From NCBI GenBank assembly GCA_017853885.1, contig JAFMIR010000001.1, positions 1 to 64,000 of the forward strand: a stretch of 64,000 bases of DNA, read 5' to 3'. Of the stretch, positions 1-64,000 are shown one piece after another. This DNA is from Prosthecobacter sp. (lineage in GTDB: Bacteria; Verrucomicrobiota; Verrucomicrobiia; Verrucomicrobiales; Verrucomicrobiaceae). A model generated the notes under the pieces. It saw nothing but the letters and a program-made list of their open reading frames with translations. It was not told the DNA's origin and made no database searches. The first letter of the stretch is position 1; every line of letters starts with the position of its first letter. A program made the translations under genes and the position numbers.

Positions 1-565
1 GGATGGTCTGGATGCGCAGCGTGTTGGGGTCGGGGATCTCGTCCTTGAGCACGAGGCATGGCCCCAGCGGCGCAAAGGTGTCGAAGGTCTTGCCACGGCA
101 CCATTGGCTGCCACCGCGCTTGATCTGCCAGTCGCGGGCGCTCACATCGTTGGCACAGGTGTAGCCGAGCACGTAGTCCAGCGCGTCGGCTTTCGAGACG
201 TTTTTGCAGGCCTTACCGATGACGACGGCCAGCTCGCACTCGTAGTCCACTTCATCGCTCTGCAAATGACGCGGCAGCACGATGGCATCGCCTGGATTCT
301 GCACCGCGCCGGGCGATTTCATGAAGAGCACCGGATACTGAGGGATCGCCGCATTGCTCTCCTCGGCATGCTTGCGGTAGTTCAGCCCGATGCAAAAGAT
401 GGCGGTCGGTTGCAGCGGAGCGAGGAGCTTGCCTGGCGTGACGATTTCATCAGTGACGCGGATGTTGCCGAAGAGATCGCCCTCGATGCGGCGGGCGGTG
501 CCGTCGGGCTGAAGGGCTGCGTATTGGATGGAACCGTCGGTGGTTTGGTGGCGGATGATGCGCAT
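1..565 (-). CDS. Fumarylacetoacetate hydrolase (FAH) family protein, 3' end cut by window edge
   Basis: Translated from the ATG at 565, the first about 188 residues are present and the C-terminus lies left of the window. The conserved core of the FAH family is visible: an ICIGLNY..HAEE segment, the metal-ligand stretch [12 protein letters not shown], the [11 protein letters not shown] block and [12 protein letters not shown]. Family members hydrolyse or hydrate 2,4-diketo acids with Mg2+ or Mn2+; known roles include acylpyruvate hydrolysis and L-2,4-diketo-3-deoxy-rhamnonate/fuconate hydrolysis. It lies 39 nt downstream of an SDR dehydrogenase in the same gene train. That pairing fits the last two steps of an oxidative deoxy-sugar pathway, giving pyruvate plus lactate. 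The family is clear from sequence; the substrate is inference. Confidence 0.9.
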
Positions 566-604
566 GGCTGGTGGGTGGGTGATGATGGGAGAGTTCGTGG
601 TGAA

Positions 605-1399
605 TTATTTGCCCGCGGAAAGGCCTCCATCCACGATCATGGCGCTGCCGGTGACAAAAGACGCGGCATCGCTGGCGAGGTAGAGCGCTGCGGAGGCGAT
701 CTCGGAGGGCGCGGCCATGCGTTTCATGGCATGCGGGGCCTCCATCTGGCGGAGGTAGTCTTCCGGATTCTCATACTGACGCAGCATTTCATCCACGAAG
801 GGAGTGCGGACACGACCGGGGCAGATGCAGTTGATGCGCACTCCCGTGGTGCCGTGATCCATGCCCATCGCGCGGGTCATGCCGACGATGGCATGCTTGG
901 TCGTCGTGTAGGCAAAGCGAGCCTCCATGGCCATGACTCCGAGAATCGAGGCAATGTTGATGATGGAGCCCTTGCCACGCTCGATCATGCCGGGCAGCAT
1001 CGCGCGACTGAGCTGATAAGTGCCAAGCACATTCACTTTCCAGAGCCTTTCCAGATCCTCCGGTTTGGTGCCCAAGATGGTGCCAACATGCCCGATTCCG
1101 GCGTTGTTCACGAGCACATCGCAGCGTCCGTGTTTCTCGTTCACCGTTTTCAAAGCAGCTAGGCACGATGCCTCATCGCTCACATCGAGTGCGAGCGATT
1201 CCGCCCGATGCCCCGCCTGGATGATCCGCGCCGCCGTCTGCTGCGCCGCCGCTGCGTTGAGGTCGCTGGCAAAAACAATGGCACCTGCTTCAGCGAAGCA
1301 TTCGGCGATGGCTGCTCCGATGCCGGAACCGGCTCCGGTGACGAGGGCGATTTTATCGGTGAGTGTGATCATGGTGGATGAGGCGGCTGGTTGAGTCAT
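605..1399 (-). CDS. Short-chain dehydrogenase/reductase (SDR)
   Basis: This is a 264-residue classical SDR acting with NAD(P) in the cytoplasm. The cofactor motif TGAGSGIG is at residues 21-28 and NNAG at 98-101. The catalytic Ser151, Tyr164 and Lys168 (YTTTK) have normal spacing, and the C-terminal VDGG is typical. The start ATG at 1399 overlaps the stop of the upstream kinase by 4 nt (ATGA), which favours it over Met10. The ICPG.V.TPF segment and the downstream FAH-family gene resemble 2-keto-3-deoxy-L-fuconate/L-rhamnonate dehydrogenase gene pairs. SDR substrate specificity cannot be read from sequence, so a sugar or sugar-acid dehydrogenase role is only the best guess. Confidence 0.92.
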   Translation of the reverse strand: MTQPAASSTMITLTDKIALVTGAGSGIGAAIAECFAEAGAIVFASDLNAAAAQQTAARIIQAGHRAESLALDVSDEASCLAALKTVNEKHGRCDVLVNNAGIGHVGTILGTKPEDLERLWKVNVLGTYQLSRAMLPGMIERGKGSIINIASILGVMAMEARFAYTTTKHAIVGMTRAMGMDHGTTGVRINCICPGRVRTPFVDEMLRQYENPEDYLRQMEAPHAMKRMAAPSEIASAALYLASDAASFVTGSAMIVDGGLSAGK

Positions 1400-2781
1400 G
1401 GGCTTTGCGATTGGTGCTCGTCGCGCACAAGCGCGATGGCATCGCGCACCGATGCCGTGCGTCCGGTGAAGGCAAGTGAGAGCACGAGCAGGCCGAAGAG
1501 CGTGTCTTCATCGGACGGCGCGAGCCGGTGCTGCTGCCCAAGGCGCTCGCAGACGAGCTGGCGGAGCAGAGCATTCTTCAATGCGACACCGCCAGAGAAC
1601 ACCACACGGCTCCAATCGCGTCGGGGCGCGATGCGGTCAGCGCAGGTCGCGTAGTTTTGCGCCATGCCGGCGAACATCGCGTGGAAGAGATGGCCGATGG
1701 TCATGTTTTCCTCGCGCAAATGCAGCACGGCACCGCGGCTGCCCATGTTGCTGGGGTAAAAGGCGGGATCGACCCGCAAGCCGCCGCCATCGGCACGCGC
1801 CGACTCGGCGTGGATGTAGTCCCAAGGATCGTTCAAACGGATGCCCTGCGCGGTGGCGAGTTCCGTGAGCAGTCGCACCAGCGCATTGAGCGCGCGCCCG
1901 GCTGGGATGTGCGTAATGGTTTTGAGATAGCGGCCATCAAACCAAGGCCGCGTCTGGAAATCGCCGGTCTCGGCACCTTCGGCAATTTGAATCACTGCGG
2001 AGCCAGTCGAGATGTTCACGGACAGCTCGCCCGGTTCCAGCAACGCACCGACCTGCGAGCAGTGATAGTCACCCACGGGCGCGAAGACGGGCAGCGAACT
2101 CCCTTCATGCCGCCACTCGCCGATGACTGCGCCCTGCGGCACGATGTGCGGCCATCGCACGTCACCGAGCCCCAGTTTCTCAATCACCGCGTGATGCCAT
2201 TCACGCGTGTGGATGTTCAGCGCGCCGTGGCCGTAGGCGTGTGTGATGTCGGAGACGAGCGAGGTGCCGCAGAGTTGCGCGGCGACGTAGTAGGGTAGCG
2301 CTGTGGGGGTGACGCGCATCGCTGGCAGGGCGCGAGTTCTCGCGAACCAGAAAAGGTAATTCAGCGGAACGCCGGGCACGCGCTCGTTGCCCAGTTGCTG
2401 ACGCTCTTCGCGGGTGATGCGACTTTCGATCTCATCAAAGCAACATGTGCCCGTGTCGGGTAGCGGCATGAGCGCCCGCTGGTCCTGCCAGGTGATGAAG
2501 CGCGTCTGAGCGCGGCCTTGGTCATCACAAAGCACCATGCCGTGAAGCTGGCTGCACATGAGCACGCCTGCGGCGTCCGGCGCATGACGGTGCAGACGCT
2601 CCAGCACTTGTCGCGCACCCTGCATGACGGACTCAGGCTCGATCTCGCGAAATATGGGATCAAGCCCGCTCACGCGCGGCGGTGCATCCGCGCGCTCGAT
2701 GTGCGAAAGGCACGGCGCATCGGCATCAAGGACTGCGCCCTTGATGAAACTGGAGCCGATGTCGATGCCGAGGTAGCGCAT
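1396..2781 (-). CDS. FGGY-family carbohydrate kinase
   Basis: A 461-residue ATP-dependent sugar kinase. The N-terminal phosphate-1 loop GIDIGSS is at residues 5-11, a QLHGMVL substrate segment at 78-84 and WQDQR at 98-102. A GDYHCSQVGALL segment supplies the probable catalytic Asp, followed by NISTGSAV and then FSGGVALKNALL, the C-terminal adenosine motif. Length is slightly short for the family (usually 480-520). The NISTGSA segment recalls sedoheptulokinase-like members, but xylulo-, fuculo- or rhamnulokinase activity cannot be excluded. It follows the MQO-family gene after a single nucleotide and overlaps the SDR gene by 4 nt, so the three are almost certainly co-translated. Confidence 0.88.
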   Translation of the reverse strand: MRYLGIDIGSSFIKGAVLDADAPCLSHIERADAPPRVSGLDPIFREIEPESVMQGARQVLERLHRHAPDAAGVLMCSQLHGMVLCDDQGRAQTRFITWQDQRALMPLPDTGTCCFDEIESRITREERQQLGNERVPGVPLNYLFWFARTRALPAMRVTPTALPYYVAAQLCGTSLVSDITHAYGHGALNIHTREWHHAVIEKLGLGDVRWPHIVPQGAVIGEWRHEGSSLPVFAPVGDYHCSQVGALLEPGELSVNISTGSAVIQIAEGAETGDFQTRPWFDGRYLKTITHIPAGRALNALVRLLTELATAQGIRLNDPWDYIHAESARADGGGLRVDPAFYPSNMGSRGAVLHLREENMTIGHLFHAMFAGMAQNYATCADRIAPRRDWSRVVFSGGVALKNALLRQLVCERLGQQHRLAPSDEDTLFGLLVLSLAFTGRTASVRDAIALVRDEHQSQSP

Positions 2782-2782
2782 G

Positions 2783-4297
2783 TCAGGTGTTGGGTTGGAG
2801 ATGCAGACGCTCCATTGCCTCGCGGGAAGTCTTCTCGAACAGGGCTGCGTTGCTCGCCTGTTTCAGGTCGTGGTCGAAGGTCGGGATCATCTGCCTCATG
2901 CGCGCCTGCGACTCGGCGCTGCCGAGCAGATGCGGCAGGCAGGTCTTGATGACCTCGAGCGCGATGTTCACCGAGACCGAGGCGCCGGGCGAGGCACCAA
3001 GCAATGCCGCGACGGACCGGTCCGATGATGAGAACACCTCCGTGCCGAAATACACCGCGCCGCGATCCGCCTTCTTGATGGTCTGCACGCGGATGCCTGC
3101 CTGCTCGAGCCGCCAGTCCGCCGTGCGCGCCTTCGGGTAGTAGTGACGCACGGACTTCATGCGAGCCTCCATGCTTTGCAGCCCTTGCGTCACGAGATAA
3201 CGCACGAGCGAGTGATTGTGCACGCCGGCGCGCAACAACGTGGTGAGATTGCTCACGCGGACGGAAAGCGGCAGATCGCTCCATCGGCCTGTCTGCTTGA
3301 GGAAACGCGTAGTCCACGACGCAAAGGGGCCAAAGAGGAGCTGGCACCGCCCATCGAGCCGCCGCTGATCGAGATGCGGAGTGCCCACATGCGGGGCCGC
3401 AGGATCAGCGACGCCATAGACCTTCGCGTTGTGCCGAGAGCAGACGGAAGGCTCATCGCACACCAGCCACTGGCCGCCGACGGGGAAGGCACCGAGTCCC
3501 GCGACTTCGGCGAGTCCAGTCGATTGCAGCAAAGGCAGACTGCCGCCACCCGCGCCGACAAAGACGAACTTCGCACGCTGCGACCGCGTTTCGCCTGTGG
3601 CCTGGCATTGCATCGTGAGATGCCATTCACCGGCACCTCGCTGGAGTCTCGTTACCTTCCATCCGGCGGCGATGCCACAGTGCTCCTGCTGCGCCAGCCA
3701 GCCGCACAGACGACGGGCCAGCAGGCCGAAATTCACTTCCGTGCCCGCGCCTGTCGTTGCGGCGACCGGACCGGGCTCGCGGCCTTCCATCACCAGCGGC
3801 ATCCATTGCTGAATCACCGACGGGTCCGTGGTGTGCGTCATGCCACGGAAGAAATGATGCTCCTTCATTGCCGCGTGCCGGGCATGAAGGAAGTCCACAT
3901 CCTGCCTGCCCGTCACAAAGCAGATGTGCGCCACGGCATGAATGAAGTCTGCGGGATCACCCACCACGCCCGCAGCGGTCGCGGAACCCCAGAACTGCTT
4001 CGAGTGCTCGAACTGCTCAAAGATGTGCAGCGCTCTCGTGATGGGAACTTTCCCGGAACTGTCGCGCTCCGGCGTGTAGCTCAGCTCGCAGAGCGCTGCG
4101 TGTCCCGTGCCCGCGTTGTTCCAGCCGTTCGAGGCTTCCTGCGCGAGTTCACTCGTGATCTCGACCATCTGGATGCGCAGGCGCGGATCGAGACGTTTGA
4201 GCATCACCGCGAGTGTCGCGGACATGATGCCGCTGCCGACAAGCACGATGTCGGGGGCTTCGAGGATGCAGGCATCCATGTCCGGTCGCGTTGGCAT
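2783..4297 (-). CDS. mqo: Malate:quinone oxidoreductase family flavoprotein
   Basis: A 504-residue FAD enzyme of the MQO family, a peripheral membrane protein that oxidises a 2-hydroxyacid and passes electrons to quinone. The FAD-binding GSGIMSATL is at residues 21-29, followed by the family hallmark around SNGWNNAGTGHAALCELSYTPE. Length matches the family. The canonical substrate is malate. However, a Staphylococcus aureus member (Lqo) is known to oxidise L-lactate, and this gene sits in a catabolic operon rather than near TCA-cycle genes. A lactate or other 2-hydroxyacid role is therefore worth testing. The start ATG at 4297 was chosen; an in-frame ATG at 4279 would remove six residues. Confidence 0.93.
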   Translation of the reverse strand: MPTRPDMDACILEAPDIVLVGSGIMSATLAVMLKRLDPRLRIQMVEITSELAQEASNGWNNAGTGHAALCELSYTPERDSSGKVPITRALHIFEQFEHSKQFWGSATAAGVVGDPADFIHAVAHICFVTGRQDVDFLHARHAAMKEHHFFRGMTHTTDPSVIQQWMPLVMEGREPGPVAATTGAGTEVNFGLLARRLCGWLAQQEHCGIAAGWKVTRLQRGAGEWHLTMQCQATGETRSQRAKFVFVGAGGGSLPLLQSTGLAEVAGLGAFPVGGQWLVCDEPSVCSRHNAKVYGVADPAAPHVGTPHLDQRRLDGRCQLLFGPFASWTTRFLKQTGRWSDLPLSVRVSNLTTLLRAGVHNHSLVRYLVTQGLQSMEARMKSVRHYYPKARTADWRLEQAGIRVQTIKKADRGAVYFGTEVFSSSDRSVAALLGASPGASVSVNIALEVIKTCLPHLLGSAESQARMRQMIPTFDHDLKQASNAALFEKTSREAMERLHLQPNT

Positions 4298-4315
4298 CAG
4301 TTCAGGCGGCGGTTA

Positions 4316-5359
4316 TCAGCACCAATGCGCGCCGATGGCCTCGACATACACGGTATAGAGGCTGCGGCTGGCGGTCATGAAAAGACGGTTCCGGCGCGGG
4401 CCGCCGAAGCACACGTTGCTGCACACTTCCGGCAGCACGATCTGGCCGATGCGTTTGCCCTCGGGTGAAAAAATCTGCACGCCATCGTAACCTTCGCCCA
4501 CCCAGCCGGAGCCGGCCCAGATGTTGCCATCCTTGTCGCAGCGAATGCCATCGGCGAGTCCGGCGACCTCCTTGCCATTCAGCTCCATCTTCATCGAGGC
4601 GAACTCGCGGCCGTTCTTCAGCTTCGCGCCGTCGATGTCCCACACCTTGATGTTCTTCGGCGCTTCGGGGTAATGCGTCGCGCCCGTGTCGGCCACATAC
4701 ACCTTTTTGTAATCAGCCGAGAAGCAGAGGCCGTTGGGCTTGAAGATTTCGTCCGTGACCTTTTCCACCTTGCCGCTCGGATCGATGCGATAGACCGCTT
4801 CCTTGAGCAGCAGGTCGCCCTTGTTGCCCTCGTAGTTGCCGAGGCTGCCGTAGCCGGGATCGGTGAACCACACGCTGCCATCGAGATGCACCGCGCCGTC
4901 GTTGGGTGCGTTGAAAGGTTTACCGTCAAACTTGTCCGCCAGCACGGTGATGGTGCTGTCGGCCTCGTAGCGCACGACGCGGCGGTTGCCGTGCTCGAAG
5001 GAAATCTGCCGCCCTTCGCGGTCAAAGGTATTGCCATTGCTGTGGCCGGCGGGCTTGTGGATCGTCGTGACCTCGCCGTCGTCCTGCAGCCAGCGATGCT
5101 GCACGTTGTTCGGGATGTCGCTCCACACGAGGTATTGTCCCCAGCCGCTCCATGCAGGCCCCTCCGCCCAATACATGCCGGTGTGCAGCCGCTCGATGGG
5201 CGCGGAGCCGATCTTGTATTTCTCGAATGCCTTATCGAGCGCGATAACGTCTGGCTCGGGATAACGCACGGGCGGAGCGCCGGAGCCGTAGTCGCGTGCG
5301 AATAGTGGCGCAGCAGCGAGTGAACCGATGGAGTTGAGGAAGGAACGACGAGTGTGCAT
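4316..5359 (-). CDS. SMP-30/gluconolactonase-type lactonase, Tat-exported
   Basis: A 347-residue six-bladed beta-propeller lactonase. The N-terminus has a twin-arginine signal (RRSFLNSIGSLAAAPLFA), so it should act in the periplasm. Expected divalent-metal ligands of the SMP-30 family are visible: Glu in AEGPAW, Asn in KPNGL and Asp in LADGIRCD. The NAPNDG.V..DGSVWFTDPGYG block is also typical. It would open an aldono-lactone produced by a sugar dehydrogenase. It lies 18 nt upstream of the MQO-family start in the same operon, consistent with an oxidative sugar pathway that begins outside the cytoplasm. Confidence 0.92.
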   Translation of the reverse strand: MHTRRSFLNSIGSLAAAPLFARDYGSGAPPVRYPEPDVIALDKAFEKYKIGSAPIERLHTGMYWAEGPAWSGWGQYLVWSDIPNNVQHRWLQDDGEVTTIHKPAGHSNGNTFDREGRQISFEHGNRRVVRYEADSTITVLADKFDGKPFNAPNDGAVHLDGSVWFTDPGYGSLGNYEGNKGDLLLKEAVYRIDPSGKVEKVTDEIFKPNGLCFSADYKKVYVADTGATHYPEAPKNIKVWDIDGAKLKNGREFASMKMELNGKEVAGLADGIRCDKDGNIWAGSGWVGEGYDGVQIFSPEGKRIGQIVLPEVCSNVCFGGPRRNRLFMTASRSLYTVYVEAIGAHWC

Positions 5360-5392
5360 GGTGTGATGGATGGTTGGTGTGGTGGAATGAAA

Positions 5393-6370
5393 TCACTTCG
5401 CGGCGCTCACGCCGTTGACGACGTTCGGCAGCGGTTCACCGCGCACGGCCATGAGCGCGATGCGTGCGGCCGTCTCGCGCAGCGTCTTCACCGCAGGCGG
5501 GCTCGCCGAAGCGATGTGCGCGGCGAGGATGACGTTGGGCATCGTGCGGATCGGATGATCCGCCGGGATGGGCTCGGGATCGAAGACATCGAGCGCAGCG
5601 CCAGCGAGATGTCCCGATTGCAGCGCTGCGGTGACGGCCGTGCTGTCGGTGAGATCGCCACGGCCCACATTGATGAAGACGGAGCCGGCCTTCATCTTCG
5701 CGAAGGCCACTGCATTGAACATCTGCTTCGTCTTCGCGTTCGAGGGGCAGTGCGGAGAGACGATGTCGCTCTGCGCGAGCAGTTCATCGAACGATGAGGC
5801 CGCCACGGCACCTGCTTTTGCGATCTCATCCGCTGCTACGACGGGATCAAAGACCAGCACGCGGGCCTTGAAGGCGAGCAGGCGTTTCACCACCTCGCGC
5901 CCGATGCGACCAAAGCCGATGATGCCGATGGTGAGATGCTTCAGCGACGACATCGCGGTCAGCGGCGTGGCGAGCCCCCATTTGCCCGCGCGGATGTCGA
6001 GCGCGTTCGGCACCACCTGCCGCGTGATGGCGAGGATGAAGGCCAGCGTGTGATCAGCGACTTCATCAATGCAGTAGTCCGGGATGTTGCACAGTGGGAT
6101 ACCGCGCTCGCGCGCCGCAGCGCCGTCCACATTGTCGTAGCCGATGCCGTAGCGCACGATGGCCTTCGCCTTCGTCATCGCGTTGACGACCTCCGCATTC
6201 ACCGGCGCGAACTGCGCGATGACGGCGTCGGCATTGCGAACCAGATCGGCGATCTCCGCGGGAGGACGCTTCTCTTTGAGCGAGACGATCTCAACGCCCG
6301 CAGGCCGGAGAATCGCTTCCTCCAGGCTGAGATCGGGAAAGGTGTAGTCAGTGATGGCGATGGTGGGCAT
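5393..6370 (-). CDS. D-isomer-specific 2-hydroxyacid dehydrogenase
   Basis: A 325-residue NAD-dependent dehydrogenase of the D-2-hydroxyacid family (phosphoglycerate dehydrogenase/CtBP-like). The Rossmann motif GFGRIG is at residues 152-157. The catalytic Arg237 (NVGRG), Glu266 (DPEP) and His285 (AAHIAS) are all present. The frame stays open upstream to 6619, but the ATG at 6370 begins the natural N-terminus (MPTIAITDY); the upstream part overlaps the neighbouring gene and looks non-native. There is no ACT or other regulatory domain, so a biosynthetic SerA role is unlikely. In this operon it probably interconverts a 2-keto and a 2-hydroxy acid. Confidence 0.92.
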   Translation of the reverse strand: MPTIAITDYTFPDLSLEEAILRPAGVEIVSLKEKRPPAEIADLVRNADAVIAQFAPVNAEVVNAMTKAKAIVRYGIGYDNVDGAAARERGIPLCNIPDYCIDEVADHTLAFILAITRQVVPNALDIRAGKWGLATPLTAMSSLKHLTIGIIGFGRIGREVVKRLLAFKARVLVFDPVVAADEIAKAGAVAASSFDELLAQSDIVSPHCPSNAKTKQMFNAVAFAKMKAGSVFINVGRGDLTDSTAVTAALQSGHLAGAALDVFDPEPIPADHPIRTMPNVILAAHIASASPPAVKTLRETAARIALMAVRGEPLPNVVNGVSAAK

Positions 6371-6396
6371 GGCTGTGTTCAGGATGGGATAAGGGT

Positions 6397-7287
6397 TCAC
6401 TCTCCGAGCGCGCGGACAGTGGTGAGGGACTTGATGAGGGTGTGGTCGGCCCACTTCCAGACGACCTTCTTGTCGTGGGTGACCTCGAAGGCGTGCGCTC
6501 CCTTGCCTTCCTGCCCGCGGATGAAATTGCCGACGAGATAGTTGCCGTTCTTGAGCTGCTGCACGCTGGAGACCCAGGTGATGTTCAATTCGGGCGCGTC
6601 CTCCGCCTTGAACTCCCACGCGATCTGCTTGTCCGGCGTGACCTCGATCAAACGCTTCTGCGTGCCGCAGCAGATCAACGTGTTGCCATTAGCAAGACGC
6701 TGCGCTTCACCCGTGTTCGTGACACCGGTGTATTCCCACACCACCTTGCCCTGCGGATCGACTTCGCGCACCGCGCCCTCACCCTCGTGCGCGGCGAGGA
6801 TGTTGCCATTCGCCAGCTTGTGGACATTGCGCACCTGAAGGTGAAAGCCCTTCACATTTGTGGTGAGCGGCGTGACATGCACAATCTCGCCCTTAGGATT
6901 CACCTCCACGGCCTGACACGGCTCCTGCTCGGCCACGAGCGTGTTGCCATTCGCCAACCGTTCACAACCGAAGACTTGGTGCGACTTGCTCACGTAATCG
7001 AACACCGTCTCCCCGCGCGAGGTGATCTGCCGCACCCCCGTGGGCTGCCCGCCATAACCGAAGAGGATGTTCCCATTTGGCAGCGCCTGGAAGATTACCG
7101 TGGTGCTCGGCGGCTTGAACTCCCACACCAGCTTCCCATCGGCATCGAGTTCGACAAAGCGGTTCGGGCCCTTGCCATATTCGGTGAAAAGCAGTCTGCG
7201 TTTCGCGGGCGTGTCAGCGGCGAAGACGAGCGGGCTGAAAGACATGGCCACGATCAGGATAGAAAGGCAGTGGCGTTTGATGTTCAT
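6397..7287 (-). CDS. Secreted beta-propeller protein with PQQ-like repeats
   Basis: A 296-residue exported protein. The signal peptide occupies about residues 1-24 (hydrophobic core, then VFAAD). The mature part is built from repeated pairs of a DG/QG-K-VWE(F/Y) strand and a L-NGNTL/NGNIL strand, at least five of each, which is the pattern of a PQQ-like or arylsulfotransferase-like propeller. No catalytic residues can be assigned. The spacing of 26 nt to the dehydrogenase start and 38 nt from the sulfatase stop places it in the operon. A sugar-binding, dehydrogenase-like or scaffold role is possible; the exact function is unknown. Confidence 0.85.
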   Translation of the reverse strand: MNIKRHCLSILIVAMSFSPLVFAADTPAKRRLLFTEYGKGPNRFVELDADGKLVWEFKPPSTTVIFQALPNGNILFGYGGQPTGVRQITSRGETVFDYVSKSHQVFGCERLANGNTLVAEQEPCQAVEVNPKGEIVHVTPLTTNVKGFHLQVRNVHKLANGNILAAHEGEGAVREVDPQGKVVWEYTGVTNTGEAQRLANGNTLICCGTQKRLIEVTPDKQIAWEFKAEDAPELNITWVSSVQQLKNGNYLVGNFIRGQEGKGAHAFEVTHDKKVVWKWADHTLIKSLTTVRALGE

Positions 7288-7325
7288 GATTGGAAACCTA
7301 GGTTAGACTTCATGCTTGCTGAGAA

Positions 7326-8849
7326 TTAGCGAACCACCTTCGGCAGATGCGGCAGAAGCTTGTCAAAGAGAGCTTGTTGCTGCTTCAGCACCGCAGCGTG
7401 CTCGGTTTTGGCTACGAGGTTTTCGTGTTCGAGCAGATCAGTCTCGTAGTCGTAGAGTTCGATGGACTCGACTTGATCCGTAATGCGCGGCGTATCGGTG
7501 CTCAGGTCGGCACGACGCCACTCGATGTAGCGATAGCGCGGCGTGCGCAGCGTCCACCCCATCACGCCATCCTTGGCTGCTCGAGGAGCCATCTGGCTAA
7601 TCGCGACCTTATGCAGCACAGAACTTTCGCTGCGCATAAGCGGCACGAGGCTTTTGCCCTCGACATGGTGCGGCACCTCCAAACCGGCGAGTTCACAAAG
7701 CGTGGGATAGATGTCGAGAAACTCGACAATCGAGTCAACGCGCGACACCTGCTTTTGATCCGGCGCAGCGATGATGAGCGGCGCGCGGGTTGCGTCTTCG
7801 TAGTTGGTCACTTTGCCCCAGTGACCGTGCTCACCGAGATGCCATCCGTGATCGCCCCAGAGGCAGACGATGGTATTTTCGGCGATGCCAGCCTGCTTGA
7901 GTGTTTTCATCAGCAAGCCCACCTGGGCATCAATGTAGGAGACACAGGCTGCGTAGCCGTGGATGAGTTCGCGTTGCAGCGCTTCGGGAATTTCGCCCAC
8001 CTTCGGCACATCGGAGTAAGAGCGCAATTCACCCGAGTGAGTGTAGAACGCTAGATCATGGGCACTTTCGTTGGGCAACTGCTGCAAAGGCGCGAGGGGT
8101 AACCATGCGCGCTCATAGAGATCCCAATACTTTTTCGGGGCAATGAACGGCAGATGCGGCTTCACGAAACCGACCGCGAGAAAAAACGGCTGCGCCTGCT
8201 GTGCGAACTCAAGGATGCGTTTCACAGCCGTAAATGCGACGCCGCCATCGTGATAGGCATTGTCCGCGATATCGCAGCCTTCAGTCGCTGGCCCGGAGGC
8301 AGGCTTGCCCTGCGCGGCAAGCTCGGCCAGTCGCGCCTTGGTCGCCGGGTCCTGATAGCCGCCCGGCGCGGGCTTTTCACCCGGAGCCATCTCCCACGGG
8401 CCATAGGGCACGCTCCACGAAGCGCGGTCGTGTCCCGCATCCACCGTGCGACCATCGAATATCTTGTGAAGCGGATGAGTGATGTAGCCGTGATTCCTGA
8501 AATGCTGCGGCAGCGTGACGAGATCAGGAAAGCGCGTGCGCAGCAGGTCCTGCGGTTGGGCCGGATTGAAGAATACGCGCGTCGAGTCGGGCCGCATTCC
8601 CGTCAGCACGCTCATGCGCGACGGCGCGCAGAACGACACCTGACAATAGCTCGCGGTGAACAACGTGCCACGCGCAGCGAGACGGTCGATGTTCGGCGAT
8701 TTGATCCACGAAGCACCGTAACAGCCGAGCAGCGGCTTCAAGTCATCGACGACGATGAAGAGCACGTTGGGCTTCCGCTTTGGCGCATCAGCTGCGACCG
8801 CCGAACAAGCCAGCACTGCCAAAGAAAGAATCCATGAAAGCGCTCTCAC
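7326..8849 (-). CDS. Secreted sulfatase, iduronate-2-sulfatase-like
   Basis: A 507-residue type I sulfatase. The signal peptide covers residues 1-20. The formylglycine motif CAPSR is at residues 74-78, with Cys74 as the residue to be converted to FGly. The metal-binding Asp pair is in VVDDLKP (35-36), with the later WGDHGWHLGEHGHWGK block. The overall pattern follows the iduronate-2-sulfatase-like group. The GTG start at 8849 overlaps the preceding sulfatase stop by 4 nt (GTGA). It should remove sulfate esters from a glycan or sugar in the periplasm or at the surface, and it needs a formylglycine-generating enzyme encoded elsewhere. Confidence 0.95.
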   Translation of the reverse strand: MRALSWILSLAVLACSAVAADAPKRKPNVLFIVVDDLKPLLGCYGASWIKSPNIDRLAARGTLFTASYCQVSFCAPSRMSVLTGMRPDSTRVFFNPAQPQDLLRTRFPDLVTLPQHFRNHGYITHPLHKIFDGRTVDAGHDRASWSVPYGPWEMAPGEKPAPGGYQDPATKARLAELAAQGKPASGPATEGCDIADNAYHDGGVAFTAVKRILEFAQQAQPFFLAVGFVKPHLPFIAPKKYWDLYERAWLPLAPLQQLPNESAHDLAFYTHSGELRSYSDVPKVGEIPEALQRELIHGYAACVSYIDAQVGLLMKTLKQAGIAENTIVCLWGDHGWHLGEHGHWGKVTNYEDATRAPLIIAAPDQKQVSRVDSIVEFLDIYPTLCELAGLEVPHHVEGKSLVPLMRSESSVLHKVAISQMAPRAAKDGVMGWTLRTPRYRYIEWRRADLSTDTPRITDQVESIELYDYETDLLEHENLVAKTEHAAVLKQQQALFDKLLPHLPKVVR

Positions 8850-10306
8850 GGACGTCCTCCCTTCGTGATCTTTCCGAGCTGCCCCACGAGCACTGGAATC
8901 TGCCTCGCGGCCTCGATCGAGCCGACGAGGTTCGCCGTTTCGAGAGGGTCTGCTTGTTCGTCGTAGAGTTCCTGCGCGACGACCTGGCCGGATTTGAAAT
9001 CACGCCACTCGTGATAGCTCCAGCGATCGGTGTAAAGTCCGTAGCCCATCACTTGCGGCAAGGCCTGCGGTCCGCCGCCCCAGTAGAGGGCGGGGCGTGG
9101 ATGTTGCGTGAGCGCGGCGGTTTTCACGGTGGTGCTGGCGTCCTTCAATACAGGCACGAGGCTGGTGCCATCGAGTTTTGGCGGATTTGGCAGGCCACAG
9201 ATTTCAGTGAGCGTGGGAAAGATGTCGATCAACTCGCTGATGGCGGTCGTCTTCGCGCCGCCCTTTCCAATGCCGGGAGCGCTGATGATGAGCGGCACGC
9301 GCGCGTCCCAGCCGAACAAGGTCATCTTTCCCCAGCAGTCGTGTTCGCCGAGTTCAAAGCCGTTGTCACCGATGATGACGACGATGGTGTTGTCACGGAG
9401 CTTGAGTTCATCAAGCGCATCCAGCACGCGACCAAGCTGCGCATCGACGAAGCTCATCGCCGCATAGTAACCGTGGCGGATCTCTCGCTTGGCGTCCACA
9501 TCAAGCGTGCGGCGTTGACTCGGTTCGCCGAGGATTTCGTGGTTCGCGTGAAAGGCGATCTCAGGCGCATTGCGAGGCCGTGCGGGTGTCTCGATGGCTG
9601 GGATATCCTCGCGGCTATACATGTCCCAGTAGCGCTTCGGCACCTTGTAAGGGGTGTGCGGCTTGAACAGACCCAGCGCGAGAAAGAATGGCTCCGGCTT
9701 CTTCGAAAGCGCCCGCAACTCGGTGATCGCGAGACTGGCCGACACGTTGTCAAAGCACGCTTCGTCCGGGACATCGCGATTCTCACAAAGCAGGTCCTTC
9801 GAGAGGTTCGGCGGCAAAGCAGCTCCATTTGGCAACGCAAACTCATCCTTCGTTTTGCCGCCCGTGCGACGATCCGGCACGCTCAGCGTCTTGAAGTCTG
9901 CTTCCTTGCCATAACCGCCGAGCACCTTGCCGATGCTCATGGACGTGTAGCCGTGCTGCATGAACCACTGCGGCATCGTGACTGCATCGGGATGCAGGTC
10001 GTAAAGATACTTCGTCATGCTCCAGATGCCGAGCGAGTCCGGCCTGCGCCCGCTCATGAACGAAGCGCGCGATGGACCGCAGATCGGCTGCTGGCAGTAG
10101 TTCCGCGTGAACACCGTGCCACGATTCGCAAGCCGGTCGATGTGCGGCGATTTCGCCACTGTATCGCCATAGCAACCCAAACGATTGCTCAGATCGTCGA
10201 AGACGACGAAGAGGATGTTAGGCTTCTTCGACGGCGCAGCAGCGGCTGGCGCGATTGCAAACGCCAACGTAACAGGAATAAGCGCCCAGAAGAGCCTGCG
10301 CACCAT
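8846..10306 (-). CDS. Secreted sulfatase
   Basis: A type I sulfatase of about 486 residues, related to but distinct from its downstream neighbour. The signal peptide ends near AAAAPS. The FGly motif CGPSR is near residue 76, the Asp pair is in VVFDDLS, and the GDNGFELGEHDCWGK block contributes metal and sulfate ligands. The ATG at 10306 shares one base with the DUF1552 stop (TGATG); a GTG one codon upstream (10309) would give a 4 nt overlap, and either start implies translational coupling. Two tandem sulfatases suggest a substrate sulfated at two positions, or an exo-acting pair. Confidence 0.95.
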   Translation of the reverse strand: MVRRLFWALIPVTLAFAIAPAAAAPSKKPNILFVVFDDLSNRLGCYGDTVAKSPHIDRLANRGTVFTRNYCQQPICGPSRASFMSGRRPDSLGIWSMTKYLYDLHPDAVTMPQWFMQHGYTSMSIGKVLGGYGKEADFKTLSVPDRRTGGKTKDEFALPNGAALPPNLSKDLLCENRDVPDEACFDNVSASLAITELRALSKKPEPFFLALGLFKPHTPYKVPKRYWDMYSREDIPAIETPARPRNAPEIAFHANHEILGEPSQRRTLDVDAKREIRHGYYAAMSFVDAQLGRVLDALDELKLRDNTIVVIIGDNGFELGEHDCWGKMTLFGWDARVPLIISAPGIGKGGAKTTAISELIDIFPTLTEICGLPNPPKLDGTSLVPVLKDASTTVKTAALTQHPRPALYWGGGPQALPQVMGYGLYTDRWSYHEWRDFKSGQVVAQELYDEQADPLETANLVGSIEAARQIPVLVGQLGKITKGGRP

Positions 10307-11637
10307 CACACTTCCTCCAGCATGAGTTTTGCATCGCCGAAGGTCTTCGGGCGCACGTCCATCTTGTCCATCATCGACATGAAGAGGCGGCAGAGTTGGC
10401 GCTCGGGCTTGCCTTTGTAGTCGAGCGTGCGTCCGCCTTTTAAACGACCACCTCCGCCGCCAAGGACGATAATGGGAAGCTCGTCATTGTTGTGTTTGGC
10501 TCCGGCCATCATGCTGGAGCAGTGCATGAGCATGGTGTTGTCGAGCAATGTGCGACCGCCCTCCTGGATGGCATCGAGCCGGTGGGCGATGTAGGCGAGC
10601 TGTTGGATGAAGAGCTGGTTCACTTTGAGGAAGTCCTCGCCATCCGTGTGGCTAAGAAGGTGGTGGATCATGTAATCGATGCCGTGGCCTGGCTGCTGGA
10701 TGCTCGGCAGGTTCGGGAATCGCAGGGCGCTGTGGTCGTTGTTGAGCTTCAGCGTGGTGATGCGCGTGGTGTCGGTCTGGAAACCCAGCACGAGGATGTC
10801 GCACATCAGCTTCATGTGCTCGGCGATATCTTGCGGAATGCCATCGGCAGGACGCGGCATGTCGGGTTTTTCCAGGGTGGGACGCCAGCCTTGCAGTTCA
10901 CCGCGTTTACCGGCGTTTTCGATGCGCTTTTCTACTTCGCGCACGCTGTCGAGATACTCGTCGAGCTTGCGCTGGTCGCTAGCGCTGATGCCGCGGCGCA
11001 GGTCCTGCGCATCGGAGAGCACGGCATCGAGCACGCTCTTGTCCGCAGGGGAGGACTCATCTTTGAAGAGCCGGTCAAAGGCCAGCGCCGGGTAGAGCTC
11101 CAGCGGCGTCGGTGTGGTCGGCGAACTCCACGAGATGTGCGAGCTGTAGAGCATCGAGTAGTTTTTGTGCACCGAGGGATTTGCCTTCTCGCAGGCCAGG
11201 ACGAGGCTCGGCACCTTGGTGGAGCGTCCGTAGGTCTGCGCGAGCAATTGATCAAAGCTGGTGCCGCTGCGGATCTCGCCACCGGAGGCGATAGGCGCGC
11301 CGGACAGCATGTTGCCCGTCTGCGAGGAGTGGATGTTTCCCTTGCGGGCCTCCTCGTGGTAGAGGCCGCTGACAAAGAGCAGGCGCTCGCGGAAGTCGTT
11401 CAGCGGCTGAAGCACACGGCCGAGTTCCATGGCCTTCCCCTCGCCCTTCGCCCACCATTCCTTCGATTGGAAGCCATTGCCGGAAAAGGTCACGCAGAGC
11501 CGCACCGGCGCCTCACTGGCAGGTTTGTTCTTCTTGGGCTCATCACCCCAGACGTTGAAGGACTCCATCCATGGCAGCGCCATGGTGACACCTGTTCCGC
11601 GAAGAAAGGCACGACGGTTGAATCGGTGGGTGTTCAT
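10306..11637 (-). CDS. DUF1552 (HXXSHH-type) protein, exported
   Basis: A 443-residue protein of the DUF1552 family. The N-terminus carries a twin-arginine-like signal (NRRAFLRGTGVTMALPWME). The family name motif HxxSHH appears here as HLLSHT, with the last His replaced by Thr. In planctomycetes and verrucomicrobia DUF1552 genes usually accompany DUF1588/1592 cytochrome proteins. Here it is instead inserted between a DUF1501 gene and two sulfatases. The function of the family is not established. The start ATG at 11637 lies 45 nt after the DUF1501 stop. Confidence 0.9.
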   Translation of the reverse strand: MNTHRFNRRAFLRGTGVTMALPWMESFNVWGDEPKKNKPASEAPVRLCVTFSGNGFQSKEWWAKGEGKAMELGRVLQPLNDFRERLLFVSGLYHEEARKGNIHSSQTGNMLSGAPIASGGEIRSGTSFDQLLAQTYGRSTKVPSLVLACEKANPSVHKNYSMLYSSHISWSSPTTPTPLELYPALAFDRLFKDESSPADKSVLDAVLSDAQDLRRGISASDQRKLDEYLDSVREVEKRIENAGKRGELQGWRPTLEKPDMPRPADGIPQDIAEHMKLMCDILVLGFQTDTTRITTLKLNNDHSALRFPNLPSIQQPGHGIDYMIHHLLSHTDGEDFLKVNQLFIQQLAYIAHRLDAIQEGGRTLLDNTMLMHCSSMMAGAKHNNDELPIIVLGGGGGRLKGGRTLDYKGKPERQLCRLFMSMMDKMDVRPKTFGDAKLMLEEV

Positions 11638-11682
11638 ATTGTATCAGGTTTGGAGCAGGATGGCGCTAGGTTATGGAAGCAA

Positions 11683-13074
11683 TTAGGCGAGCACTTCCTT
11701 CACGATATGGCTCTCCTCCACGCCCGTGAGACGGAAGTCGAGACCAGCGTGGCGGAACGTCAGCTTCTCGTGATCAAAGCCCATGAGATGCAGAATGGTG
11801 GCATGGAAATCGCGGACGTGGACAGGGTCCACTGAGGCGCGCAAACCGATCTCGTCTGTGGCGCCGTGGACCATCCCAGGTTTGACGCCGGCTCCGGCCA
11901 GCCAAGAACTGAACGCCCAAGGATGATGCTCGCGACCTTTCGCGTCAGCGGTGTTGTTGAACGGGGTGCGGCCGAACTCGGTCGTCCACACGACGAGCGT
12001 GTCCTCGAGCAGACCGCGTTGTTTCAGATCTCGTAGGAGCGCGGCGATGGGTTGATCGACATTTTTGGCCAGCGGCACATGCGTCATCATGTCCCCGTGC
12101 GCATCCCAGTTGCCGGAGGAACCCGTGTCGATGAGCTCGACAAAACGCACGCCGCGCTCAACGAGACGCCGCGCGGCGAGGCATTGCCAGCCGAAGCCGG
12201 TGGTCTGCCCGCGTTTCAATCCGTAACTGGCCAGCGTGGCATCGGCCTCCTGCTTGAAATCAAACGCATCCGGCACCGCCATCTGCATGCCAAACGCTGT
12301 CTCAAAAGTCTGCATGCGCGCGGCGAGCAGCGGATCACCAGCGCGAGTGGCGAGGTGTTCCGCGTTCATCTGGCGCAGCGCGGCAAGCTCGAGTTGCTGA
12401 CGGCCTGCTGGCAGACGCGGTGCGACATTGGCGATGGGTTCCGCGCCCGGAACCACGAGTGTACCCTGATAGGCCCCGGGCAGAAAGTCACTCGCAAAGA
12501 CTTGCGTGCCCGCGTAAGTCTGCTTCGGCGCGATAACGACGAAGCCGGGCAGGTTGCGGTTCGGCGTGCCCAGACCGTAGGTCACCCACGATCCGATGCT
12601 GGGCCGCGACTGCGCGAACGAGCCTGTATGCATGCCGAGCGTCGCGTTGTAATGGTTCGAGTGCGAAGTGTGCATCGAGCGGATCAGGGCGATGTCATCG
12701 ACGCAGCCAGCGATGTGCGGAAACAGCGTGCTCACCTCCATGCCGCATTGTCCGTGCTTTGCGAAATCCCACTGTGGCCGCTTCAAATAAATGCGCTCGT
12801 AGCCAGGACGGCCTTTGATTTCGGGATGGTCGGCCTTGATCTCCTTGCCATGTCCTTTCACCAGTTCTGGCTTCGGATCGAAGCTGTCCACATGCGACAC
12901 ACCGCCAGTCATAAATAGGAAAATGACGTTCTTCGCCTTCGCCGGAAAATGCGGCATCTTCGGGGCGAGCGGGTCCGCGCTCTCCGCTAGGAGTTGCTGA
13001 ACGATGCCTGGGAACAGAAGCGACCCGGCGGTGGCGGAGCAGAGAAAATGGCGGCGGTTGAGTGGCGGATTCAT
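11683..13074 (-). CDS. DUF1501 family protein, Tat-exported
   Basis: A 463-residue DUF1501 protein, a family with alkaline-phosphatase/sulfatase-like fold affinities and no settled reaction. The start at 13074 gives a twin-arginine signal (LNRRHFLCSATAGSLL) and leaves a 1 nt gap after the upstream stop; the longer frame to 13116 would overlap the cytochrome gene. Family blocks are visible: FLFMTGGVSHVDSFDPKP, SNHYNATLGMHTG, the RRLVERGVRFVELIDTG segment, VVWTTEFGRTPF and the C-terminal HD..ATILHLMGFDHEKL. DUF1501 genes nearly always pair with a DUF1549/1553 cytochrome gene, as here. Confidence 0.95.
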   Translation of the reverse strand: MNPPLNRRHFLCSATAGSLLFPGIVQQLLAESADPLAPKMPHFPAKAKNVIFLFMTGGVSHVDSFDPKPELVKGHGKEIKADHPEIKGRPGYERIYLKRPQWDFAKHGQCGMEVSTLFPHIAGCVDDIALIRSMHTSHSNHYNATLGMHTGSFAQSRPSIGSWVTYGLGTPNRNLPGFVVIAPKQTYAGTQVFASDFLPGAYQGTLVVPGAEPIANVAPRLPAGRQQLELAALRQMNAEHLATRAGDPLLAARMQTFETAFGMQMAVPDAFDFKQEADATLASYGLKRGQTTGFGWQCLAARRLVERGVRFVELIDTGSSGNWDAHGDMMTHVPLAKNVDQPIAALLRDLKQRGLLEDTLVVWTTEFGRTPFNNTADAKGREHHPWAFSSWLAGAGVKPGMVHGATDEIGLRASVDPVHVRDFHATILHLMGFDHEKLTFRHAGLDFRLTGVEESHIVKEVLA

Positions 13075-13075
13075 G

Positions 13076-15958
13076 TCAGTCGATATGGAGAAACTCATTG
13101 CTCGCCATGAGCACACGCAGTTGCGCGGTCCATTTGTCAGCGTTGCTAGCGGGATAGTTGGCTAGGAAGGACTTCGTGCGTTGCGTTTCGGCAGCAGTGG
13201 GTTGGCGCTGGAAGAGAATGCGCCAGGCTGAGGTGATGCGAGCGTCATCGTCAGCCAATGACATGAGTCTGTTCGCGAGAGCATCGGCCTGAGCATGGAA
13301 AAAAGGATCGTTGATGAAATAAAGAGCCTGGGTGGGCACGGTGGTGGTCTGGCGGGCGGCGGTGGTGGCGTTGGGATCCGCGCCATCGAAGAGTGAGAGG
13401 AAGGGATGCCTCCGCTGGCGCTGAACCATGAGGCAAGCGCTGCGTTTATTCATCTCATAGATGGCATTGAAGGGGCCATGCTGGCTGAACTTCCACGTCG
13501 CCTCGGCGGGGAAAGGATGAGCCCCGGCGGGCGTCAGGTCGAGTTGCCCGGAGGCATTGAGCAGGCTGTCACGCATCTCCTCGGCGGTGAGTCGACGGCG
13601 CGGGAAGTGAGCGAGCAAGCGGTTATCAGGATCGACGGCAGATGGCAAATCGCTGGCCCTTTGATACACTTGGCTGCTCAAGATGAGACGATGCATGGCC
13701 TTCACGCTGAATCCGGTTTCGACGAACTTCGCCGCGAGCCAATCGAGCAGTTTGGGATGCGTTGGCTTTTCGCCGCGTGCGCCAAAATCGTTCGAGGAAC
13801 GCACCAGTCCTTTGCCAAAATGCCATTCCCAGATGCGGTTCACCATGATACGAGCAGCTAGTGGTGAACTGGCAATCCAATCGCCGAGTTGCTTGCGTCC
13901 GCTGCCGGAGCCTGCTGGCACCGGTTCTCCCCCGAGAATGGATAACCAGCGGCGCGGCACTTCATCGCCAAGTTTCTCAGGGTCACCGCGCTGATGAAAA
14001 CGAGCGTTCTGCGCCTTCGTGTCCACGACGGCGTAGGCCACAGGGATCACCGGCATCGGCTCGGGCATGACCGTCGGCTTCAAGTTGGCACCGAGTTCTG
14101 CGAGCGCGGGACCATACTGGGGCACGGCAATGTGCTTGAGTTGAAACGCCACTCCATCACCGCCGCTCGGATGCGCATCAGCCACGCGGCCCGTGAGCGC
14201 AACCTCACCCTCCAGTGGGCTCATCCAAGCGATGGCGACATTCCGCTTTGGCCCTGGATGAACAAAAAACGATTCAGCCGCGAGCGTGGTCCATACCATC
14301 ACCTGCTGATCCGCCGAATTCACGAAAACCGACGGCTCACTGCCGAGGCTCCACGATTTCAAGTCACTGTTGCCATTGATGCTCTGTCGCTGATCGCTGA
14401 GAAACACCGGCGCGGTTGTCGTTTCAAGAAAGCACCACATCGCGCCATCATTTGCCGGATATGGATTTCCTTTCATCAACTCGGGAACCAACTCCGCTAC
14501 ACTCCACGCTCGTTTCATACCATCCGTCTCCGCGATGCGCCACTCGATGAGCGTGCTATCCGCACCGTGATTGGCATTCGGCAATACCGCAAGCTGCACG
14601 ACCTCGCCTCTGCGCACACGAACGCGATACTCAAACGGCACGCTGGCGCCTTCTGCCACCTTGGACTCGAACACAACCTTGCTACTTGATCCACCCAGAT
14701 TCGCAATCACCTGCTCGGCAGCCTTGTTGGCTTGGAGTTGCTTCGTCTTCTCTGCTTCAAGTTTTGCATTTTTCGCCTGCCAGGGCTTCATCAGCGCATC
14801 AACTTCCGCCTGTGGAATCAGCGGCACCATATCCCTCGGCTGGCCCTTGGGTTCACATCCAGGGAACGCAAAACGTGTGCTGCTGAAGATGCCGTACAGA
14901 GCGTAGTAGTCCGCAGCTGTGATGGGATCGTACTTGTGATCGTGGCACCGCGCGCAGCCCGTGGTGAGGCCAAGAAAGTTTTTCCCCAGCGTGTCAATCA
15001 CGTCCTCGAAAGTGAGGTGCATGTCCTTGTCGATGTCGTGACCAAATCGCCGGGCAATCGCGAGATAGCCCGTAGCGACGATGCCTTCCGCGCGTTGCTT
15101 GGATTCCGATTGATTGAAGAGCAGGTCTCCGGCGAGCTGCATCCGCACGAAGTCATCGTAGCGCAGGTCGCGATTGAAGGCATCGAATACCCAGTTCCTA
15201 TACCGCCAGGCGTGCATGAGCGGGCGGTCTGTGTTTTCGCCCGCCGTGTCAGCATAGCGCACCACATCCAGCCAGTGTCGCCCCCACTGCACGCCGTATT
15301 GAGGCGAGGCGAGCAGACGGTCCATTAGATTTTGAATGGCGGAGTTCGGATGGCGGATTAAGTCGGTTGCAAAAGCCTCCGCCTCCTCGGCACTCGGCGG
15401 CAGACCGGTGAGGTCGTAACTCATCCGGCGGATCAGCGTGCGAGGGTCGGCTGGCCCTGCGGGCATGAGTTTGGCTTTAGCTAGGCTGACGTCGATGAAG
15501 TCGTCGATGGTCTTTGACGCATCTGGCTTCGGCAGAGGCTGAAATGCCCACCACGCTTTGGCTTCATCCGCCTTCATGCCAGCGATTTTGGCTGCCGCCA
15601 CGCGCGGGTCAGGCGCACCCATTTTCACCCATGTCACAAGATCCGCCACGGCTTGCTCTGGCAGCTTACCACCTTTTTTGAGGGGCGGCATGGCGAAATC
15701 CTTGTCGTGATAACGCACGGCTTTGATCAGGAGGGATTCATCTGGCTTCCCAGGAAGGATGGCAGGTCCAGTATCACCACCTTTTTCCCATCCCTGCTTC
15801 GTATCAAGAGCCAGGCCCCCTTTTGTCTTCTCTCCGCTATGGCATTCGTAGCAGTGCTCCACCAACAAAGGACGAACCTTGGACTCAAAAAAAGCATGAT
15901 CCTGCGCAGCAACCTTCAAGCACAGGAGCATTGAAAACCATGGGAGAGTTTTTTTCAT
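13076..15958 (-). CDS. PSD1-type cytochrome protein (PSCyt1, DUF1549, DUF1553)
   Basis: A large exported protein of about 960 residues. The start at 15958 gives a signal peptide ending near VAAQ. Domains in order are an N-terminal planctomycete cytochrome C domain with heme motif CYECH at residues 36-40, then DUF1549 (LTGLPPS and GRHWLDVVRYADT blocks) with a second CARCH heme motif, an insert of about 300 residues with beta-rich character, and C-terminal DUF1553 (NRIWEWHFGKGLV and LTAEEMRDSLL blocks). The family is thought to do redox chemistry on extracellular substrates, but the reaction is unknown. It starts 11 nt after the GntR gene stop and is the first enzyme gene of the operon. Confidence 0.95.
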   Translation of the reverse strand: MKKTLPWFSMLLCLKVAAQDHAFFESKVRPLLVEHCYECHSGEKTKGGLALDTKQGWEKGGDTGPAILPGKPDESLLIKAVRYHDKDFAMPPLKKGGKLPEQAVADLVTWVKMGAPDPRVAAAKIAGMKADEAKAWWAFQPLPKPDASKTIDDFIDVSLAKAKLMPAGPADPRTLIRRMSYDLTGLPPSAEEAEAFATDLIRHPNSAIQNLMDRLLASPQYGVQWGRHWLDVVRYADTAGENTDRPLMHAWRYRNWVFDAFNRDLRYDDFVRMQLAGDLLFNQSESKQRAEGIVATGYLAIARRFGHDIDKDMHLTFEDVIDTLGKNFLGLTTGCARCHDHKYDPITAADYYALYGIFSSTRFAFPGCEPKGQPRDMVPLIPQAEVDALMKPWQAKNAKLEAEKTKQLQANKAAEQVIANLGGSSSKVVFESKVAEGASVPFEYRVRVRRGEVVQLAVLPNANHGADSTLIEWRIAETDGMKRAWSVAELVPELMKGNPYPANDGAMWCFLETTTAPVFLSDQRQSINGNSDLKSWSLGSEPSVFVNSADQQVMVWTTLAAESFFVHPGPKRNVAIAWMSPLEGEVALTGRVADAHPSGGDGVAFQLKHIAVPQYGPALAELGANLKPTVMPEPMPVIPVAYAVVDTKAQNARFHQRGDPEKLGDEVPRRWLSILGGEPVPAGSGSGRKQLGDWIASSPLAARIMVNRIWEWHFGKGLVRSSNDFGARGEKPTHPKLLDWLAAKFVETGFSVKAMHRLILSSQVYQRASDLPSAVDPDNRLLAHFPRRRLTAEEMRDSLLNASGQLDLTPAGAHPFPAEATWKFSQHGPFNAIYEMNKRSACLMVQRQRRHPFLSLFDGADPNATTAARQTTTVPTQALYFINDPFFHAQADALANRLMSLADDDARITSAWRILFQRQPTAAETQRTKSFLANYPASNADKWTAQLRVLMASNEFLHID

Positions 15959-15969
15959 GGGGGGAAAGG

Positions 15970-16632
15970 TTACTTTTGTCCTTGCTGCATGGGCAGCCAT
16001 TCACGCCAATTGATGATGTGATCACGGCTCAAGCGCTCGCAGGCAGAGGGGGGCTGAGATCGAAAAGCTTGGATGAGCTTTTCATGCGAAGAGGCTGTTT
16101 GCTCACGCGTGTCGAGCTTTTGCCCCCGATGCTGGCGCTGCAACCGCCCCAGCCACATTTCCAACTCACTGCGAATGGATCGCCAAAGCTTCAAAAGCCT
16201 CGCATGACCGCTCATTTCCAAAATCAGCTCATGGAACTCCAGATCGAGCCTTGTGACCTCGCCCAGCGTCCTTGCCTTGCGTGTGGCGGCGATGTTTTTC
16301 AACAACGCGGACGCATCGCTCCGAATCGTGGGCGCCGCCAACCCTCCTGCCACAGGCTCCAACGTAAGCCGCAGCACATAAAGCTCCTCAAAATCCCGTG
16401 GAGACAGTTCCTTCACGTAAGCACGACCCGTTCCACTAAACTCCACCAAGCCGTCACGTTCCAAAGTGAACAACGCTTCCCTTACCGGCACACGACTCAC
16501 ACCCAATCGCCGGGCCACCGCCGACTCGGCGAGCAAATCTCCCGGAGCGGCTAAACCGTCAAGGATTTCACGCCGCAACTTTTCGGAGGTAGAGTCGGCG
16601 CGGGATGAAGAACTAGAAGGCTCCATTTTCAT
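15970..16632 (-). CDS. GntR-family transcriptional regulator, FadR/FCD subgroup
   Basis: A 220-residue regulator. The N-terminal winged helix-turn-helix spans about residues 15-75 (recognition region ARRLGVSRVPVREAL at 40-54). The C-terminal FCD ligand domain carries the metal-ligand pattern Asp130..His134 followed by later His residues (SSHEKL, RDH). FCD regulators usually sense sugar acids or other carboxylates and repress adjacent catabolic operons. The gene is the first of the minus-strand train and its start lies directly behind two GGTATAC-type palindromes, so autoregulation and control of the whole operon are likely. No clear Shine-Dalgarno sequence precedes the ATG. Confidence 0.93.
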   Translation of the reverse strand: MKMEPSSSSSRADSTSEKLRREILDGLAAPGDLLAESAVARRLGVSRVPVREALFTLERDGLVEFSGTGRAYVKELSPRDFEELYVLRLTLEPVAGGLAAPTIRSDASALLKNIAATRKARTLGEVTRLDLEFHELILEMSGHARLLKLWRSIRSELEMWLGRLQRQHRGQKLDTREQTASSHEKLIQAFRSQPPSACERLSRDHIINWREWLPMQQGQK

Positions 16633-16633
16633 T

Positions 16634-16644
16634 ATGGTATACTG
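16634..16644. promoter_or_regulatory. Putative GntR operator, proximal half of pair
   Basis: The sequence ATGGTATACTG contains the near-palindrome GGTATAC(T) and matches the TNGTNNNACNA style of FCD-type operators. It lies 2 nt upstream of the GntR start codon, inside the predicted 5' leader. It is the partner of the copy at 16661-16672. Confidence 0.6.
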
Positions 16645-16660
16645 TTTGGCTAATCCGAAA

Positions 16661-16672
16661 ACGGTATACCAT
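16661..16672. promoter_or_regulatory. Putative GntR operator, distal half of pair
   Basis: The sequence ACGGTATACCAT contains the perfect palindrome GGTATACC. Its centre is 27 bp from that of the proximal copy. It overlaps the predicted -10 element, so binding would block RNA polymerase. Confidence 0.62.
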
Positions 16673-16692
16673 TCATGACTCTATCAGCTCAA
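16663..16692 (-). promoter_or_regulatory. Putative promoter of the GntR-led operon
   Basis: Reading the minus strand, TTGAGC (16692-16687) could be the -35 box and TATACC (16668-16663) the -10 box, separated by 18 nt. Transcription would start near 16656 and give a leader of about 24 nt. The -10 box is embedded in the distal operator palindrome. This is a pattern match only. Confidence 0.4.
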
Positions 16693-16745
16693 ATAAGAAA
16701 TTCGCCTTTTTTGGGTTGTTCGCCGAATTCTAAAGCAGAACCCCA

Positions 16746-18089
16746 TCAACCCAGAATCGCGCTCACCACCTTGCCACCTTCAAGTCCGGTCAGGCGGATA
16801 CGACGCCCACCGCTGACAACCGCGAGGTTATCGTGATCAAGACCTAGGAGGTGCAAGATCGTCGCATGCAGATCGCGAAAATGCACCGCACCATCGGCCA
16901 CGCTGCTGCCATCATGAGTGGTTTGACCATGCACATGGCCGGCCTTCACACCACCACCTGCCAGCCAAAAGCTGAAAGCTCTGTGCTGATGTCCAGTTTG
17001 GTCCTTATCCGCGCCAGGTGTGAGGCCGGGGCGACCAAATTCACCACCCCAAACCACTAGGGTTTCATCCAGCAGGCCGCGCTCATCGAGGTCACTCAAA
17101 AGTGCAGCGATGGGAGCATCGGTTGTGGCGCAGTTGGCCGTCAGGTCGCGACGATGGTCCGTGTGCTGATCCCAGCTTCCATGTGTGATCTCGATGAAGC
17201 GCACGCCAGCTTCGCAGAATCGCCGCGCCAACAGGCACTGGCGGCCAAAGTCGCTACCTTTGCAGGTGCCTACAGCATAGTTTTTGCCGACCGCATAGCG
17301 CTCGAGTGTGGCTTTCGATTCACGACTCAGCTCAAGGAGCTCCGGTGCCTGTGCCTGCATGCGAAAGCCGAGTTCCATCGTCTGGATGACTCCTTCGAGC
17401 TGCGCATCATTAGTGCGAAGGATGGCATGATTGCGATTCATCTCTTGGATGAGATCGAGCTGGCGACGCTTCACACCGAGCGGCAGATGATCACTGGAGA
17501 TGTTGCTGATGGTGGCTTTGGACATGTCCTCACCATTCACACCGATGGGTGTGCCACCAAAAACCGCAGGCAACTGTGCGGCGGCATACTCGGAAGGCTT
17601 GGCGGTATTGAAGCTGATGAAGCCGGGCAGGTTCTGATTTTCCGTGCCTAGACCATAAGCCACCCATGCTCCCATGCTGGGAGAGGATCGCAAACGGTCA
17701 CCTGTATGGAGCTGGAGCATTGACTGCGCGTGAATGCTCGTGTCTGCGGTCATGGAGTGGATCACGCAGAGCTTGTCCGCATGCCGTGCGATGTTTGGAA
17801 GCATGTCAGACACCCACAGGCCGCTGCTGCCGCGCCGTTTGAAATTCGCAATCGATCCCGCATGCGGCTTTTGGCCGACCTGTGGCTTGTAATCAAAGGT
17901 GTCCAGCTGCGCCGGGCCGCCGGCCATGTTCAGAAAAATGACGCGTTGAGCCCGCGCATGGAGCCGTGGCGGACGCGGCTCCAACCCCGATATCGCGGCC
18001 CCCGCGAGACCGCTCATCGCCAAATAGCCAAAGCCACACGAAGCGGTGCGGAGCATCTGACGACGGGATATCGCAAAATGGGATGGCAT
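16746..18089 (-). CDS. DUF1501 family protein, Tat-exported (second copy)
   Basis: A DUF1501 protein of about 447 residues. The twin-arginine signal ([23 protein letters not shown]) follows the ATG at 18089; an upstream ATG at 18113 is preceded by GGTGGA immediately before the codon and cannot be excluded. Family blocks are present: [61 protein letters not shown] and [16 protein letters not shown]. No cytochrome partner lies directly upstream; it is transcribed toward the GntR gene and divergently from the hydrolase at 18240. The 113 nt after its stop hold the GntR promoter and operators. Confidence 0.93.
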
Positions 18090-18239
18090 GAACTGCCGAC
18101 CATACGGTCTCATTCCACCATGCCTTTCGGCCGCAATCTACAGTCACGCTGGATTCCCCTCATTAGCACGCGACACATGAGCATTCATTATGATGATCGC
18201 ATCAATCCATGCCTGACTCACGTTGTAATTCCGCGACTC

Positions 18240-20135
18240 ATGTCTTTTCGTCTTCTCTTTTACTTCCTCGTTGTTGCTGTCATCCAAACTTTCGGAGCCA
18301 CTCCGGATCAAACACGCCAGCTTCTCGCCGAGGCCAAGGAACCTGTGCGCATCGTCTGCATCGGCGACAGCATCACGGGTGTTTATTACCATAGCGGTGG
18401 CAGGCGGGCTTATCCGGAGATGCTTGAAATCGCTCTGCATAAGCTCCATCCGAAAGCTAACATCACAGTGCGCAATGCGGGCATCAGCGGCGACACGAGC
18501 AAGGGTGGCATTGTTCGATTGGAGCGCGATGTTCTGGCACACAAACCGCATCTCGTGACGATCATGTTTGGCATGAATGACCTCGTGCGCGTGCCTGCGG
18601 CCGATTTTGTCTCGAACATGCGGCGGATGATCCGGAGCTGTCGCGATGCGAATGCAGAAGTCGTGCTATGCACGCAAAACAGTATCGTGAACTCGCCGCA
18701 GCGGCCCATGGCGAAACTTGCCGAGTATTCGCAAGCCATTCGCGAACTCGCGAAAAACGAATCGATCGGCCTCGCCGACTGTCATGCCGCTTTCGAAGCT
18801 ATTCGAACGCAAGATCCAGCTGCTTGGAGCCTTCTTCTGAGTGACGCCATTCATCCCAACATGGACGGCCACAAGCTCTTCGCTGAAACCCTTGCGAAGA
18901 CGATCACCGGAAAGGATGTTTCACTACGTGGTGAGCCACCTCCATCCAATCCACTCGTGCATACCTTCAAACTTCTTGGCGAGGGCAAGCCGATCACCGT
19001 GCTCGCCATGCCACCTTACGATGAGCAGATCGAACCCGCATTAAAGAAGCTGCATCCCGCGGCACAAATCATCGTGAAGCGATGGCCCACGTTGGGTAAA
19101 ACACTCGCTGAACTCGAAACAAGTGCCAAGGCTGTGCGCTCGATGAAGCCAAATCTCGTCCTCATCGCCGTGCCTGGTCATCTCACCGAAAAAAATCCGC
19201 AGGCCTTCCACCAACACTATGCGTGGATTATGAACTGGTCTCTGAGCTTTGGGCAGCAGGCGTGGGATGTCATCGTCGCTTTGCCAGAAAAGGCCGAAAA
19301 GAGCCACGCCGAGCTCACCCAGCGCTTGGTGCGCGCGCAAGACTTGAGCTTCATCGAGGCCTCTTCGGCCCATTCGCTTGAGAATTGGCTCTGGGCTCAA
19401 AAAGTCACGAATCCACAAGACATCCTCTTTCGCTCTTCACAGGACCAAACTGAGCAACGCTACGTCGAACAACTACCGCCCGGTTTTGAACCTGAGAAAC
19501 CTCATGATGTGCTTATTGCGCTTCACGGTCATGGTTCGGATCGCTGGCAGTTCATCAAAGAAATGCGTGCTGAATGCCGCGGCCTGCGCGATGTCGCCGC
19601 GAAGCACGGTTTGATCTTCGTTTCGCCCGATTACCGCGCCAAAACCTCATGGATGGGTCCTGCGGCCGAAGCGGATGTTCTTCAAATCGTCGCGGAGGTG
19701 AAGAAGCGGTATCGCGTGAACCGCTTCTTCATCGCCGGCGGCTCGATGGGCGGCACTTCAGCGCTCATTTTTGCCAGCTTGCATCCTGAAACCATCGCGG
19801 GTGTCTGTGCCCTCAATCCCACCGCCAACCTCATGGAGTATGTCGGCTTCAAGGACGCCATCGACACTTCCTACGGCAACGCGGTCGAACGTCACAAACG
19901 AAGCCCCGAATTCCACGCGGACCGCCTAACCATGCCCGTCGCCCTCACCACCGGCGGTAAGGACACCGTTGTACCACCCGCGAGCACCCTGCGCCTTGCG
20001 AAAAAGCTGCCTCGCGCGCTATCGCTCCACCGAGAAACCATGGCTCATTCGACGAACTACGACGACACTGTGGCGGCGATGGAGTTTGTTCTTGAAACCG
20101 CTGCTGACGCAAAAGCATCTGTGAAGCAACCGTAA
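18240..20135 (+). CDS. Two-domain esterase: SGNH/GDSL hydrolase fused to alpha/beta hydrolase
   Basis: A secreted protein of about 631 residues (signal peptide to about residue 20). The N-terminal SGNH hydrolase (about 34-225) has block I GDSIT with Ser44, the GISGDT block, GMND at 111-114 and Asp201/His204 in DAIHPN. Residues 240-385 form a middle region without recognisable catalytic residues but with a repeated SGNH-like strand pattern. The C-terminal alpha/beta hydrolase (about 415-625) has an HGHGSD oxyanion loop, nucleophile GGSMGG near Ser501, acid GKDTVVPP near Asp574 and His near 602, resembling feruloyl or acetylxylan esterases. The frame stays open to 17730 but the ATG at 18240 fits the signal peptide. 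It likely deacylates plant or algal polysaccharides. Confidence 0.9.
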   Translation: MSFRLLFYFLVVAVIQTFGATPDQTRQLLAEAKEPVRIVCIGDSITGVYYHSGGRRAYPEMLEIALHKLHPKANITVRNAGISGDTSKGGIVRLERDVLAHKPHLVTIMFGMNDLVRVPAADFVSNMRRMIRSCRDANAEVVLCTQNSIVNSPQRPMAKLAEYSQAIRELAKNESIGLADCHAAFEAIRTQDPAAWSLLLSDAIHPNMDGHKLFAETLAKTITGKDVSLRGEPPPSNPLVHTFKLLGEGKPITVLAMPPYDEQIEPALKKLHPAAQIIVKRWPTLGKTLAELETSAKAVRSMKPNLVLIAVPGHLTEKNPQAFHQHYAWIMNWSLSFGQQAWDVIVALPEKAEKSHAELTQRLVRAQDLSFIEASSAHSLENWLWAQKVTNPQDILFRSSQDQTEQRYVEQLPPGFEPEKPHDVLIALHGHGSDRWQFIKEMRAECRGLRDVAAKHGLIFVSPDYRAKTSWMGPAAEADVLQIVAEVKKRYRVNRFFIAGGSMGGTSALIFASLHPETIAGVCALNPTANLMEYVGFKDAIDTSYGNAVERHKRSPEFHADRLTMPVALTTGGKDTVVPPASTLRLAKKLPRALSLHRETMAHSTNYDDTVAAMEFVLETAADAKASVKQP

Positions 20136-20144
20136 CCCCTTCAC

Positions 20145-21629
20145 ATGTCACCCTTTGAATCCTATATCACTCGGACGCGTCGCGATTTTCTCGCGACGAG
20201 TTCGTGCGGGCTGGGAACGCTAGCTTTAGCGTCGTTGTTAAAGCAGGACGGCGTGCTGGCGGAGGAGGCGATCCTGCCAGTGAATCCGCTAGCAACACGG
20301 CGGCCACATTTCGCGCCGAAAGCGGAGCGCTGTATCTTCATTTTTCTAGAAGGCGGGCCGTCGCAGATGGACCTCTTTGATCCGAAGCCGTTGCTGAGCA
20401 AATACGACGGCCAGCCGTTGCCGAACTCGATCGTGGGCAATGCGAAGTTTGCGTTTTTGCAGAAGGAATCGGCCACGGTGATGGGAACCAAACGCGTCTT
20501 CAAAAAACATGGGCAGTGCGGGATGGATATCAGCGATCTGCTGCCGCACATCGCCACTTGTGCGGACGACATCGCACTAGTTCGATCGATGCATACGAAC
20601 CAGTTTAACCATCTGCCCGGCCAACTCATGCTGAACTGTGGTGCGTCCTTGCTCGGACGTCCCAGCTTCGGCTCATGGGTCACCTACGGTCTCGGCAATG
20701 CTTCACAGGAACTGCCTTCCTACGTGGTGATGGTCAGTAAAGGCCGCGGCCTGCCCGGGGGTAGCTCCACGTGGTCGAGCGGCTTTTTGCCGTCATCATA
20801 TGCGGGCGTGATGTTTCGCAATGGAGCCTCGCCGGTCTTGAATCTGAACAATCCGGATGGGATCACGCCGGAGATGCAATCCGCCAGCATCCGGGCACTC
20901 AACGACCTCAACCAACTGCAGCATAAGCACATTGGCGACCCCGAAATTGCCGCGCGCATCAACAGCTACGAGCTTGCTTTTCGCATGCAAAGCGCCGCGC
21001 CAGAACTGGTCGACCTCAAGGGTGAGACGCAGGCCACTCTCGATGCCTATGGCGTGAATCGCATTGAGCCGCCAATCAAGAGCAACCTTGGAGGCATCGG
21101 CCATTTCCAGACATTCTCGCGTCACTGCCTACAGGCACGGCGCATGGTCGAGCGAGGCGTGCGCTTTGTGAACATCATCCACGCCTCGTGGGATCATCAC
21201 AGCAGCCTAGATCCACAGCTAGCGCACAATTGCCAGATGGTCGATCAGCCCATTGCTGCACTGCTAAAAGATCTCAAACAACGCGGCCTGCTCGACACCA
21301 CGCTCGTCGTGTGGGGCAGCGAGTTTGGCCGCACCGCCCTCGGCGAAAACCGAAAGGGCTTCAAGAAAGTCACTGGCCGTGATCATCATCCGTATGCCTT
21401 CAGCCTGTGGATGGCAGGCGGCGGCATCAAAGGCGGCCAGGTGTATGGGGAGACCGACGATTTCGCTTGGCACGTCGCCCGCGATCCCGTTTCCATTCAC
21501 GACTTTCACGCCACCATTCTGCATCTCTTCGGCCTCGACCACCAGAAGCTCAGCTACCGCTTTCAAGGTCTCGATTTTCGACTCACCGGTGTCAACCCGG
21601 CCAAAGTTGTGACAGGTCTGCTGGCCTGA
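20145..21629 (+). CDS. DUF1501 family protein, Tat-exported (third copy)
   Basis: A 494-residue DUF1501 protein with a twin-arginine signal (RTRRDFLATSSCGLGTLALASLL). The usual blocks are present: FIFLEGGPSQMDLFDPKPLL, the KHGQCGMDISDLLPHIA segment, NHLPGQLMLNCGASLLGRPSFGSW, VERGVRFVNIIHASWDHH, VVWGSEFGRTAL and FHATILHLFGLDHQKL. It begins 9 nt after the double esterase and is surely in the same transcript. It is more similar in its blocks to the 13 kb copy than to the 17 kb copy. No DUF1553 cytochrome gene follows it, which is unusual. Confidence 0.94.
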   Translation: MSPFESYITRTRRDFLATSSCGLGTLALASLLKQDGVLAEEAILPVNPLATRRPHFAPKAERCIFIFLEGGPSQMDLFDPKPLLSKYDGQPLPNSIVGNAKFAFLQKESATVMGTKRVFKKHGQCGMDISDLLPHIATCADDIALVRSMHTNQFNHLPGQLMLNCGASLLGRPSFGSWVTYGLGNASQELPSYVVMVSKGRGLPGGSSTWSSGFLPSSYAGVMFRNGASPVLNLNNPDGITPEMQSASIRALNDLNQLQHKHIGDPEIAARINSYELAFRMQSAAPELVDLKGETQATLDAYGVNRIEPPIKSNLGGIGHFQTFSRHCLQARRMVERGVRFVNIIHASWDHHSSLDPQLAHNCQMVDQPIAALLKDLKQRGLLDTTLVVWGSEFGRTALGENRKGFKKVTGRDHHPYAFSLWMAGGGIKGGQVYGETDDFAWHVARDPVSIHDFHATILHLFGLDHQKLSYRFQGLDFRLTGVNPAKVVTGLLA

Positions 21630-21660
21630 AGTGCAGAGTCAGCTGAGACCTCATATCCAC

Positions 21661-24045
21661 TCATGGGGATGTCAAAAAAGCCAGCAAATCACGCAGCTCG
21701 GCATTCGTTAGTGACATCACCAAGCCGGGTGGCATCAGCGAGGTGCGGAGTTCAGTTCGTTTGATGATATCGGCTTCGGGGAAAGATTTTTCTTTACCAG
21801 TGAGGTCTCGGAAGACTTCGGTGCTAGATGAGCGCAGAAGGATGCCCGTAAAGGTGGTGCCGTCTTTGAGTTCGACGACAGAGGGATAAAACTGCGGTGC
21901 AACCTCGCGGTGCGGTTCAAGGATGGAGCGGAGGATCGCGGCGCGGTCACCTTGCTGGGCAATCAGGGTCAAATCGGGGCCGACGACATTTCCTCGACCG
22001 CTATGGCGATGGCAGGAAGAGCAGAGTGCGACCTTGCTGTTGAAGAAAATGCGCCTGCCCGTTTCGGGATCACCTTGGCCTTCGAGGAGCCTGAGCCAAG
22101 CAGTCGTATCGTCGAAGGCAGGGCGGTTGATGGTCAGGGATCGTGGCAGGGCTCGCTGCGCTTCATCGCGAATGATAGCGAGATCACTTCGGGCGAGTTT
22201 TTGCAGAAGTGCGGGGTCATCGGTGCCGAGGATGGCTTCGGCACGGATTTTCGGGCTGTGTTTGTCATCGGCGGCGATGTCGGCGCTGGCGCGGCGTGCG
22301 GCGAGGGTGCGAACGGCTTCGAGTTGGAGGATTTCATCATCGCTGTTCGCGAAGTCACGCAAGAGTTCGAGCGTGAGAGATTTGTGCGTTGGCGGGGCGA
22401 GGCGCAGCGCGTAGCCTTTGAGACGTGCGGGCGTTTTGGAATCGGTGATGCGCTCGACAAGGACTTCGGGGTTGGTGACACCCGCAGCAGGATCACCGCG
22501 AAGCGTATTCCAAGTGGCAAGAACGGCTTCAAAGAGTCGGAAATCGATTTTAGGATCAATCAGCATGGCCTCGACCTGCGGCTGGAAGTCTTTCAGTACG
22601 GCGTCAGCGATCCAACGCAGGCACTCGAAGCGCATTTCGGCATCGGGATCGTCGAAGAAAGCGCGAACCCACTTCGCATCGTTCAAATCCCTGCGGCGCA
22701 TGGCTACAAAGGCCCACACACGATCTGCGGGCAACAGGGCCTTCACAGCTTCAACACTCAACTTAGATTTCGAAAGCGCGGACAAAGCGGCATCGGCGAG
22801 GTATTTGTCGCTTCCACGAGAGAGTTGGAGCAATTCGGTCACTTCGGGTGTTTCATGACCTTGACGAAGTTTTTTGGCGAGGACGGCTTCGGGCGTTTCA
22901 GGCTGTTTTTTAGCGATCCAGGGCTGATTTTCGATTTCGAGCTTCCAGAGGCGTCCGCGACTGTGAATCGGGTAGGAGTTGAAAACCCAGTCGGTGAGGT
23001 AAAAGGCACCGTCGGGGCCTTGTGCCATGCAAACGGGGCGGAAGAAGTCGCTGCCTTTCACGAGCGGGATGCGCTCGGAGCTGTAGCCCGCGCCTTTTCG
23101 CGTGAGCGGAAAGTAGTCGATGCTGTGATCGCTCCAACTCGGGATCATCACACCGCCGCCGAGCTCGACGACAGCGCAAGGTCCCTCGCCACTCGGATGC
23201 ACCATGCCGAGCGTGCCCCGCAACTCGCCATTCCATGCGACGAAGGGATGCACAGGTGCGCTGCCATAGACCCATTGGAAGCCGTAATCCGCGCCTTCGA
23301 CGATATTCAGTAAACGACATGGTGGACGGCTGCCGGGATCATTCTCTGCGGCGAAGATTTCGCCATCCGTGCGCACAAGTAGGCCAAAGGGATTCCAAAA
23401 GCCACGGGCGATGCGGCGTAGACCCTTGCCATCGGCGGTACAGCGAAAGACACCGCCTTCTCCGCGTCCGCTGAGCTTGGCGCCATCGGTGCCGGTGAGC
23501 GTCCAGTCTTTACCAAAATTTTCGCCGAGTGAGAAAACGAGTCCGCCATCGGGATGCCAGGCCATGCCACTCAGTCCGTTGTGCGGGTAATCGGCTACAG
23601 TATCGAGCGTGGCGAGGTTTTCTTCCGTGTCGCCGGTGCCGTCGCCATCGCTGTCTTTCACCCGCAGCAGGCGATCTCGCTCGGCGAGGTAAATCCAGCC
23701 ATCGGGGCCGACCTCGACGTGCATCGTGGCATCGGTTTGGTTGTAAAAGACACGGCGATTTTTGCCGTCGGCATCAAAAACGAGGATCTCATCATGCTGA
23801 GGTCCTTCGTAACCCTCTGGCCGGAAGTGCGTGTGGGACGCGGCGAGCCAGACGCGGCCTTTCTCATCGACATCGATACCCGTAGGCGTGACGAGTGCGG
23901 GGTGCTCGGCGAGCAATGTCATCTTCACACCGGGTTTCAGCGTCTCGATCTGCGGTGCGAGATCCGTGGGGACGATGGGCGCCTTCGGCGGCGGGCCAGA
24001 TTGGGCGAGAGCGGCGAGGGGGAATAGGAAGAAAAAGCGTCTCAT
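21661..24045 (-). CDS. PVC-type propeller / HEAT / cytochrome c protein
   Basis: An exported protein of about 794 residues (signal peptide MRRFFFLFPLAALAQ from the ATG at 24045; a GTG six bases upstream is possible). The N-terminal part (about 30-370) is a sorbosone/glucose-dehydrogenase-like propeller with TGIDVDEKGRVWLAA and FNPFG-like segments (here FWNPFGLLVRTDG). The middle (about 400-620) is alpha-helical and HEAT-like. The C-terminus is a single-heme cytochrome c with CSSCH near residue 676 and a likely axial Met in SLMPPGLV. Such proteins are abundant in planctomycetes and verrucomicrobia as putative membrane-bound dehydrogenases. It converges on the DUF1501 gene. Confidence 0.92.
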   Translation of the reverse strand: MRRFFFLFPLAALAQSGPPPKAPIVPTDLAPQIETLKPGVKMTLLAEHPALVTPTGIDVDEKGRVWLAASHTHFRPEGYEGPQHDEILVFDADGKNRRVFYNQTDATMHVEVGPDGWIYLAERDRLLRVKDSDGDGTGDTEENLATLDTVADYPHNGLSGMAWHPDGGLVFSLGENFGKDWTLTGTDGAKLSGRGEGGVFRCTADGKGLRRIARGFWNPFGLLVRTDGEIFAAENDPGSRPPCRLLNIVEGADYGFQWVYGSAPVHPFVAWNGELRGTLGMVHPSGEGPCAVVELGGGVMIPSWSDHSIDYFPLTRKGAGYSSERIPLVKGSDFFRPVCMAQGPDGAFYLTDWVFNSYPIHSRGRLWKLEIENQPWIAKKQPETPEAVLAKKLRQGHETPEVTELLQLSRGSDKYLADAALSALSKSKLSVEAVKALLPADRVWAFVAMRRRDLNDAKWVRAFFDDPDAEMRFECLRWIADAVLKDFQPQVEAMLIDPKIDFRLFEAVLATWNTLRGDPAAGVTNPEVLVERITDSKTPARLKGYALRLAPPTHKSLTLELLRDFANSDDEILQLEAVRTLAARRASADIAADDKHSPKIRAEAILGTDDPALLQKLARSDLAIIRDEAQRALPRSLTINRPAFDDTTAWLRLLEGQGDPETGRRIFFNSKVALCSSCHRHSGRGNVVGPDLTLIAQQGDRAAILRSILEPHREVAPQFYPSVVELKDGTTFTGILLRSSSTEVFRDLTGKEKSFPEADIIKRTELRTSLMPPGLVMSLTNAELRDLLAFLTSP

Positions 24046-24133
24046 ATGCACTTCATCAAACGCATCGAAGCGAGCCGCTCAGACAATTCATGATCCTAAG
24101 AGAAGCAGATAGGAGCACCCACCTCCACTCCAT

Positions 24134-24625
24134 TTAAGCATCTGCACGGAAGCCGCCGGTGAGAGGATCGAGGGCGAACTGAAAGTCCTCATCGACATCA
24201 CGCAGCATGAGTTCGAAGGGCTCCATCAGACAGCCCGGAAGAATGCGCACCGTTTGTCCCTCGGCATCGGTGAAGTCCTTGGCATAGTAACGACGAATCA
24301 GCATCTTCGCACCAGCGGGCAGCTTGACGCTTCGGATGAGATCGCCGGTCTCGTCGTAGAGGTCGCAGCGGTCTTTTTGGAAAGACAGGACCTGCTGACG
24401 ACGGTAGGTGGCGGCGCGACTGACAGCCTCGACGCCAAGAGCCTCCATACCGGAAACGGTTTTCTGCACGGCGCGGTCATTCATCATGCCGCTGACCATG
24501 ACCGAACCTGCGCCGATGAGCAGCGAGGCGATGATGAGCACGATGGCGATCTCGAGGAGAGTGAAGCCCTGCGCCGCTGCATTCGGGCGAATACGCCTGC
24601 AAGATGAAAGCACCAGCTGCTTCAT
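24134..24625 (-). CDS. Type II secretion-like pseudopilin (GspH-like)
   Basis: A 163-residue prepilin. The leader is cleaved by prepilin peptidase between Gly20 and Phe21 in QG/FTLLEIAIVLII, with Glu at mature position +5. The hydrophobic helix that follows is typical, while the rest is a variable globular domain. Length and position after gspG suggest a minor pseudopilin such as GspH. It starts 6 nt after the gspG stop. It would assemble in the inner-membrane-anchored pseudopilus. Confidence 0.85.
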   Translation of the reverse strand: MKQLVLSSCRRIRPNAAAQGFTLLEIAIVLIIASLLIGAGSVMVSGMMNDRAVQKTVSGMEALGVEAVSRAATYRRQQVLSFQKDRCDLYDETGDLIRSVKLPAGAKMLIRRYYAKDFTDAEGQTVRILPGCLMEPFELMLRDVDEDFQFALDPLTGGFRADA

Positions 24626-24631
24626 GGCAGA

Positions 24632-25054
24632 TCACCAGTTGCCGATATCGTCATCGGTGCCGTCCTGACGATCGGGGCCGGAGGACCAGACATCAAAGCT
24701 GGTGGGATTGTGGCCGCCAGGATAGCGATAGAAGAACTTCTGGCCCCATGGATCGTTCAGGTCGGCCTCGTTCTTGATCATCTGCGTCCAGCGTTTGGCA
24801 CCTGGATTTTTATGCAGCGCCATGAGTCCCTGTGAAGTGGTAGGATAGCTGCCGGCGAGTGAACGGTAGGAAGTGAGTTGGCCGACGAGACTCTGGATTT
24901 TGGCATCTGAAGCTTGGATTTCAGCACTGGACTGGAATCCGTTGATGCCTGCAGCCACGACTCCCAACAGGAGGCCGATGATGAGTAGCACGACCATGAT
25001 TTCGAGCAGCGTGAAACCAGGGGGCACAAGGACTGGGCGAAAGGTTTTTTTCAT
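24632..25054 (-). CDS. gspG: Type II secretion major pseudopilin GspG
   Basis: A 140-residue pseudopilin with cleavage at Gly13/Phe14 (PG/FTLLEIMVVLLIIGLL) and Glu at +5. The C-terminal domain shows GspG hallmarks: YRSLAGSYPTTSQGL, DPWGQKFFYRYPG and the acidic calcium-binding end SSGPDRQDGTDDDIGNW. It polymerises into the periplasmic pseudopilus of a type II secretion system. It lies between gspF (20 nt upstream) and a minor pseudopilin. No gspD, E, K, L or M is in the window. Confidence 0.95.
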   Translation of the reverse strand: MKKTFRPVLVPPGFTLLEIMVVLLIIGLLLGVVAAGINGFQSSAEIQASDAKIQSLVGQLTSYRSLAGSYPTTSQGLMALHKNPGAKRWTQMIKNEADLNDPWGQKFFYRYPGGHNPTSFDVWSSGPDRQDGTDDDIGNW

Positions 25055-25074
25055 CGGAGGTCGGTGGGGTGAGT

Positions 25075-26364
25075 TCAGCGTTTACCAATCTGCTGAAGCG
25101 TGGCAAACACGACGTCGATGACTGCATAAACGATGCTGCCCACGATTACGGCCATGACCACGAGGATGCAAGGTTGGATAAGGGCGGTGACACGCTCGAC
25201 AAGGCGGTTGAACTGACCGTCAAGACGTGCGGCGGACTTGCTGGCAACGTCAGCGAGATTTCCCGTCTCCTCACCCAGTCGAATGACATCAATGGAACGC
25301 GGCGGCAGGGCCTTAGCACGCTGGAGCGCGGTGCTGAGGCGCTCACCCTCCTGCACCATGTGCTCGATACCCTCGAACTGGTGGCGGATGAAGGGATTGC
25401 TGATGGTGCCCTTGAGCAAGGTTAGCGCCTGAGTGATGGCGAGACCGCTGTGCAGCAAGGAGCCGAGTGTTTCGAGAAATTGAAGCTCATGACGCGCCTT
25501 CATCAGATCACCGATGACGGGCGTTTGATGCATCAGCTTGAACCAGCCTAGGCGCACGGAAGGGATCTGCGCAAGGATCACGCCTGCGATGGCCAGAATG
25601 CCCGCGGCGATGAGCAACAGCCACCACTCGTTACGCAGAAAGTCTGAGAGCCTCATCATGGAATCGAGTAAGATGGGCGTAGCCTTGCTGCTGCCTTTGA
25701 TGAGCACGGAAAGCTTTGGCAGCAGGTAGGTGATCATCACGATGCCAAGCGTGAGGCCGGTCACGGCGAGGAAGGCGGGATAAATTAACGCGCCGAGAAA
25801 CTTCGAGCGCAGTTCCTCCATCATGCCGAGGTATTTCACTTGGCGGTCAAGGATTTGATCGAGCGAACCGCTGCTCTCACCTGCGGCGATCATGCTGCAA
25901 AACAGCGGACCAAAGCTGTCAGAGACCTGCGGCAGAGCGGAGGACAGTGGAATGCCATCCCGCACGAGTTCACGCAGTCGCAAGGCGAGATCCCGCGAAG
26001 TGGCATCACTGCTCTTTTCCATGGCACCGAGGGCTTGATCGATCTGAAAACCAGCGGCGAGGAGATTCGTCAATTCGATGGTGAAGGCGATGATCTGCGG
26101 TTGCTTGAGGCGGAGTTTACCCGAGTCACCGCCGGCTGATGTGAGCAGCTGCCGAAGCGAGCTGAATGGTGCCGCAGCGTCCGCTTTCCTGCCGTCTTTG
26201 GACTTCATCACTGGCGCGTTGGAAGCACCAAGCGGCTTCACCGAGCTGGCCCGCAGGCCCATGCGAGCCAGTTTCCGCACAACTTCGCCACGATCCGCCG
26301 CATCGATGGAACCCTTTTGGGATTCCCCGGAGGCGGAGAGTGCGGTGTAGGCATAGGAGGGCAT
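25075..26364 (-). CDS. gspF: Type II secretion inner-membrane protein GspF
   Basis: A 429-residue polytopic protein with two T2SSF domains, each ending in a membrane hairpin (hydrophobic stretches near FLGALIYPAFLAVTGLTLGIVM, EWWLLLIAAGILAIAGVIL and the C-terminal ILVVMAVIVGSIVYAVI). The N-terminal MPSYAYTALSASGE start is typical of GspF/PilC. It forms the inner-membrane platform of the secretion system. It is the first gene of the gspF-gspG-pseudopilin run, with an intergenic region upstream that could hold its promoter. Confidence 0.95.
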   Translation of the reverse strand: MPSYAYTALSASGESQKGSIDAADRGEVVRKLARMGLRASSVKPLGASNAPVMKSKDGRKADAAAPFSSLRQLLTSAGGDSGKLRLKQPQIIAFTIELTNLLAAGFQIDQALGAMEKSSDATSRDLALRLRELVRDGIPLSSALPQVSDSFGPLFCSMIAAGESSGSLDQILDRQVKYLGMMEELRSKFLGALIYPAFLAVTGLTLGIVMITYLLPKLSVLIKGSSKATPILLDSMMRLSDFLRNEWWLLLIAAGILAIAGVILAQIPSVRLGWFKLMHQTPVIGDLMKARHELQFLETLGSLLHSGLAITQALTLLKGTISNPFIRHQFEGIEHMVQEGERLSTALQRAKALPPRSIDVIRLGEETGNLADVASKSAARLDGQFNRLVERVTALIQPCILVVMAVIVGSIVYAVIDVVFATLQQIGKR

Positions 26365-26546
26365 ACGCTGCTGACCTTTGCCAGAGAGCGAACGACTAGA
26401 GAAGCAAAAACTTCGTGTGAAGCGTCCCGATCCTGTTCCATGGATATCTGAATTACGAACGCAGAGAGAAAAAAGCTGGCCTGAACATGTAGCAATTGAA
26501 ACAAAATGGTACGTGCCTGCCAGTTTCCCTTAGTGAGATCATCCCC

Positions 26547-26789
26547 ATGCTGAAAGAGAATCCGGCGCATGTGATTCGTGAGCTTTCGCAGAACGAGCAC
26601 CTTGCCAATTCAGCCCTGTATGAGGGCCCGCTGCTGCTGGGTGCTGCTAGGCGGTTGGAGAATCTGGGGGACCGTGCGATCTTTCGTGATAGGCTCAAAA
26701 CGGGGCACCTGAAGCTTCCTCACTCCGACGAATATGCCAATCTTGGCGAGGTTGTACGCTCCGTCGTAGATGCTGTGCTACAGTCATAG
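26547..26789 (+). CDS. Small hypothetical protein
   Basis: An 80-residue frame starting at the ATG at 26547; a TTG at 26496 would extend it by 17 residues. It is predicted helical, charged and without a signal peptide or known motif. It is the only convincing frame in the 443 nt between gspF and the DoxX gene. The opposite strand has an open frame too, so coding is uncertain. It is divergent from gspF and convergent with the DoxX gene. If it is not a gene, the stretch 26365-26807 holds nothing recognisable beyond a presumable gspF promoter. Confidence 0.4.
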   Translation: MLKENPAHVIRELSQNEHLANSALYEGPLLLGAARRLENLGDRAIFRDRLKTGHLKLPHSDEYANLGEVVRSVVDAVLQS

Positions 26790-26807
26790 ACGGCAGGGCG
26801 ACAGCTC

Positions 26808-27230
26808 TCAGGAATCAAGCTGTGGATCCCATGCAAACCGGCCGGGCCCCATCATACCGAGAGCGGCAGATCCAACCAGATAGAGGAAGGCGAGTTCTCC
26901 AGACTGCTCCCCCGTAAAGCTGGCACCATGCACCACCACAAAAGCCACTGCCATGGTGATGGCCAGCATCAATGAGGCAAGGCGAGTGAAAAGTCCCACG
27001 ATGATGGAGAATGCGGCACCGACCTCCGCCCCGATGACGAGGATCAAAGTGGTGCGCGCATCGAGGCCTAAGAGGGGCAGAAAGCGGTTAGCTTCCTGAT
27101 TGAAATGCGTCAGATGCGGAATGCCATGATGGATCAGCATGGGCAATCCCACGCCCAATCTGAGCAGCAGGAGACCGATGTCCTGCACCAGAGAGGAGTT
27201 CCAAGTAGTCTTTTGAGTGAGGCGTCGCAT
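26808..27230 (-). CDS. DoxX family membrane protein
   Basis: A 140-residue protein with four predicted membrane helices and the DoxX pattern RLGVGLPMLIHHGIPHL near the N-terminus, LGLDARTTLILVIGAEVGAAFSIIVGLFTRLASL in the middle and FLYLVGSAALGMMGPGRFAWD at the end. DoxX proteins are small quinone-linked or stress-related membrane proteins of mostly unknown function. It is followed on the same strand by gspF's divergent neighbour only, so it may be monocistronic or read together with the NlpC/P60-like gene 29 nt upstream. Confidence 0.85.
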   Translation of the reverse strand: MRRLTQKTTWNSSLVQDIGLLLLRLGVGLPMLIHHGIPHLTHFNQEANRFLPLLGLDARTTLILVIGAEVGAAFSIIVGLFTRLASLMLAITMAVAFVVVHGASFTGEQSGELAFLYLVGSAALGMMGPGRFAWDPQLDS

Positions 27231-27259
27231 GCAGAGATCAATGGATCAGAAGTAAGGTT

Positions 27260-27991
27260 TCACAGTCCGGGGGGATGACGTGGGATGAACCCGACGATGC
27301 TTCGATCCGCCGTGCGCCAACGTGGTCCCTCTCTGACCCGCCCACCGCTGGTGTCAAGCCTCAGACCGCAAATGCTTATGAATACATGCTGGCCCGGCTT
27401 GACCCAAAGGGTGACATATCGCCCCTGACCAGGCTCACCGTACTCGGCGAGGCGGGAAGAATTCAGCATTCCTTGGAGCAGTCCGGCCTTGATCAACACA
27501 TAGCAGGTGGCGCTGGAGCAGTCATAACCCATGTCTTCCAGCCGATGGTGACCACCGCCTAATAGGTAAGGCTTGTTTTGGAGACTGTTGGCCGCCCAAA
27601 TCACACGATGAACCATGAGAGGCAAGCTGTTCAGGCCATAGGCCAAGCCTCCGCGCAAGGTGATCGGAGGCAAACCTGTGGACGGGGCCGCGATCGCCGC
27701 AGGCAGCATAGCTGTCTGGTTTCCGAGTTGCTGATAGTAAGCGGCCCATTGTATCTGCTGCGTTTCGTAGGCCTTCCACTGCCAAGCAAGCGCGGCGAAC
27801 TCAGATCGTTGCGGCTGCAGTCGGGCCTGCTGGGCGTGATAGGTAACCCACTGTGCCGCCCGTCCAGCCTCCGCCGCATGCCATGAAGAACGATACGCCG
27901 CATCGCTTGGAGTCACCTGAGCCGAGCTCATTGTTTGTAAAACAATGGTGAAAACAATGAGTATGCAGGCTGGATGGATCTGTCTTTGCAC
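27260..27991 (-). CDS. Secreted NlpC/P60-like cysteine peptidase-fold protein
   Basis: A 243-residue exported protein beginning at a GTG (27991), which is needed to include the signal peptide (about residues 1-24). A glutamine-rich helical segment (30-95) precedes the C-terminal NlpC/P60-like domain. The probable nucleophile Cys158 is in YDCSSATCYVL, preceded by KPYLLGGGH, and a His near 202 lies in KPGQHVFI. This fold cleaves peptidoglycan stem peptides or related amides. The gene ends 29 nt before the DoxX start. Confidence 0.75.
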   Translation of the reverse strand: MQRQIHPACILIVFTIVLQTMSSAQVTPSDAAYRSSWHAAEAGRAAQWVTYHAQQARLQPQRSEFAALAWQWKAYETQQIQWAAYYQQLGNQTAMLPAAIAAPSTGLPPITLRGGLAYGLNSLPLMVHRVIWAANSLQNKPYLLGGGHHRLEDMGYDCSSATCYVLIKAGLLQGMLNSSRLAEYGEPGQGRYVTLWVKPGQHVFISICGLRLDTSGGRVREGPRWRTADRSIVGFIPRHPPGL

Positions 27992-28104
27992 AGAGATTTG
28001 ATAAGACTTGCACCCAAAAAGCAGTTCGCAACCCCACGAATCAACACTTTTGTCATGCCGGGCTAGCTCTAGCGCTTCGACAGCTTATCTCATGCAAGGC
28101 CAAG

Positions 28105-28833
28105 TCAGGCTCCACGCATCTTTGACACATCATAGAGCGAGAGCATGGACGCGATGCACGCATCCCGCTGGCCACCTTTTAACATGTCAAAAGTGACATG
28201 CTTCCCGGGCTCAAGGGTGAAGTGGCCACTGCGGGTGCGACGCAGGGCGCTGAGATGCGCGCCGCAGCCGAGCTTTTGCCCGATGTCATGCGCGTAAGTG
28301 CGCACATAGAAGCCTTTGCTGCATACGACGCGAAAATCGACCTGCGGCAACTCGACTCGGGTCATGTCATAATTGTAAACGCGAACCAACCGCGGCTCGC
28401 GCTCCACCTCCTTGCCCTGACGAGCAAGCTTGTAGAGCGGGACACCATCGATCTTCACCGCGCTAACCATTGGCGGCGTCTGGTAAAAGTCGCCGCGGAA
28501 CTGGTCAAAGGCGGCGGCAATGTCCTCCTTGCTAAAATCGGGCACGGGTTTCTGCTCCACGATCACGCCCTCGGCATCCTGCGTGTTCGTGGTGGCACCG
28601 AGCGTCATGGTGCCAGTGTATTCCTTGTCCTCGCTCATGAGGAGATCCTGAATGCGAGTGGCGGTGCCGACGACGAGGATGAGCATGCCAGTGGCCATCG
28701 GATCGAGGGTGCCACAATGGCCGATCTTCTTGGTGTTGAGGCAGCGACGGGCCACGGCCACCACATCATGAGAGGTCATGTCTTGGCCTTTATCGACCAA
28801 GAGCACGCCGTTAATCGAGTCGTCGGACTTCAT
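28105..28833 (-). CDS. truB: tRNA pseudouridine(55) synthase TruB
   Basis: A 242-residue TruB that makes pseudouridine 55 in the T loop of tRNAs. The N-terminal NGVLLVDKGQDMTSHDVV, the catalytic motif GTLDPMATGML with Asp44, and KEYTGTMTLGATTNTQD are all diagnostic. The C-terminal GFYVRTYAHDIG block is also present. The frame stays open to 29007, but the ATG at 28833 gives the conserved N-terminus and overlaps the DHH-family gene by 23 nt. The C-terminal PUA-like region is reduced, as in short bacterial TruB. The DHH/nanoRNase-truB neighbourhood is common in bacteria. Confidence 0.96.
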   Translation of the reverse strand: MKSDDSINGVLLVDKGQDMTSHDVVAVARRCLNTKKIGHCGTLDPMATGMLILVVGTATRIQDLLMSEDKEYTGTMTLGATTNTQDAEGVIVEQKPVPDFSKEDIAAAFDQFRGDFYQTPPMVSAVKIDGVPLYKLARQGKEVEREPRLVRVYNYDMTRVELPQVDFRVVCSKGFYVRTYAHDIGQKLGCGAHLSALRRTRSGHFTLEPGKHVTFDMLKGGQRDACIASMLSLYDVSKMRGA

Positions 28834-29791
28834 CTTCGAGTGCAGAAAGGAATCGGGAGGCGGCTTCTTCAATGGGACCGCACAAGCGGGCTCCGGCGGC
28901 CATGGGGTGCCCGCCGCCGCCGAAGAGCACACACACGTTGGAAACATTGACACGGGCATCCTTGGAGCGTGAGCTGGCGCGGACCTTACCGTTTTCGAGC
29001 TCCTCAAAGATCACGCAGGCGACGATGCTGTCGATGCTACGCATGGTGTCGATGAGACCCTCGGTATCGCCGGGCTGCATCCGGACGTCACGCATGAGCT
29101 TCTGCGTGAGGTTCCAGCTCGCGATGCGGTCACCGGCACGAAAGGCCATCTCATTGAGCATGGCACGCTGGAGGTCGATACGGCGCTTCGGGAATGATTG
29201 ATAGCACAGCGTGGCGAGGCGGGCGGTGTCGAGCCCGGCCTCCAGCATCTCCGCGACGATGCGGTGCGTGCGGGCGTTCGTGCTGGAGAATTGAAAACTG
29301 CCCGTGTCTGTCGAGATGGCGACAAAGAGATTCTGCCGCACGGCATCATCGATGGGAAACCCACCGACAACGAGAAGGTCGTACACAATCTGGCCGGCCG
29401 CAGGCGAACTGGTGTCGACGTGCGCTAGATCCCCATAGCCAGGATTCGTGCCGTGGTGATCGATGTTCACGAGCTTCGGCGTGGCGGAGAAGGCCTTCAC
29501 GACACCTTCGCCAATGCGCTCGTGCGTGGCGGTGTCGAGTGCGATGGCCAGATCGATGTCGAGTACGCTGCCATCAGGCTGGATGACCGTTTCCGTGCCG
29601 GGGAGGAAGGTGAGATTCGATGGCACGGAATCCTCAAGGATGGCCGTGACTTGCTTGCCTAGGCTCCGTAAGCTCAACACAAGGCCGAGAAGCGAGCCCA
29701 CGGCATCACCATCCGGTCGCACGTGCGCAGTGACGGCGATTCGTGATGCCGCGCGGATGGCGTCGGCGATTTCCTTGAGCGGAACGTTCAT
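28811..29791 (-). CDS. DHH/DHHA1 phosphoesterase (NrnA-like oligoribonuclease)
   Basis: A 326-residue phosphoesterase. The metal ligands are in HVRPDGDAVGS (His23, Asp27, Asp29), in the DHH motif itself (NIDHHGTN) and in a later Asp of the ALDTA segment. The DHHA1 domain carries the substrate-binding FGGGGHPMAAGA near the C-terminus. NrnA-type enzymes degrade nanoRNAs and dephosphorylate pAp. The start at 29791 (MNVPLKEIADAI) is preferred over the longer frame to 29824. It overlaps truB by 23 nt, consistent with an RNA-metabolism operon. Confidence 0.93.
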   Translation of the reverse strand: MNVPLKEIADAIRAASRIAVTAHVRPDGDAVGSLLGLVLSLRSLGKQVTAILEDSVPSNLTFLPGTETVIQPDGSVLDIDLAIALDTATHERIGEGVVKAFSATPKLVNIDHHGTNPGYGDLAHVDTSSPAAGQIVYDLLVVGGFPIDDAVRQNLFVAISTDTGSFQFSSTNARTHRIVAEMLEAGLDTARLATLCYQSFPKRRIDLQRAMLNEMAFRAGDRIASWNLTQKLMRDVRMQPGDTEGLIDTMRSIDSIVACVIFEELENGKVRASSRSKDARVNVSNVCVLFGGGGHPMAAGARLCGPIEEAASRFLSALEDEVRRLD

Positions 29792-29867
29792 GGGGCGAAT
29801 TGGAGGGCGGGGTTCTTGGCGCATCCTGCCGCGCTTGTCGATGATTTCCTGCCATTTCTCCGACGGC

Positions 29868-31220
29868 TCAGCGCGTCTTGGCGAGCAGTTCCGCCACCTT
29901 GGCAGTAATCAAATCCTCCACGGCCTCTGTGTAGGGCCCACGGTGTCCATACTCAAACATGCCGGAGACACCCTCGTAACCGCCTTCACGCAGCACACGG
30001 AGGCTAGGCACATAACTCAGCAAATCATTGTTGTAACCGCTGACCCATGTCGTGTTCCATCCATTCGATGCTTTAAACTTCAGCGAATAATCGACCACCG
30101 TCTCGCCCGTGAGCGCCATGTAAGTGAGCTCCGGCCCGAAACGCCAAACCTGTATGGGATACCTCACGCGATCCGGCGTGCCTCCCGCGGTCTCGTGCTG
30201 GCGAATGAAGTGCTCAAACTCACGCCTCGGCATGCCGGTGAGGTTCGGGAGGCGTTGCTTCAACTCCTGCAGCGGAATGCCCTCCTGCAGTGGCAACTCC
30301 GTTTCACCCATCGCCACCTTCAGCGGGCCACTGAGCGGTGTCATCGTGCCTGCGAGCACCTGCCGCACGGCTTCGGCGAGGATGCGGCCATACCTGTCGG
30401 CCAGATCAACCGCCTCTGCATCATGCCCGCGGATTCGCGGGAGCGGATTCGCATCTCCGCCGCAGTTTTGCACAAACATCGCCACACAACCGGGAAAGGT
30501 CTTTTCGAGCTCGAACTGCGCAAAACCGGCATAGTCGCCATTGATGCTCAAGCCCCCCAGCGCCGTTGTATGACACGAGTAGCCAAAAACGATGGCTTTA
30601 AGGCTTTCACTGGCCTTCACCGCGATCACCGGCACGTCTTGATCGACCTGCCCGCCCAATGCACGGCTCTCCGGACCACGCGCGCGACGACGATTCACAG
30701 CCAAGCCCGCCAGCCCCTGATCGAAGCGCAGTTCTGCCGGTGCCAGCGCCGCGATGGCCGCACCGATGACTTCATCATACTTGGCATAAACCATCGCCGT
30801 GTAGCGATTCTTGGCCGCAACCTCCTGAGGTGTAAATTCATAGTAGAGCCACAACACATCCTCGGTGACCGGGCAGGAGTGATTGTGAGAGCAGTTGAGG
30901 ATCAGCCGTTCACGCGGGATGTGATGCTTCTCCGCCGCATTTTTCGCGATGATGGCAATCATCTTGTCGCTGAGGCCCACGAGATCCGCCGTGACGAGCA
31001 CAGAGGTGGCTCCCGATTCATCGCGGAGCGCCAATGATTTCAGCCAAATGGGATGATCGACGCGTTGTGACATGCGTGTCTTGCCGCCATATCCTGCAAG
31101 CGGCACGGATTCGACAGGGGTGATGTCTGCTCTAGCGGCGCCGGCCAGCCATGCGGCATTGGCGGGCATCCAAAAGCATGCGAGCAGCAGTCCGAGAATC
31201 CAAGAGGCTTTCATCATCAT
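29868..31220 (-). CDS. Neutral/alkaline ceramidase-like secreted protein
   Basis: A protein of about 450 residues with a signal peptide (KASWILGLLLACFWMPANA). The mature N-terminus GAARADITPVESVPLAGYGG is the hallmark of the neutral/alkaline non-lysosomal ceramidase N-terminal domain, and the ILNCSHNHSCP block supplies probable zinc-binding His residues. A GYSCHTTALGG segment follows, and a Y.N D.L.YVP block lies near the C-terminus. In verrucomicrobia such proteins are widespread and their substrate (ceramide or another amide) is not established. Three consecutive ATGs (31220-31212) make the exact start uncertain. It is 76 nt upstream of the DHH gene. Confidence 0.85.
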   Translation of the reverse strand: MMMKASWILGLLLACFWMPANAAWLAGAARADITPVESVPLAGYGGKTRMSQRVDHPIWLKSLALRDESGATSVLVTADLVGLSDKMIAIIAKNAAEKHHIPRERLILNCSHNHSCPVTEDVLWLYYEFTPQEVAAKNRYTAMVYAKYDEVIGAAIAALAPAELRFDQGLAGLAVNRRRARGPESRALGGQVDQDVPVIAVKASESLKAIVFGYSCHTTALGGLSINGDYAGFAQFELEKTFPGCVAMFVQNCGGDANPLPRIRGHDAEAVDLADRYGRILAEAVRQVLAGTMTPLSGPLKVAMGETELPLQEGIPLQELKQRLPNLTGMPRREFEHFIRQHETAGGTPDRVRYPIQVWRFGPELTYMALTGETVVDYSLKFKASNGWNTTWVSGYNNDLLSYVPSLRVLREGGYEGVSGMFEYGHRGPYTEAVEDLITAKVAELLAKTR

Positions 31221-31330
31221 AACCAACGGCGATGCTCTTGATGCTTTTTCTGCCCCAGATCGCTTCAATGGAGTGGCAAATCCAAGTTTGACTCATTGCC
31301 CTGCCTCGCTTGAGATTAACGCTCTTTCGC

Positions 31331-32059
<729 letters not shown>

Positions 32060-32091
32060 ACACCTCAAACGGAACACCCTTGCGGCACACC

Positions 32092-33174
32092 ATGTCCCTC
32101 GACGAAGTCCGCTCGAAGATTGATGACATCGACCGCCAGCTACTGCGGCTGCTCAACGAGCGTGCTGAGCTGGTGCACGAAGTTGGGGAGATCAAACGCA
32201 AGGACGACCTTGATATCTATGTGCCTGGCCGTGAGGACCAGCTCCTCCGCAAACTGGCAATGCTCAATGCCGAGCAAAAAGGCCGCCTCACCGAGCGGGC
32301 CATCCGCGCCATCTTTCGCGAGATCATGAGCGCCGCGCTGGCACTCGAAGACAGTCTCAAAATCGCCTACCTCGGCCCAGCAGGTTCTTGGACACATCAG
32401 GTGGCGGTGAACAAATTCGGCCACTGCGTGGAGTATGTAGCCGAAGCGAGCACGGAGGCGGTTTTCAGCCGAGTGGCTGCACAGCAAGTTGATTACGGCG
32501 TGCTTCCCATCGAGCACTCTAACGAAGGAGCCGTGCATCACACGCTTGACCATCTGGCAGGCAGCGAGCTGCGCATTTATGCGGAGATCCTATGGAAGGC
32601 GGACGCTGTCGTGATGGCACGCGATGCCTCAAAAACTGTCACAGCGATTCACAGTCATCCACAAATGATCGCCCACTGCCGCCCTTGGCTGCTGGAGCAG
32701 TTCCCCGGTGCTCGTTTGATCGAATGCACCAGTTCTAGCCTCGCCGCCGAGGAAGCCGCGCGTACAGATGGCATCGCCGCACTAGGCACCCCTCTCAGCG
32801 CGGAGCTGCACAACCTGCGTGTGCTCTCGTCGTCGCCCAAGGCTTATGCTACACAAACGCGCTTCATCATCCTTGGCCGCCGCAGTGGTCCACCCTCCGG
32901 CAAGGACAACACGATGCTGATGGTCGATGCGAGCGACCGAGTGGGTGCCCTGATGGAGATCTTGCAGGCTTTTGCCTCACGAAATGTGAATGTGCGCCAA
33001 ATTGAAAACCGCCCAATGCCAGGTGATGGTCGCCAAGCCCGCTTTTTCCTTGAAGTGACTGGCCATTTCGAAGACGCCGGTATTCAGGAGGCCATCGCAG
33101 GACTCGGCAGCGCCTCTGCCAGCGCCAAAATCCTCGGCAGCTACCCGGCTCCAAGCTGGGTGGAGGAGCATTGA
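32092..33174 (+). CDS. pheA: Bifunctional chorismate mutase / prephenate dehydratase
   Basis: A 360-residue P-protein for phenylalanine synthesis, converting chorismate to prephenate and then phenylpyruvate. An AroQ chorismate mutase helix bundle covers about 1-85 (RSKIDDIDRQLLRLLNERAEL). The prephenate dehydratase domain (about 90-270) has AYLGPAGSWTHQ and the catalytic TRFIILG. The ACT feedback domain (about 280-355) includes SDRVGALMEILQAFASRNVN and the IENRP motif. The usual PIENSxEG appears as PIEHSNEG. The ATG at 32092 is preferred to a TTG at 32080. Confidence 0.96.
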   Translation: MSLDEVRSKIDDIDRQLLRLLNERAELVHEVGEIKRKDDLDIYVPGREDQLLRKLAMLNAEQKGRLTERAIRAIFREIMSAALALEDSLKIAYLGPAGSWTHQVAVNKFGHCVEYVAEASTEAVFSRVAAQQVDYGVLPIEHSNEGAVHHTLDHLAGSELRIYAEILWKADAVVMARDASKTVTAIHSHPQMIAHCRPWLLEQFPGARLIECTSSSLAAEEAARTDGIAALGTPLSAELHNLRVLSSSPKAYATQTRFIILGRRSGPPSGKDNTMLMVDASDRVGALMEILQAFASRNVNVRQIENRPMPGDGRQARFFLEVTGHFEDAGIQEAIAGLGSASASAKILGSYPAPSWVEEH

Positions 33175-33251
33175 ACCCTGTTTGCGCAGCGGCGTCCTCG
33201 CAGAGTCGGCATGCAGCAGGGTCCAAGACAGCCAAGGACGCTTGGAAGTGC

Positions 33252-33968
33252 TCAGCGATACTGCACAGGCTTATCAACAGGCAACAGGTTTAGCGGCGGA
33301 TACTGGCTAGGGCGCAACGTCTGTCCGGGAAGACTGGGCGCGTCACGTGATAGCCACGCGGCCACTTGGATGAGACCTTGGGTGCCAGAAGGATGCGTTT
33401 CAAAAAGCGCTTGATCCCCCTGCACTCGGCTAAAAAGCAGCTCGGAGGCTTTGCCATGTGGCGGCCGATCAATGAGCAGAGACTGCTTGGCAGCCACACG
33501 CAAGCCGGAGCGTGACCATGTGGCTTCTCGGCCGGTGCATATGTCCTTCCCATCGATGCCGATGGCGAGATCGAGAGGCATGGGCGTGAGGTTTTGTACA
33601 TGGATACGATAAGCTTGGTTTGGCAGACCCGGGACGAAAAGCACACCACCACACTGCCGCACGTCCAGAAACCTCCCGGTGGCAGCATCACTGAAACCGA
33701 GCGCAAAGGTGCCGTCCCCCATGACGGCGAGCTGCTGCACCGATGCCGGTGAATCATCCTGCGTGGCGAGCAGTTTTTCCACATCACCCGGATCAGCATA
33801 CACGGCGCGTGCGACGAGATGCGGAGTGGTGGAATGCTGGGCCAAGGCAGCTGCCCGACCATTGTAAATCAGCGTGGTGTCTTGCTGCCAGGATGGGAGC
33901 AACGTGTTTGGATATTGGCAGGCGGCGGACAGCAGCGAGAGGCAGAACAGAACGGAACGGAGAAGCAT
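33252..33968 (-). CDS. Hypothetical lipoprotein
   Basis: A 238-residue protein with a lipoprotein signal (VLFCLSLLSAAC, lipidated Cys17). The mature part looks beta-rich and contains segments such as GDGTFALGFSDAATGRFLD and YRIHVQNLTPMPLDLAIGIDGKDI, which suggests a beta-sandwich. No family is recognised. It starts 17 nt after the stop of the SufR-like regulator gene on the same strand, so the two are probably co-transcribed. Confidence 0.75.
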   Translation of the reverse strand: MLLRSVLFCLSLLSAACQYPNTLLPSWQQDTTLIYNGRAAALAQHSTTPHLVARAVYADPGDVEKLLATQDDSPASVQQLAVMGDGTFALGFSDAATGRFLDVRQCGGVLFVPGLPNQAYRIHVQNLTPMPLDLAIGIDGKDICTGREATWSRSGLRVAAKQSLLIDRPPHGKASELLFSRVQGDQALFETHPSGTQGLIQVAAWLSRDAPSLPGQTLRPSQYPPLNLLPVDKPVQYR

Positions 33969-33985
33969 GCGAAAAAAGCAAGGGG

Positions 33986-34633
33986 TCAGCGCGGATTCAG
34001 GCGGAAAGTGATACGCACCGAACCGGATGTTTCCTCAACTGTTCGAGTCACTTGGCAGCCCAGCAGGCGTTCGATGAGGCCGCAGTCGAATTCGTCAACG
34101 ATCTTATGCTCTGAAGCGATCCGTTTCAGAGGCTGATGATGCTCCACGAGACTCAGCATGCCGGTTTGAGCATGATGCTCCACGCTAGAGATGCAGCCAT
34201 CCGCGCTACGCAGCCGTGCAAGTGCCTTGGCTTTGGCCTCGAGCGTATCATGCGCAGCGAGTTTGGCGGCCCAGTCATCCGATTTGACCTGAAAAAAGGT
34301 GTACAACAGCTTCGCAGGTGCCGTCTCGCCATACACACGCTTCGCGATTGCAAGGAGGTTCAGTGCCAGTGACTGGCCACCGTCGTCAAAGATCGGGTCG
34401 AGGCGTTGGGTGATACGATAGAGCTTCTCCGGCCTGCCAGAACCCCGGGCACGGCGAAAGGTGTCGAGCATGCCCTTGGCCACGAGATCATCACAGTGCT
34501 GCTTGACGCCCATGTAGCTCATCTTCATGGCCGAGCTCAACTCTCCGGCAGTCATACCGTTGGAACGCTTTAAATGATGCAGAATATCCAGCACGGGCGT
34601 GTGGAGCATTTCGCGCATCAGGGTGAGCAGCAT
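33986..34633 (-). CDS. SufR/DeoR-like winged-helix transcriptional regulator
   Basis: A 215-residue regulator. The N-terminal winged helix (about 8-80) has MTAGELSSAMKMSYMGVKQHCDDLVAKG and the GRPEKLYRIT wing that is typical of SufR-like repressors. The C-terminal domain contains Cys near residue 147 and the pair in DEFDCGLIERLLGC near 190-201. SufR proteins bind an Fe-S cluster through Cys in this region, but here the spacing differs from the canonical pattern, so cluster binding is only possible. Its target may be itself and the lipoprotein gene downstream. Confidence 0.75.
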   Translation of the reverse strand: MLLTLMREMLHTPVLDILHHLKRSNGMTAGELSSAMKMSYMGVKQHCDDLVAKGMLDTFRRARGSGRPEKLYRITQRLDPIFDDGGQSLALNLLAIAKRVYGETAPAKLLYTFFQVKSDDWAAKLAAHDTLEAKAKALARLRSADGCISSVEHHAQTGMLSLVEHHQPLKRIASEHKIVDEFDCGLIERLLGCQVTRTVEETSGSVRITFRLNPR

Positions 34634-34720
34634 GGCGTCGTGAGATGAGGGGTGAGCAAAATGCAGAGACGAAAAAGGGGGGATCGTTCTAGGAACTGGA
34701 AACGGAGCCTGGAAAACCGC

Positions 34721-35272
34721 CTACTTCGGGCTGATGCGACACCCTTGCGCCACTAGCTGAGGCTGAGGTGCAGGCTGTGAACTCAACAGGGCATCGATCG
34801 CATCACGCAAGTCACGCGTGGTAGCCGCCCGCTGGCGTTTCGTTGGACCAAGATAGAGATCATTGATACGTCCTTGATAGAAAATAGCACCCTTCGCATC
34901 GAGCAAAACGGCTTCGGGTGTGATGGTGGCTTTGACTTGCTTGGTCAATGCCTGTCCAACATCTATCAAGACAGGGGCGGTGAACCCATTTACAGTGGCA
35001 TGTTCGATGGCAATATCCCGTGTAACCTCTGGATCGCATTCAATGATTAGCACTCGCACCTTGGAATCATGATCCACCGTGATTTGCTGAATCTCTTTGG
35101 CAAAGGATTGAGTGGTTGAGCAGAATGGCGAGACAAAGAAGAGCAGAGAGGGCTTTCCATCCTTCGATGATGGCAAGACCTGCGCACTACCATCGATGGC
35201 TGTAAGTGTGAGTTCTGCGGCACTGGTGAAAGTGGCGGTAAACAATGAAAGCAAGCAGACCAAGGAGCGCAT
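34721..35272 (-). CDS. Secreted thioredoxin-fold redoxin
   Basis: A 183-residue exported protein (signal peptide about 1-19). The thioredoxin-like core has LLFFVSPFCSTTQSFAKEI with Cys51; the position of the second Cys of a CxxC motif is Thr54. The later GRINDLYLGPTKRQRAATTRDLRDAID block and C-terminal QGCRISP (Cys178) are typical of a redoxin group common in planctomycetes and verrucomicrobia. With a single active-site Cys it may act as a peroxidase-like or chaperone-like protein rather than a classical disulfide reductase. It is 21 nt downstream of the DUF3108 gene. Confidence 0.82.
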   Translation of the reverse strand: MRSLVCLLSLFTATFTSAAELTLTAIDGSAQVLPSSKDGKPSLLFFVSPFCSTTQSFAKEIQQITVDHDSKVRVLIIECDPEVTRDIAIEHATVNGFTAPVLIDVGQALTKQVKATITPEAVLLDAKGAIFYQGRINDLYLGPTKRQRAATTRDLRDAIDALLSSQPAPQPQLVAQGCRISPK

Positions 35273-35293
35273 GGAGAGTTTACGGGATCCGTT

Positions 35294-36148
35294 TCAGGGC
35301 ATTGGAGGCTTCACAAACATGCTGGCGGTGCTCGGCGCGGCGCTTTGAGCAGCCTTGCCAGTGAGGAAGGTCTTTCCCGTGAGGCGACAGGACATGTAAC
35401 CGATGAAAATTTCCGCACGCATCTCCACGGGCAAACGTTCAGCGTCATCGGATACCCAGATAGTCGCGGTCTTCATTTTTTTGTAGCTGGAGAGCGCCAA
35501 AGTATCACGATCTATTTTGCGGATCTTCACCGCGAGCTTGATGCAGGGCTTCTGCGCTTCTTCGACCTTCATGTTCTCGCGGCCCAGCACTTCAAAGGTG
35601 GTCAGGTAGGGCTTGTCCCAGGGCTGGACGACACGCGTCACGCTTTCGCCATGGGTCAGCGGTAGACTGCGCACATACAGGATGATCGAGAGCAGATCCT
35701 CGATAGGGGAAAAGCCGCACACATGCGTGGTGGCGATGGCTGTCCCTACGTGCGGCAGCACGGTAGACTCCGTGATAACCCGACGCGGCTGAAAAGACAC
35801 GCGGTAACGGCAAGTCTCACTGCGATCCGTCTCCGTGTGCTGCATGAAGACCGGATGCAGTGTCTCACGGCTGATGATGGAGGACATCGTGCAATCGTAG
35901 CTCCAAAGCGTGCGGGCAAAGCCGGTGCTAGAGGCCTGCGCGGAGGCACGCCAATAGCGCAGTCCGGCCTCTTGCAAGGTTACGCGGGCCGTGCCGGCCT
36001 TGATGGTGTTGTTCCAGCCAAGCTCAAAATCGAGCACACACGACGGCACATTGAGCTGACCAATCTGATCCTTGGACAATGAGCTGGCCCACTCCGGCTG
36101 CGCCATCGCGACACCGGATAGAAGAAGGATAGATAGAAGAAGGCGCAT
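35294..36148 (-). CDS. DUF3108 domain secreted protein
   Basis: A protein of about 284 residues with signal peptide MRLLLSILLLSGVAMAQ. Beta-strand-rich sequence with FELGWNNTIKAGTARVTLQEAG, the DLLSIILYVRSLPL block and the terminal AERLPVEMRAEIFIGYMSCRLT matches DUF3108. This is a periplasmic barrel-like family of unknown function with similarity to lipoprotein-carrier folds. The start at 36148 is preferred over an ATG at 36166. It lies 21 nt upstream of the redoxin gene and divergent from the PQQ-propeller gene. Confidence 0.8.
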   Translation of the reverse strand: MRLLLSILLLSGVAMAQPEWASSLSKDQIGQLNVPSCVLDFELGWNNTIKAGTARVTLQEAGLRYWRASAQASSTGFARTLWSYDCTMSSIISRETLHPVFMQHTETDRSETCRYRVSFQPRRVITESTVLPHVGTAIATTHVCGFSPIEDLLSIILYVRSLPLTHGESVTRVVQPWDKPYLTTFEVLGRENMKVEEAQKPCIKLAVKIRKIDRDTLALSSYKKMKTATIWVSDDAERLPVEMRAEIFIGYMSCRLTGKTFLTGKAAQSAAPSTASMFVKPPMP

Positions 36149-36294
36149 ACAGAATGAACGAACCATCAGGGCTTCTTTTCGCTCGAAGATGGCCCCACGT
36201 CGCCAACTTTCCGCGAAGGTTCGAGCATCATCAGCCCATCTAAGCTAAGAACTGGACTGGCGGCGGCGTTTGTCACGCGCCATCATTACCTCTC

Positions 36295-37707
36295 ATGAAA
36301 GCCATCCCTCTCCTCATTCTCCTCCTAGCCGCCTGTGGCACCGCCCGCGCCGAATTCCGCACTTGGAAAGATGCCTCAGGTGCTCACGAAATCAAAGCCG
36401 AGCTCATCGGCGTGCAAAACGGCAAGGTGACACTCAAGCGCGAGAACGGGACTACCCTTTCCCTGCCCGTTGCCAGCCTCAGCAAGGAGGATCAGGCGCT
36501 TCTCGGTGCGGGCGGTGGTGGAAGTTCAGCTTCAGCTGCCGGTGACTGGCCACAGTGGCGCGGGCCAAACCGCGATGACATCTCCCCCGAAACCGGCCTG
36601 CTCAAAAAATGGCCATCAGGCGGCCCAAAGCGCGCTTGGGTGAGTGAAGAGGGTGGCCTTGGCTACGCCGGTTTCTCCATCGTCGCAGGAAAACTCTACA
36701 CAATGGGCCTTTTCGATGCCGAGGAAAAGCTCCTCTGCTTCGATGCCTCAACCGGCAAGAAACTCTGGGACCTCACTGTGGGGCCCATCTACACCAATGG
36801 CTGGGGTGATGGACCGCGCAGCACGCCGACTGTGGCCGCTGGCAAGGTGTATGCCATCGCGGGTCAGGGTGATATCGTCTGCGCGGACGCTGCCAGTGGC
36901 AAGAAAGAGTGGAGTGTGAGCCTCCAGAAAGACCTCGGCGGCAAATTGCAAGGATGGGGCTACACCGAGTCTCCGCTCGTTGATGGTGATCTTGTGCTTG
37001 TAACTCCCGGTGGCCCGAAAGGTGCCATCGCCGCTCTCGATGCCAAGACAGGCAAGGTCCAATGGCAGACCTCCGATGTGACCGAGAACGCGCAGTACTC
37101 CTCCATCATTCCCGTCGATCTCGGCGGCCAGCGACAGTACGTTCAGCTTCTCATGAACTCCATCCTCAGCGTGTCGAAAGAAGGCAAGGTACTTTGGAAG
37201 ACAGCCTTCCCCGGCAAAGTGGCTGTCATCCCGACCTCGATCCACAGCAATGGCCAGATCTATGTGGCCGCCGGCTATGGCGTGGGCTGCAAGTCCATCA
37301 AGGTCGATGGCGGTAATGCCGTCGATCTCTATGCCAACACGAACATGGTCAACCACCACGGCGGCGTCATCCTCATCGATGGCAAGCTTTACGGCCACAG
37401 CGACAAGGGCGGTTGGACCTGCCAAGACTTCAAGACTGGCGAGATTGTCTGGCAGGACAAGGGCATCGGCAAAGGCGCGGTGACCTCCGCTGATGGCCAT
37501 CTTATCTGCCTGTCGGAGGACAAAGGCACGGTGGCTCTCGTCAAGGTAAGTGACAAAGGCTGGGAGGAAGTCAGCAGCTTCGAACTCGAGGCCAAGAGTT
37601 CCCAGCGCAATCCTAAGGGCAAAATCTGGGTTCATCCCGTGGTCAGCGGTGGCAAACTCTACCTTCGCGACCAAGAGTTCATCTCCTGTTACGACATCAA
37701 GGGATGA
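36295..37707 (+). CDS. Secreted SHD1 plus PQQ-like beta-propeller protein
   Basis: A 470-residue exported protein with signal peptide to about residue 19. Residues 20-66 ([29 protein letters not shown]) form an SHD1-like domain, often found at the N-terminus of PVC surface proteins. The remainder (about 80-465) is an eight-bladed PQQ-like propeller with repeats such as [32 protein letters not shown] and TGEIVWQD. No quinoprotein catalytic residues are evident, so a scaffold or binding role is likely. An intrinsic terminator begins 27 nt after the stop, inside the next frame. Confidence 0.9.
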
Positions 37708-38378
37708 GAGATCTTCTGAAAAAGAATCTCCGGAGGGCGGGATTTCATTCCCGCCCTTTTTTCTGCGTGTGCCTTGTGCTCGCGCTAGCCCAGTGCGGTC
37801 GCAAAACCGAAACAAAACGTGTGTGGCCTCTACTCGATGCTCCACACGCGGCCTTTTGGCGACCTTCCGGCATGGAACACCAGGGCGAGGCTTTGTTGAA
37901 GAATGGGGAGATCACCACAGGCATCGGTGCTCCGATGACAGGCATCACCTTCACCGCTTGGGAAAGTCTTGGCATACCACGTGACCACTACCTCATCGAA
38001 TACGAGACCCTGCGTGCCGAAGGCGGTGACTTCTTCGGCAGCATCACTTTTCCAGTGCGAGATTCTGGTCTGACCTTCATCATGGGCGGCTGGGGTGGCG
38101 GCCTCACAGGCGTCTCGAGCATCGACGGTTTGGATGCCAGTGAAAATATGACCCGTGGCCATTTCGACTTCCAAAACCAGCGCTGGTATCGCGTGCGCGT
38201 TGAACTTCGGGACGAAACTCTCACCATCACCATCGACGAGCGACCCTTTGTGAAGGTTAGCCTCAAAGGTCGCCAAACCAGCCTGCGCTATGGAGAAATC
38301 TCAAAGTGCCTACCGCTGGGCTTCGCCAGCTATCTCACCACTGCCCACATCCGGCGTTTGATCGTGCGGGAACTTTGA
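37704..38378 (+). CDS. DUF1080/concanavalin-like lipoprotein
   Basis: A 224-residue lipoprotein (lipobox LALAQC, lipidated Cys about residue 31) with a beta-sandwich resembling the DUF1080/3-keto-disaccharide hydrolase-like fold (DHYLIEYETLRAEGGDFFGSITFPV, WYRVRVELRDETLTITIDERPF). No catalytic assignment is possible. The ATG at 37704 overlaps the PQQ-propeller stop (ATGA). The first 20 codons coincide with an intrinsic terminator, and no later start would leave a usable signal peptide, because the GTG at 37767 would leave only nine residues before the Cys. Confidence 0.75.
   Translation: MRDLLKKNLRRAGFHSRPFFCVCLVLALAQCGRKTETKRVWPLLDAPHAAFWRPSGMEHQGEALLKNGEITTGIGAPMTGITFTAWESLGIPRDHYLIEYETLRAEGGDFFGSITFPVRDSGLTFIMGGWGGGLTGVSSIDGLDASENMTRGHFDFQNQRWYRVRVELRDETLTITIDERPFVKVSLKGRQTSLRYGEISKCLPLGFASYLTTAHIRRLIVREL
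37734..37762 (+). terminator. Intrinsic terminator inside the start of the downstream ORF
   Basis: A perfect 9-bp stem AGGGCGGGA/TCCCGCCCT with a 6-nt loop is followed by six T. It lies 27 nt after the stop of the PQQ-propeller gene and within codons 11-20 of the overlapping lipoprotein gene. Confidence 0.8.
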
Positions 38379-38435
38379 AGGCGGCATGGAATGCTTGACC
38401 ATCTCCGTACCGCTTCATAGCTTCATTCATTCTTC

Positions 38436-39194
38436 ATGCCCTCCCAACACTTCAACTCAGGCCAGATCATCTTCCAAGAAGGCGAAAAATCGCATGATGC
38501 CTATTACCTCGTTCATGGCGCGGTCGAGATCAGCTTCTCCAAACCTCATGGCAAGCAGGTGTTGGGAAAAATCGGACCTGGTGAGGTGTTTGGAGAGATG
38601 GGCATGATCATGGACCGACCGCGCTCAGCGACAGCCACGGCCTTGGAGCCTACACTCGTTGAAAGCATTTCCGAAGACGAGTTTGAGTCCTACTTTCTGC
38701 AAAACCCAGATCGCCTGCGAACCTATCTTTCCACGCTTTTCGAGCGCATCCGCAAAACCGACCTGCTTCTGCAAGTCTCCGGCCATGCCTCTGTGCCTCC
38801 CCCACCGAAACCGACCGTCCAAGAGCCTGTCTTTCGCGTGCGCATCACTCCTCAGAACAACGACGGAAAACCTGCGACCATCACGAAGCTGCCTTTCCGC
38901 ATCGGCCGCACCTATTTTGACACCGGCGTGAGCGCCCTCTTCCGCAATGAATACTCTATCGAGGACCATGCTCCCTACCAACTCTCCCGCAACCACTGTG
39001 AGATCGACTTCGAAAACGGCCACTTCGTGCTGCGTGACCGCGGCAGCAAGTTGGGCACCCTTGTGAACGGCGAGCACATCAGCGTGGACAGCGGTAAAAT
39101 CAGCGCTGAGCTGCGGCTGGGCGAAAACGACATCGTCTTCGGCACCCACAGCAGCCAGCATCGCTACTCGATCTTTATTGAGGAGCTACCGTAA
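38436..39194 (+). CDS. Cyclic-nucleotide-binding / FHA domain fusion
   Basis: A 252-residue cytoplasmic protein. The N-terminal CNB domain (about 5-115) has the phosphate-binding cassette FGEMGMIMDRPRSATA with Glu54 and the cyclic-nucleotide Arg63 kept. The C-terminal FHA domain (about 130-248) has the phosphothreonine-binding hallmarks FRIGR, LSRNHCEI and GTLVNG. No output DNA-binding domain exists. It probably links a nucleotide signal to a Ser/Thr-kinase pathway. It converges on the BatD-BatE gene with 15 nt between stops. Confidence 0.9.
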   Translation: MPSQHFNSGQIIFQEGEKSHDAYYLVHGAVEISFSKPHGKQVLGKIGPGEVFGEMGMIMDRPRSATATALEPTLVESISEDEFESYFLQNPDRLRTYLSTLFERIRKTDLLLQVSGHASVPPPPKPTVQEPVFRVRITPQNNDGKPATITKLPFRIGRTYFDTGVSALFRNEYSIEDHAPYQLSRNHCEIDFENGHFVLRDRGSKLGTLVNGEHISVDSGKISAELRLGENDIVFGTHSSQHRYSIFIEELP

Positions 39195-39209
39195 GCCATC
39201 GCCGTCAGC

Positions 39210-41741
39210 TCAAGGCAGCAGTGCCTCATCCCATGGCCATAAGGGCTGGATGACTGAGCTCTCAACCCAGCCGCGCGTTGGCTCATCAGCCGCCACCGGC
39301 ACTTCAACGTAACTCCAAGCACCACGCCTCTCGATCAGACGAAGCTGACTGCCAGCCGGCAAATCGAGATTGGAAGCCGAGGTCACCGTCGCCGCGGCAT
39401 ACAAGCTGACCTCCGGCTGTGTCACGACCATCACATCCCGCACGCGCTCAGCAGGCATAGGCCGCATCGCGGCAAAGGTAGCAGAAGGAATGACGATCAA
39501 GACACCACAAAGGGCCACTAGCAGCGCGGCGAGACGCCGCCCCGCGTTCAGCGCTGACGCACGTCCCACCCACACGCGCCATGCCAACGCCAGCACGATG
39601 AGCCAACCGCCAGCCGCAGCGAGCAGCGCCCACTGGTTTCCTGCCAACTTGAGACTCCACAGCGCCACAGGCGAATGCCGCTCTAAGGTGAAGAAGCGCA
39701 GACGTTCATCGAGAAGACGGAGATTCTGCTGCAGCTCCGTGTTTGCAGGATCGAGGAGCGCAGCACGCTGATACCACAACGCGGCTCGACCCATGTCATC
39801 CTGCTTAAACCGCGCGTGACCCAAGATGGTGAAGACCTCCGCGCTGAGAGGCGGTGGTGACAGCTTCAAGATCCGCTCAGCCGCATACTGCGCTTTCGTG
39901 AACTTCCCTTGCATCAGGGACTCTCGTGCCTGTTGATAAAGGTTTGCAGCCTCATCCGTAGCGGCGGCCTGAAGCGATCCCGAGGTGAAGGCCAACACAA
40001 GCAGAACCGCGGTGGCTTGGAGCAACCGCCGCAGGCTGCCGAGGATGCTACGACGCTCGGAAAGGGTAAGCACTTGAGCGCTGTCGGCCGTGAAATTCTG
40101 CGCCTCATAACGTGCTATGACCGCTCGCGAAGCCTCATCCATTTCATTCTTCCCCTCATGTGCCCGCTGGATGAACCACGCCGCACGCTGGAGGAAGGTG
40201 CGGTCATCGAGGCCACCTTCCTCGAGGCCGGCCCAAAGCTTCAAAAGCTCTCCCCGAAGCCCACTCGCGAGCTTTTCACGGCGTTGACGCATCCAAGCGG
40301 CAAAGGTGGCAAATGACAGCACCAGCAATGGGATACCCTGTGCGGCCCAGAACCGACTGCTGGCCAGCACCGAGGTTGGCGGCACTGCCGAGAGCCAGCG
40401 TGGCTGTTCCGGCACGCGGATCACGATATCTTGCAGGTTGGGGCGGGGCTGCATCACGGGTGGCGGCTTGGCTGCCTCTGCGCTGGCTGCAGCGCCGGAT
40501 CCGCCTTCGGCTGCGGGTGCCGTGCCAGGCTTCACATTCAGCGCCACGGGTGCCGTGCTGACGCTGACATACTTCTTCTGCGAAGGACTGAAAAATGTGA
40601 GCTCGAAGGGCGGAAGCTGCACATGCTGCTTTTCCGGAACAAATACCTGAGAGAACCCGATGCGCCGTGGGCTGCCAGGCGGCAGGAAGGCCGCCAGCTG
40701 ATTGGGATCCTGCGGACCATCGACATTGTATCGCCGCGGCGGGTAGGGTCGCCAGCCCTCGGGTTGTGTCAGGGCGGGCGCATTGATGGCATCAAAATTG
40801 CCAATCCCCTCAACGACCAACTCAACCGCCAGTGGATCTCCCACCGCCAACTCCGTCGGCGAGGCGGAGGCTTGGATGCTGAAATCACCTACGGCTCCCG
40901 TGAAGCTGGTTGGCCTCCCTTCCGTAGGCAGCGGCAGTGCCTTCACCTTGACCTCCTGACTCTTCACCACCTGCTTTCGCGGTTCGCCCATGCCCATCAT
41001 CGCGCCAAAAGGAAAACCAGGCATCCGCTGCCGCTCATCCATGACCTCATAAACCAACTCCACACTGGCTGGCCCTACCTTCAAGTCACCTACCTGCAAA
41101 GGCGAAAGCGTTGTGCGATACGTATAAACCACATAGCCAACGCCATTGATGACCGTCTCACTCTGATCTGCGTTTTGCGGAAAACGAGCCACTGCAAAAT
41201 CACTCTTCGTCAAATCAATGAGACCGACGCGGCGCAGAGCCACGCGGCGTGGAATGTACAAGCTGGCGCTCAACGATACAACCTCGCCTTGATACAACTC
41301 CGTCTTTCCCACCTCGATCTGGAAGAGCGGCGTGCTCAACTCATCACCCTGCGGCACAGCCGGACTCGCCGGAGCTTCCGTGACCACGAATTTCACCTCA
41401 TTCGTCTTCATCGCCTGACCGTCGATCAGTAGATCCTGCGGCGGAAGGGTGTACTCGCCCGGCTCCGTGCCGGCAATCTGCCAGCTAAAGCTCATCGATA
41501 CACGCGGCACACCGTTCTGCACGACAACGTTTTGCGATTGCTGGAAAGCAGGACTCGCACGGATCTGCGATGGAAGGCGGAGCTGCGGTATGGCCTGCAA
41601 CTCACCCCCCTCCACTGTGATCACATAATTCACCCCTTGGTTCGTCTGGGCGGTGGCAGGCTGCACATAGGCCCGCACCGTAGCGGCCGCCGCCGAAAGC
41701 GAGAAACCCAACAAAACAGCGATGAGGTGGCGGAAAGGCAT
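39210..41741 (-). CDS. BatD-BatE fusion protein (aerotolerance)
   Basis: An 843-residue membrane-anchored protein. Residues 1-480 are BatD-like (signal peptide, QATAQTNQGVNYVITVEGG start, repeated beta-sandwich domains and a membrane helix near PLLVLSFATFAAWMRQ). Residues about 560-620 contain a helical region and a hydrophobic segment. Residues 600-680 hold TPR repeats as in BatE (AANLYQQARESLMQGKFTKAQYA), followed by two membrane helices near 700-760 and a C-terminal SH3-like domain (VSLYAAATVTSASNLDLPAGSQLRLIERRGAWSYVEV). Fusing BatD with BatE is unusual. It is 59 nt downstream of the BatC-like gene. Confidence 0.85.
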   Translation of the reverse strand: MPFRHLIAVLLGFSLSAAAATVRAYVQPATAQTNQGVNYVITVEGGELQAIPQLRLPSQIRASPAFQQSQNVVVQNGVPRVSMSFSWQIAGTEPGEYTLPPQDLLIDGQAMKTNEVKFVVTEAPASPAVPQGDELSTPLFQIEVGKTELYQGEVVSLSASLYIPRRVALRRVGLIDLTKSDFAVARFPQNADQSETVINGVGYVVYTYRTTLSPLQVGDLKVGPASVELVYEVMDERQRMPGFPFGAMMGMGEPRKQVVKSQEVKVKALPLPTEGRPTSFTGAVGDFSIQASASPTELAVGDPLAVELVVEGIGNFDAINAPALTQPEGWRPYPPRRYNVDGPQDPNQLAAFLPPGSPRRIGFSQVFVPEKQHVQLPPFELTFFSPSQKKYVSVSTAPVALNVKPGTAPAAEGGSGAAASAEAAKPPPVMQPRPNLQDIVIRVPEQPRWLSAVPPTSVLASSRFWAAQGIPLLVLSFATFAAWMRQRREKLASGLRGELLKLWAGLEEGGLDDRTFLQRAAWFIQRAHEGKNEMDEASRAVIARYEAQNFTADSAQVLTLSERRSILGSLRRLLQATAVLLVLAFTSGSLQAAATDEAANLYQQARESLMQGKFTKAQYAAERILKLSPPPLSAEVFTILGHARFKQDDMGRAALWYQRAALLDPANTELQQNLRLLDERLRFFTLERHSPVALWSLKLAGNQWALLAAAGGWLIVLALAWRVWVGRASALNAGRRLAALLVALCGVLIVIPSATFAAMRPMPAERVRDVMVVTQPEVSLYAAATVTSASNLDLPAGSQLRLIERRGAWSYVEVPVAADEPTRGWVESSVIQPLWPWDEALLP

Positions 41742-41800
41742 TCGAGGGAAATAGCTGAGGGATGAATCTTAGATCTTTTCGTTTGGCTCTTTTTTTCAAT

Positions 41801-42862
41801 TCACCAGTCCTTCTTATTGGGCGGTGGGATGTTCTGGCGGTTGCCCATCGGAATGCCGGTGATCTCGTCCATGTATTGCCGAAGCAGCCCCTCGGCTTCG
41901 CCCGGAGTGTACCCGGTGGCGGCGTTACGGCGGCCCTGACGCTCAGCCTCTCGACCTTCCTTCTTCTCCCCACCAGTCACTTCTTGGCGCTTCGACTCGC
42001 CGTCCTTACCTGCGCTCTCTTTCTCCTCGCCTTCGCCACCTTGACCGGGGGAGTCTTTTTTCTCCCCATCACGGCCTCCCGCAGCTTGGAGACGGCCTTG
42101 GGGCAGATTCTTGGCATCCTTGCCGCCAATGCCGTCGTCGTTGCCCTTCTTCTCGCCGGTCTGCTTGGACTTCTGCGCCTGACCATCAGGTGAATCCCCA
42201 CTTGGCTGGCCTTCCTTCCCTTCGGCTCCCTCCTGACCTTCACTCTGCTGCCCCTGCTGACCTTGATCGCCATTCTCGCCTTTCTGCCCCTTCTGTCCTT
42301 GCTGCTGCTTTTGCATGGCATCGAGCGACTTGCGCAACTCCTCCAGCATACGCGCCACGTGATCACGGTTTTCTCGCAGCTCTTTTTGGTTCGGTTCGAG
42401 CTCCATCGCAGCATCGAAATGCTTCAAGGCATCCATCCAACGCTGCAGCGTGATCTTTGGCTGCTTCGCCAGCCCGCGAGCCCCCTGATCATAGAGCGTG
42501 TGACCCAGCCCCTGGTGCGCCCGCGTGCGCAGCCCCTTGTCACCCGTGTGCAGCGCATCGCTGAAGTGCCGCACAGAGCCATCATAATCCGTCAGTTGAT
42601 GCTCGGACAAAGCGAGCCCGTAGTGCAGCTCCGGCCGTGCAGCAGCCGGATAGTTTCCACTTTCCAACAGTTTGCCATAAAGATCACGCGCCCTTTCATA
42701 ATCCTTCTGCTCCAGCGCCTCGTGCGCCTCCTCCGGAGAGGGGCCCCGCTGGCGTAGTAAGGCAGCCAAGGAACGGCCTGAAGCATCTGCTGCCATGAAC
42801 AGCAGCCAGCCTGCCACCCAGGCTGGGCAGGCCAATCGAATGATCCGACGATGAAAAATCAT
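41801..42862 (-). CDS. BatC-like TPR protein with low-complexity tail
   Basis: A protein of about 353 residues starting at the ATG at 42862, with an N-terminal signal or anchor (about 10-28). TPR repeats fill about 45-180 (YERARDLYGKLLESGNYPAAAR and similar units). Residues about 190-320 are a glycine-, glutamine- and lysine-rich low-complexity region with GQKGQKG- and GQQGQQ-type repeats. The C-terminal end has a conserved-looking GEAEGLLRQYMDEITG motif and a NIPPPNKKDW tail, which is typical of the BatC/BatB C-terminus in Bacteroidetes-type bat operons. It sits between the unknown secreted protein and the BatD-BatE fusion. Confidence 0.82.
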   Translation of the reverse strand: MIFHRRIIRLACPAWVAGWLLFMAADASGRSLAALLRQRGPSPEEAHEALEQKDYERARDLYGKLLESGNYPAAARPELHYGLALSEHQLTDYDGSVRHFSDALHTGDKGLRTRAHQGLGHTLYDQGARGLAKQPKITLQRWMDALKHFDAAMELEPNQKELRENRDHVARMLEELRKSLDAMQKQQQGQKGQKGENGDQGQQGQQSEGQEGAEGKEGQPSGDSPDGQAQKSKQTGEKKGNDDGIGGKDAKNLPQGRLQAAGGRDGEKKDSPGQGGEGEEKESAGKDGESKRQEVTGGEKKEGREAERQGRRNAATGYTPGEAEGLLRQYMDEITGIPMGNRQNIPPPNKKDW

Positions 42863-42988
42863 GCGCTTATCAAAGCCTTGAACTCGCACGCTGTCGAGAG
42901 AATGCCTTGCCAGCCTCCTAAACCCCTTGCCAGAGGCTGAGGCTAACCGAAAGTTGCCCGAAGGATTAATATCCGGCTGATAAAAAGT

Positions 42989-44569
42989 CTAGAATTGCGA
43001 TGCCTTCTTGGCAGTAGCTGCCTTTCGCTCGGCGGCCTGTTTTTCTGCCGCCACTTTTAAGGCAGCCAGTTTGGCATTCACCATCGGGCGCATTTGAATC
43101 GAGTAGTGGTAGATGCGTTTCAGTTCCCGTTTGCCACCTGAGGGCTCATACATCACCAGCGTGCCTCCCTCCGCATCCTCGTGCAGGTAACGGCTTTTCC
43201 CCCATTCTCCGGGCTGATCGATGAATTCTCCGTAGCGCGCCGTGAGATCGCCCATCACGGCATCAAGATGCCCGGCCGTGTCTCTCGTGGGTTCAATCTC
43301 CATGGCGTAGAATTGATCGTCAATGAACCACGCCGTGTACCGCCCAACAGGCGTGGCGTAGCTCCAGTAATCAAAGTCCGGCGCAACGGGGATGCCCGTG
43401 GTCTTGACAAACTCTTCATAAAGCCCCTCGCTCCCGGCAAAACGACGCGTGGCCAAGTTGATGCCGATGCGTTCGGCGTTGTGATCGGTGATCTGCTGAA
43501 CCTGCAGCGTGAGCACCGCGGGCCACAGGTCGGCCTTGATCGTTCTAGCGACGGTGTTGGCGCTGGCAGGATGAGATCCATAAAACAGGGCCATATCCAC
43601 TGTGGGTCGGCTACTGATGAAAGATTCAGCGTCGCGATGCAGCAGGAAGGGCATAAGAAGGCGAGAGGTCTCATCAAAAGACGTGCCCCATCGCGCACAG
43701 CGAAAACCGGCATGGGTTGTGAGCATCGGCTTGTCTTTTTGTAGGGCCTTGACGAGGCGGGCGGTGAGGGCTTGGCGGCACTCGTTTTGAATTTGAAGCA
43801 CTCGGTCCGTCCATTTCGGCTGGGTGGCATAGAGGGTCGTGGTCGCCGCAGGTTCGATGTCACGTTGCAGCACCAGTTTGACCAAGTCCGCGAAAATGGC
43901 CACATCGCGGGACTCCTCGAGGTCCTGCATGGTATTGTTGCTCAGCGCCAGGTCCCAGTAGCGCAGCACCTCCACCTTCGCCTTCTCGCCGTCAAACATC
44001 ATGCGGGGGAAATTCCAGCCATAGTCGGTCTTTTTCACGCGTGAGAGACCACCCCCATAGTTGTAAGTGTAGAGACACTCGGTGGTCCATAGCTCCCATT
44101 GATCATTTTCGTCCCCGATGAAGCAGAGAATCTTTTCACCCGGGAGTCCATGCAGGTCCTCGAGCAGCTTCGTGATCCAAACGAACTGTTCCGGCGTCAT
44201 TTGATCCGCAGGCAGGCCGATGCCAGGCGCAAACAACATCGTGGCGCGCCGCTCTGTCATGAGCCCTCCACCGATGAAGCCAAGAACACGCTCCTGCCAA
44301 ACTCCTGCATCGTCAGCATCGGCGAACAAACCTCCCTTCATCGAATCCATGATTTGGCGGACCGGTGCAGAGGGCTTGATGCTGCCAACGGCCGTGTTCC
44401 AGTGATTGTTGATGCCAATGAGCCATTCCACGGGAGCCTCCTCTGCAGCAGCCAATGGACCGCTGAAAACGATGACCATGCCCAAGCCTCGGATTGCAAA
44501 GCGGCACGAGGACTCAAATCCTTTGGCAACGAAGAGACTGAAACGAGGCAGAAGAGGGTTCCGAATCAT
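42989..44569 (-). CDS. Secreted protein of unknown family inside the bat cluster
   Basis: A protein of about 526 residues. A signal-like segment ends near PLAAAEEAP. The mature part has conserved-looking aromatic-rich stretches (WLIGINNHWNTAVGS, YTYNYGGGLSRVKKTDYGWNFPR, TAWFIDDQFYAMEI) and a basic C-terminal coil (AAEKQAAERKAATAKK). No known catalytic motif or family is recognised. The start is uncertain: ATGs at 44626, 44569 and 44479 are all in frame and none has a clear Shine-Dalgarno sequence; 44569 leaves a long n-region. It separates the VWA gene from the BatC-like gene. Confidence 0.7.
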   Translation of the reverse strand: MIRNPLLPRFSLFVAKGFESSCRFAIRGLGMVIVFSGPLAAAEEAPVEWLIGINNHWNTAVGSIKPSAPVRQIMDSMKGGLFADADDAGVWQERVLGFIGGGLMTERRATMLFAPGIGLPADQMTPEQFVWITKLLEDLHGLPGEKILCFIGDENDQWELWTTECLYTYNYGGGLSRVKKTDYGWNFPRMMFDGEKAKVEVLRYWDLALSNNTMQDLEESRDVAIFADLVKLVLQRDIEPAATTTLYATQPKWTDRVLQIQNECRQALTARLVKALQKDKPMLTTHAGFRCARWGTSFDETSRLLMPFLLHRDAESFISSRPTVDMALFYGSHPASANTVARTIKADLWPAVLTLQVQQITDHNAERIGINLATRRFAGSEGLYEEFVKTTGIPVAPDFDYWSYATPVGRYTAWFIDDQFYAMEIEPTRDTAGHLDAVMGDLTARYGEFIDQPGEWGKSRYLHEDAEGGTLVMYEPSGGKRELKRIYHYSIQMRPMVNAKLAALKVAAEKQAAERKAATAKKASQF

Positions 44570-44853
44570 GGCGGTGGTCGTAAACGCACAGACGAATCTG
44601 CATCCTGTCGAAAGCTTCAGTGACATTCAAGATTAGTCATAGAAACAAAAACGTCGGCAACAGCTTCAGGATTGATACACTTGAGAAAGGGGTGGCATTG
44701 ATGTGTTCATAGCGAAGTCTTTCCCAAAAAGATTTTCTATTCCGGCGACACTTGCCAGATTTTCATCTTCCCAACAATGCATCTCAATTATCGGCTAGAT
44801 AACTGCCAAATGCAGCTTCCAGGTTCTCAAAAGCCCTGCGTTTGATGCTCGAG

Positions 44854-45888
44854 TCAGGCGGCTACCAGAATGCTTCCGCGCGAGGACTTGCTACGCGGGA
44901 GCGAGCTGAGAACCCAGGCGATCACGAGCCAAAGGATGGCGAAGCTGAGTGGCCATGCAAAACGTTCAATCGGTTTGGATAGGCTGCGCGTGGCATTCTC
45001 CTGCTCTCGCAGGCGGGCAATGATCGGGGCGATGGCGTCACGACTCAGCGGCTGCGTGCCCAGTTTGATGAACCGACCACCCGTGGCGCTGGCCAGTTGC
45101 TGCAACACGCCCTTTTCGAGTTTTGACCGTACGACGTTGTTGTTCTCATCACGAATGTAATCCCCTGGCACGTTCGGATCCGGTATCAACGTGCCGCCCT
45201 CCGTTCCCACGCCCACGGTGATAACGGAAACCTGTGCCTCGGTGAGCTTTTGAATGGCGCTGGTGAGGCTAGCATCGGCATCACCACCATCGGAGAAGAT
45301 AATGAGGACAAAATTGCTTTTGGGCAGTGGCTTGATCGCACGCAGGGTAATGTCGAGCAAGTCCCCCAGATTGCTGCCGCCCCACTCGATCACGGTATGG
45401 TCAAAGGATTGCAGCGATTCGAGGATGGCCTCGTGGTCCGTCGTGAGGGGAGCCTGGAGGTAGGCACGCCCGGCGAAGGCCAGCAGACCAATGCGCTCCC
45501 CTTTGAGCTCCATGATCAAATCATGCGCCGCCAGCTTTTCACGCGTCAGACGGTCCGGCGCCACATCTCGAGCCAGCATGGAGCGGGAGGTGTCGAGCGC
45601 GATGAAGATATTCCTTCCCTTATCCGGTCGCTCGATGTTTTCCGTGCCCCACTGCGGTCGAGCGGCAGCGATGACAAGACAGGCCATGGCGAGCAGATAA
45701 AAAGACCAAATGGCCCAGGACAGTCCGCTGGACACGCCAGTAACAAGGACGGAGCGGAGGCGTGATGCGGTGAAAGCCTGAATAGCCTTCGAAGCACGCG
45801 TATCTAGCCACAGTTTGAACAACAGCAGCGTCGGCACCAGCAGCAGAAGCCAGAGAAGCTTTTCGTGGGCAAATTGGACGGTGGGCAT
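44854..45888 (-). CDS. BatA/BatB-type VWA membrane protein
   Basis: A protein of about 344 residues with N-terminal membrane helices (LLWLLLLVPTLLLFKLW and the IWSFYLLAMACLVIAA segment), a von Willebrand A domain (about 75-270) with complete MIDAS motif DTSRS, and a C-terminal helix (WPLSFAILWLVIAWVL). BatA/BatB proteins form membrane complexes implicated in stress tolerance. The start at 45888 (MPTVQFAHEKLL) is preferred over the frame beginning at 45933. No moxR, DUF58 or second VWA gene is present upstream, where a divergent gene begins. Confidence 0.88.
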   Translation of the reverse strand: MPTVQFAHEKLLWLLLLVPTLLLFKLWLDTRASKAIQAFTASRLRSVLVTGVSSGLSWAIWSFYLLAMACLVIAAARPQWGTENIERPDKGRNIFIALDTSRSMLARDVAPDRLTREKLAAHDLIMELKGERIGLLAFAGRAYLQAPLTTDHEAILESLQSFDHTVIEWGGSNLGDLLDITLRAIKPLPKSNFVLIIFSDGGDADASLTSAIQKLTEAQVSVITVGVGTEGGTLIPDPNVPGDYIRDENNNVVRSKLEKGVLQQLASATGGRFIKLGTQPLSRDAIAPIIARLREQENATRSLSKPIERFAWPLSFAILWLVIAWVLSSLPRSKSSRGSILVAA

Positions 45889-46030
45889 CAGCGGCAAAGG
45901 GAATCGGGAGACAACAACCCGTTGGGTAACCAAGCGTCGTTCCTGCGTGGTGTCGAGGAAATGCCTGCTTTCAGGTGAGGTTCCACCTTTTTTGTCGTAT
46001 CAGGTTTATCCTCCATCCCATCATACCGCC

Positions 46031-47149
46031 ATGAAATCCGCTCTTCTCTCTCTTCTGGCCTTATCGACCCTCACCGCGGCTCCAGTCGCTGTTTCTCCCT
46101 CACTGATTGAATCCCCACAGACGGGCGGTTTGGAGTTCAAGTCGCTCTCATCCATCAGTTTTGGGCCAAACGGCTTGCTGCTCGTCGCAGAGCCTGGCAC
46201 CGCGAGCGTGGTCGCCATTCAAACAGGAGATGTCGGTCCGGAGACAAAGGTATTGGAGAAGCCGGTGGCGGATATCGGCAGCGTGATCGCCGGCGGACTC
46301 GGTGCAAAAAAGGAGGACATCACGATCAAAGACCTCGCGGCGAATCCGGCAAGCGGTCGCGTATACCTCGCGGTACAGCGTCGCCCGGACAACGCGGTGC
46401 TCATCATCACCGTGGATGCAGCTGGCAAGGTGGCTCCGTTTGACACCGCGAACCTGCCGTGGGCCCGCATCACCCTGCCGGGTGGCACGGCCAGCAAGGT
46501 CACCCACATCACGGATGTGGCCTTCGATGGCACACGCGTCTTCGCCACCGGCACCTGCAACGAGGAATTTGCTTCTCGCATCTTCACGATTCCGGTGCCG
46601 ATCCAGCACGGCAGCAGCGCAAAGGTTTTCAGTGCAGAGACCTACCACGTGGCTCACCGAAAGTGGGAGACCAAGGCCCCGATTCAAAGCTTCATCCCGT
46701 ATTCTGAGAATGGCGAGACTTTTGTCGTGGGTGCTTTTGCCTGCACACCGGTGGCCAAGTTCAAGGTCGATGACCTGCAAAGCGGTGCCCAAGTCAAGGG
46801 AGTGAGTATGGTGGAACTCGGTAGCGGCAACCGGCCGCTCGATCTCTTCAGCTACACCGACAAGAGTGGCAAGGACTGGCTAGTGGTGCACACCCAGCGC
46901 TTTGCCAAAAACAGCTTTGGCCCCAGTCAAATGTGGGCGGCACGCATCAGCATGGACTATCTAAATGCTGCGCAGACCAATGAAAACGCGGCCCGCCGCG
47001 ACGACAAAAAAACCAAGGGCCCCGATGGCATCGAAATCGTCGATTCACTCTTTGGAGCGGTGCAGGCGGACAAGCTCGACAACACCCGAGCGATCATCCT
47101 GAAGGACAACAAAGGCACGCTGAGCTTGGAAGTGGCCACTTTGCCGTGA
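46031..47149 (+). CDS. Secreted beta-propeller protein, family unknown
   Basis: A 372-residue protein with signal peptide MKSALLSLLALSTLTAAP. Repeated beta-rich segments (FGPNGLLLVAEPGTASVVAIQTG, NPASGRVYLAVQRRPDN, TDVAFDGTRVFATG, RPLDLFSYTDKSGKDWLVV) indicate a propeller of NHL or lactonase type. No catalytic residue can be named. The longer frame to 45815 contains non-native sequence and overlaps the divergent VWA gene. It is followed after 25 nt by an Ig-like protein gene on the same strand. Confidence 0.8.
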   Translation: MKSALLSLLALSTLTAAPVAVSPSLIESPQTGGLEFKSLSSISFGPNGLLLVAEPGTASVVAIQTGDVGPETKVLEKPVADIGSVIAGGLGAKKEDITIKDLAANPASGRVYLAVQRRPDNAVLIITVDAAGKVAPFDTANLPWARITLPGGTASKVTHITDVAFDGTRVFATGTCNEEFASRIFTIPVPIQHGSSAKVFSAETYHVAHRKWETKAPIQSFIPYSENGETFVVGAFACTPVAKFKVDDLQSGAQVKGVSMVELGSGNRPLDLFSYTDKSGKDWLVVHTQRFAKNSFGPSQMWAARISMDYLNAAQTNENAARRDDKKTKGPDGIEIVDSLFGAVQADKLDNTRAIILKDNKGTLSLEVATLP

Positions 47150-47174
47150 AGAACCAAGGGATGAGAATTGAATC

Positions 47175-48245
47175 ATGAGAACGGAAGATGATCCATGGGC
47201 GGCGGCGGTATCCGCGACTGTCTCGCGCCAATTTTCCATTTTCAGTCTGATCGGCCTGCTCGCCTTTTCGCCACTACACGCTGACCCGCCACCCAGACTC
47301 CGCATCGAGCAAAAAGCTCTCTCTGTCATTGCATCATCCGTCGCCATTCAAGACATCATGGTGTTCCTCAAAGGTTCACCGGAACCTGTGTTTGGAGCCT
47401 TCCGGCATGGCATCTTTATCCCGGCAGCCCCATTTGTTCGCGGCCAGAGCTACAAAGTGAGGTTGAGCTTTGCCGATGGTTCCACGACGAGCCAAGAAAT
47501 GACTTTCGGAGAAGCCTCTCTTGCAAAGCCCACTGTCCACCTCTCCCCCGCCACTGGCCACATTCCAGCCAACACGCTGAAGCTGTATCTCGACTTCTCG
47601 GAACCGATGGAGCAGGGCGTGTTCCTGAGACATCTGATGTTGCAGAGGCGAAAAGGCGAGGAAGTCGTGGGAGCTTTCCGGGAGACAGAGCTGTGGTCGC
47701 CAGATGGAAAACGGCTCACCGTGCTGCTGCATCCAGGGCGGCAGAAGACGGGTGTGAACCTCCAAGTGGATGAAGGGCCGGTTTTACTGGCAGGAGAGCC
47801 TCACAGTCTTGTCGTCTCGGGGCAGTGGCGGTCCACCAGCGGCGTGCAGTTGGGCAAAGAGGTGGCTTTCAGGCTCGAAGCCATCGCCGCAGATCATAAC
47901 CCGCCCGATCCAACCCGCTGGCAGGTGCAGGTGCCAAAAGCCGCGACAATGCAACCGCTCGTGGTCATCACGGACGAACTGTTTGAGCCTCAAATCTTCC
48001 AGCGAGCACTCCAATTGCCCGAAGTGTCTGGCCAAGCCGAAGCCAGTGTCATCGAACAGAAGCGCCTCGAATGGCGTTTCAAGCCCGTGAAGCCGTGGCC
48101 GCCAGGCGAATATGAAGTCACCATCGATCCCGATCTCGAAGACTTGGCAGGTAACACGACGCAAGGACCCTTCGAAGTCAATTTGACCACCGCGAAAATG
48201 CCTGTGCGGTCGAGCAGCATTTCCTTCTGCGTGCCAGTGCGCTGA
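47175..48245 (+). CDS. Secreted protein with SbsA/Big_5-like Ig domains
   Basis: A 356-residue exported protein (signal segment ending near SPLHADP). The segment VHLSPATGHIPANTLKLYLDFSEPMEQGVFLRHL is typical of SbsA/Big_5-type Ig-like domains, and a second Ig-like region (GEYEVTIDPDLEDLAGNTTQGPFEV) closes the protein. Such domains bind other proteins or carbohydrates at the cell surface. It ends about 97 nt before the NagB-PIG-L fusion start and is probably in the same transcript as the propeller gene upstream. Confidence 0.8.
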   Translation: MRTEDDPWAAAVSATVSRQFSIFSLIGLLAFSPLHADPPPRLRIEQKALSVIASSVAIQDIMVFLKGSPEPVFGAFRHGIFIPAAPFVRGQSYKVRLSFADGSTTSQEMTFGEASLAKPTVHLSPATGHIPANTLKLYLDFSEPMEQGVFLRHLMLQRRKGEEVVGAFRETELWSPDGKRLTVLLHPGRQKTGVNLQVDEGPVLLAGEPHSLVVSGQWRSTSGVQLGKEVAFRLEAIAADHNPPDPTRWQVQVPKAATMQPLVVITDELFEPQIFQRALQLPEVSGQAEASVIEQKRLEWRFKPVKPWPPGEYEVTIDPDLEDLAGNTTQGPFEVNLTTAKMPVRSSSISFCVPVR

Positions 48246-48341
48246 TGAGGCGCATATTTTGCCTCTGCACACAGCGTGGAGTTGACCCCTGCCAAGGCCG
48301 GAGAACTGTATGCGCGTCTTTTTCCACCAACCACCGCCCTC

Positions 48342-50228
48342 ATGTCCATCCGCCCGCCCGCTGAAGCTTTCGAAAATGTCCCCACCGTGATCTTTACCGA
48401 CTCCGCCGCCGCCGCAAAGGCCTTGGCGCAAGAGGTGAAAGAGATCATCGCTACGAAAAACCAAGCCGGACAGCCTGCTGTGCTCGGCATGGCCACGGGC
48501 TCCACACCCGTACCGTTTTACCGCGAGCTGATCCGCCTGCACAAGGACGAGGGCCTGAGCTTCAAGAATGTTATCACCTTCAACCTCGATGAGTACTTCG
48601 GCCTCACGGCAGACCATCCAGAAAGCTACGCACGCTTCATGGCGGAGCAGCTCTTCGACCACATCGACATCCCGAAGGCGAACATCAACATCCCAAGCGG
48701 CACAGTTTCGAGTGATCAGGTCTTCAACCACTGCCGAGACTATGAGCAAAAGATCGATAGCGTGGGTGGCATCGATTTGCAGATCCTCGGCATCGGCCGC
48801 ACAGGCCATATCGGCTTCAACGAGCCCGGCTCGAGCCGTGACTCACTCACCCGCCGCATCACGCTGGACCGTGTGACACGTCAGGACGCGGCGAGTGACT
48901 TCCGCGGTGAACAGAACGTGCCGCACTTTGCCATCACGATGGGGGTCGGCACCATCCTGCGGGCGAAAAAGCTCGTGCTCATGGCCTGGGGTGAAAACAA
49001 AGCCAGCGTGGTAGCCAAGGCGGTCGAAGGTCCAATGACTGAGGCGGTTTCCGCCTCCTTCCTGCAAGACCATTCGGATGCACGTTTCTTCATCGACCAA
49101 GGTGCTTCACGCGAACTGACACGCATCAAGCTTCCTTGGCTGGTCGGGCCTGTCTTGTGGACACCACGTGAGACACGCCGTGCCATGGTGTGGCAGGCCT
49201 TCAAGACGAAGCGCCCGGTGTTGAAGCTCATCGACGAGCACTACAACGAGCACGGGCTCAGCGATCTGCTCTCGGAGCAAGGTCCGGCTTATCAGCTCAA
49301 CATCCGCATCTTCAACCAACTCCAACACACCATCACCGGCTGGCCCGGCGGCAAGCCCGACGAGGACGACACCTACCGCCCGGAGCGCGCGCGACCCTAT
49401 CCAAAACGCTGCCTAGTCTTCTCCCCCGAGCCGCAGGATGCCATCGTGGGCATGGGCGGCACGGTTGACCGCCTCATCGAGCAGGGCCACGACGTGCGCC
49501 TGATCTCGCTGACCTCCGGCAGCCTGCGCGTGCCGGACAGCGAGGCGGACAAGTTTGCGGAAACACTGCTGGAGCTGGCTTCAAACTCGGTGAAACCGGG
49601 CGATTGGAAGCCCCAGGTGAATTATGCGAAGCAAGCGCTTGGCCAACTGGAGGCGAAGGGCGAGTTCGGCGAGGACACGCCACTGCTACGCCAGCTCAAA
49701 GGTCTCATCCTGCGGGGCGAGTTGCGAGACGCAGCTCACGCGGTCGGTTTGAGCCACGACAAGGTGGTTTTTCTCGACCTGCCCTTCTACGAACAGGGTC
49801 GCTACCGCCGCTTCAAGAGCACGCAGACGGATGTCGATTCGATCAAGAAGCTGCTCTTGGAGCAAAAGCCGCATCAGATCTACCTCACTGGCGATGCGGC
49901 AGACCCGAGCAGTGTGAGCGGCATCACCTTCCGTCTCATCATGAACGCCCTGCAGGCCTGCGCGGCCGAAGAATTCGCCGGCGCGTGCAGCCTCTGGCTA
50001 TATCGCGGCAAGGAACGTGCGCTGGAGCCACATGAAATTGATATGGCCGTACCGATGAGCCCGCTGCAGCTCGAACGCAAAGCCAACGCACTCAACCGCT
50101 ACAGCGCCCTCAGCAGCCTCGAAAAAGAGGCGCCGGAAACCAATCGCGAAAACGCCCGCCAATACGACAAGCTCGGCCTCGCTGAATACGAGGCCATCGA
50201 GACCTTTCAGCGCTGGCGGAGGGCGTGA
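48342..50228 (+). CDS. Glucosamine-6-phosphate deaminase (NagB) fused to degenerate PIG-L domain
   Basis: A protein of about 628 residues. The N-terminal NagB domain (about 14-280) converts glucosamine-6-phosphate to fructose-6-phosphate plus ammonia; ATGSTP (51-56), NLDEYFGL with Asp83 and Glu84, and GIGRTGHIGFNEPG with His156 are all kept. The C-terminal region (about 355-610) aligns with the PIG-L/LmbE deacetylase fold, but the HPDD metal motif reads E363-P-Q365-D366 and the second motif (usually DPHGTH) reads DPSSVS at 521-526. The zinc ligands are therefore lost. A GTG at 48276 could add 22 residues. The fusion resembles those in Bacteroidetes. Confidence 0.92.
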   Translation: MSIRPPAEAFENVPTVIFTDSAAAAKALAQEVKEIIATKNQAGQPAVLGMATGSTPVPFYRELIRLHKDEGLSFKNVITFNLDEYFGLTADHPESYARFMAEQLFDHIDIPKANINIPSGTVSSDQVFNHCRDYEQKIDSVGGIDLQILGIGRTGHIGFNEPGSSRDSLTRRITLDRVTRQDAASDFRGEQNVPHFAITMGVGTILRAKKLVLMAWGENKASVVAKAVEGPMTEAVSASFLQDHSDARFFIDQGASRELTRIKLPWLVGPVLWTPRETRRAMVWQAFKTKRPVLKLIDEHYNEHGLSDLLSEQGPAYQLNIRIFNQLQHTITGWPGGKPDEDDTYRPERARPYPKRCLVFSPEPQDAIVGMGGTVDRLIEQGHDVRLISLTSGSLRVPDSEADKFAETLLELASNSVKPGDWKPQVNYAKQALGQLEAKGEFGEDTPLLRQLKGLILRGELRDAAHAVGLSHDKVVFLDLPFYEQGRYRRFKSTQTDVDSIKKLLLEQKPHQIYLTGDAADPSSVSGITFRLIMNALQACAAEEFAGACSLWLYRGKERALEPHEIDMAVPMSPLQLERKANALNRYSALSSLEKEAPETNRENARQYDKLGLAEYEAIETFQRWRRA

Positions 50229-50232
50229 ACCC

Positions 50233-51633
50233 TCACAGCCCAACGCTCCCGTAGCCTTGGCCTCGGGAGCACAGCCGATACAGGTGGGAATAGACTTCGT
50301 GAGCGGCAATGGTGCCAGATTTCGGGAAGGCCTCAAAGTCTCCAATCAGGACGGGCCAGTCAGCCATGTCGTCAGGAATGCGGCCGTGGCTTCCTTTGAC
50401 AAGCGTGGCGTCGAGTGGGATCACGTCCATAAGCATGCGGAAGCCGAGGCTCTTCTGAAGCAGTTTCAAGGCGATCTTGAGCTTGGGATACCGGATCTTG
50501 GGATCGATCAGGAGCTCAGCGGGGTCGTAACCACACTTCCGGTGAATGTCCACACAGCGGGCAAAGTCAGGAGCCTTGGTATCTTCCATCCAATAGTAGT
50601 AGGTAAACCAGCTTTTCGCGTCAGCGATGACGATGAAATCACCGCTGCGCTCATGATTGAGGCCTGCGAGGTGCTTTTCGACCTTCCCCAGCACCTGGGC
50701 GACGCCGGGCGTGGATTCGAGGACGCTTTTGACCTCCGCGAGCAGGCTGGAATCGTTCACATACACGTGAGCGACCTGATGATCGGCGATAGCAAAGGCC
50801 TTCGACCCGCCAAGATCGAGCGTTTCCAAACCAAGTTCATCCTTGATGGATAGCCAACCCTTGTCCCGAAAGACTCGATTGAGATGAACCGGTTGGGAGA
50901 CATCCGTGATGCCGTACTCCGATAGGAGCACGACTTGGATGTTCCGCTTCTCATAAAAGCGGATGAGGTCGTCCACAACATGGTCGATCTGCCGGAGATC
51001 TGGGCGGATTTGGTCCATGTCGAGACCCACGCGTTGCAAATTGTAGTCCAGATGCGGGAGGTAAACGAGACTGAGACTGGGCCAGTGCTTCTCCTCGATC
51101 CACTTGGCGCTCTCAGCGATCCAGATCGAGGATCGAATGTCGCTGCCGGGACCCCAAAAGCTGCGAAATGGGAAGGGGCCGAGGTCTTTTTTAATGCGTT
51201 CGCGCAGCGGCATGGGCTGCGTGTGAATATCGAAGACCTTGCGGCCGTCCGCCGGGTAGAGCGGCCGTGGCGTGATCGCAATGTCGGCGGTGGAATGCAT
51301 GTTGTACCACCAGAACAGCTTCGCGCAGGTAAATTGCGGCTCGATACGGCGCAGGGCCTCCCAGAGCTTTTCTCCTTGGACGAGCTGCTCCGGCTGTTTC
51401 CAGAAGCGATGTTCGGCATACTCGCGATCATACCAGCCATTGGCCACGGCACCATGATCGCGCGGCATTTTGCCCGTCAAATAGGTGGCTTGGGCTGTGC
51501 AAGTCACCGCAGGAAAGGCAGGCTCAATGGTTGCGATTCGATTCCGCTCCAAAAAAGCCCGGATCGCAGGCGTATGCTCGCCGATTAGCCTGCTGGTGAG
51601 GCCGACGACGTTCAGGATGGCGGTGCGTTGCAT
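50233..51633 (-). CDS. Alkaline-phosphatase-superfamily phosphodiesterase
   Basis: A 466-residue type I phosphodiesterase/nucleotide pyrophosphatase-like protein. The nucleophile Thr is in AVTCTAQATYLTG near residue 45. Metal ligands appear in LPHLDYNLQR, in EYGITDV and in DHQVAHVY further on. There is no signal peptide, so it should act in the cytoplasm. The substrate is unknown, and the family includes nucleotide and phosphonate hydrolases. Its stop lies 4 nt from that of the NagB fusion, to which it is convergent. Confidence 0.85.
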   Translation of the reverse strand: MQRTAILNVVGLTSRLIGEHTPAIRAFLERNRIATIEPAFPAVTCTAQATYLTGKMPRDHGAVANGWYDREYAEHRFWKQPEQLVQGEKLWEALRRIEPQFTCAKLFWWYNMHSTADIAITPRPLYPADGRKVFDIHTQPMPLRERIKKDLGPFPFRSFWGPGSDIRSSIWIAESAKWIEEKHWPSLSLVYLPHLDYNLQRVGLDMDQIRPDLRQIDHVVDDLIRFYEKRNIQVVLLSEYGITDVSQPVHLNRVFRDKGWLSIKDELGLETLDLGGSKAFAIADHQVAHVYVNDSSLLAEVKSVLESTPGVAQVLGKVEKHLAGLNHERSGDFIVIADAKSWFTYYYWMEDTKAPDFARCVDIHRKCGYDPAELLIDPKIRYPKLKIALKLLQKSLGFRMLMDVIPLDATLVKGSHGRIPDDMADWPVLIGDFEAFPKSGTIAAHEVYSHLYRLCSRGQGYGSVGL

Positions 51634-51704
51634 GATGATTCCGTTTTTTCACTTACCGGCTTGCCCACTTCCTTCAAGATCCTGCTGTGATACACAGGAT
51701 TTTT

Positions 51705-52091
51705 TCAATCTATAAAAGGAGCAATCGTGACATAAGCGACCTTGCAGGCGAGATGCAAGCACTGGTCCTGATTGAAGCTGGTGAAACCTTCCGCTTTGAG
51801 GATATCGATTAAAGCGTGAAGCACGAATTCGATGCAGGCAAGAAGCACGCAACCCGTAACCACCCAAACCGCGGCACCATGCAGCAGACAGTGAAAGACC
51901 ATGCAGACGATCCAGCTGCTCGGCGGCAGCGCCGGATCGCCCAACTGCATCAGATGGCGCCGGCTTTTGCAATGAGCGAGAAACTCCCCTTGTAGAGGGA
52001 AATCCATCAACGCATGTCCAGCCGCCAGCAGAAACAGAATTTGGGCCGCCGTGGCCCAGTCGGATGAGGGAAATGGCAGCAAACCTTCCAT
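51705..52091 (-). CDS. DUF3307 membrane protein
   Basis: A 128-residue protein with three or four predicted membrane segments. The GHALMDFPLQGEFLAHCK start and the DILKAEGFTSFNQDQCLHLACKV end match the DUF3307 family of small membrane proteins, whose function is unknown. It lies 22 nt downstream of a CNB-domain gene on the same strand and 71 nt upstream of the phosphodiesterase gene. Confidence 0.75.
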   Translation of the reverse strand: MEGLLPFPSSDWATAAQILFLLAAGHALMDFPLQGEFLAHCKSRRHLMQLGDPALPPSSWIVCMVFHCLLHGAAVWVVTGCVLLACIEFVLHALIDILKAEGFTSFNQDQCLHLACKVAYVTIAPFID

Positions 52092-52113
52092 GCCAAGCGT
52101 TCAGTTGGATGGA

Positions 52114-52572
52114 TCAGGCGCTGTAGAAGGAGGCGATTTTATCATTCACCGTTCGTAGGCGGTGAGCGATGGTGCGACCGACCCCAATCAGCAGCCAAGC
52201 CGCCGGACGAGGATACTCGTTGATATAAGCTTCAAGGCTCTGGCCATCAATGCGCCAGACTTGAGAAAATTCGACCGCTGTGACAGTGGCAGATGCCACG
52301 TTGGGATCGAGCAGATTGATCTCGCCGAGGGTTTCACCCTTTTGAACAGGTCCCAGAAGCACCTTGTGACCGCCGCGCATGGCAGTGGCGTGGAATTTAC
52401 CGGAGACGACAAAAAAGAGGCTGCTCTGCTGCATGCCCTCCTCGATGAGGTGCTGGCCAGGCTGAACTGGCAGAAATTCACCATAACCGCTGAGGATGTC
52501 ACGATCTTCATCGCCGAGCGGTTCGAGAATACCTTGGGCGGGCAGTTGCGGAGTGGTAAGAGGGCTGCTCAT
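52114..52572 (-). CDS. Stand-alone cyclic-nucleotide-binding domain protein, Arg lost
   Basis: A 152-residue protein that is a single CNB domain (about 15-140). The phosphate-binding cassette reads TLGEINLLDPNVASATVTA with Glu84 kept but the nucleotide-contacting Arg replaced by Ala93. Cyclic nucleotide binding is therefore doubtful. There is no DNA-binding domain. The start at 52572 is preferred over the upstream frame to 52671, which is low in complexity. It is divergent from the DoxX gene at 52796. Confidence 0.82.
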   Translation of the reverse strand: MSSPLTTPQLPAQGILEPLGDEDRDILSGYGEFLPVQPGQHLIEEGMQQSSLFFVVSGKFHATAMRGGHKVLLGPVQKGETLGEINLLDPNVASATVTAVEFSQVWRIDGQSLEAYINEYPRPAAWLLIGVGRTIAHRLRTVNDKIASFYSA

Positions 52573-52795
52573 GGATTGGGAGAGGGAATATGATGCCTTT
52601 GTAGGTGTTTCCGTCGGAAATGGCAAGCAAAGAGACTGCGGCGACTGGCCACAGCTTGGCGAGAGCGTCATTCTGTTGCTGGCTGAGCGTGGAATTTCCG
52701 CTGGATTTCAGCCCCTAACCCGCCAGAATCCGCGCCCTCACATCGTTCAGAATCTTCCTTTTTGGCATCTTATAACCCACACACGCCCTTCGACC

Positions 52796-53287
52796 ATGTC
52801 CGACAGCTCAACTGCTCCCAAATGCTGCTCCAACCTTGCCCCAGCTTACGCGCATCTGTTGCTGCGCCTCTGGATCGGCATGCGGCTCTTTATGGCCGGT
52901 GTAGACAAGTTCCGCTGGGGCAATGGGGAGACCACCACCTTCAGCTTCTCGAATTATACGGAGCTGAAGGCCCCACCGATCGCCAAGCTAATGGCCTCCA
53001 ACAGCTTCTTGCCTGAAGCCATGTGCAATGCATTTGCCAACTCGATCGGCTACGTGCTGCTCGTCGTGGGCGTGTGGACGGCTCTGGGTATCTTTACCGA
53101 ACTCGGCCTCCTAGCCGCAGGCGCCGTCTTCCTCATGCTCGGATTTGGCCTTGCCTGCCTCCCGGACGACACGGAACTCGTCGGCAACATCGGCGTTTCC
53201 GTCGCCATTGTGGCCCTCGCTTTGATGACCGCCCACGCGAAGAAATTCTCCCTCGACGGCATCTTGGGCAAGAAGAAGGCCGAATAA
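52796..53287 (+). CDS. DoxX family membrane protein (second copy)
   Basis: A 163-residue protein with four predicted membrane helices and the DoxX/DoxD-like pattern (LLLRLWIGMRLFMAGVDKF, TALGIFTELGLLAAGAVFLMLGFGLACL). A CC pair lies near the N-terminus (PKCCSNLAP). The start at 52796 is used because upstream sequence in the frame is non-native. It is followed by the Gfo/Idh/MocA gene after 61 nt. Function beyond the family assignment is not known. Confidence 0.85.
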   Translation: MSDSSTAPKCCSNLAPAYAHLLLRLWIGMRLFMAGVDKFRWGNGETTTFSFSNYTELKAPPIAKLMASNSFLPEAMCNAFANSIGYVLLVVGVWTALGIFTELGLLAAGAVFLMLGFGLACLPDDTELVGNIGVSVAIVALALMTAHAKKFSLDGILGKKKAE

Positions 53288-53348
53288 GCTTCCAGCGTGC
53301 CGTCACATGTCACGCACCTGTTTCTTCAACCTTCACGCGACACCCCGA

Positions 53349-54794
53349 ATGAGCACCACTTCTGCCCCCCTCTCTCGTTTCCTTGATCGCAGGGGCTTCC
53401 TGCGCACCACCGCCCTCACTGGCGGCGCCATCCACCTCGCGACCCGCAAATCCGCCATCGCCCAGCAAACTGCCGCCGGCCGCACCATCAAGTGTGCCCT
53501 CGTCGGCTGCGGTGCTCAAGGCAATGCCCTCCGCACGGCCTCTAAGGACGTGCCGGGCATCCAGTGGGTGGCCATGTGTGACATCTGGAAATTCTCCATC
53601 GCCAAGACCCGCGGTGGTTTCCTTGGTGAAAACAAACACCAGATCGACGGCGAAGTGAAGATCTACGACGACGTCGAGGCCATGCTCGAAAAGCAGCCCG
53701 AGATTGAGGCCGTCTTCATCGCCACTCCGGACTTTCTCCATGCTCCTCTCTCGCGTCTTTGCCTCTCCAAGGGCAAGCATGTGTATTGCGAAAAGATGAT
53801 GTCGAACAGCCTCGAAGGGGCTTTAGATATGGCGAAAGCGGGCAAAGAGTATCCGAACCAAGTCTTTCAGATTGGTCACCAGCGTCACTCGAACCCACGC
53901 TACATCAACCTGCGCGAGAACATCCTTAAAAAAGGCGTGCTGGGCCGTGTCACTCACTGCTACGCGCAGTGGAATCGTGGCGTCTCTGGTTCGCAACCGC
54001 AAGATGCGGTCAAGGGCTATGACATTCCCAACGACGTGCTCAACAAGTACGGTTACGGCAACATCTTCGAATTCCGCAACTGGCGTTATTTTGCCAAGTA
54101 TGGCGGCGGTCCGCTCTCGGATCTTGGGGCACACCAGATCGACATGTTCAACTGGATGTATGAGTCCAATCCCGTGTCCGTCATCGCCACCGGCGCAGTG
54201 GATTACTACGATGGCCTCGATGGTCGTCCGAAGTATGAACTGCCGGACAACATGATGTGCATTTACGAGTTCAACACCCCTGGCGGTGTGCTTCGCGCCT
54301 ACTACCAGGTGCTCACGACCACCGGTTCCCAAGGAGCCTACGAAAAGCACATGGGCGTAGGCGGCACTGCTATCATCTCCGAACTCGATACCAACGGCAA
54401 CCAGCTGTACGCCGAACCAGGCAATTCTTGGGAGGAAATCGCCCTTGGAGAGAATCCGCCGATCGTGAAACCACAGGACAAGGCGAAGAGCAAATTCTGG
54501 GAGCATCCGCGTGACTGGGAAAAGCCCAAACCACCCTCTTACGGCGCTGTGAGCATGGCCGATGTCCGCGAGTCCAAGGCCCTTTCGCAGTGGGATCTCG
54601 CCGTGAAGCTGCAACGCAAGCCGCACAGCCCGCATGTGCAGAACTTCATCGAAGCTGTGCAGATGAAAAAGCCCTCCCATCTCACCTGCCCGGTGGATAT
54701 GGCCTACAAATCCTGCGTCACCGTTCTCAAGGCCTACGAGGCTGCAAAGACGGGTGCCAAGTACCTATTCAAGCCCGAAGACTTCGCCATCTAA
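53349..54794 (+). CDS. Gfo/Idh/MocA family oxidoreductase, Tat-exported
   Basis: A 481-residue NAD(P)-dependent oxidoreductase with twin-arginine signal (LDRRGFLRTTALTGGAIHLATR), so exported. The Rossmann motif is CALVGCGAQGNAL near residue 48, followed by DIWKFSI. The conserved EKMMSNS (usually EKP) and the GPLSDLGAHQIDMFNWM block are typical. Exported Gfo/Idh proteins are abundant in planctomycetes and verrucomicrobia and act on sugars or sugar-derived compounds. It may be co-transcribed with the lipoprotein gene that follows 47 nt downstream. Confidence 0.93.
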   Translation: MSTTSAPLSRFLDRRGFLRTTALTGGAIHLATRKSAIAQQTAAGRTIKCALVGCGAQGNALRTASKDVPGIQWVAMCDIWKFSIAKTRGGFLGENKHQIDGEVKIYDDVEAMLEKQPEIEAVFIATPDFLHAPLSRLCLSKGKHVYCEKMMSNSLEGALDMAKAGKEYPNQVFQIGHQRHSNPRYINLRENILKKGVLGRVTHCYAQWNRGVSGSQPQDAVKGYDIPNDVLNKYGYGNIFEFRNWRYFAKYGGGPLSDLGAHQIDMFNWMYESNPVSVIATGAVDYYDGLDGRPKYELPDNMMCIYEFNTPGGVLRAYYQVLTTTGSQGAYEKHMGVGGTAIISELDTNGNQLYAEPGNSWEEIALGENPPIVKPQDKAKSKFWEHPRDWEKPKPPSYGAVSMADVRESKALSQWDLAVKLQRKPHSPHVQNFIEAVQMKKPSHLTCPVDMAYKSCVTVLKAYEAAKTGAKYLFKPEDFAI

Positions 54795-54841
54795 GGCCTC
54801 CATCATCCACCACTCTCATTCGTCATTCCCACTTCCCCCAC

Positions 54842-55576
54842 ATGAAAAACACACTGCACCTCCTCGGCGGCCTCACGATCGCCATCGCCCTTGCCGCCTG
54901 CGGCAAATCTGACAAGTCTGGTTCCTCCGCGGCTCCCGCCGCTGGCGCCGCCCCTGCCGCCGCCGCTCCTGCAGGTGACCAAGAAGAGATCAAACTCACC
55001 TTCCCCAAGGAAATGTTCATCGGCACGCCGGTCCCCACTGCACTGCCAAACCTCGAAAAGCCGGATCCCACCAAGGTCATCAAGAGCTTCTTGGCTCCAA
55101 AAGGCACCGTCAACGTGGCCAAGGGCAAGAAGGTCACCTCATCCGACACAGCCCCCATCATCGGGGATCTTACCCTCGTGACCGATGGCGATGCCGATGG
55201 TGCAGATGGCAACTTCGTTGAGCTCATGCCCGGCAAGCAGTGGGTCCAGATCGACCTCGAAAAAGCCCATGACATCTCCAAGATCGCCGTCTGGCACTAC
55301 CACAAGCAGGCCCAAGCCTACATCGATGTGCTGGTTCAGGTTTCCGATGATCCTGAGTTCAAGACCGGTGTCACCACCCTGTTCAACAGCGACCATGACG
55401 ACACCTCCGCCATGGGCAAGGGCAGCGACCCTGCTTACATCGAGACCAACCACGGCCGAGTCATCGACGCCAAAGGCTCCAAGGCCCGCTATGTGCGCCT
55501 CTGGAGCAATGGCAACACCGCCTCCGACATGAATCATTACTGCGAAGTGCAGGTCTTCGCCGTCCCCGCGAAGTAA
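54842..55576 (+). CDS. Discoidin-like (F5/8 type C) lipoprotein
   Basis: A 244-residue lipoprotein with signal LGGLTIAIALAAC (lipidated Cys about 20), an alanine- and glycine-rich linker (about 24-45) and a C-terminal discoidin/F5-8C-like carbohydrate-binding domain (about 85-240; VTSSDTAPIIGDLTLVTDGDADG, WVQIDLEKAHDISKIAVWHYH, RYVRLWSNGNT). A substrate-binding role is likely. The start is at 54842, 47 nt after the Gfo/Idh/MocA stop. The gene is followed by a strong intrinsic terminator. Confidence 0.88.
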   Translation: MKNTLHLLGGLTIAIALAACGKSDKSGSSAAPAAGAAPAAAAPAGDQEEIKLTFPKEMFIGTPVPTALPNLEKPDPTKVIKSFLAPKGTVNVAKGKKVTSSDTAPIIGDLTLVTDGDADGADGNFVELMPGKQWVQIDLEKAHDISKIAVWHYHKQAQAYIDVLVQVSDDPEFKTGVTTLFNSDHDDTSAMGKGSDPAYIETNHGRVIDAKGSKARYVRLWSNGNTASDMNHYCEVQVFAVPAK

Positions 55577-55598
55577 GTTCATTCTTCACAAAAGATCC

Positions 55599-55633
55599 AG
55601 CCGCCGCGCAGCTTGTCTGCCCGGCGGCTTTTT
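55599..55633 (+). terminator. Intrinsic terminator after the discoidin lipoprotein
   Basis: An 8-bp stem AGCCGCCG/CGGCGGCT with an inner GCAG/CTGC helix is followed by five T. It starts 22 nt after the stop and isolates the upstream transcript from the mla genes. Confidence 0.82.
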
Positions 55634-55843
55634 CGTCGTTCCTGATGAGCGCTGAGGCTCGTTATTTAGAGGTCCAAAGGCATGAGCCAACGGCAAAGAA
55701 AACCTATAGACGCTAAGAAAAGCGGACACATCGTGGACGCTGAACGCCAATCAGGCACGAAAGCAAACCGCACAAAGTGGAAGAACCTCTTGGAGAACTC
55801 AGCAGGAGGCGACATCATTGGCTGTCCATCGCACCACCCCACC

Positions 55844-56338
55844 ATGAAAGCTTCGAAGCTCGAACTCATCGCCGGTCTGTTTGTCGCCATCGGCATTGCT
55901 GCGATTACTTGGCTTACCGTGAAGCTCGGTGCCGGCGCATTGATTGGAGGTGACACTTATACGATCGAGGCACGTTTCACCAACGCCTCAGGACTCAGCT
56001 TAGGAGGCAATGTCGTCGTCGCCGGCGTACCGGTGGGGCGAGTCGAAGGCATCCGAGTGGACCCGGCGGACTTCAGCGCCATCGTCACCCTGCGCGTGCT
56101 TTCGCATTTGAAGCTGCCAACAGATTCGATCGCTTCAGTCAAGACGACCGGGCTGATCGGAGACAAGTTTATCGCGATCGCACCCGGCGCGGATGAGACG
56201 ATTCTAAAACCGGGGGACCGCATCGTGGACACAGAAGCTTCGGTCGATCTTGAATCACTGATTGGAAAAATGGCTTTCGGAAGTGTTGACAAGGGGGGAG
56301 AAAACGAGGCACAAAAGCCCCCAGCACCTTCTCCATGA
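55844..56338 (+). CDS. mlaD: MlaD-type MCE domain protein
   Basis: A 164-residue inner-membrane-anchored MCE protein. One membrane helix (about 6-26) is followed by the MCE domain (about 35-120; ARFTNASGLSLGGNVVVAGVPVGRV, then VKTTGLIGDKFIAI). Length equals that of typical short MlaD. In the Mla pathway it forms a hexameric ring that channels phospholipids. The start at 55844 gives the conserved KLELIAGLFVAIG N-terminus; the upstream frame to 55682 looks non-native. mlaC overlaps its stop by 4 nt. mlaE and mlaF are not in the window. Confidence 0.94.
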   Translation: MKASKLELIAGLFVAIGIAAITWLTVKLGAGALIGGDTYTIEARFTNASGLSLGGNVVVAGVPVGRVEGIRVDPADFSAIVTLRVLSHLKLPTDSIASVKTTGLIGDKFIAIAPGADETILKPGDRIVDTEASVDLESLIGKMAFGSVDKGGENEAQKPPAPSP

Positions 56339-56916
56339 GCTATCGTGTCCTTCTCACCCTTCTACTAGCTCTTGCCACCCAGCCCAATGTCTGCACGGCA
56401 GCCAGTGCGGAGCCGGAGACGAAGCTGAAGGGCGCGGTGAATGAAGTCCTTTCCGTGGCAAACCGGTCCAATTCGAAGGCTGCGATCGCCACCGGAGTAC
56501 GTCCTCTACTCCAGCGCTACATCAGCTTTGAGACGATGACCCGTCGTGCCGTGGGACCTGGTTGGCGGTCATTCGACAGCTCCCAGCAAGCCCGAGCCAC
56601 ACAGCTTTTCACCACCTTGGTGATCCGCACCTACGCCAACAAGTTCACACCTGGGCAACTCCCTGAGATTCAATATCGGGCGGCCACCGAGCCCGCGACC
56701 GGTCGCGTGGACGTGCCAACCACCGTCGTTTACCAAGGGAACCGCTACACAGTGACCTACCGCATCGAACAGCCGGGTTGGCTGATTACCGATGTGGTCA
56801 TCGAAGGAGTGAGCATGATTGCCAATTATCGTTCGCAGCTTGATGCCACGTTCAAGAAGGGTGGTGCTGAGGCCGTAGTCCAATCCCTCGAGTCATCCGT
56901 ATCCAAGCAGCCATGA
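56335..56916 (+). CDS. mlaC: MlaC-type periplasmic lipid carrier
   Basis: A 193-residue exported protein (signal peptide to about residue 22) matching MlaC/toluene-tolerance Ttg2D: RPLLQRYISFETMTRRAVGPGW in the N-terminal half and the VPTTVVYQGNRYTVTYRIEQPGWLITDVVIEGVSMIANYRSQLD block. It ferries phospholipids between MlaA and the MlaFEDB complex. Overlaps of 4 nt on both sides show tight coupling to mlaD and mlaA. Confidence 0.94.
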   Translation: MSYRVLLTLLLALATQPNVCTAASAEPETKLKGAVNEVLSVANRSNSKAAIATGVRPLLQRYISFETMTRRAVGPGWRSFDSSQQARATQLFTTLVIRTYANKFTPGQLPEIQYRAATEPATGRVDVPTTVVYQGNRYTVTYRIEQPGWLITDVVIEGVSMIANYRSQLDATFKKGGAEAVVQSLESSVSKQP

Positions 56917-57707
56917 AAACCGTCGTATTACTTTCCTTATCCGTTTCCCTGCTGGCTTCGTGCGCCACTCCCAAAGTGGGGCAGCACCCTGCGGCTAATA
57001 CGCCCGTAGAAGCCACCGCCAAAGAGAAGCTGCTGAAGTCGGAGGCGACGGATGATCTGGATGACTATGCAGATGCGGGTCAGGTCAATGATCCGCTCGA
57101 AAAACTCAACCGTGTAACCTTCTGGCTCAACGACGGCTTTTACACGGTATTCTTTCGTCCTCTCTCCAAGGGCTATGAGAAGGTGCTGCCCAAGTTCGTC
57201 CGCCGGGGCATCGACAACGTCTTCGAGAACGTGAAATACCCGGTCCGGATGGCAAACTGCGTTTTGCAGGGCAAGGGCGAACGTGCCGGGCTCGAAACCC
57301 AGAAGTTCGTAACCAACACACTGATCGGTGTCGGCGGTCTCGTTCGAGTTTCGGACAAGATCAACCCCATCGCAGACATCCCGGCGGAAGATTGCGGGCA
57401 GACGCTTGCCCAATGGGGCTTTGGCCATGGCCCTTACATTGTTATCCCACTGTTCGGACCGAGCAGCCTGCGCGAATTTGTCGGGTTAGCTGGAGATTAT
57501 GCGGCCCATCCTGCCAACTACGGGCTCTACCTCTACAACGGCAATGGAAACCACGACTGGATGTATATTCCGCCGCCCTCCAACACCTTGCGCTCCATGC
57601 CAGATCAGTTGGAGAAATACGATGCCGCAACCCAAGAAGCCGTAGATCCGTATCTATCCGCCCGTACCGCCTACATCCAGCAGCGTGATGAAGCTGCGAA
57701 GAAATAG
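56913..57707 (+). CDS. mlaA: MlaA (VacJ) lipoprotein
   Basis: A 264-residue outer-membrane lipoprotein (lipobox LLASC, lipidated Cys17). VNDPLEKLNRVTFWLNDGF, the VRRGIDNVFENVKYPVRMANCVLQGK block and AQWGFGHGPYIVIPLFGPSSLRE are diagnostic of MlaA. It removes misplaced phospholipids from the outer leaflet of the outer membrane. A non-conserved N-terminal stretch of about 35 residues precedes the domain. It shares its transcript with mlaD and mlaC. Confidence 0.95.
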   Translation: MKTVVLLSLSVSLLASCATPKVGQHPAANTPVEATAKEKLLKSEATDDLDDYADAGQVNDPLEKLNRVTFWLNDGFYTVFFRPLSKGYEKVLPKFVRRGIDNVFENVKYPVRMANCVLQGKGERAGLETQKFVTNTLIGVGGLVRVSDKINPIADIPAEDCGQTLAQWGFGHGPYIVIPLFGPSSLREFVGLAGDYAAHPANYGLYLYNGNGNHDWMYIPPPSNTLRSMPDQLEKYDAATQEAVDPYLSARTAYIQQRDEAAKK

Positions 57708-57751
57708 CTACGATATCCGAAAAAGGTTGTTGTTTACAGAATCCGGCCAAC

Positions 57752-58045
57752 ATGGTAAACGAATTTCTGATGTCTTTGTTCTGCCGTTTTGCCCTCGTAA
57801 TCCTTGCTGCCACCTCGCTCACCAGTTGTCAGACGCTCGGTGGACTGATGAATACACTTCCTTTTCGTTTGCTTGATGAGGCAGGAGCTGAGGCCATGAG
57901 CCTTTTTTCTGAAAATGCCTCTTCTCGGGACGGCCGCTCAGAGACCATGGGGCAGCGTGCACAACGCCTTGAAATGAAAGGCGACTATGTCGGACGGATG
58001 CCTATGACAAAGATAGCTCGTAAGAGTTCTGTGGCTGTGCGCTGA
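57752..58045 (+). CDS. Small lipoprotein, hypothetical
   Basis: A 97-residue protein with signal and lipobox (VILAATSLTSC, lipidated Cys about 26). The remainder is short and polar with no recognised domain. An alternative ATG at 57770 lies six codons in. It follows mlaA after 44 nt and may belong to the mla transcript. Coding is supported by the clear lipoprotein signal. Confidence 0.65.
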   Translation: MVNEFLMSLFCRFALVILAATSLTSCQTLGGLMNTLPFRLLDEAGAEAMSLFSENASSRDGRSETMGQRAQRLEMKGDYVGRMPMTKIARKSSVAVR

Positions 58046-58164
58046 GGCTTTTGAGCCGTAGCAGAAAGAATATTCCTCGTTGTCAGCACCTTGGGATATG
58101 TTGCTTTGCCCCATGACATGGTAAACGGTCCGCCGCTGATGAAACCCTTAACAACTTCTTCGGA

Positions 58165-58995
58165 ATGTTTGACCTGCCGGTGGTGCAAATTGGATCTGTG
58201 ACAATGGACGGGATTGAACCCGTGTTCATGCTTGGCCCCTGTGTGATGGAGAGTGAGCCCTTCATCTGGGATGTGGCGGAGCGCATCGACGCGATGGCGA
58301 GGAAATACGGCTGGCGCTGGATTTTCAAGGCATCTTACGACAAGGCCAACCGCAGCGCTATCTCCTCCTACCGTGGCATCGGGTGCGCGGCAGGCTGCGC
58401 TTTACTCGCTCGTGTGGGTGAAAAGTTCGGCGTACCAGTGACTACAGATGTCCACACAGAAGAAGAAGCCCGGCAGGCGGCGCAGCACATCGATCTGATT
58501 CAGATTCCGGCCTTCCTGTGCCGCCAAACGGACCTTATCGTGGCCGCCGGAGAGACCGGCCGTGCGGTCAATGTCAAAAAGGGTCAGTTTATGGCTCCTT
58601 GGGATGTGAAAAACATCGCTGACAAGCTGACCGCGGCAGGCTGCCACAACTTCATGTTCACCGAACGTGGCACGACTTTAGGCTACAACAATCTCGTGGC
58701 GGACATGCGTTCACTCTACTGGATGCGCGAGTTGGGCTATCGGGTCGTGATGGATGCCACGCACAGCGTGCAACGCCCCGGAGGTCTGGGCACCGCCACC
58801 GGAGGAGATGGGAAGCTCGCTCCCGTGCTCGCCCGCGCAGCCGTAGCAGCAGGTTGCGACGGGGTCTTCATGGAGACCCATCCGGAACCCACCAAGGCCA
58901 TGTCAGACGGCCCCAATCAAATTCCCCTTTCACAGATTGCCTCCGTCGTCGAATCCTTGCGTCGAATTCATGCCATCACGCGTTCCATCGCCTAG
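58165..58995 (+). CDS. kdsA: 3-deoxy-8-phosphooctulonate synthase (KdsA)
   Basis: A 276-residue enzyme that condenses phosphoenolpyruvate and arabinose-5-phosphate to KDO-8-phosphate for LPS. The N-terminal GPCVMESE, with Cys26 at the position used by metal-dependent (class II) KdsA enzymes, is followed by FKASYDKANRSA and TDVHTEEEA. TDLIVAAGETG, VNVKKGQFMAPWD and DATHSVQRPGG complete the diagnostic set. The start at 58165 is well placed. It overlaps the LptC-like gene by 26 nt and heads the kdsA-lptC-lptA-lptB run. Confidence 0.97.
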   Translation: MFDLPVVQIGSVTMDGIEPVFMLGPCVMESEPFIWDVAERIDAMARKYGWRWIFKASYDKANRSAISSYRGIGCAAGCALLARVGEKFGVPVTTDVHTEEEARQAAQHIDLIQIPAFLCRQTDLIVAAGETGRAVNVKKGQFMAPWDVKNIADKLTAAGCHNFMFTERGTTLGYNNLVADMRSLYWMRELGYRVVMDATHSVQRPGGLGTATGGDGKLAPVLARAAVAAGCDGVFMETHPEPTKAMSDGPNQIPLSQIASVVESLRRIHAITRSIA

Positions 58996-59506
58996 ACGTC
59001 CGCGGCTACGGGCCAGCGCGCTCGCTGTGACCAGCATCGGCGCTTGCCTCTGGGTCCTTCACGCCCAGCAGGCGGTGGATTCCCGCAGCCTCGCGGAAGT
59101 GCTTTCGCAAAACATTCCCCTCGGTGTCGAGAATAAACAGGCCCTGCTGCCTTCCTTTGATGCCGCAGGGCGTCAGAGTTCTCTGATGAGGGCCGATGTG
59201 GTGCGTCGGGTGGACGACGAGCGGTTGTATGCCGAAGGCTTTGTGTTCGAGCAATTCGGCAACGATCCCAAGCGTGACATGCGAATCGCCCTACCCACGG
59301 CGTTTTATAATATGAAAACTTCCACCCTGCGTAGCACTCAGCGTGGTAAAGTGAGCCTTCGAGACGTGCAAATTGAAGGAGATAGCCTGATTTTTGACAC
59401 CACCACCAACTGCGGCCTCATGGAGGGAAACATCCGCACCGTGATCTTTGACACCCGCGGCAAAAGCAACGAATCATCGTCTGCCCAACTGCCAGGCAAG
59501 CCATGA
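58970..59506 (+). CDS. LptC-like LPS export protein
   Basis: A 178-residue protein with one N-terminal membrane segment (about 10-27) and a beta-rich periplasmic part (RADVVRRVDDERLYAEGFVFEQF, KVSLRDVQIEGDSLIFDTTTN). This matches the expected layout of LptC, though sequence similarity is weak. The position between kdsA and an LptA-like gene supports the role. It would pass LPS from LptBFG to LptA. It overlaps kdsA by 26 nt and lptA by 4 nt. Confidence 0.65.
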   Translation: MPSRVPSPRRPRLRASALAVTSIGACLWVLHAQQAVDSRSLAEVLSQNIPLGVENKQALLPSFDAAGRQSSLMRADVVRRVDDERLYAEGFVFEQFGNDPKRDMRIALPTAFYNMKTSTLRSTQRGKVSLRDVQIEGDSLIFDTTTNCGLMEGNIRTVIFDTRGKSNESSSAQLPGKP

Positions 59507-60552
59507 AACGCCATCTTTCATTCTCATGCCTGATCTGCCTGCTGGTCCTCACTGGAGCTGTGACCGCGCAGACGCCAGTTCCGCCACCTCAGCCCAAGCC
59601 CACCCCCGTACCACCCCAGAAAAAAGGGCTGGTGGATACCATCACGAAGGTCATTGACGGTAGCAAGGGCCGCCTATCTGACGAAAGCCGCCAAAAGGCT
59701 GAAGCAGCCGCCAAAGCTGCCATGCAGGCTCTTCCGGATGATCTCAAAAGCAAGGCCCTGCAAATGGCCAAGGACCCAAAGGCCGCAGACATTCGCCAAA
59801 AGGCCGTTCAAACCGTGCAGAGTGCCATGCAGAGTCGCGAGACACCTCCTCGACCGGCCCAAGAGACCGCTGCAGCAACCCGCGCGGCGGACAACTCACC
59901 CGAGCCTCCGCATCAGGTTGGGCCGCAGCCTCGCAAGCTCCAGCCTCTGAATTTGGATGATCCTGAAGAAACGCAGAAGGCCAAAAGCGGCCGTATGGAG
60001 ATCACTGCCAACCGATCGGCCTACTTTGACGCCAACACAGGAATCGCTATTTATCGCGGTAATGTCCGAGCACGCCATCCGAATGCTTCCATCGATTGTG
60101 AGGAACTCGAAATCCATATGGAGAAGGACAAAAGCGGCTCGCAAGGGAGGAAAAAGGCGACTAACGATGCCGACATCCTAGCCTCCCGCACTGAGAAAAA
60201 GGCTGCTGGAGCATCGGCAGCCCAAGACACCGGCATTGAGGTGGCTTACGCCCGCGGCAGCAGGGTCACCATCGAGAAATTCGATGAGCAGGGAGAGCTC
60301 CAGATCGGTCATTGCAATGAAGTCGCGATCTATGATGGCCAAACCGGTAGCGTCACCCTGCGCGGCTGGCCCTCCGTGCAGCGCGGCAACAAGCTTCTCG
60401 AAGCCACCGATCCGCGTTGCATCATCATGATCGACCCAGCAGGTCGTTTGAAGGCCGATGGTGGCTTGTTCCGAACCACCCTCATTGATGAAAAAGCGGC
60501 ACAAGGCTCCCAACCTCCCGCCAACACTCCCGCAGCCCCAGACCGGCCCTGA
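59503..60552 (+). CDS. LptA/OstA-like periplasmic protein with long N-terminal extension
   Basis: A 349-residue exported protein (signal peptide to about 22). A proline-rich segment (about 23-42), an alanine- and lysine-rich helix (about 55-110) and a linker precede the OstA/LptA domain (about 160-325; GRMEITANRSAYFDANTGIAIYRGNVRARHP, ASIDCEELEIHMEKD and GSVTLRGWPSVQRGNK). LptA forms the periplasmic LPS bridge. The protein is nearly twice the length of typical LptA because of the extension. It overlaps lptC by 4 nt. Confidence 0.85.
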   Translation: MKRHLSFSCLICLLVLTGAVTAQTPVPPPQPKPTPVPPQKKGLVDTITKVIDGSKGRLSDESRQKAEAAAKAAMQALPDDLKSKALQMAKDPKAADIRQKAVQTVQSAMQSRETPPRPAQETAAATRAADNSPEPPHQVGPQPRKLQPLNLDDPEETQKAKSGRMEITANRSAYFDANTGIAIYRGNVRARHPNASIDCEELEIHMEKDKSGSQGRKKATNDADILASRTEKKAAGASAAQDTGIEVAYARGSRVTIEKFDEQGELQIGHCNEVAIYDGQTGSVTLRGWPSVQRGNKLLEATDPRCIIMIDPAGRLKADGGLFRTTLIDEKAAQGSQPPANTPAAPDRP

Positions 60553-60562
60553 GTTGAGACCG

Positions 60563-61351
60563 ATGCCTGAAAGCCCTGCCATAACCTCCTCATCCACCAT
60601 GTCCGACGGCTCCTCCGTGCCCGAGGGGGAAATGCTGCTGCACACCGAAGGGCTGAAAAAGATCTACGACGGGCGCACAGTCGTGAACGGAGTCGATATC
60701 GAGGTCAAGAAAGGTGAGATTGTCGGACTGCTCGGCCCAAATGGTGCCGGCAAGACCACCACTTTCTACATGATCGTGGGCCTCGTCAGGCCGGATGGTG
60801 GTAGTGTGACCTTTGACGGCAAGGACGCCACCCACCAGCCCATGTACATGCGCGCCCGTTTTGGCATGGGATACCTCCCACAGGAGGAGTCGATCTTCCG
60901 CCGACTCAGCGTGCGGGATAACATTCTCGGTGTGATGCAGACCCAGGGATGCACCCGACGGGAAGCCGAGGATCAGACCCAGTCGCTCATGGAAAAATTC
61001 GGCATTGACCACGTCGCCGACAATCTCGCCATCACGCTCTCCGGCGGTGAAAAGCGGCGCCTCACCATCGCTCGCAGCCTCGTCACCTCGCCCAAGCTAC
61101 TGATGCTCGACGAGCCCTTCTCAGGTGTTGACCCTATCGCGGTCGGCGAGATCCAGGAAATCATTCGCATGCTGCGTCAGGCCGGCCTCGCCATTCTCAT
61201 CACCGATCACAACGTGCGTGAGACCCTGAACATCGTCGATCGCGCCTACTTGATTTTCGAAGGCAAAGTACGCCGCCATGGCACCAAGGACTTCCTAGTC
61301 AACGACGACGAGGCCCGCCGGCTCTATTTAGGCCGTGATTTCGCCATGTAA
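60563..61351 (+). CDS. lptB: LPS export ABC transporter ATPase LptB
   Basis: An ATPase of about 262 residues. Walker A GPNGAGKT is at about residues 58-65, the Q-loop in YLPQEESIF, signature LSGGEKRR, Walker B LLMLDEPF followed by GVDP, and the H-loop in ITDHNVRETL. The sequence is typical of LptB. It energises LPS extraction together with LptFG, which are not in the window. The ATG at 60563 is 10 nt after the lptA stop; an ATG at 60599 is the alternative and would remove a variable N-terminus. Confidence 0.96.
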   Translation: MPESPAITSSSTMSDGSSVPEGEMLLHTEGLKKIYDGRTVVNGVDIEVKKGEIVGLLGPNGAGKTTTFYMIVGLVRPDGGSVTFDGKDATHQPMYMRARFGMGYLPQEESIFRRLSVRDNILGVMQTQGCTRREAEDQTQSLMEKFGIDHVADNLAITLSGGEKRRLTIARSLVTSPKLLMLDEPFSGVDPIAVGEIQEIIRMLRQAGLAILITDHNVRETLNIVDRAYLIFEGKVRRHGTKDFLVNDDEARRLYLGRDFAM

Positions 61352-61425
61352 GGCGCAGAAATGCGCCTTGAACAACCATGGGCGCGCCACCAGCTTTATC
61401 GCAGCCAAATTTCCCCCAAACCACC

Positions 61426-62022
61426 ATGCAAGTCCACAACATCAACCTCCCTATCATCGTCACCGGCCGCCACATCGAAATCACTCCGGCCATCCGTGAG
61501 TACGCCCATAAAAAAATCGAGGGGCTTCATCTCGACTATCCGCGCATCATCGAGGCCAAGGTCGTTCTCGACGTTCAGGGGCATCATCGGCAGATGGCGG
61601 AAATCGTCCTGTTCTGTGCCAATCACATCGTCATCGAAGTCAAGTCCACCACCGAGGATATCTATGCCTCCATCGACGAGAGCATCAGCAAAATCGCCCG
61701 TCGCATGCGGAAGTTCAAAACCCGCCTACTCAAGAGCCATCGCCCACGCAAGGAAGGCTCCATCCGCCACATTCAGGAGCAGGTCTTTCATGAGGAGGCG
61801 GTGCATCATGAAGACGACCATGTCACTCCAGCCTATGTGCACGAGGAGTCCTACAAAATCCGCCCGCTCTACCCGGACGAGGCCATCGTGGACCTCGAGA
61901 TCAGCCAGCGCCCCTTTGTTCTCTTCCATGATCAGCAGAACCACAAGCTTGCCATTCTCTTCCGCCGCAAGGATGGCGACTACGGTCTGATCCATCCGGA
62001 AGACACCATCGCGGCCAAATGA
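61426..62022 (+). CDS. hpf: Ribosome hibernation promoting factor, long form
   Basis: A 198-residue protein. The N-terminal ribosome-binding domain (about 1-105) has VTGRHIEITPAIREYAHKKIE and EDIYASIDESISKIARRMRKFKTRL. The C-terminal dimerisation domain of long HPF (about 130-195) has the KIRPLYPDEAIVDLEISQRPFVLFHDQQNHKLAILFRRKDG block. Long HPF dimerises ribosomes into 100S particles under starvation. The start at 61426 (MQVHNINLPIIVTG) is preferred to the frame beginning at 61378. rlpA overlaps its stop by 4 nt. Confidence 0.95.
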   Translation: MQVHNINLPIIVTGRHIEITPAIREYAHKKIEGLHLDYPRIIEAKVVLDVQGHHRQMAEIVLFCANHIVIEVKSTTEDIYASIDESISKIARRMRKFKTRLLKSHRPRKEGSIRHIQEQVFHEEAVHHEDDHVTPAYVHEESYKIRPLYPDEAIVDLEISQRPFVLFHDQQNHKLAILFRRKDGDYGLIHPEDTIAAK

Positions 62023-62453
62023 CCCCTGACGGACATCCATTCCGCCTGGTGCACCGAATGGCGAGAATGTTTCGTCATTCCGTGTTTGTTGGTCTGCTCA
62101 TACCTTGCGGAATCCTCTCCTCCTGCTCCAGCTTCAAGTCACCCGCTGCTGCCTCCGCTGCCAAAATTCTGGAAACTCAGCATGGCCTTGCCTCTCTTTA
62201 CACAGACCGGCACACCGCCAGTGGCGAACGCTTCAGTGCCAGTGCGTTCACGGCGGCGCATCGCCACTGGCCTTTTGGCTGTCTGGTTCGCTGCACGAAT
62301 CTGCACAACGGGCGCTGGGTTATCGTGCGGGTGAATGACCGTGGACCCCATGTGCGCGGACGGGTGATTGATCTGACCCCTAAGGCAGCCTCTATGATTG
62401 GCCTCAACCGCTCAAACGGCCTTTGCCGCGTGCGCCTTGACCGTCTTGAATGA
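62019..62453 (+). CDS. rlpA: RlpA-like septal lipoprotein
   Basis: A 144-residue lipoprotein with lipobox ILSSC (lipidated Cys about 36). The double-psi beta-barrel (about 55-140) has GLASLYTDRHTASGERF, FGCLVRCTNLHNGRWVIVRVNDRGPHVRGRVIDLTPKAA. RlpA cleaves denuded glycan strands at the septum; this one lacks the C-terminal SPOR domain that targets E. coli RlpA. The ATG at 62019 overlaps hpf by 4 nt; in-frame ATGs at 62058 and 62067 would shorten the long n-region. Confidence 0.9.
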   Translation: MTPDGHPFRLVHRMARMFRHSVFVGLLIPCGILSSCSSFKSPAAASAAKILETQHGLASLYTDRHTASGERFSASAFTAAHRHWPFGCLVRCTNLHNGRWVIVRVNDRGPHVRGRVIDLTPKAASMIGLNRSNGLCRVRLDRLE

Positions 62454-62466
62454 GATCCAGCAGGGA

Positions 62467-63114
62467 TCAGACGCCCGTCCGTGTCTCCACCCACTGCACG
62501 GCATAGCGCACGAGGGCTGCTCCATCACTGATGCCAAGCTTCTCCTTCACATGTGCACGATGTGCCTCGACGGTGCGTGCGCTGATGTTGAGTTGTGTGG
62601 CGATATTCTTGGTGGCCACCCCTTTACCGATGAGTTCGAGGATTTCCAATTCACGGTCCGTGAGCGAATCAATGCCTGCGGCCCTCGTGCGGGAAGGAGA
62701 GGTTATCTGCTCTAACATGCGGACGCTGAGCGCCTCACTGACATAGATTCCGCCCGACATGATTTTGTGGATGGCGCTGATAAGCTGATCCGCGGCTTCC
62801 TCCTTCATTACATAGCCGCGTGCACCGGCACGGAGACTGCGCTCGCCGTAGAGAGACTCGTCATGCATGGAGAGCACGAGGCAAATGGTGGCGGGATGCA
62901 TCACCCTTATGTCTTTGACGAGCTCGAGGCCATTCTTGTCTGGCAGCGTCAGATCAACCACGGCAAGATCGGGCTTCAGCTTGCTAACAATCTCCAAGCC
63001 CTCACGAGCGCTGCCCGCCTCACCGCATAGCTCCAGACCGCTTTCCATGCGGATGAGCTGCGCGAGACCTTGGCGCATGATCGGATGATCATCGACGATG
63101 ACGACACGTTTCAC
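62467..63114 (-). CDS. LuxR/FixJ-type response regulator
   Basis: A 215-residue regulator. The receiver domain (about 1-120) has the acidic pair Asp8-Asp9, phosphoacceptor Asp54 in VVDLTLPDKNG and Lys in the VMKEEAA segment. The C-terminal LuxR helix-turn-helix (about 148-205) has SLTDRELEILELIGKG and NISARTVEAHRAHVKEKLG. The GTG at 63114 overlaps the kinase stop by 4 nt (GTGA), which is why it is chosen over an ATG at 63150. It is the partner of the sensor kinase gene upstream and converges on rlpA. Confidence 0.94.
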   Translation of the reverse strand: MKRVVIVDDHPIMRQGLAQLIRMESGLELCGEAGSAREGLEIVSKLKPDLAVVDLTLPDKNGLELVKDIRVMHPATICLVLSMHDESLYGERSLRAGARGYVMKEEAADQLISAIHKIMSGGIYVSEALSVRMLEQITSPSRTRAAGIDSLTDRELEILELIGKGVATKNIATQLNISARTVEAHRAHVKEKLGISDGAALVRYAVQWVETRTGV

Positions 63115-64000
63115 GGTTTCGGAGCTTTGGCGGGTGCGGGAACGCTGCATGTGACCTGAGTGCCGCCGTGCGATCTGGAACTGAAGCTGACGGCACCTCC
63201 CATCATTTGAGCGCGATGGCTCATGGTCAAGAGGCCCATGCCTGTGCCTTTGGAACCTTGGTCCGGAATGCCAACACCGTTGTCACGCACCGTGAGCACG
63301 ATGTTTCCACTTTGTCGGGCAAGGTGAATCTCCACACGCGTAGCCTGGCTATGCTTCACGGCATTGGACACAGCCTCCTGAGCCACACGGAAGAGCTGTA
63401 GCGCCGTTTGAATGTCTTGAACCTTCACCGGATTGTCGAAGTGGAACTCACACTGGATCCTAAAAGCCCTCGCCGTGCTATCAGCGAGCTCTTTGAGCGC
63501 ATCCATTAGGCCGTCCGAATCATGAACCATGGGCATCAGACCCCGCGCCGTTTCACGGGCGCGGGTGTTCGCCTCGCTGACCATGCGCACAATCTCACCC
63601 AAATGGGCGGCTTCCTCGCTGCCAATATGGGCTAGGCGCTGCTGAGCCACTTTGGCGAGGCATCCGATAGCGGCGAGCTGCTGACACAAGTCGTCGTGGA
63701 GTTCACGGCCGATGCGCGCACGCTCCTCCTCGCTGATATTCAAGACCTTGTCCTCCAGCGCCTTGCGTTCGCTGATGTCACGAATAATACCGGTGAAGAT
63801 GCGACGACCGGTGGGCAAAAGGGCCTCACCCACAGACAGATCGATGGGAAACACGCTGCCGTCTTTTCGCATCGCCAAAGCCCCACGGCCGATACCGATG
63901 ATACGCCGCTCGCCAGTGCGCATGTAGTGCTCCACGTAGCCATCATGTCGGTCACGGAAGGGCTGCGGCATCAACATCGAAATGTTTTGGCCGACCATCT
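63111..64000 (-). CDS. FixL-like PAS sensor histidine kinase, N-terminus beyond window
   Basis: The C-terminal about 296 residues are present; the protein continues past the right edge. The visible part starts inside a PAS domain with MLMPQPFRDRHDGYVEHY, TGERRIIGIGR and KDGSVFPIDLSVGEA, the same signature as the oxygen-binding heme PAS of FixL. Next is a HisKA_3-type H-box with ERARIGRELHDDLCQQLAAIG, then an HATPase with NAVKHSQATRVEIHL, DNGVGIPDQGSKGTGMGLLTM and the SHGGTQVTC end. It should phosphorylate the overlapping response regulator. Confidence 0.9.
   Translation of the reverse strand, partial: MVGQNISMLMPQPFRDRHDGYVEHYMRTGERRIIGIGRGALAMRKDGSVFPIDLSVGEALLPTGRRIFTGIIRDISERKALEDKVLNISEEERARIGRELHDDLCQQLAAIGCLAKVAQQRLAHIGSEEAAHLGEIVRMVSEANTRARETARGLMPMVHDSDGLMDALKELADSTARAFRIQCEFHFDNPVKVQDIQTALQLFRVAQEAVSNAVKHSQATRVEIHLARQSGNIVLTVRDNGVGIPDQGSKGTGMGLLTMSHRAQMMGGAVSFSSRSHGGTQVTCSVPAPAKAPKP

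Follow-up and report, generated by a model that had tools for sequence, protein, structure and literature searches.

In Prosthecobacter sp., a glucosamine-6-phosphate deaminase (NagB) is fused to a PIG-L half that has lost its zinc site, and the same loss is shared by a whole clade of Verrucomicrobiota fusions. The PIG-L half is almost certainly a pseudoenzyme, judging by its residues; a sequence-only reading of this DNA had proposed this, and the zinc-site loss across the clade upholds it. The strongest new observation of our analysis is a set of mirror-image fusions, found in some gut Bacteroidales, in which it is the NagB half that is dead. Our search found no open-access paper describing a NagB-PIG-L fusion.

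The fusion gene lies in the window, by which we mean the whole stretch of 64,000 nucleotides that was analysed (Table 1). By its nearest named loci, the genome appears to fall within Verrucomicrobiaceae, close to Prosthecobacter. The reading frame and residue numbering given earlier were confirmed: a re-read of the translation agrees with them letter for letter. The use of an alternative GTG start at 48276 would give a product of 650 aa. Over its full length (residues 8-626), the protein matches the fusion family NF002557 (PRK02122) with an E-value of 1.5e-226 and 753.5 bits, at a cut-off of 384. In Pfam, the match to PF01182 covers residues 20-241 (E 1.5e-21) and the match to PIG-L, PF02585, covers residues 358-518 (38 bits, cut-off 28.2). 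The nagB profile TIGR00502 gives 267.4 bits, above its cut-off of 236.9. The linker with the invariant GWPGG has no Pfam match of its own, and its conservation is close to that of NagB in both the intact and the degenerate clades.

Table 1. Features of the NagB-PIG-L fusion gene in the window.
Feature	Residues	Coordinates	Strand	Basis
NagB-pseudoPIG-L fusion gene	628 aa plus stop	48342..50228	+	
NagB (glucosamine-6-phosphate deaminase) half	12-262	48375..49127	+	PF01182, TIGR00502; structure match 2bkv, Z 37.5
Asp83 (E. coli-type NagB Asp72)	83	48588..48590	+	alignment to solved NagB; 71/71 in clade
GIGRTGHIGFNE, including His156 and Glu161 (His143, Glu148)	150-161	48789..48824	+	alignment to solved NagB; clade conservation
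Conserved linker module, invariant GWPGG	263-354	49128..49403	+	22 linker positions conserved in intact and degenerate clades
Degenerate PIG-L (LmbE-like) half	355-628	49404..50225	+	PF02585; structure matches BshB Z 21.3, MshB Z 17.5
Altered zinc motif 1, SPEPQDA (active relatives SPHPDDD)	361-367	49422..49442	+	translation, homologue alignment
GRYRRF, clade-specific motif; R489 and F491 invariant	486-491	49797..49814	+	position-conservation comparison
Altered zinc motif 2, DPSSVS (active relatives DPHGTH)	521-526	49902..49919	+	translation, homologue alignment
YSAL, at the former C-terminal HQSQ motif of intact fusions	587-590	50100..50111	+	conservation comparison

By fold and profile (PF02585; BshB Z 21.3), the C-terminal half belongs to the PIG-L/LmbE-like superfamily. 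It has the same fold as diacetylchitobiose deacetylase, BshB and MshB, with Z-scores from 17 to 21. Unlike these deacetylases, it is fused to NagB and has neither the general base nor the two His ligands. In LmbE-like enzymes with the motif HxD1D2 plus a further His, the metal is coordinated by both His residues and D2, and D1 acts as general base (PMC4101496). Motif 1 of an intact fusion aligns directly with EPHPDDCVIGMGGT of diacetylchitobiose deacetylase. The motifs of the window protein are those described earlier, SPEPQD at 361-366 and DPSSVS at 521-526, and by the rule above they do not form a zinc site with a catalytic Asp. The first ligand is changed from His to E363, the base from Asp to Q365 and the third ligand from His to S526; the assisting His is also gone (S523). 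In our reading of the HxxH spacing, positions 526 and 523 correspond to His147 and His144 of MshB. The claim of zinc-site loss thus stands for both His ligands and the catalytic Asp, but not for every residue. D366, itself a zinc ligand, is kept, so that the loss comprises two of three ligands, the general base and the assisting His.

The NagB half is about 40-44% identical to the NagB proteins of B. subtilis and V. cholerae (2bkv, 5hj5) and keeps their catalytic Asp, His, Glu and Lys. It differs from them in having Thr at the Asp141 position, Ile in place of Lys160 and a C-terminal extension of about 365 residues. The residues D83, H156, E161 and K220 (E. coli-type D72, H143, E148 and K208) are present in all 71 clade members. 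The earlier view that NagB keeps its active site agrees with this conservation, and the half looks catalytic. It is also the only PF01182 match in the genome, which is 94% complete. We take Arg158 and Lys160 to be the allosteric site of E. coli NagB. The window protein has the equivalent of Arg158 (R171) and Ile (I173) at Lys160, and so does not carry the pair of the allosteric hexameric enzymes. Lys160 is absent from all sampled fusions; nearly the whole family, intact or degenerate, has Ile or Val there. A different regulator is thus possible for a NagB half without Lys160. Since this loss is common to intact fusions, it is not a consequence of the PIG-L change. That the PIG-L half senses GlcNAc-6-P, as was suggested, is speculation.

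We compared 147 homologues in a first round, 71 of the degenerate clade and 76 others. All 71 clade members show the loss of the zinc site, and the pattern H/D/D/H/H was found in 74 of the 76 others, which is far beyond chance. The window protein resembles the other NF002557/PRK02122 fusions (Bacteroidota, Planctomycetota and some Opitutales) in the full-length match, the domain order, the NagB residues and the linker. Intact members of this family carry HPDD and DPHGTH, whereas the clade of the window carries EPxD and DP[S/L]S and has lost most pocket residues. Within the clade, P364 and P522 are present in 71 of 71 sequences, E363 in 70, S524 in 68 and D366 in 65 (Glu in three). Positions 365 and 526 drift, the latter being mostly S, A, P or Q, with His in one member.

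A tree from which the motif columns had been left out places the degenerate sequences together on one side of a branch, with an SH-aLRT support of 100. They span Verrucomicrobiales and Opitutales; the latter name is our shorthand for the part outside Verrucomicrobiales and is anchored by one MAG (L047, Opitutia). Alignment of the Verrucomicrobiota homologues, proposed earlier as a check, showed that all close and order-level fusion relatives share the loss; it is present in every fusion sequence that we examined within the genus and order of the window. Intact copies form a second, separate Opitutales clade. The intact form is also found in nearly all sampled Bacteroidota, Balneolota and Planctomycetota, with few exceptions, in line with the earlier statement that Bacteroidetes have fusions with intact PIG-L motifs. 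Because one genome (G124) encodes an intact and a degenerate copy, the two forms are distinct subfamilies, and because other PIG-L proteins have the site, its loss is the derived state. No copy of the window's form was found on plasmids or in viruses; the ten near-full-length plasmid matches were all from Bacteroidota.

Constraint on the degenerate half was evaluated by comparison of close relatives. The median dN/dS was 0.135 for PIG-L and 0.076 for NagB; in many pairs, dS was close to saturation. The PIG-L/NagB rate ratio was 1.91 in the degenerate clade versus 1.14 in intact fusions. This indicates that the constraint on PIG-L is partly relaxed, yet clearly present. In the degenerate clade, conservation has been lost at 47 PIG-L positions that intact fusions conserve, among them the C-terminal HQSQKD region, and 26 positions are newly constrained, chiefly R450 and GRYRxF (486-491). 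Only six NagB positions have lost constraint. AlphaFold gave confident models for both the window protein (pLDDT 90.7) and an intact relative (88.6), and in its model the degenerate half still folds as PIG-L. It is likely that this half is retained for a non-catalytic job.

The mirror-image form was found in eight Bacteroidales-type fusions (L168, L169, L236, L237 and L238-L241). Their NagB half is dead, with Asp72 replaced by Tyr and His143 by Asn, and two of them have also lost Glu148; the PIG-L half is intact. The group L238-L241 shows 63-85% identity to the Phocaeicola copy. A protein of this type, WP_007753536.1 of Bacteroides finegoldii, has the same architecture as the window protein and likewise retains one dead half; however, there it is NagB that is dead. 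Three of the eight (L236, L237, L238) have a gene for a canonical NagB, separate from the fusion, directly upstream. Two are annotated as glucosamine-6-phosphate deaminase in public records, which is an annotation error, since they have no deaminase site. The two halves have thus died reciprocally, and each can die while its fused partner stays. The best reading is that either half of an ancestral deacetylase-deaminase can become a retained pseudoenzyme.

About 230 distinct fusions were classified. Both sites are present in 151 of them, 67 are of the Verrucomicrobiota form, in 9 only NagB is dead, and 3 show other PIG-L losses; none has both halves dead. Because sampling was uneven, these numbers are not frequencies. 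Two Bacteroidota genomes (G570 and G622) contain, beside an intact copy, a second fusion with HPADD and DPxGTY (L230 and L232), and the PIG-L change in these copies is an independent loss. In another Bacteroidota genome, two copies encode a 371-aa NagB plus linker without the PIG-L half (G550:C6:302532-303635 and G550:C35:64752-65855).

Genomes of the Akkermansiaceae type (the family label is our assignment) encode a stand-alone NagB of the fusion type. Thus, the PIG-L half can be absent. A tree grouping this NagB with the degenerate fusions of Verrucomicrobiales was not rejected (AU p 0.718), with weak support for the grouping. Origin from a degenerate fusion is compatible with this, and a pre-fusion origin fits as well. 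If the former is right, the PIG-L half was finally dropped there.

We also assessed the relation of the fusion to NagA. The window's genome has a NagA-family gene on another contig (G000:C103), which scores 222.7 bits, just below the cut-off of 225.65. It also has four other PIG-L genes, and in both of the two that were read the first motif is HPDD. No NagA match was found in 56 of 77 fusion-bearing Bacteroidota genomes at a threshold of E 1e-20, which suggests a GlcNAc-6-phosphate deacetylase in the intact fusion that has so far been overlooked. An intact PIG-L half may replace NagA; this would fit the mirror-image case, and also the presence of GH20, transporter and ROK genes in the neighbourhood of intact fusions. 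We rejected the simple rule that an intact fusion replaces NagA and a degenerate one needs it. The pooled counts fit (NagA-family matches in about 55 of 64 degenerate-fusion genomes, many of these matches being short and below the curated cut-off, vs 26 of 88 intact ones), but they are confounded by lineage. In Opitutales alone the comparison was not significant (present in 5/11 intact and 11/17 degenerate, p 0.44). Of the 17 genomes with a degenerate fusion that belong to orders other than that of the window, 6 had no NagA match.

A conserved operon partner was looked for and discarded, as no window neighbour recurs widely. Two Pfam-less genes upstream of the fusion (window 46019-48245) keep their place beside it in two near relatives only, and the intact fusion of Flavilitoribacter nigricans has distant homologues of both genes nearby; the loci concerned are L035, L038 and L088. 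A NagA-like neighbour in L036 proved to be a weak 22% match. In several Verrucomicrobiales, a distant NagB-like gene adjoins a short NagA-like gene (G037:C99, G038:C570, G043:C34 and G052:C52); this pair possibly serves another amino sugar.

The explanation that we consider probable begins with a two-domain ancestor. Its PIG-L half would have used zinc to deacetylate a GlcNAc-type substrate, most probably GlcNAc-6-phosphate, and would have passed GlcN-6-phosphate on to the NagB half. The zinc site was lost in one lineage of Verrucomicrobiota; the sequences concerned form one clade, for which a single event is the simplest reading. NagB probably stayed active. In genomes that have a separate NagA-type enzyme, this may have taken over deacetylation. 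The dead half, which is subject to purifying selection and has kept its fold and gained new invariant residues, would be a non-catalytic partner that stabilises NagB, promotes its oligomerisation or regulates it. This explanation has two sharper versions. The fused NagB may simply need the half to fold or assemble. Such structural retention is a serious possibility to which we stop short of committing ourselves: the fold, the linker and the core glycine and proline residues are kept, the dead NagB half is likewise kept in the mirror case, and LmbE-type enzymes, BshB among them, assemble into hexamers (PMC4101496). However, structural need alone leaves unexplained the nearly invariant Glu363 (70/71) and the new R450/GRYRxF set, and the Akkermansiaceae NagB manages without the half. 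The other version makes a ligand sensor of the former active site. Its ligand, bound by E363, D366, S524 and the GRYRxF loop, would be a nucleotide sugar or the phosphate of an amino sugar, and the resulting allosteric control of NagB would replace the classical GlcNAc-6-P site. Such a sensor is consistent with the high constraint on E363, P364, P522 and S524 beside drifting positions 365 and 526, with the gain of GRYRxF and with the missing Lys160. However, the Lys160 loss, seen in intact fusions too, is independent of the PIG-L change, and the loop faces the pocket only presumably, from our knowledge of the family. We regard this version as conceivable and are somewhat doubtful of it. It is rather unlikely, in our opinion, that the old site was rebuilt from the same residues to read an amino-sugar metabolite and control the fused NagB, the only one in this genome, and that in Bacteroidales, conversely, a dead NagB half regulates an active deacetylase, so that one family would have evolved reciprocal pseudoenzyme control.

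Two further possibilities abandon the non-catalytic partner. The PIG-L half could still be an enzyme with changed chemistry, in which the conserved carboxylate pair E363 (70/71) and D366 (65/71, Glu in three) holds another metal, such as Mg, Mn or Ca. We find this quite improbable: at the third-ligand position, 526, most members have S, A, P or Q, the base position varies, and the conserved residues of the surrounding pocket have been lost. Alternatively, an unneeded domain might be decaying, or have recently decayed, in this genome alone, which would agree with the weaker constraint on PIG-L than on NagB. However, 71 sequences from two orders share the loss, and this clade-wide conservation excludes such decay; the frames are open without stops, dN/dS is 0.135 and there are new invariant residues. 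We give this possibility practically no credence.

Apparently, the dead half is a retained non-catalytic partner of NagB, as in the explanation that we prefer. Pseudoenzymes have mostly been studied singly, and here one fusion family supplies all the comparisons needed. Both halves are intact in some members, PIG-L is dead in the Verrucomicrobiota clade, NagB is dead in Bacteroidales and PIG-L is absent in Akkermansiaceae. Thus, the reason why a dead half is retained becomes directly testable.
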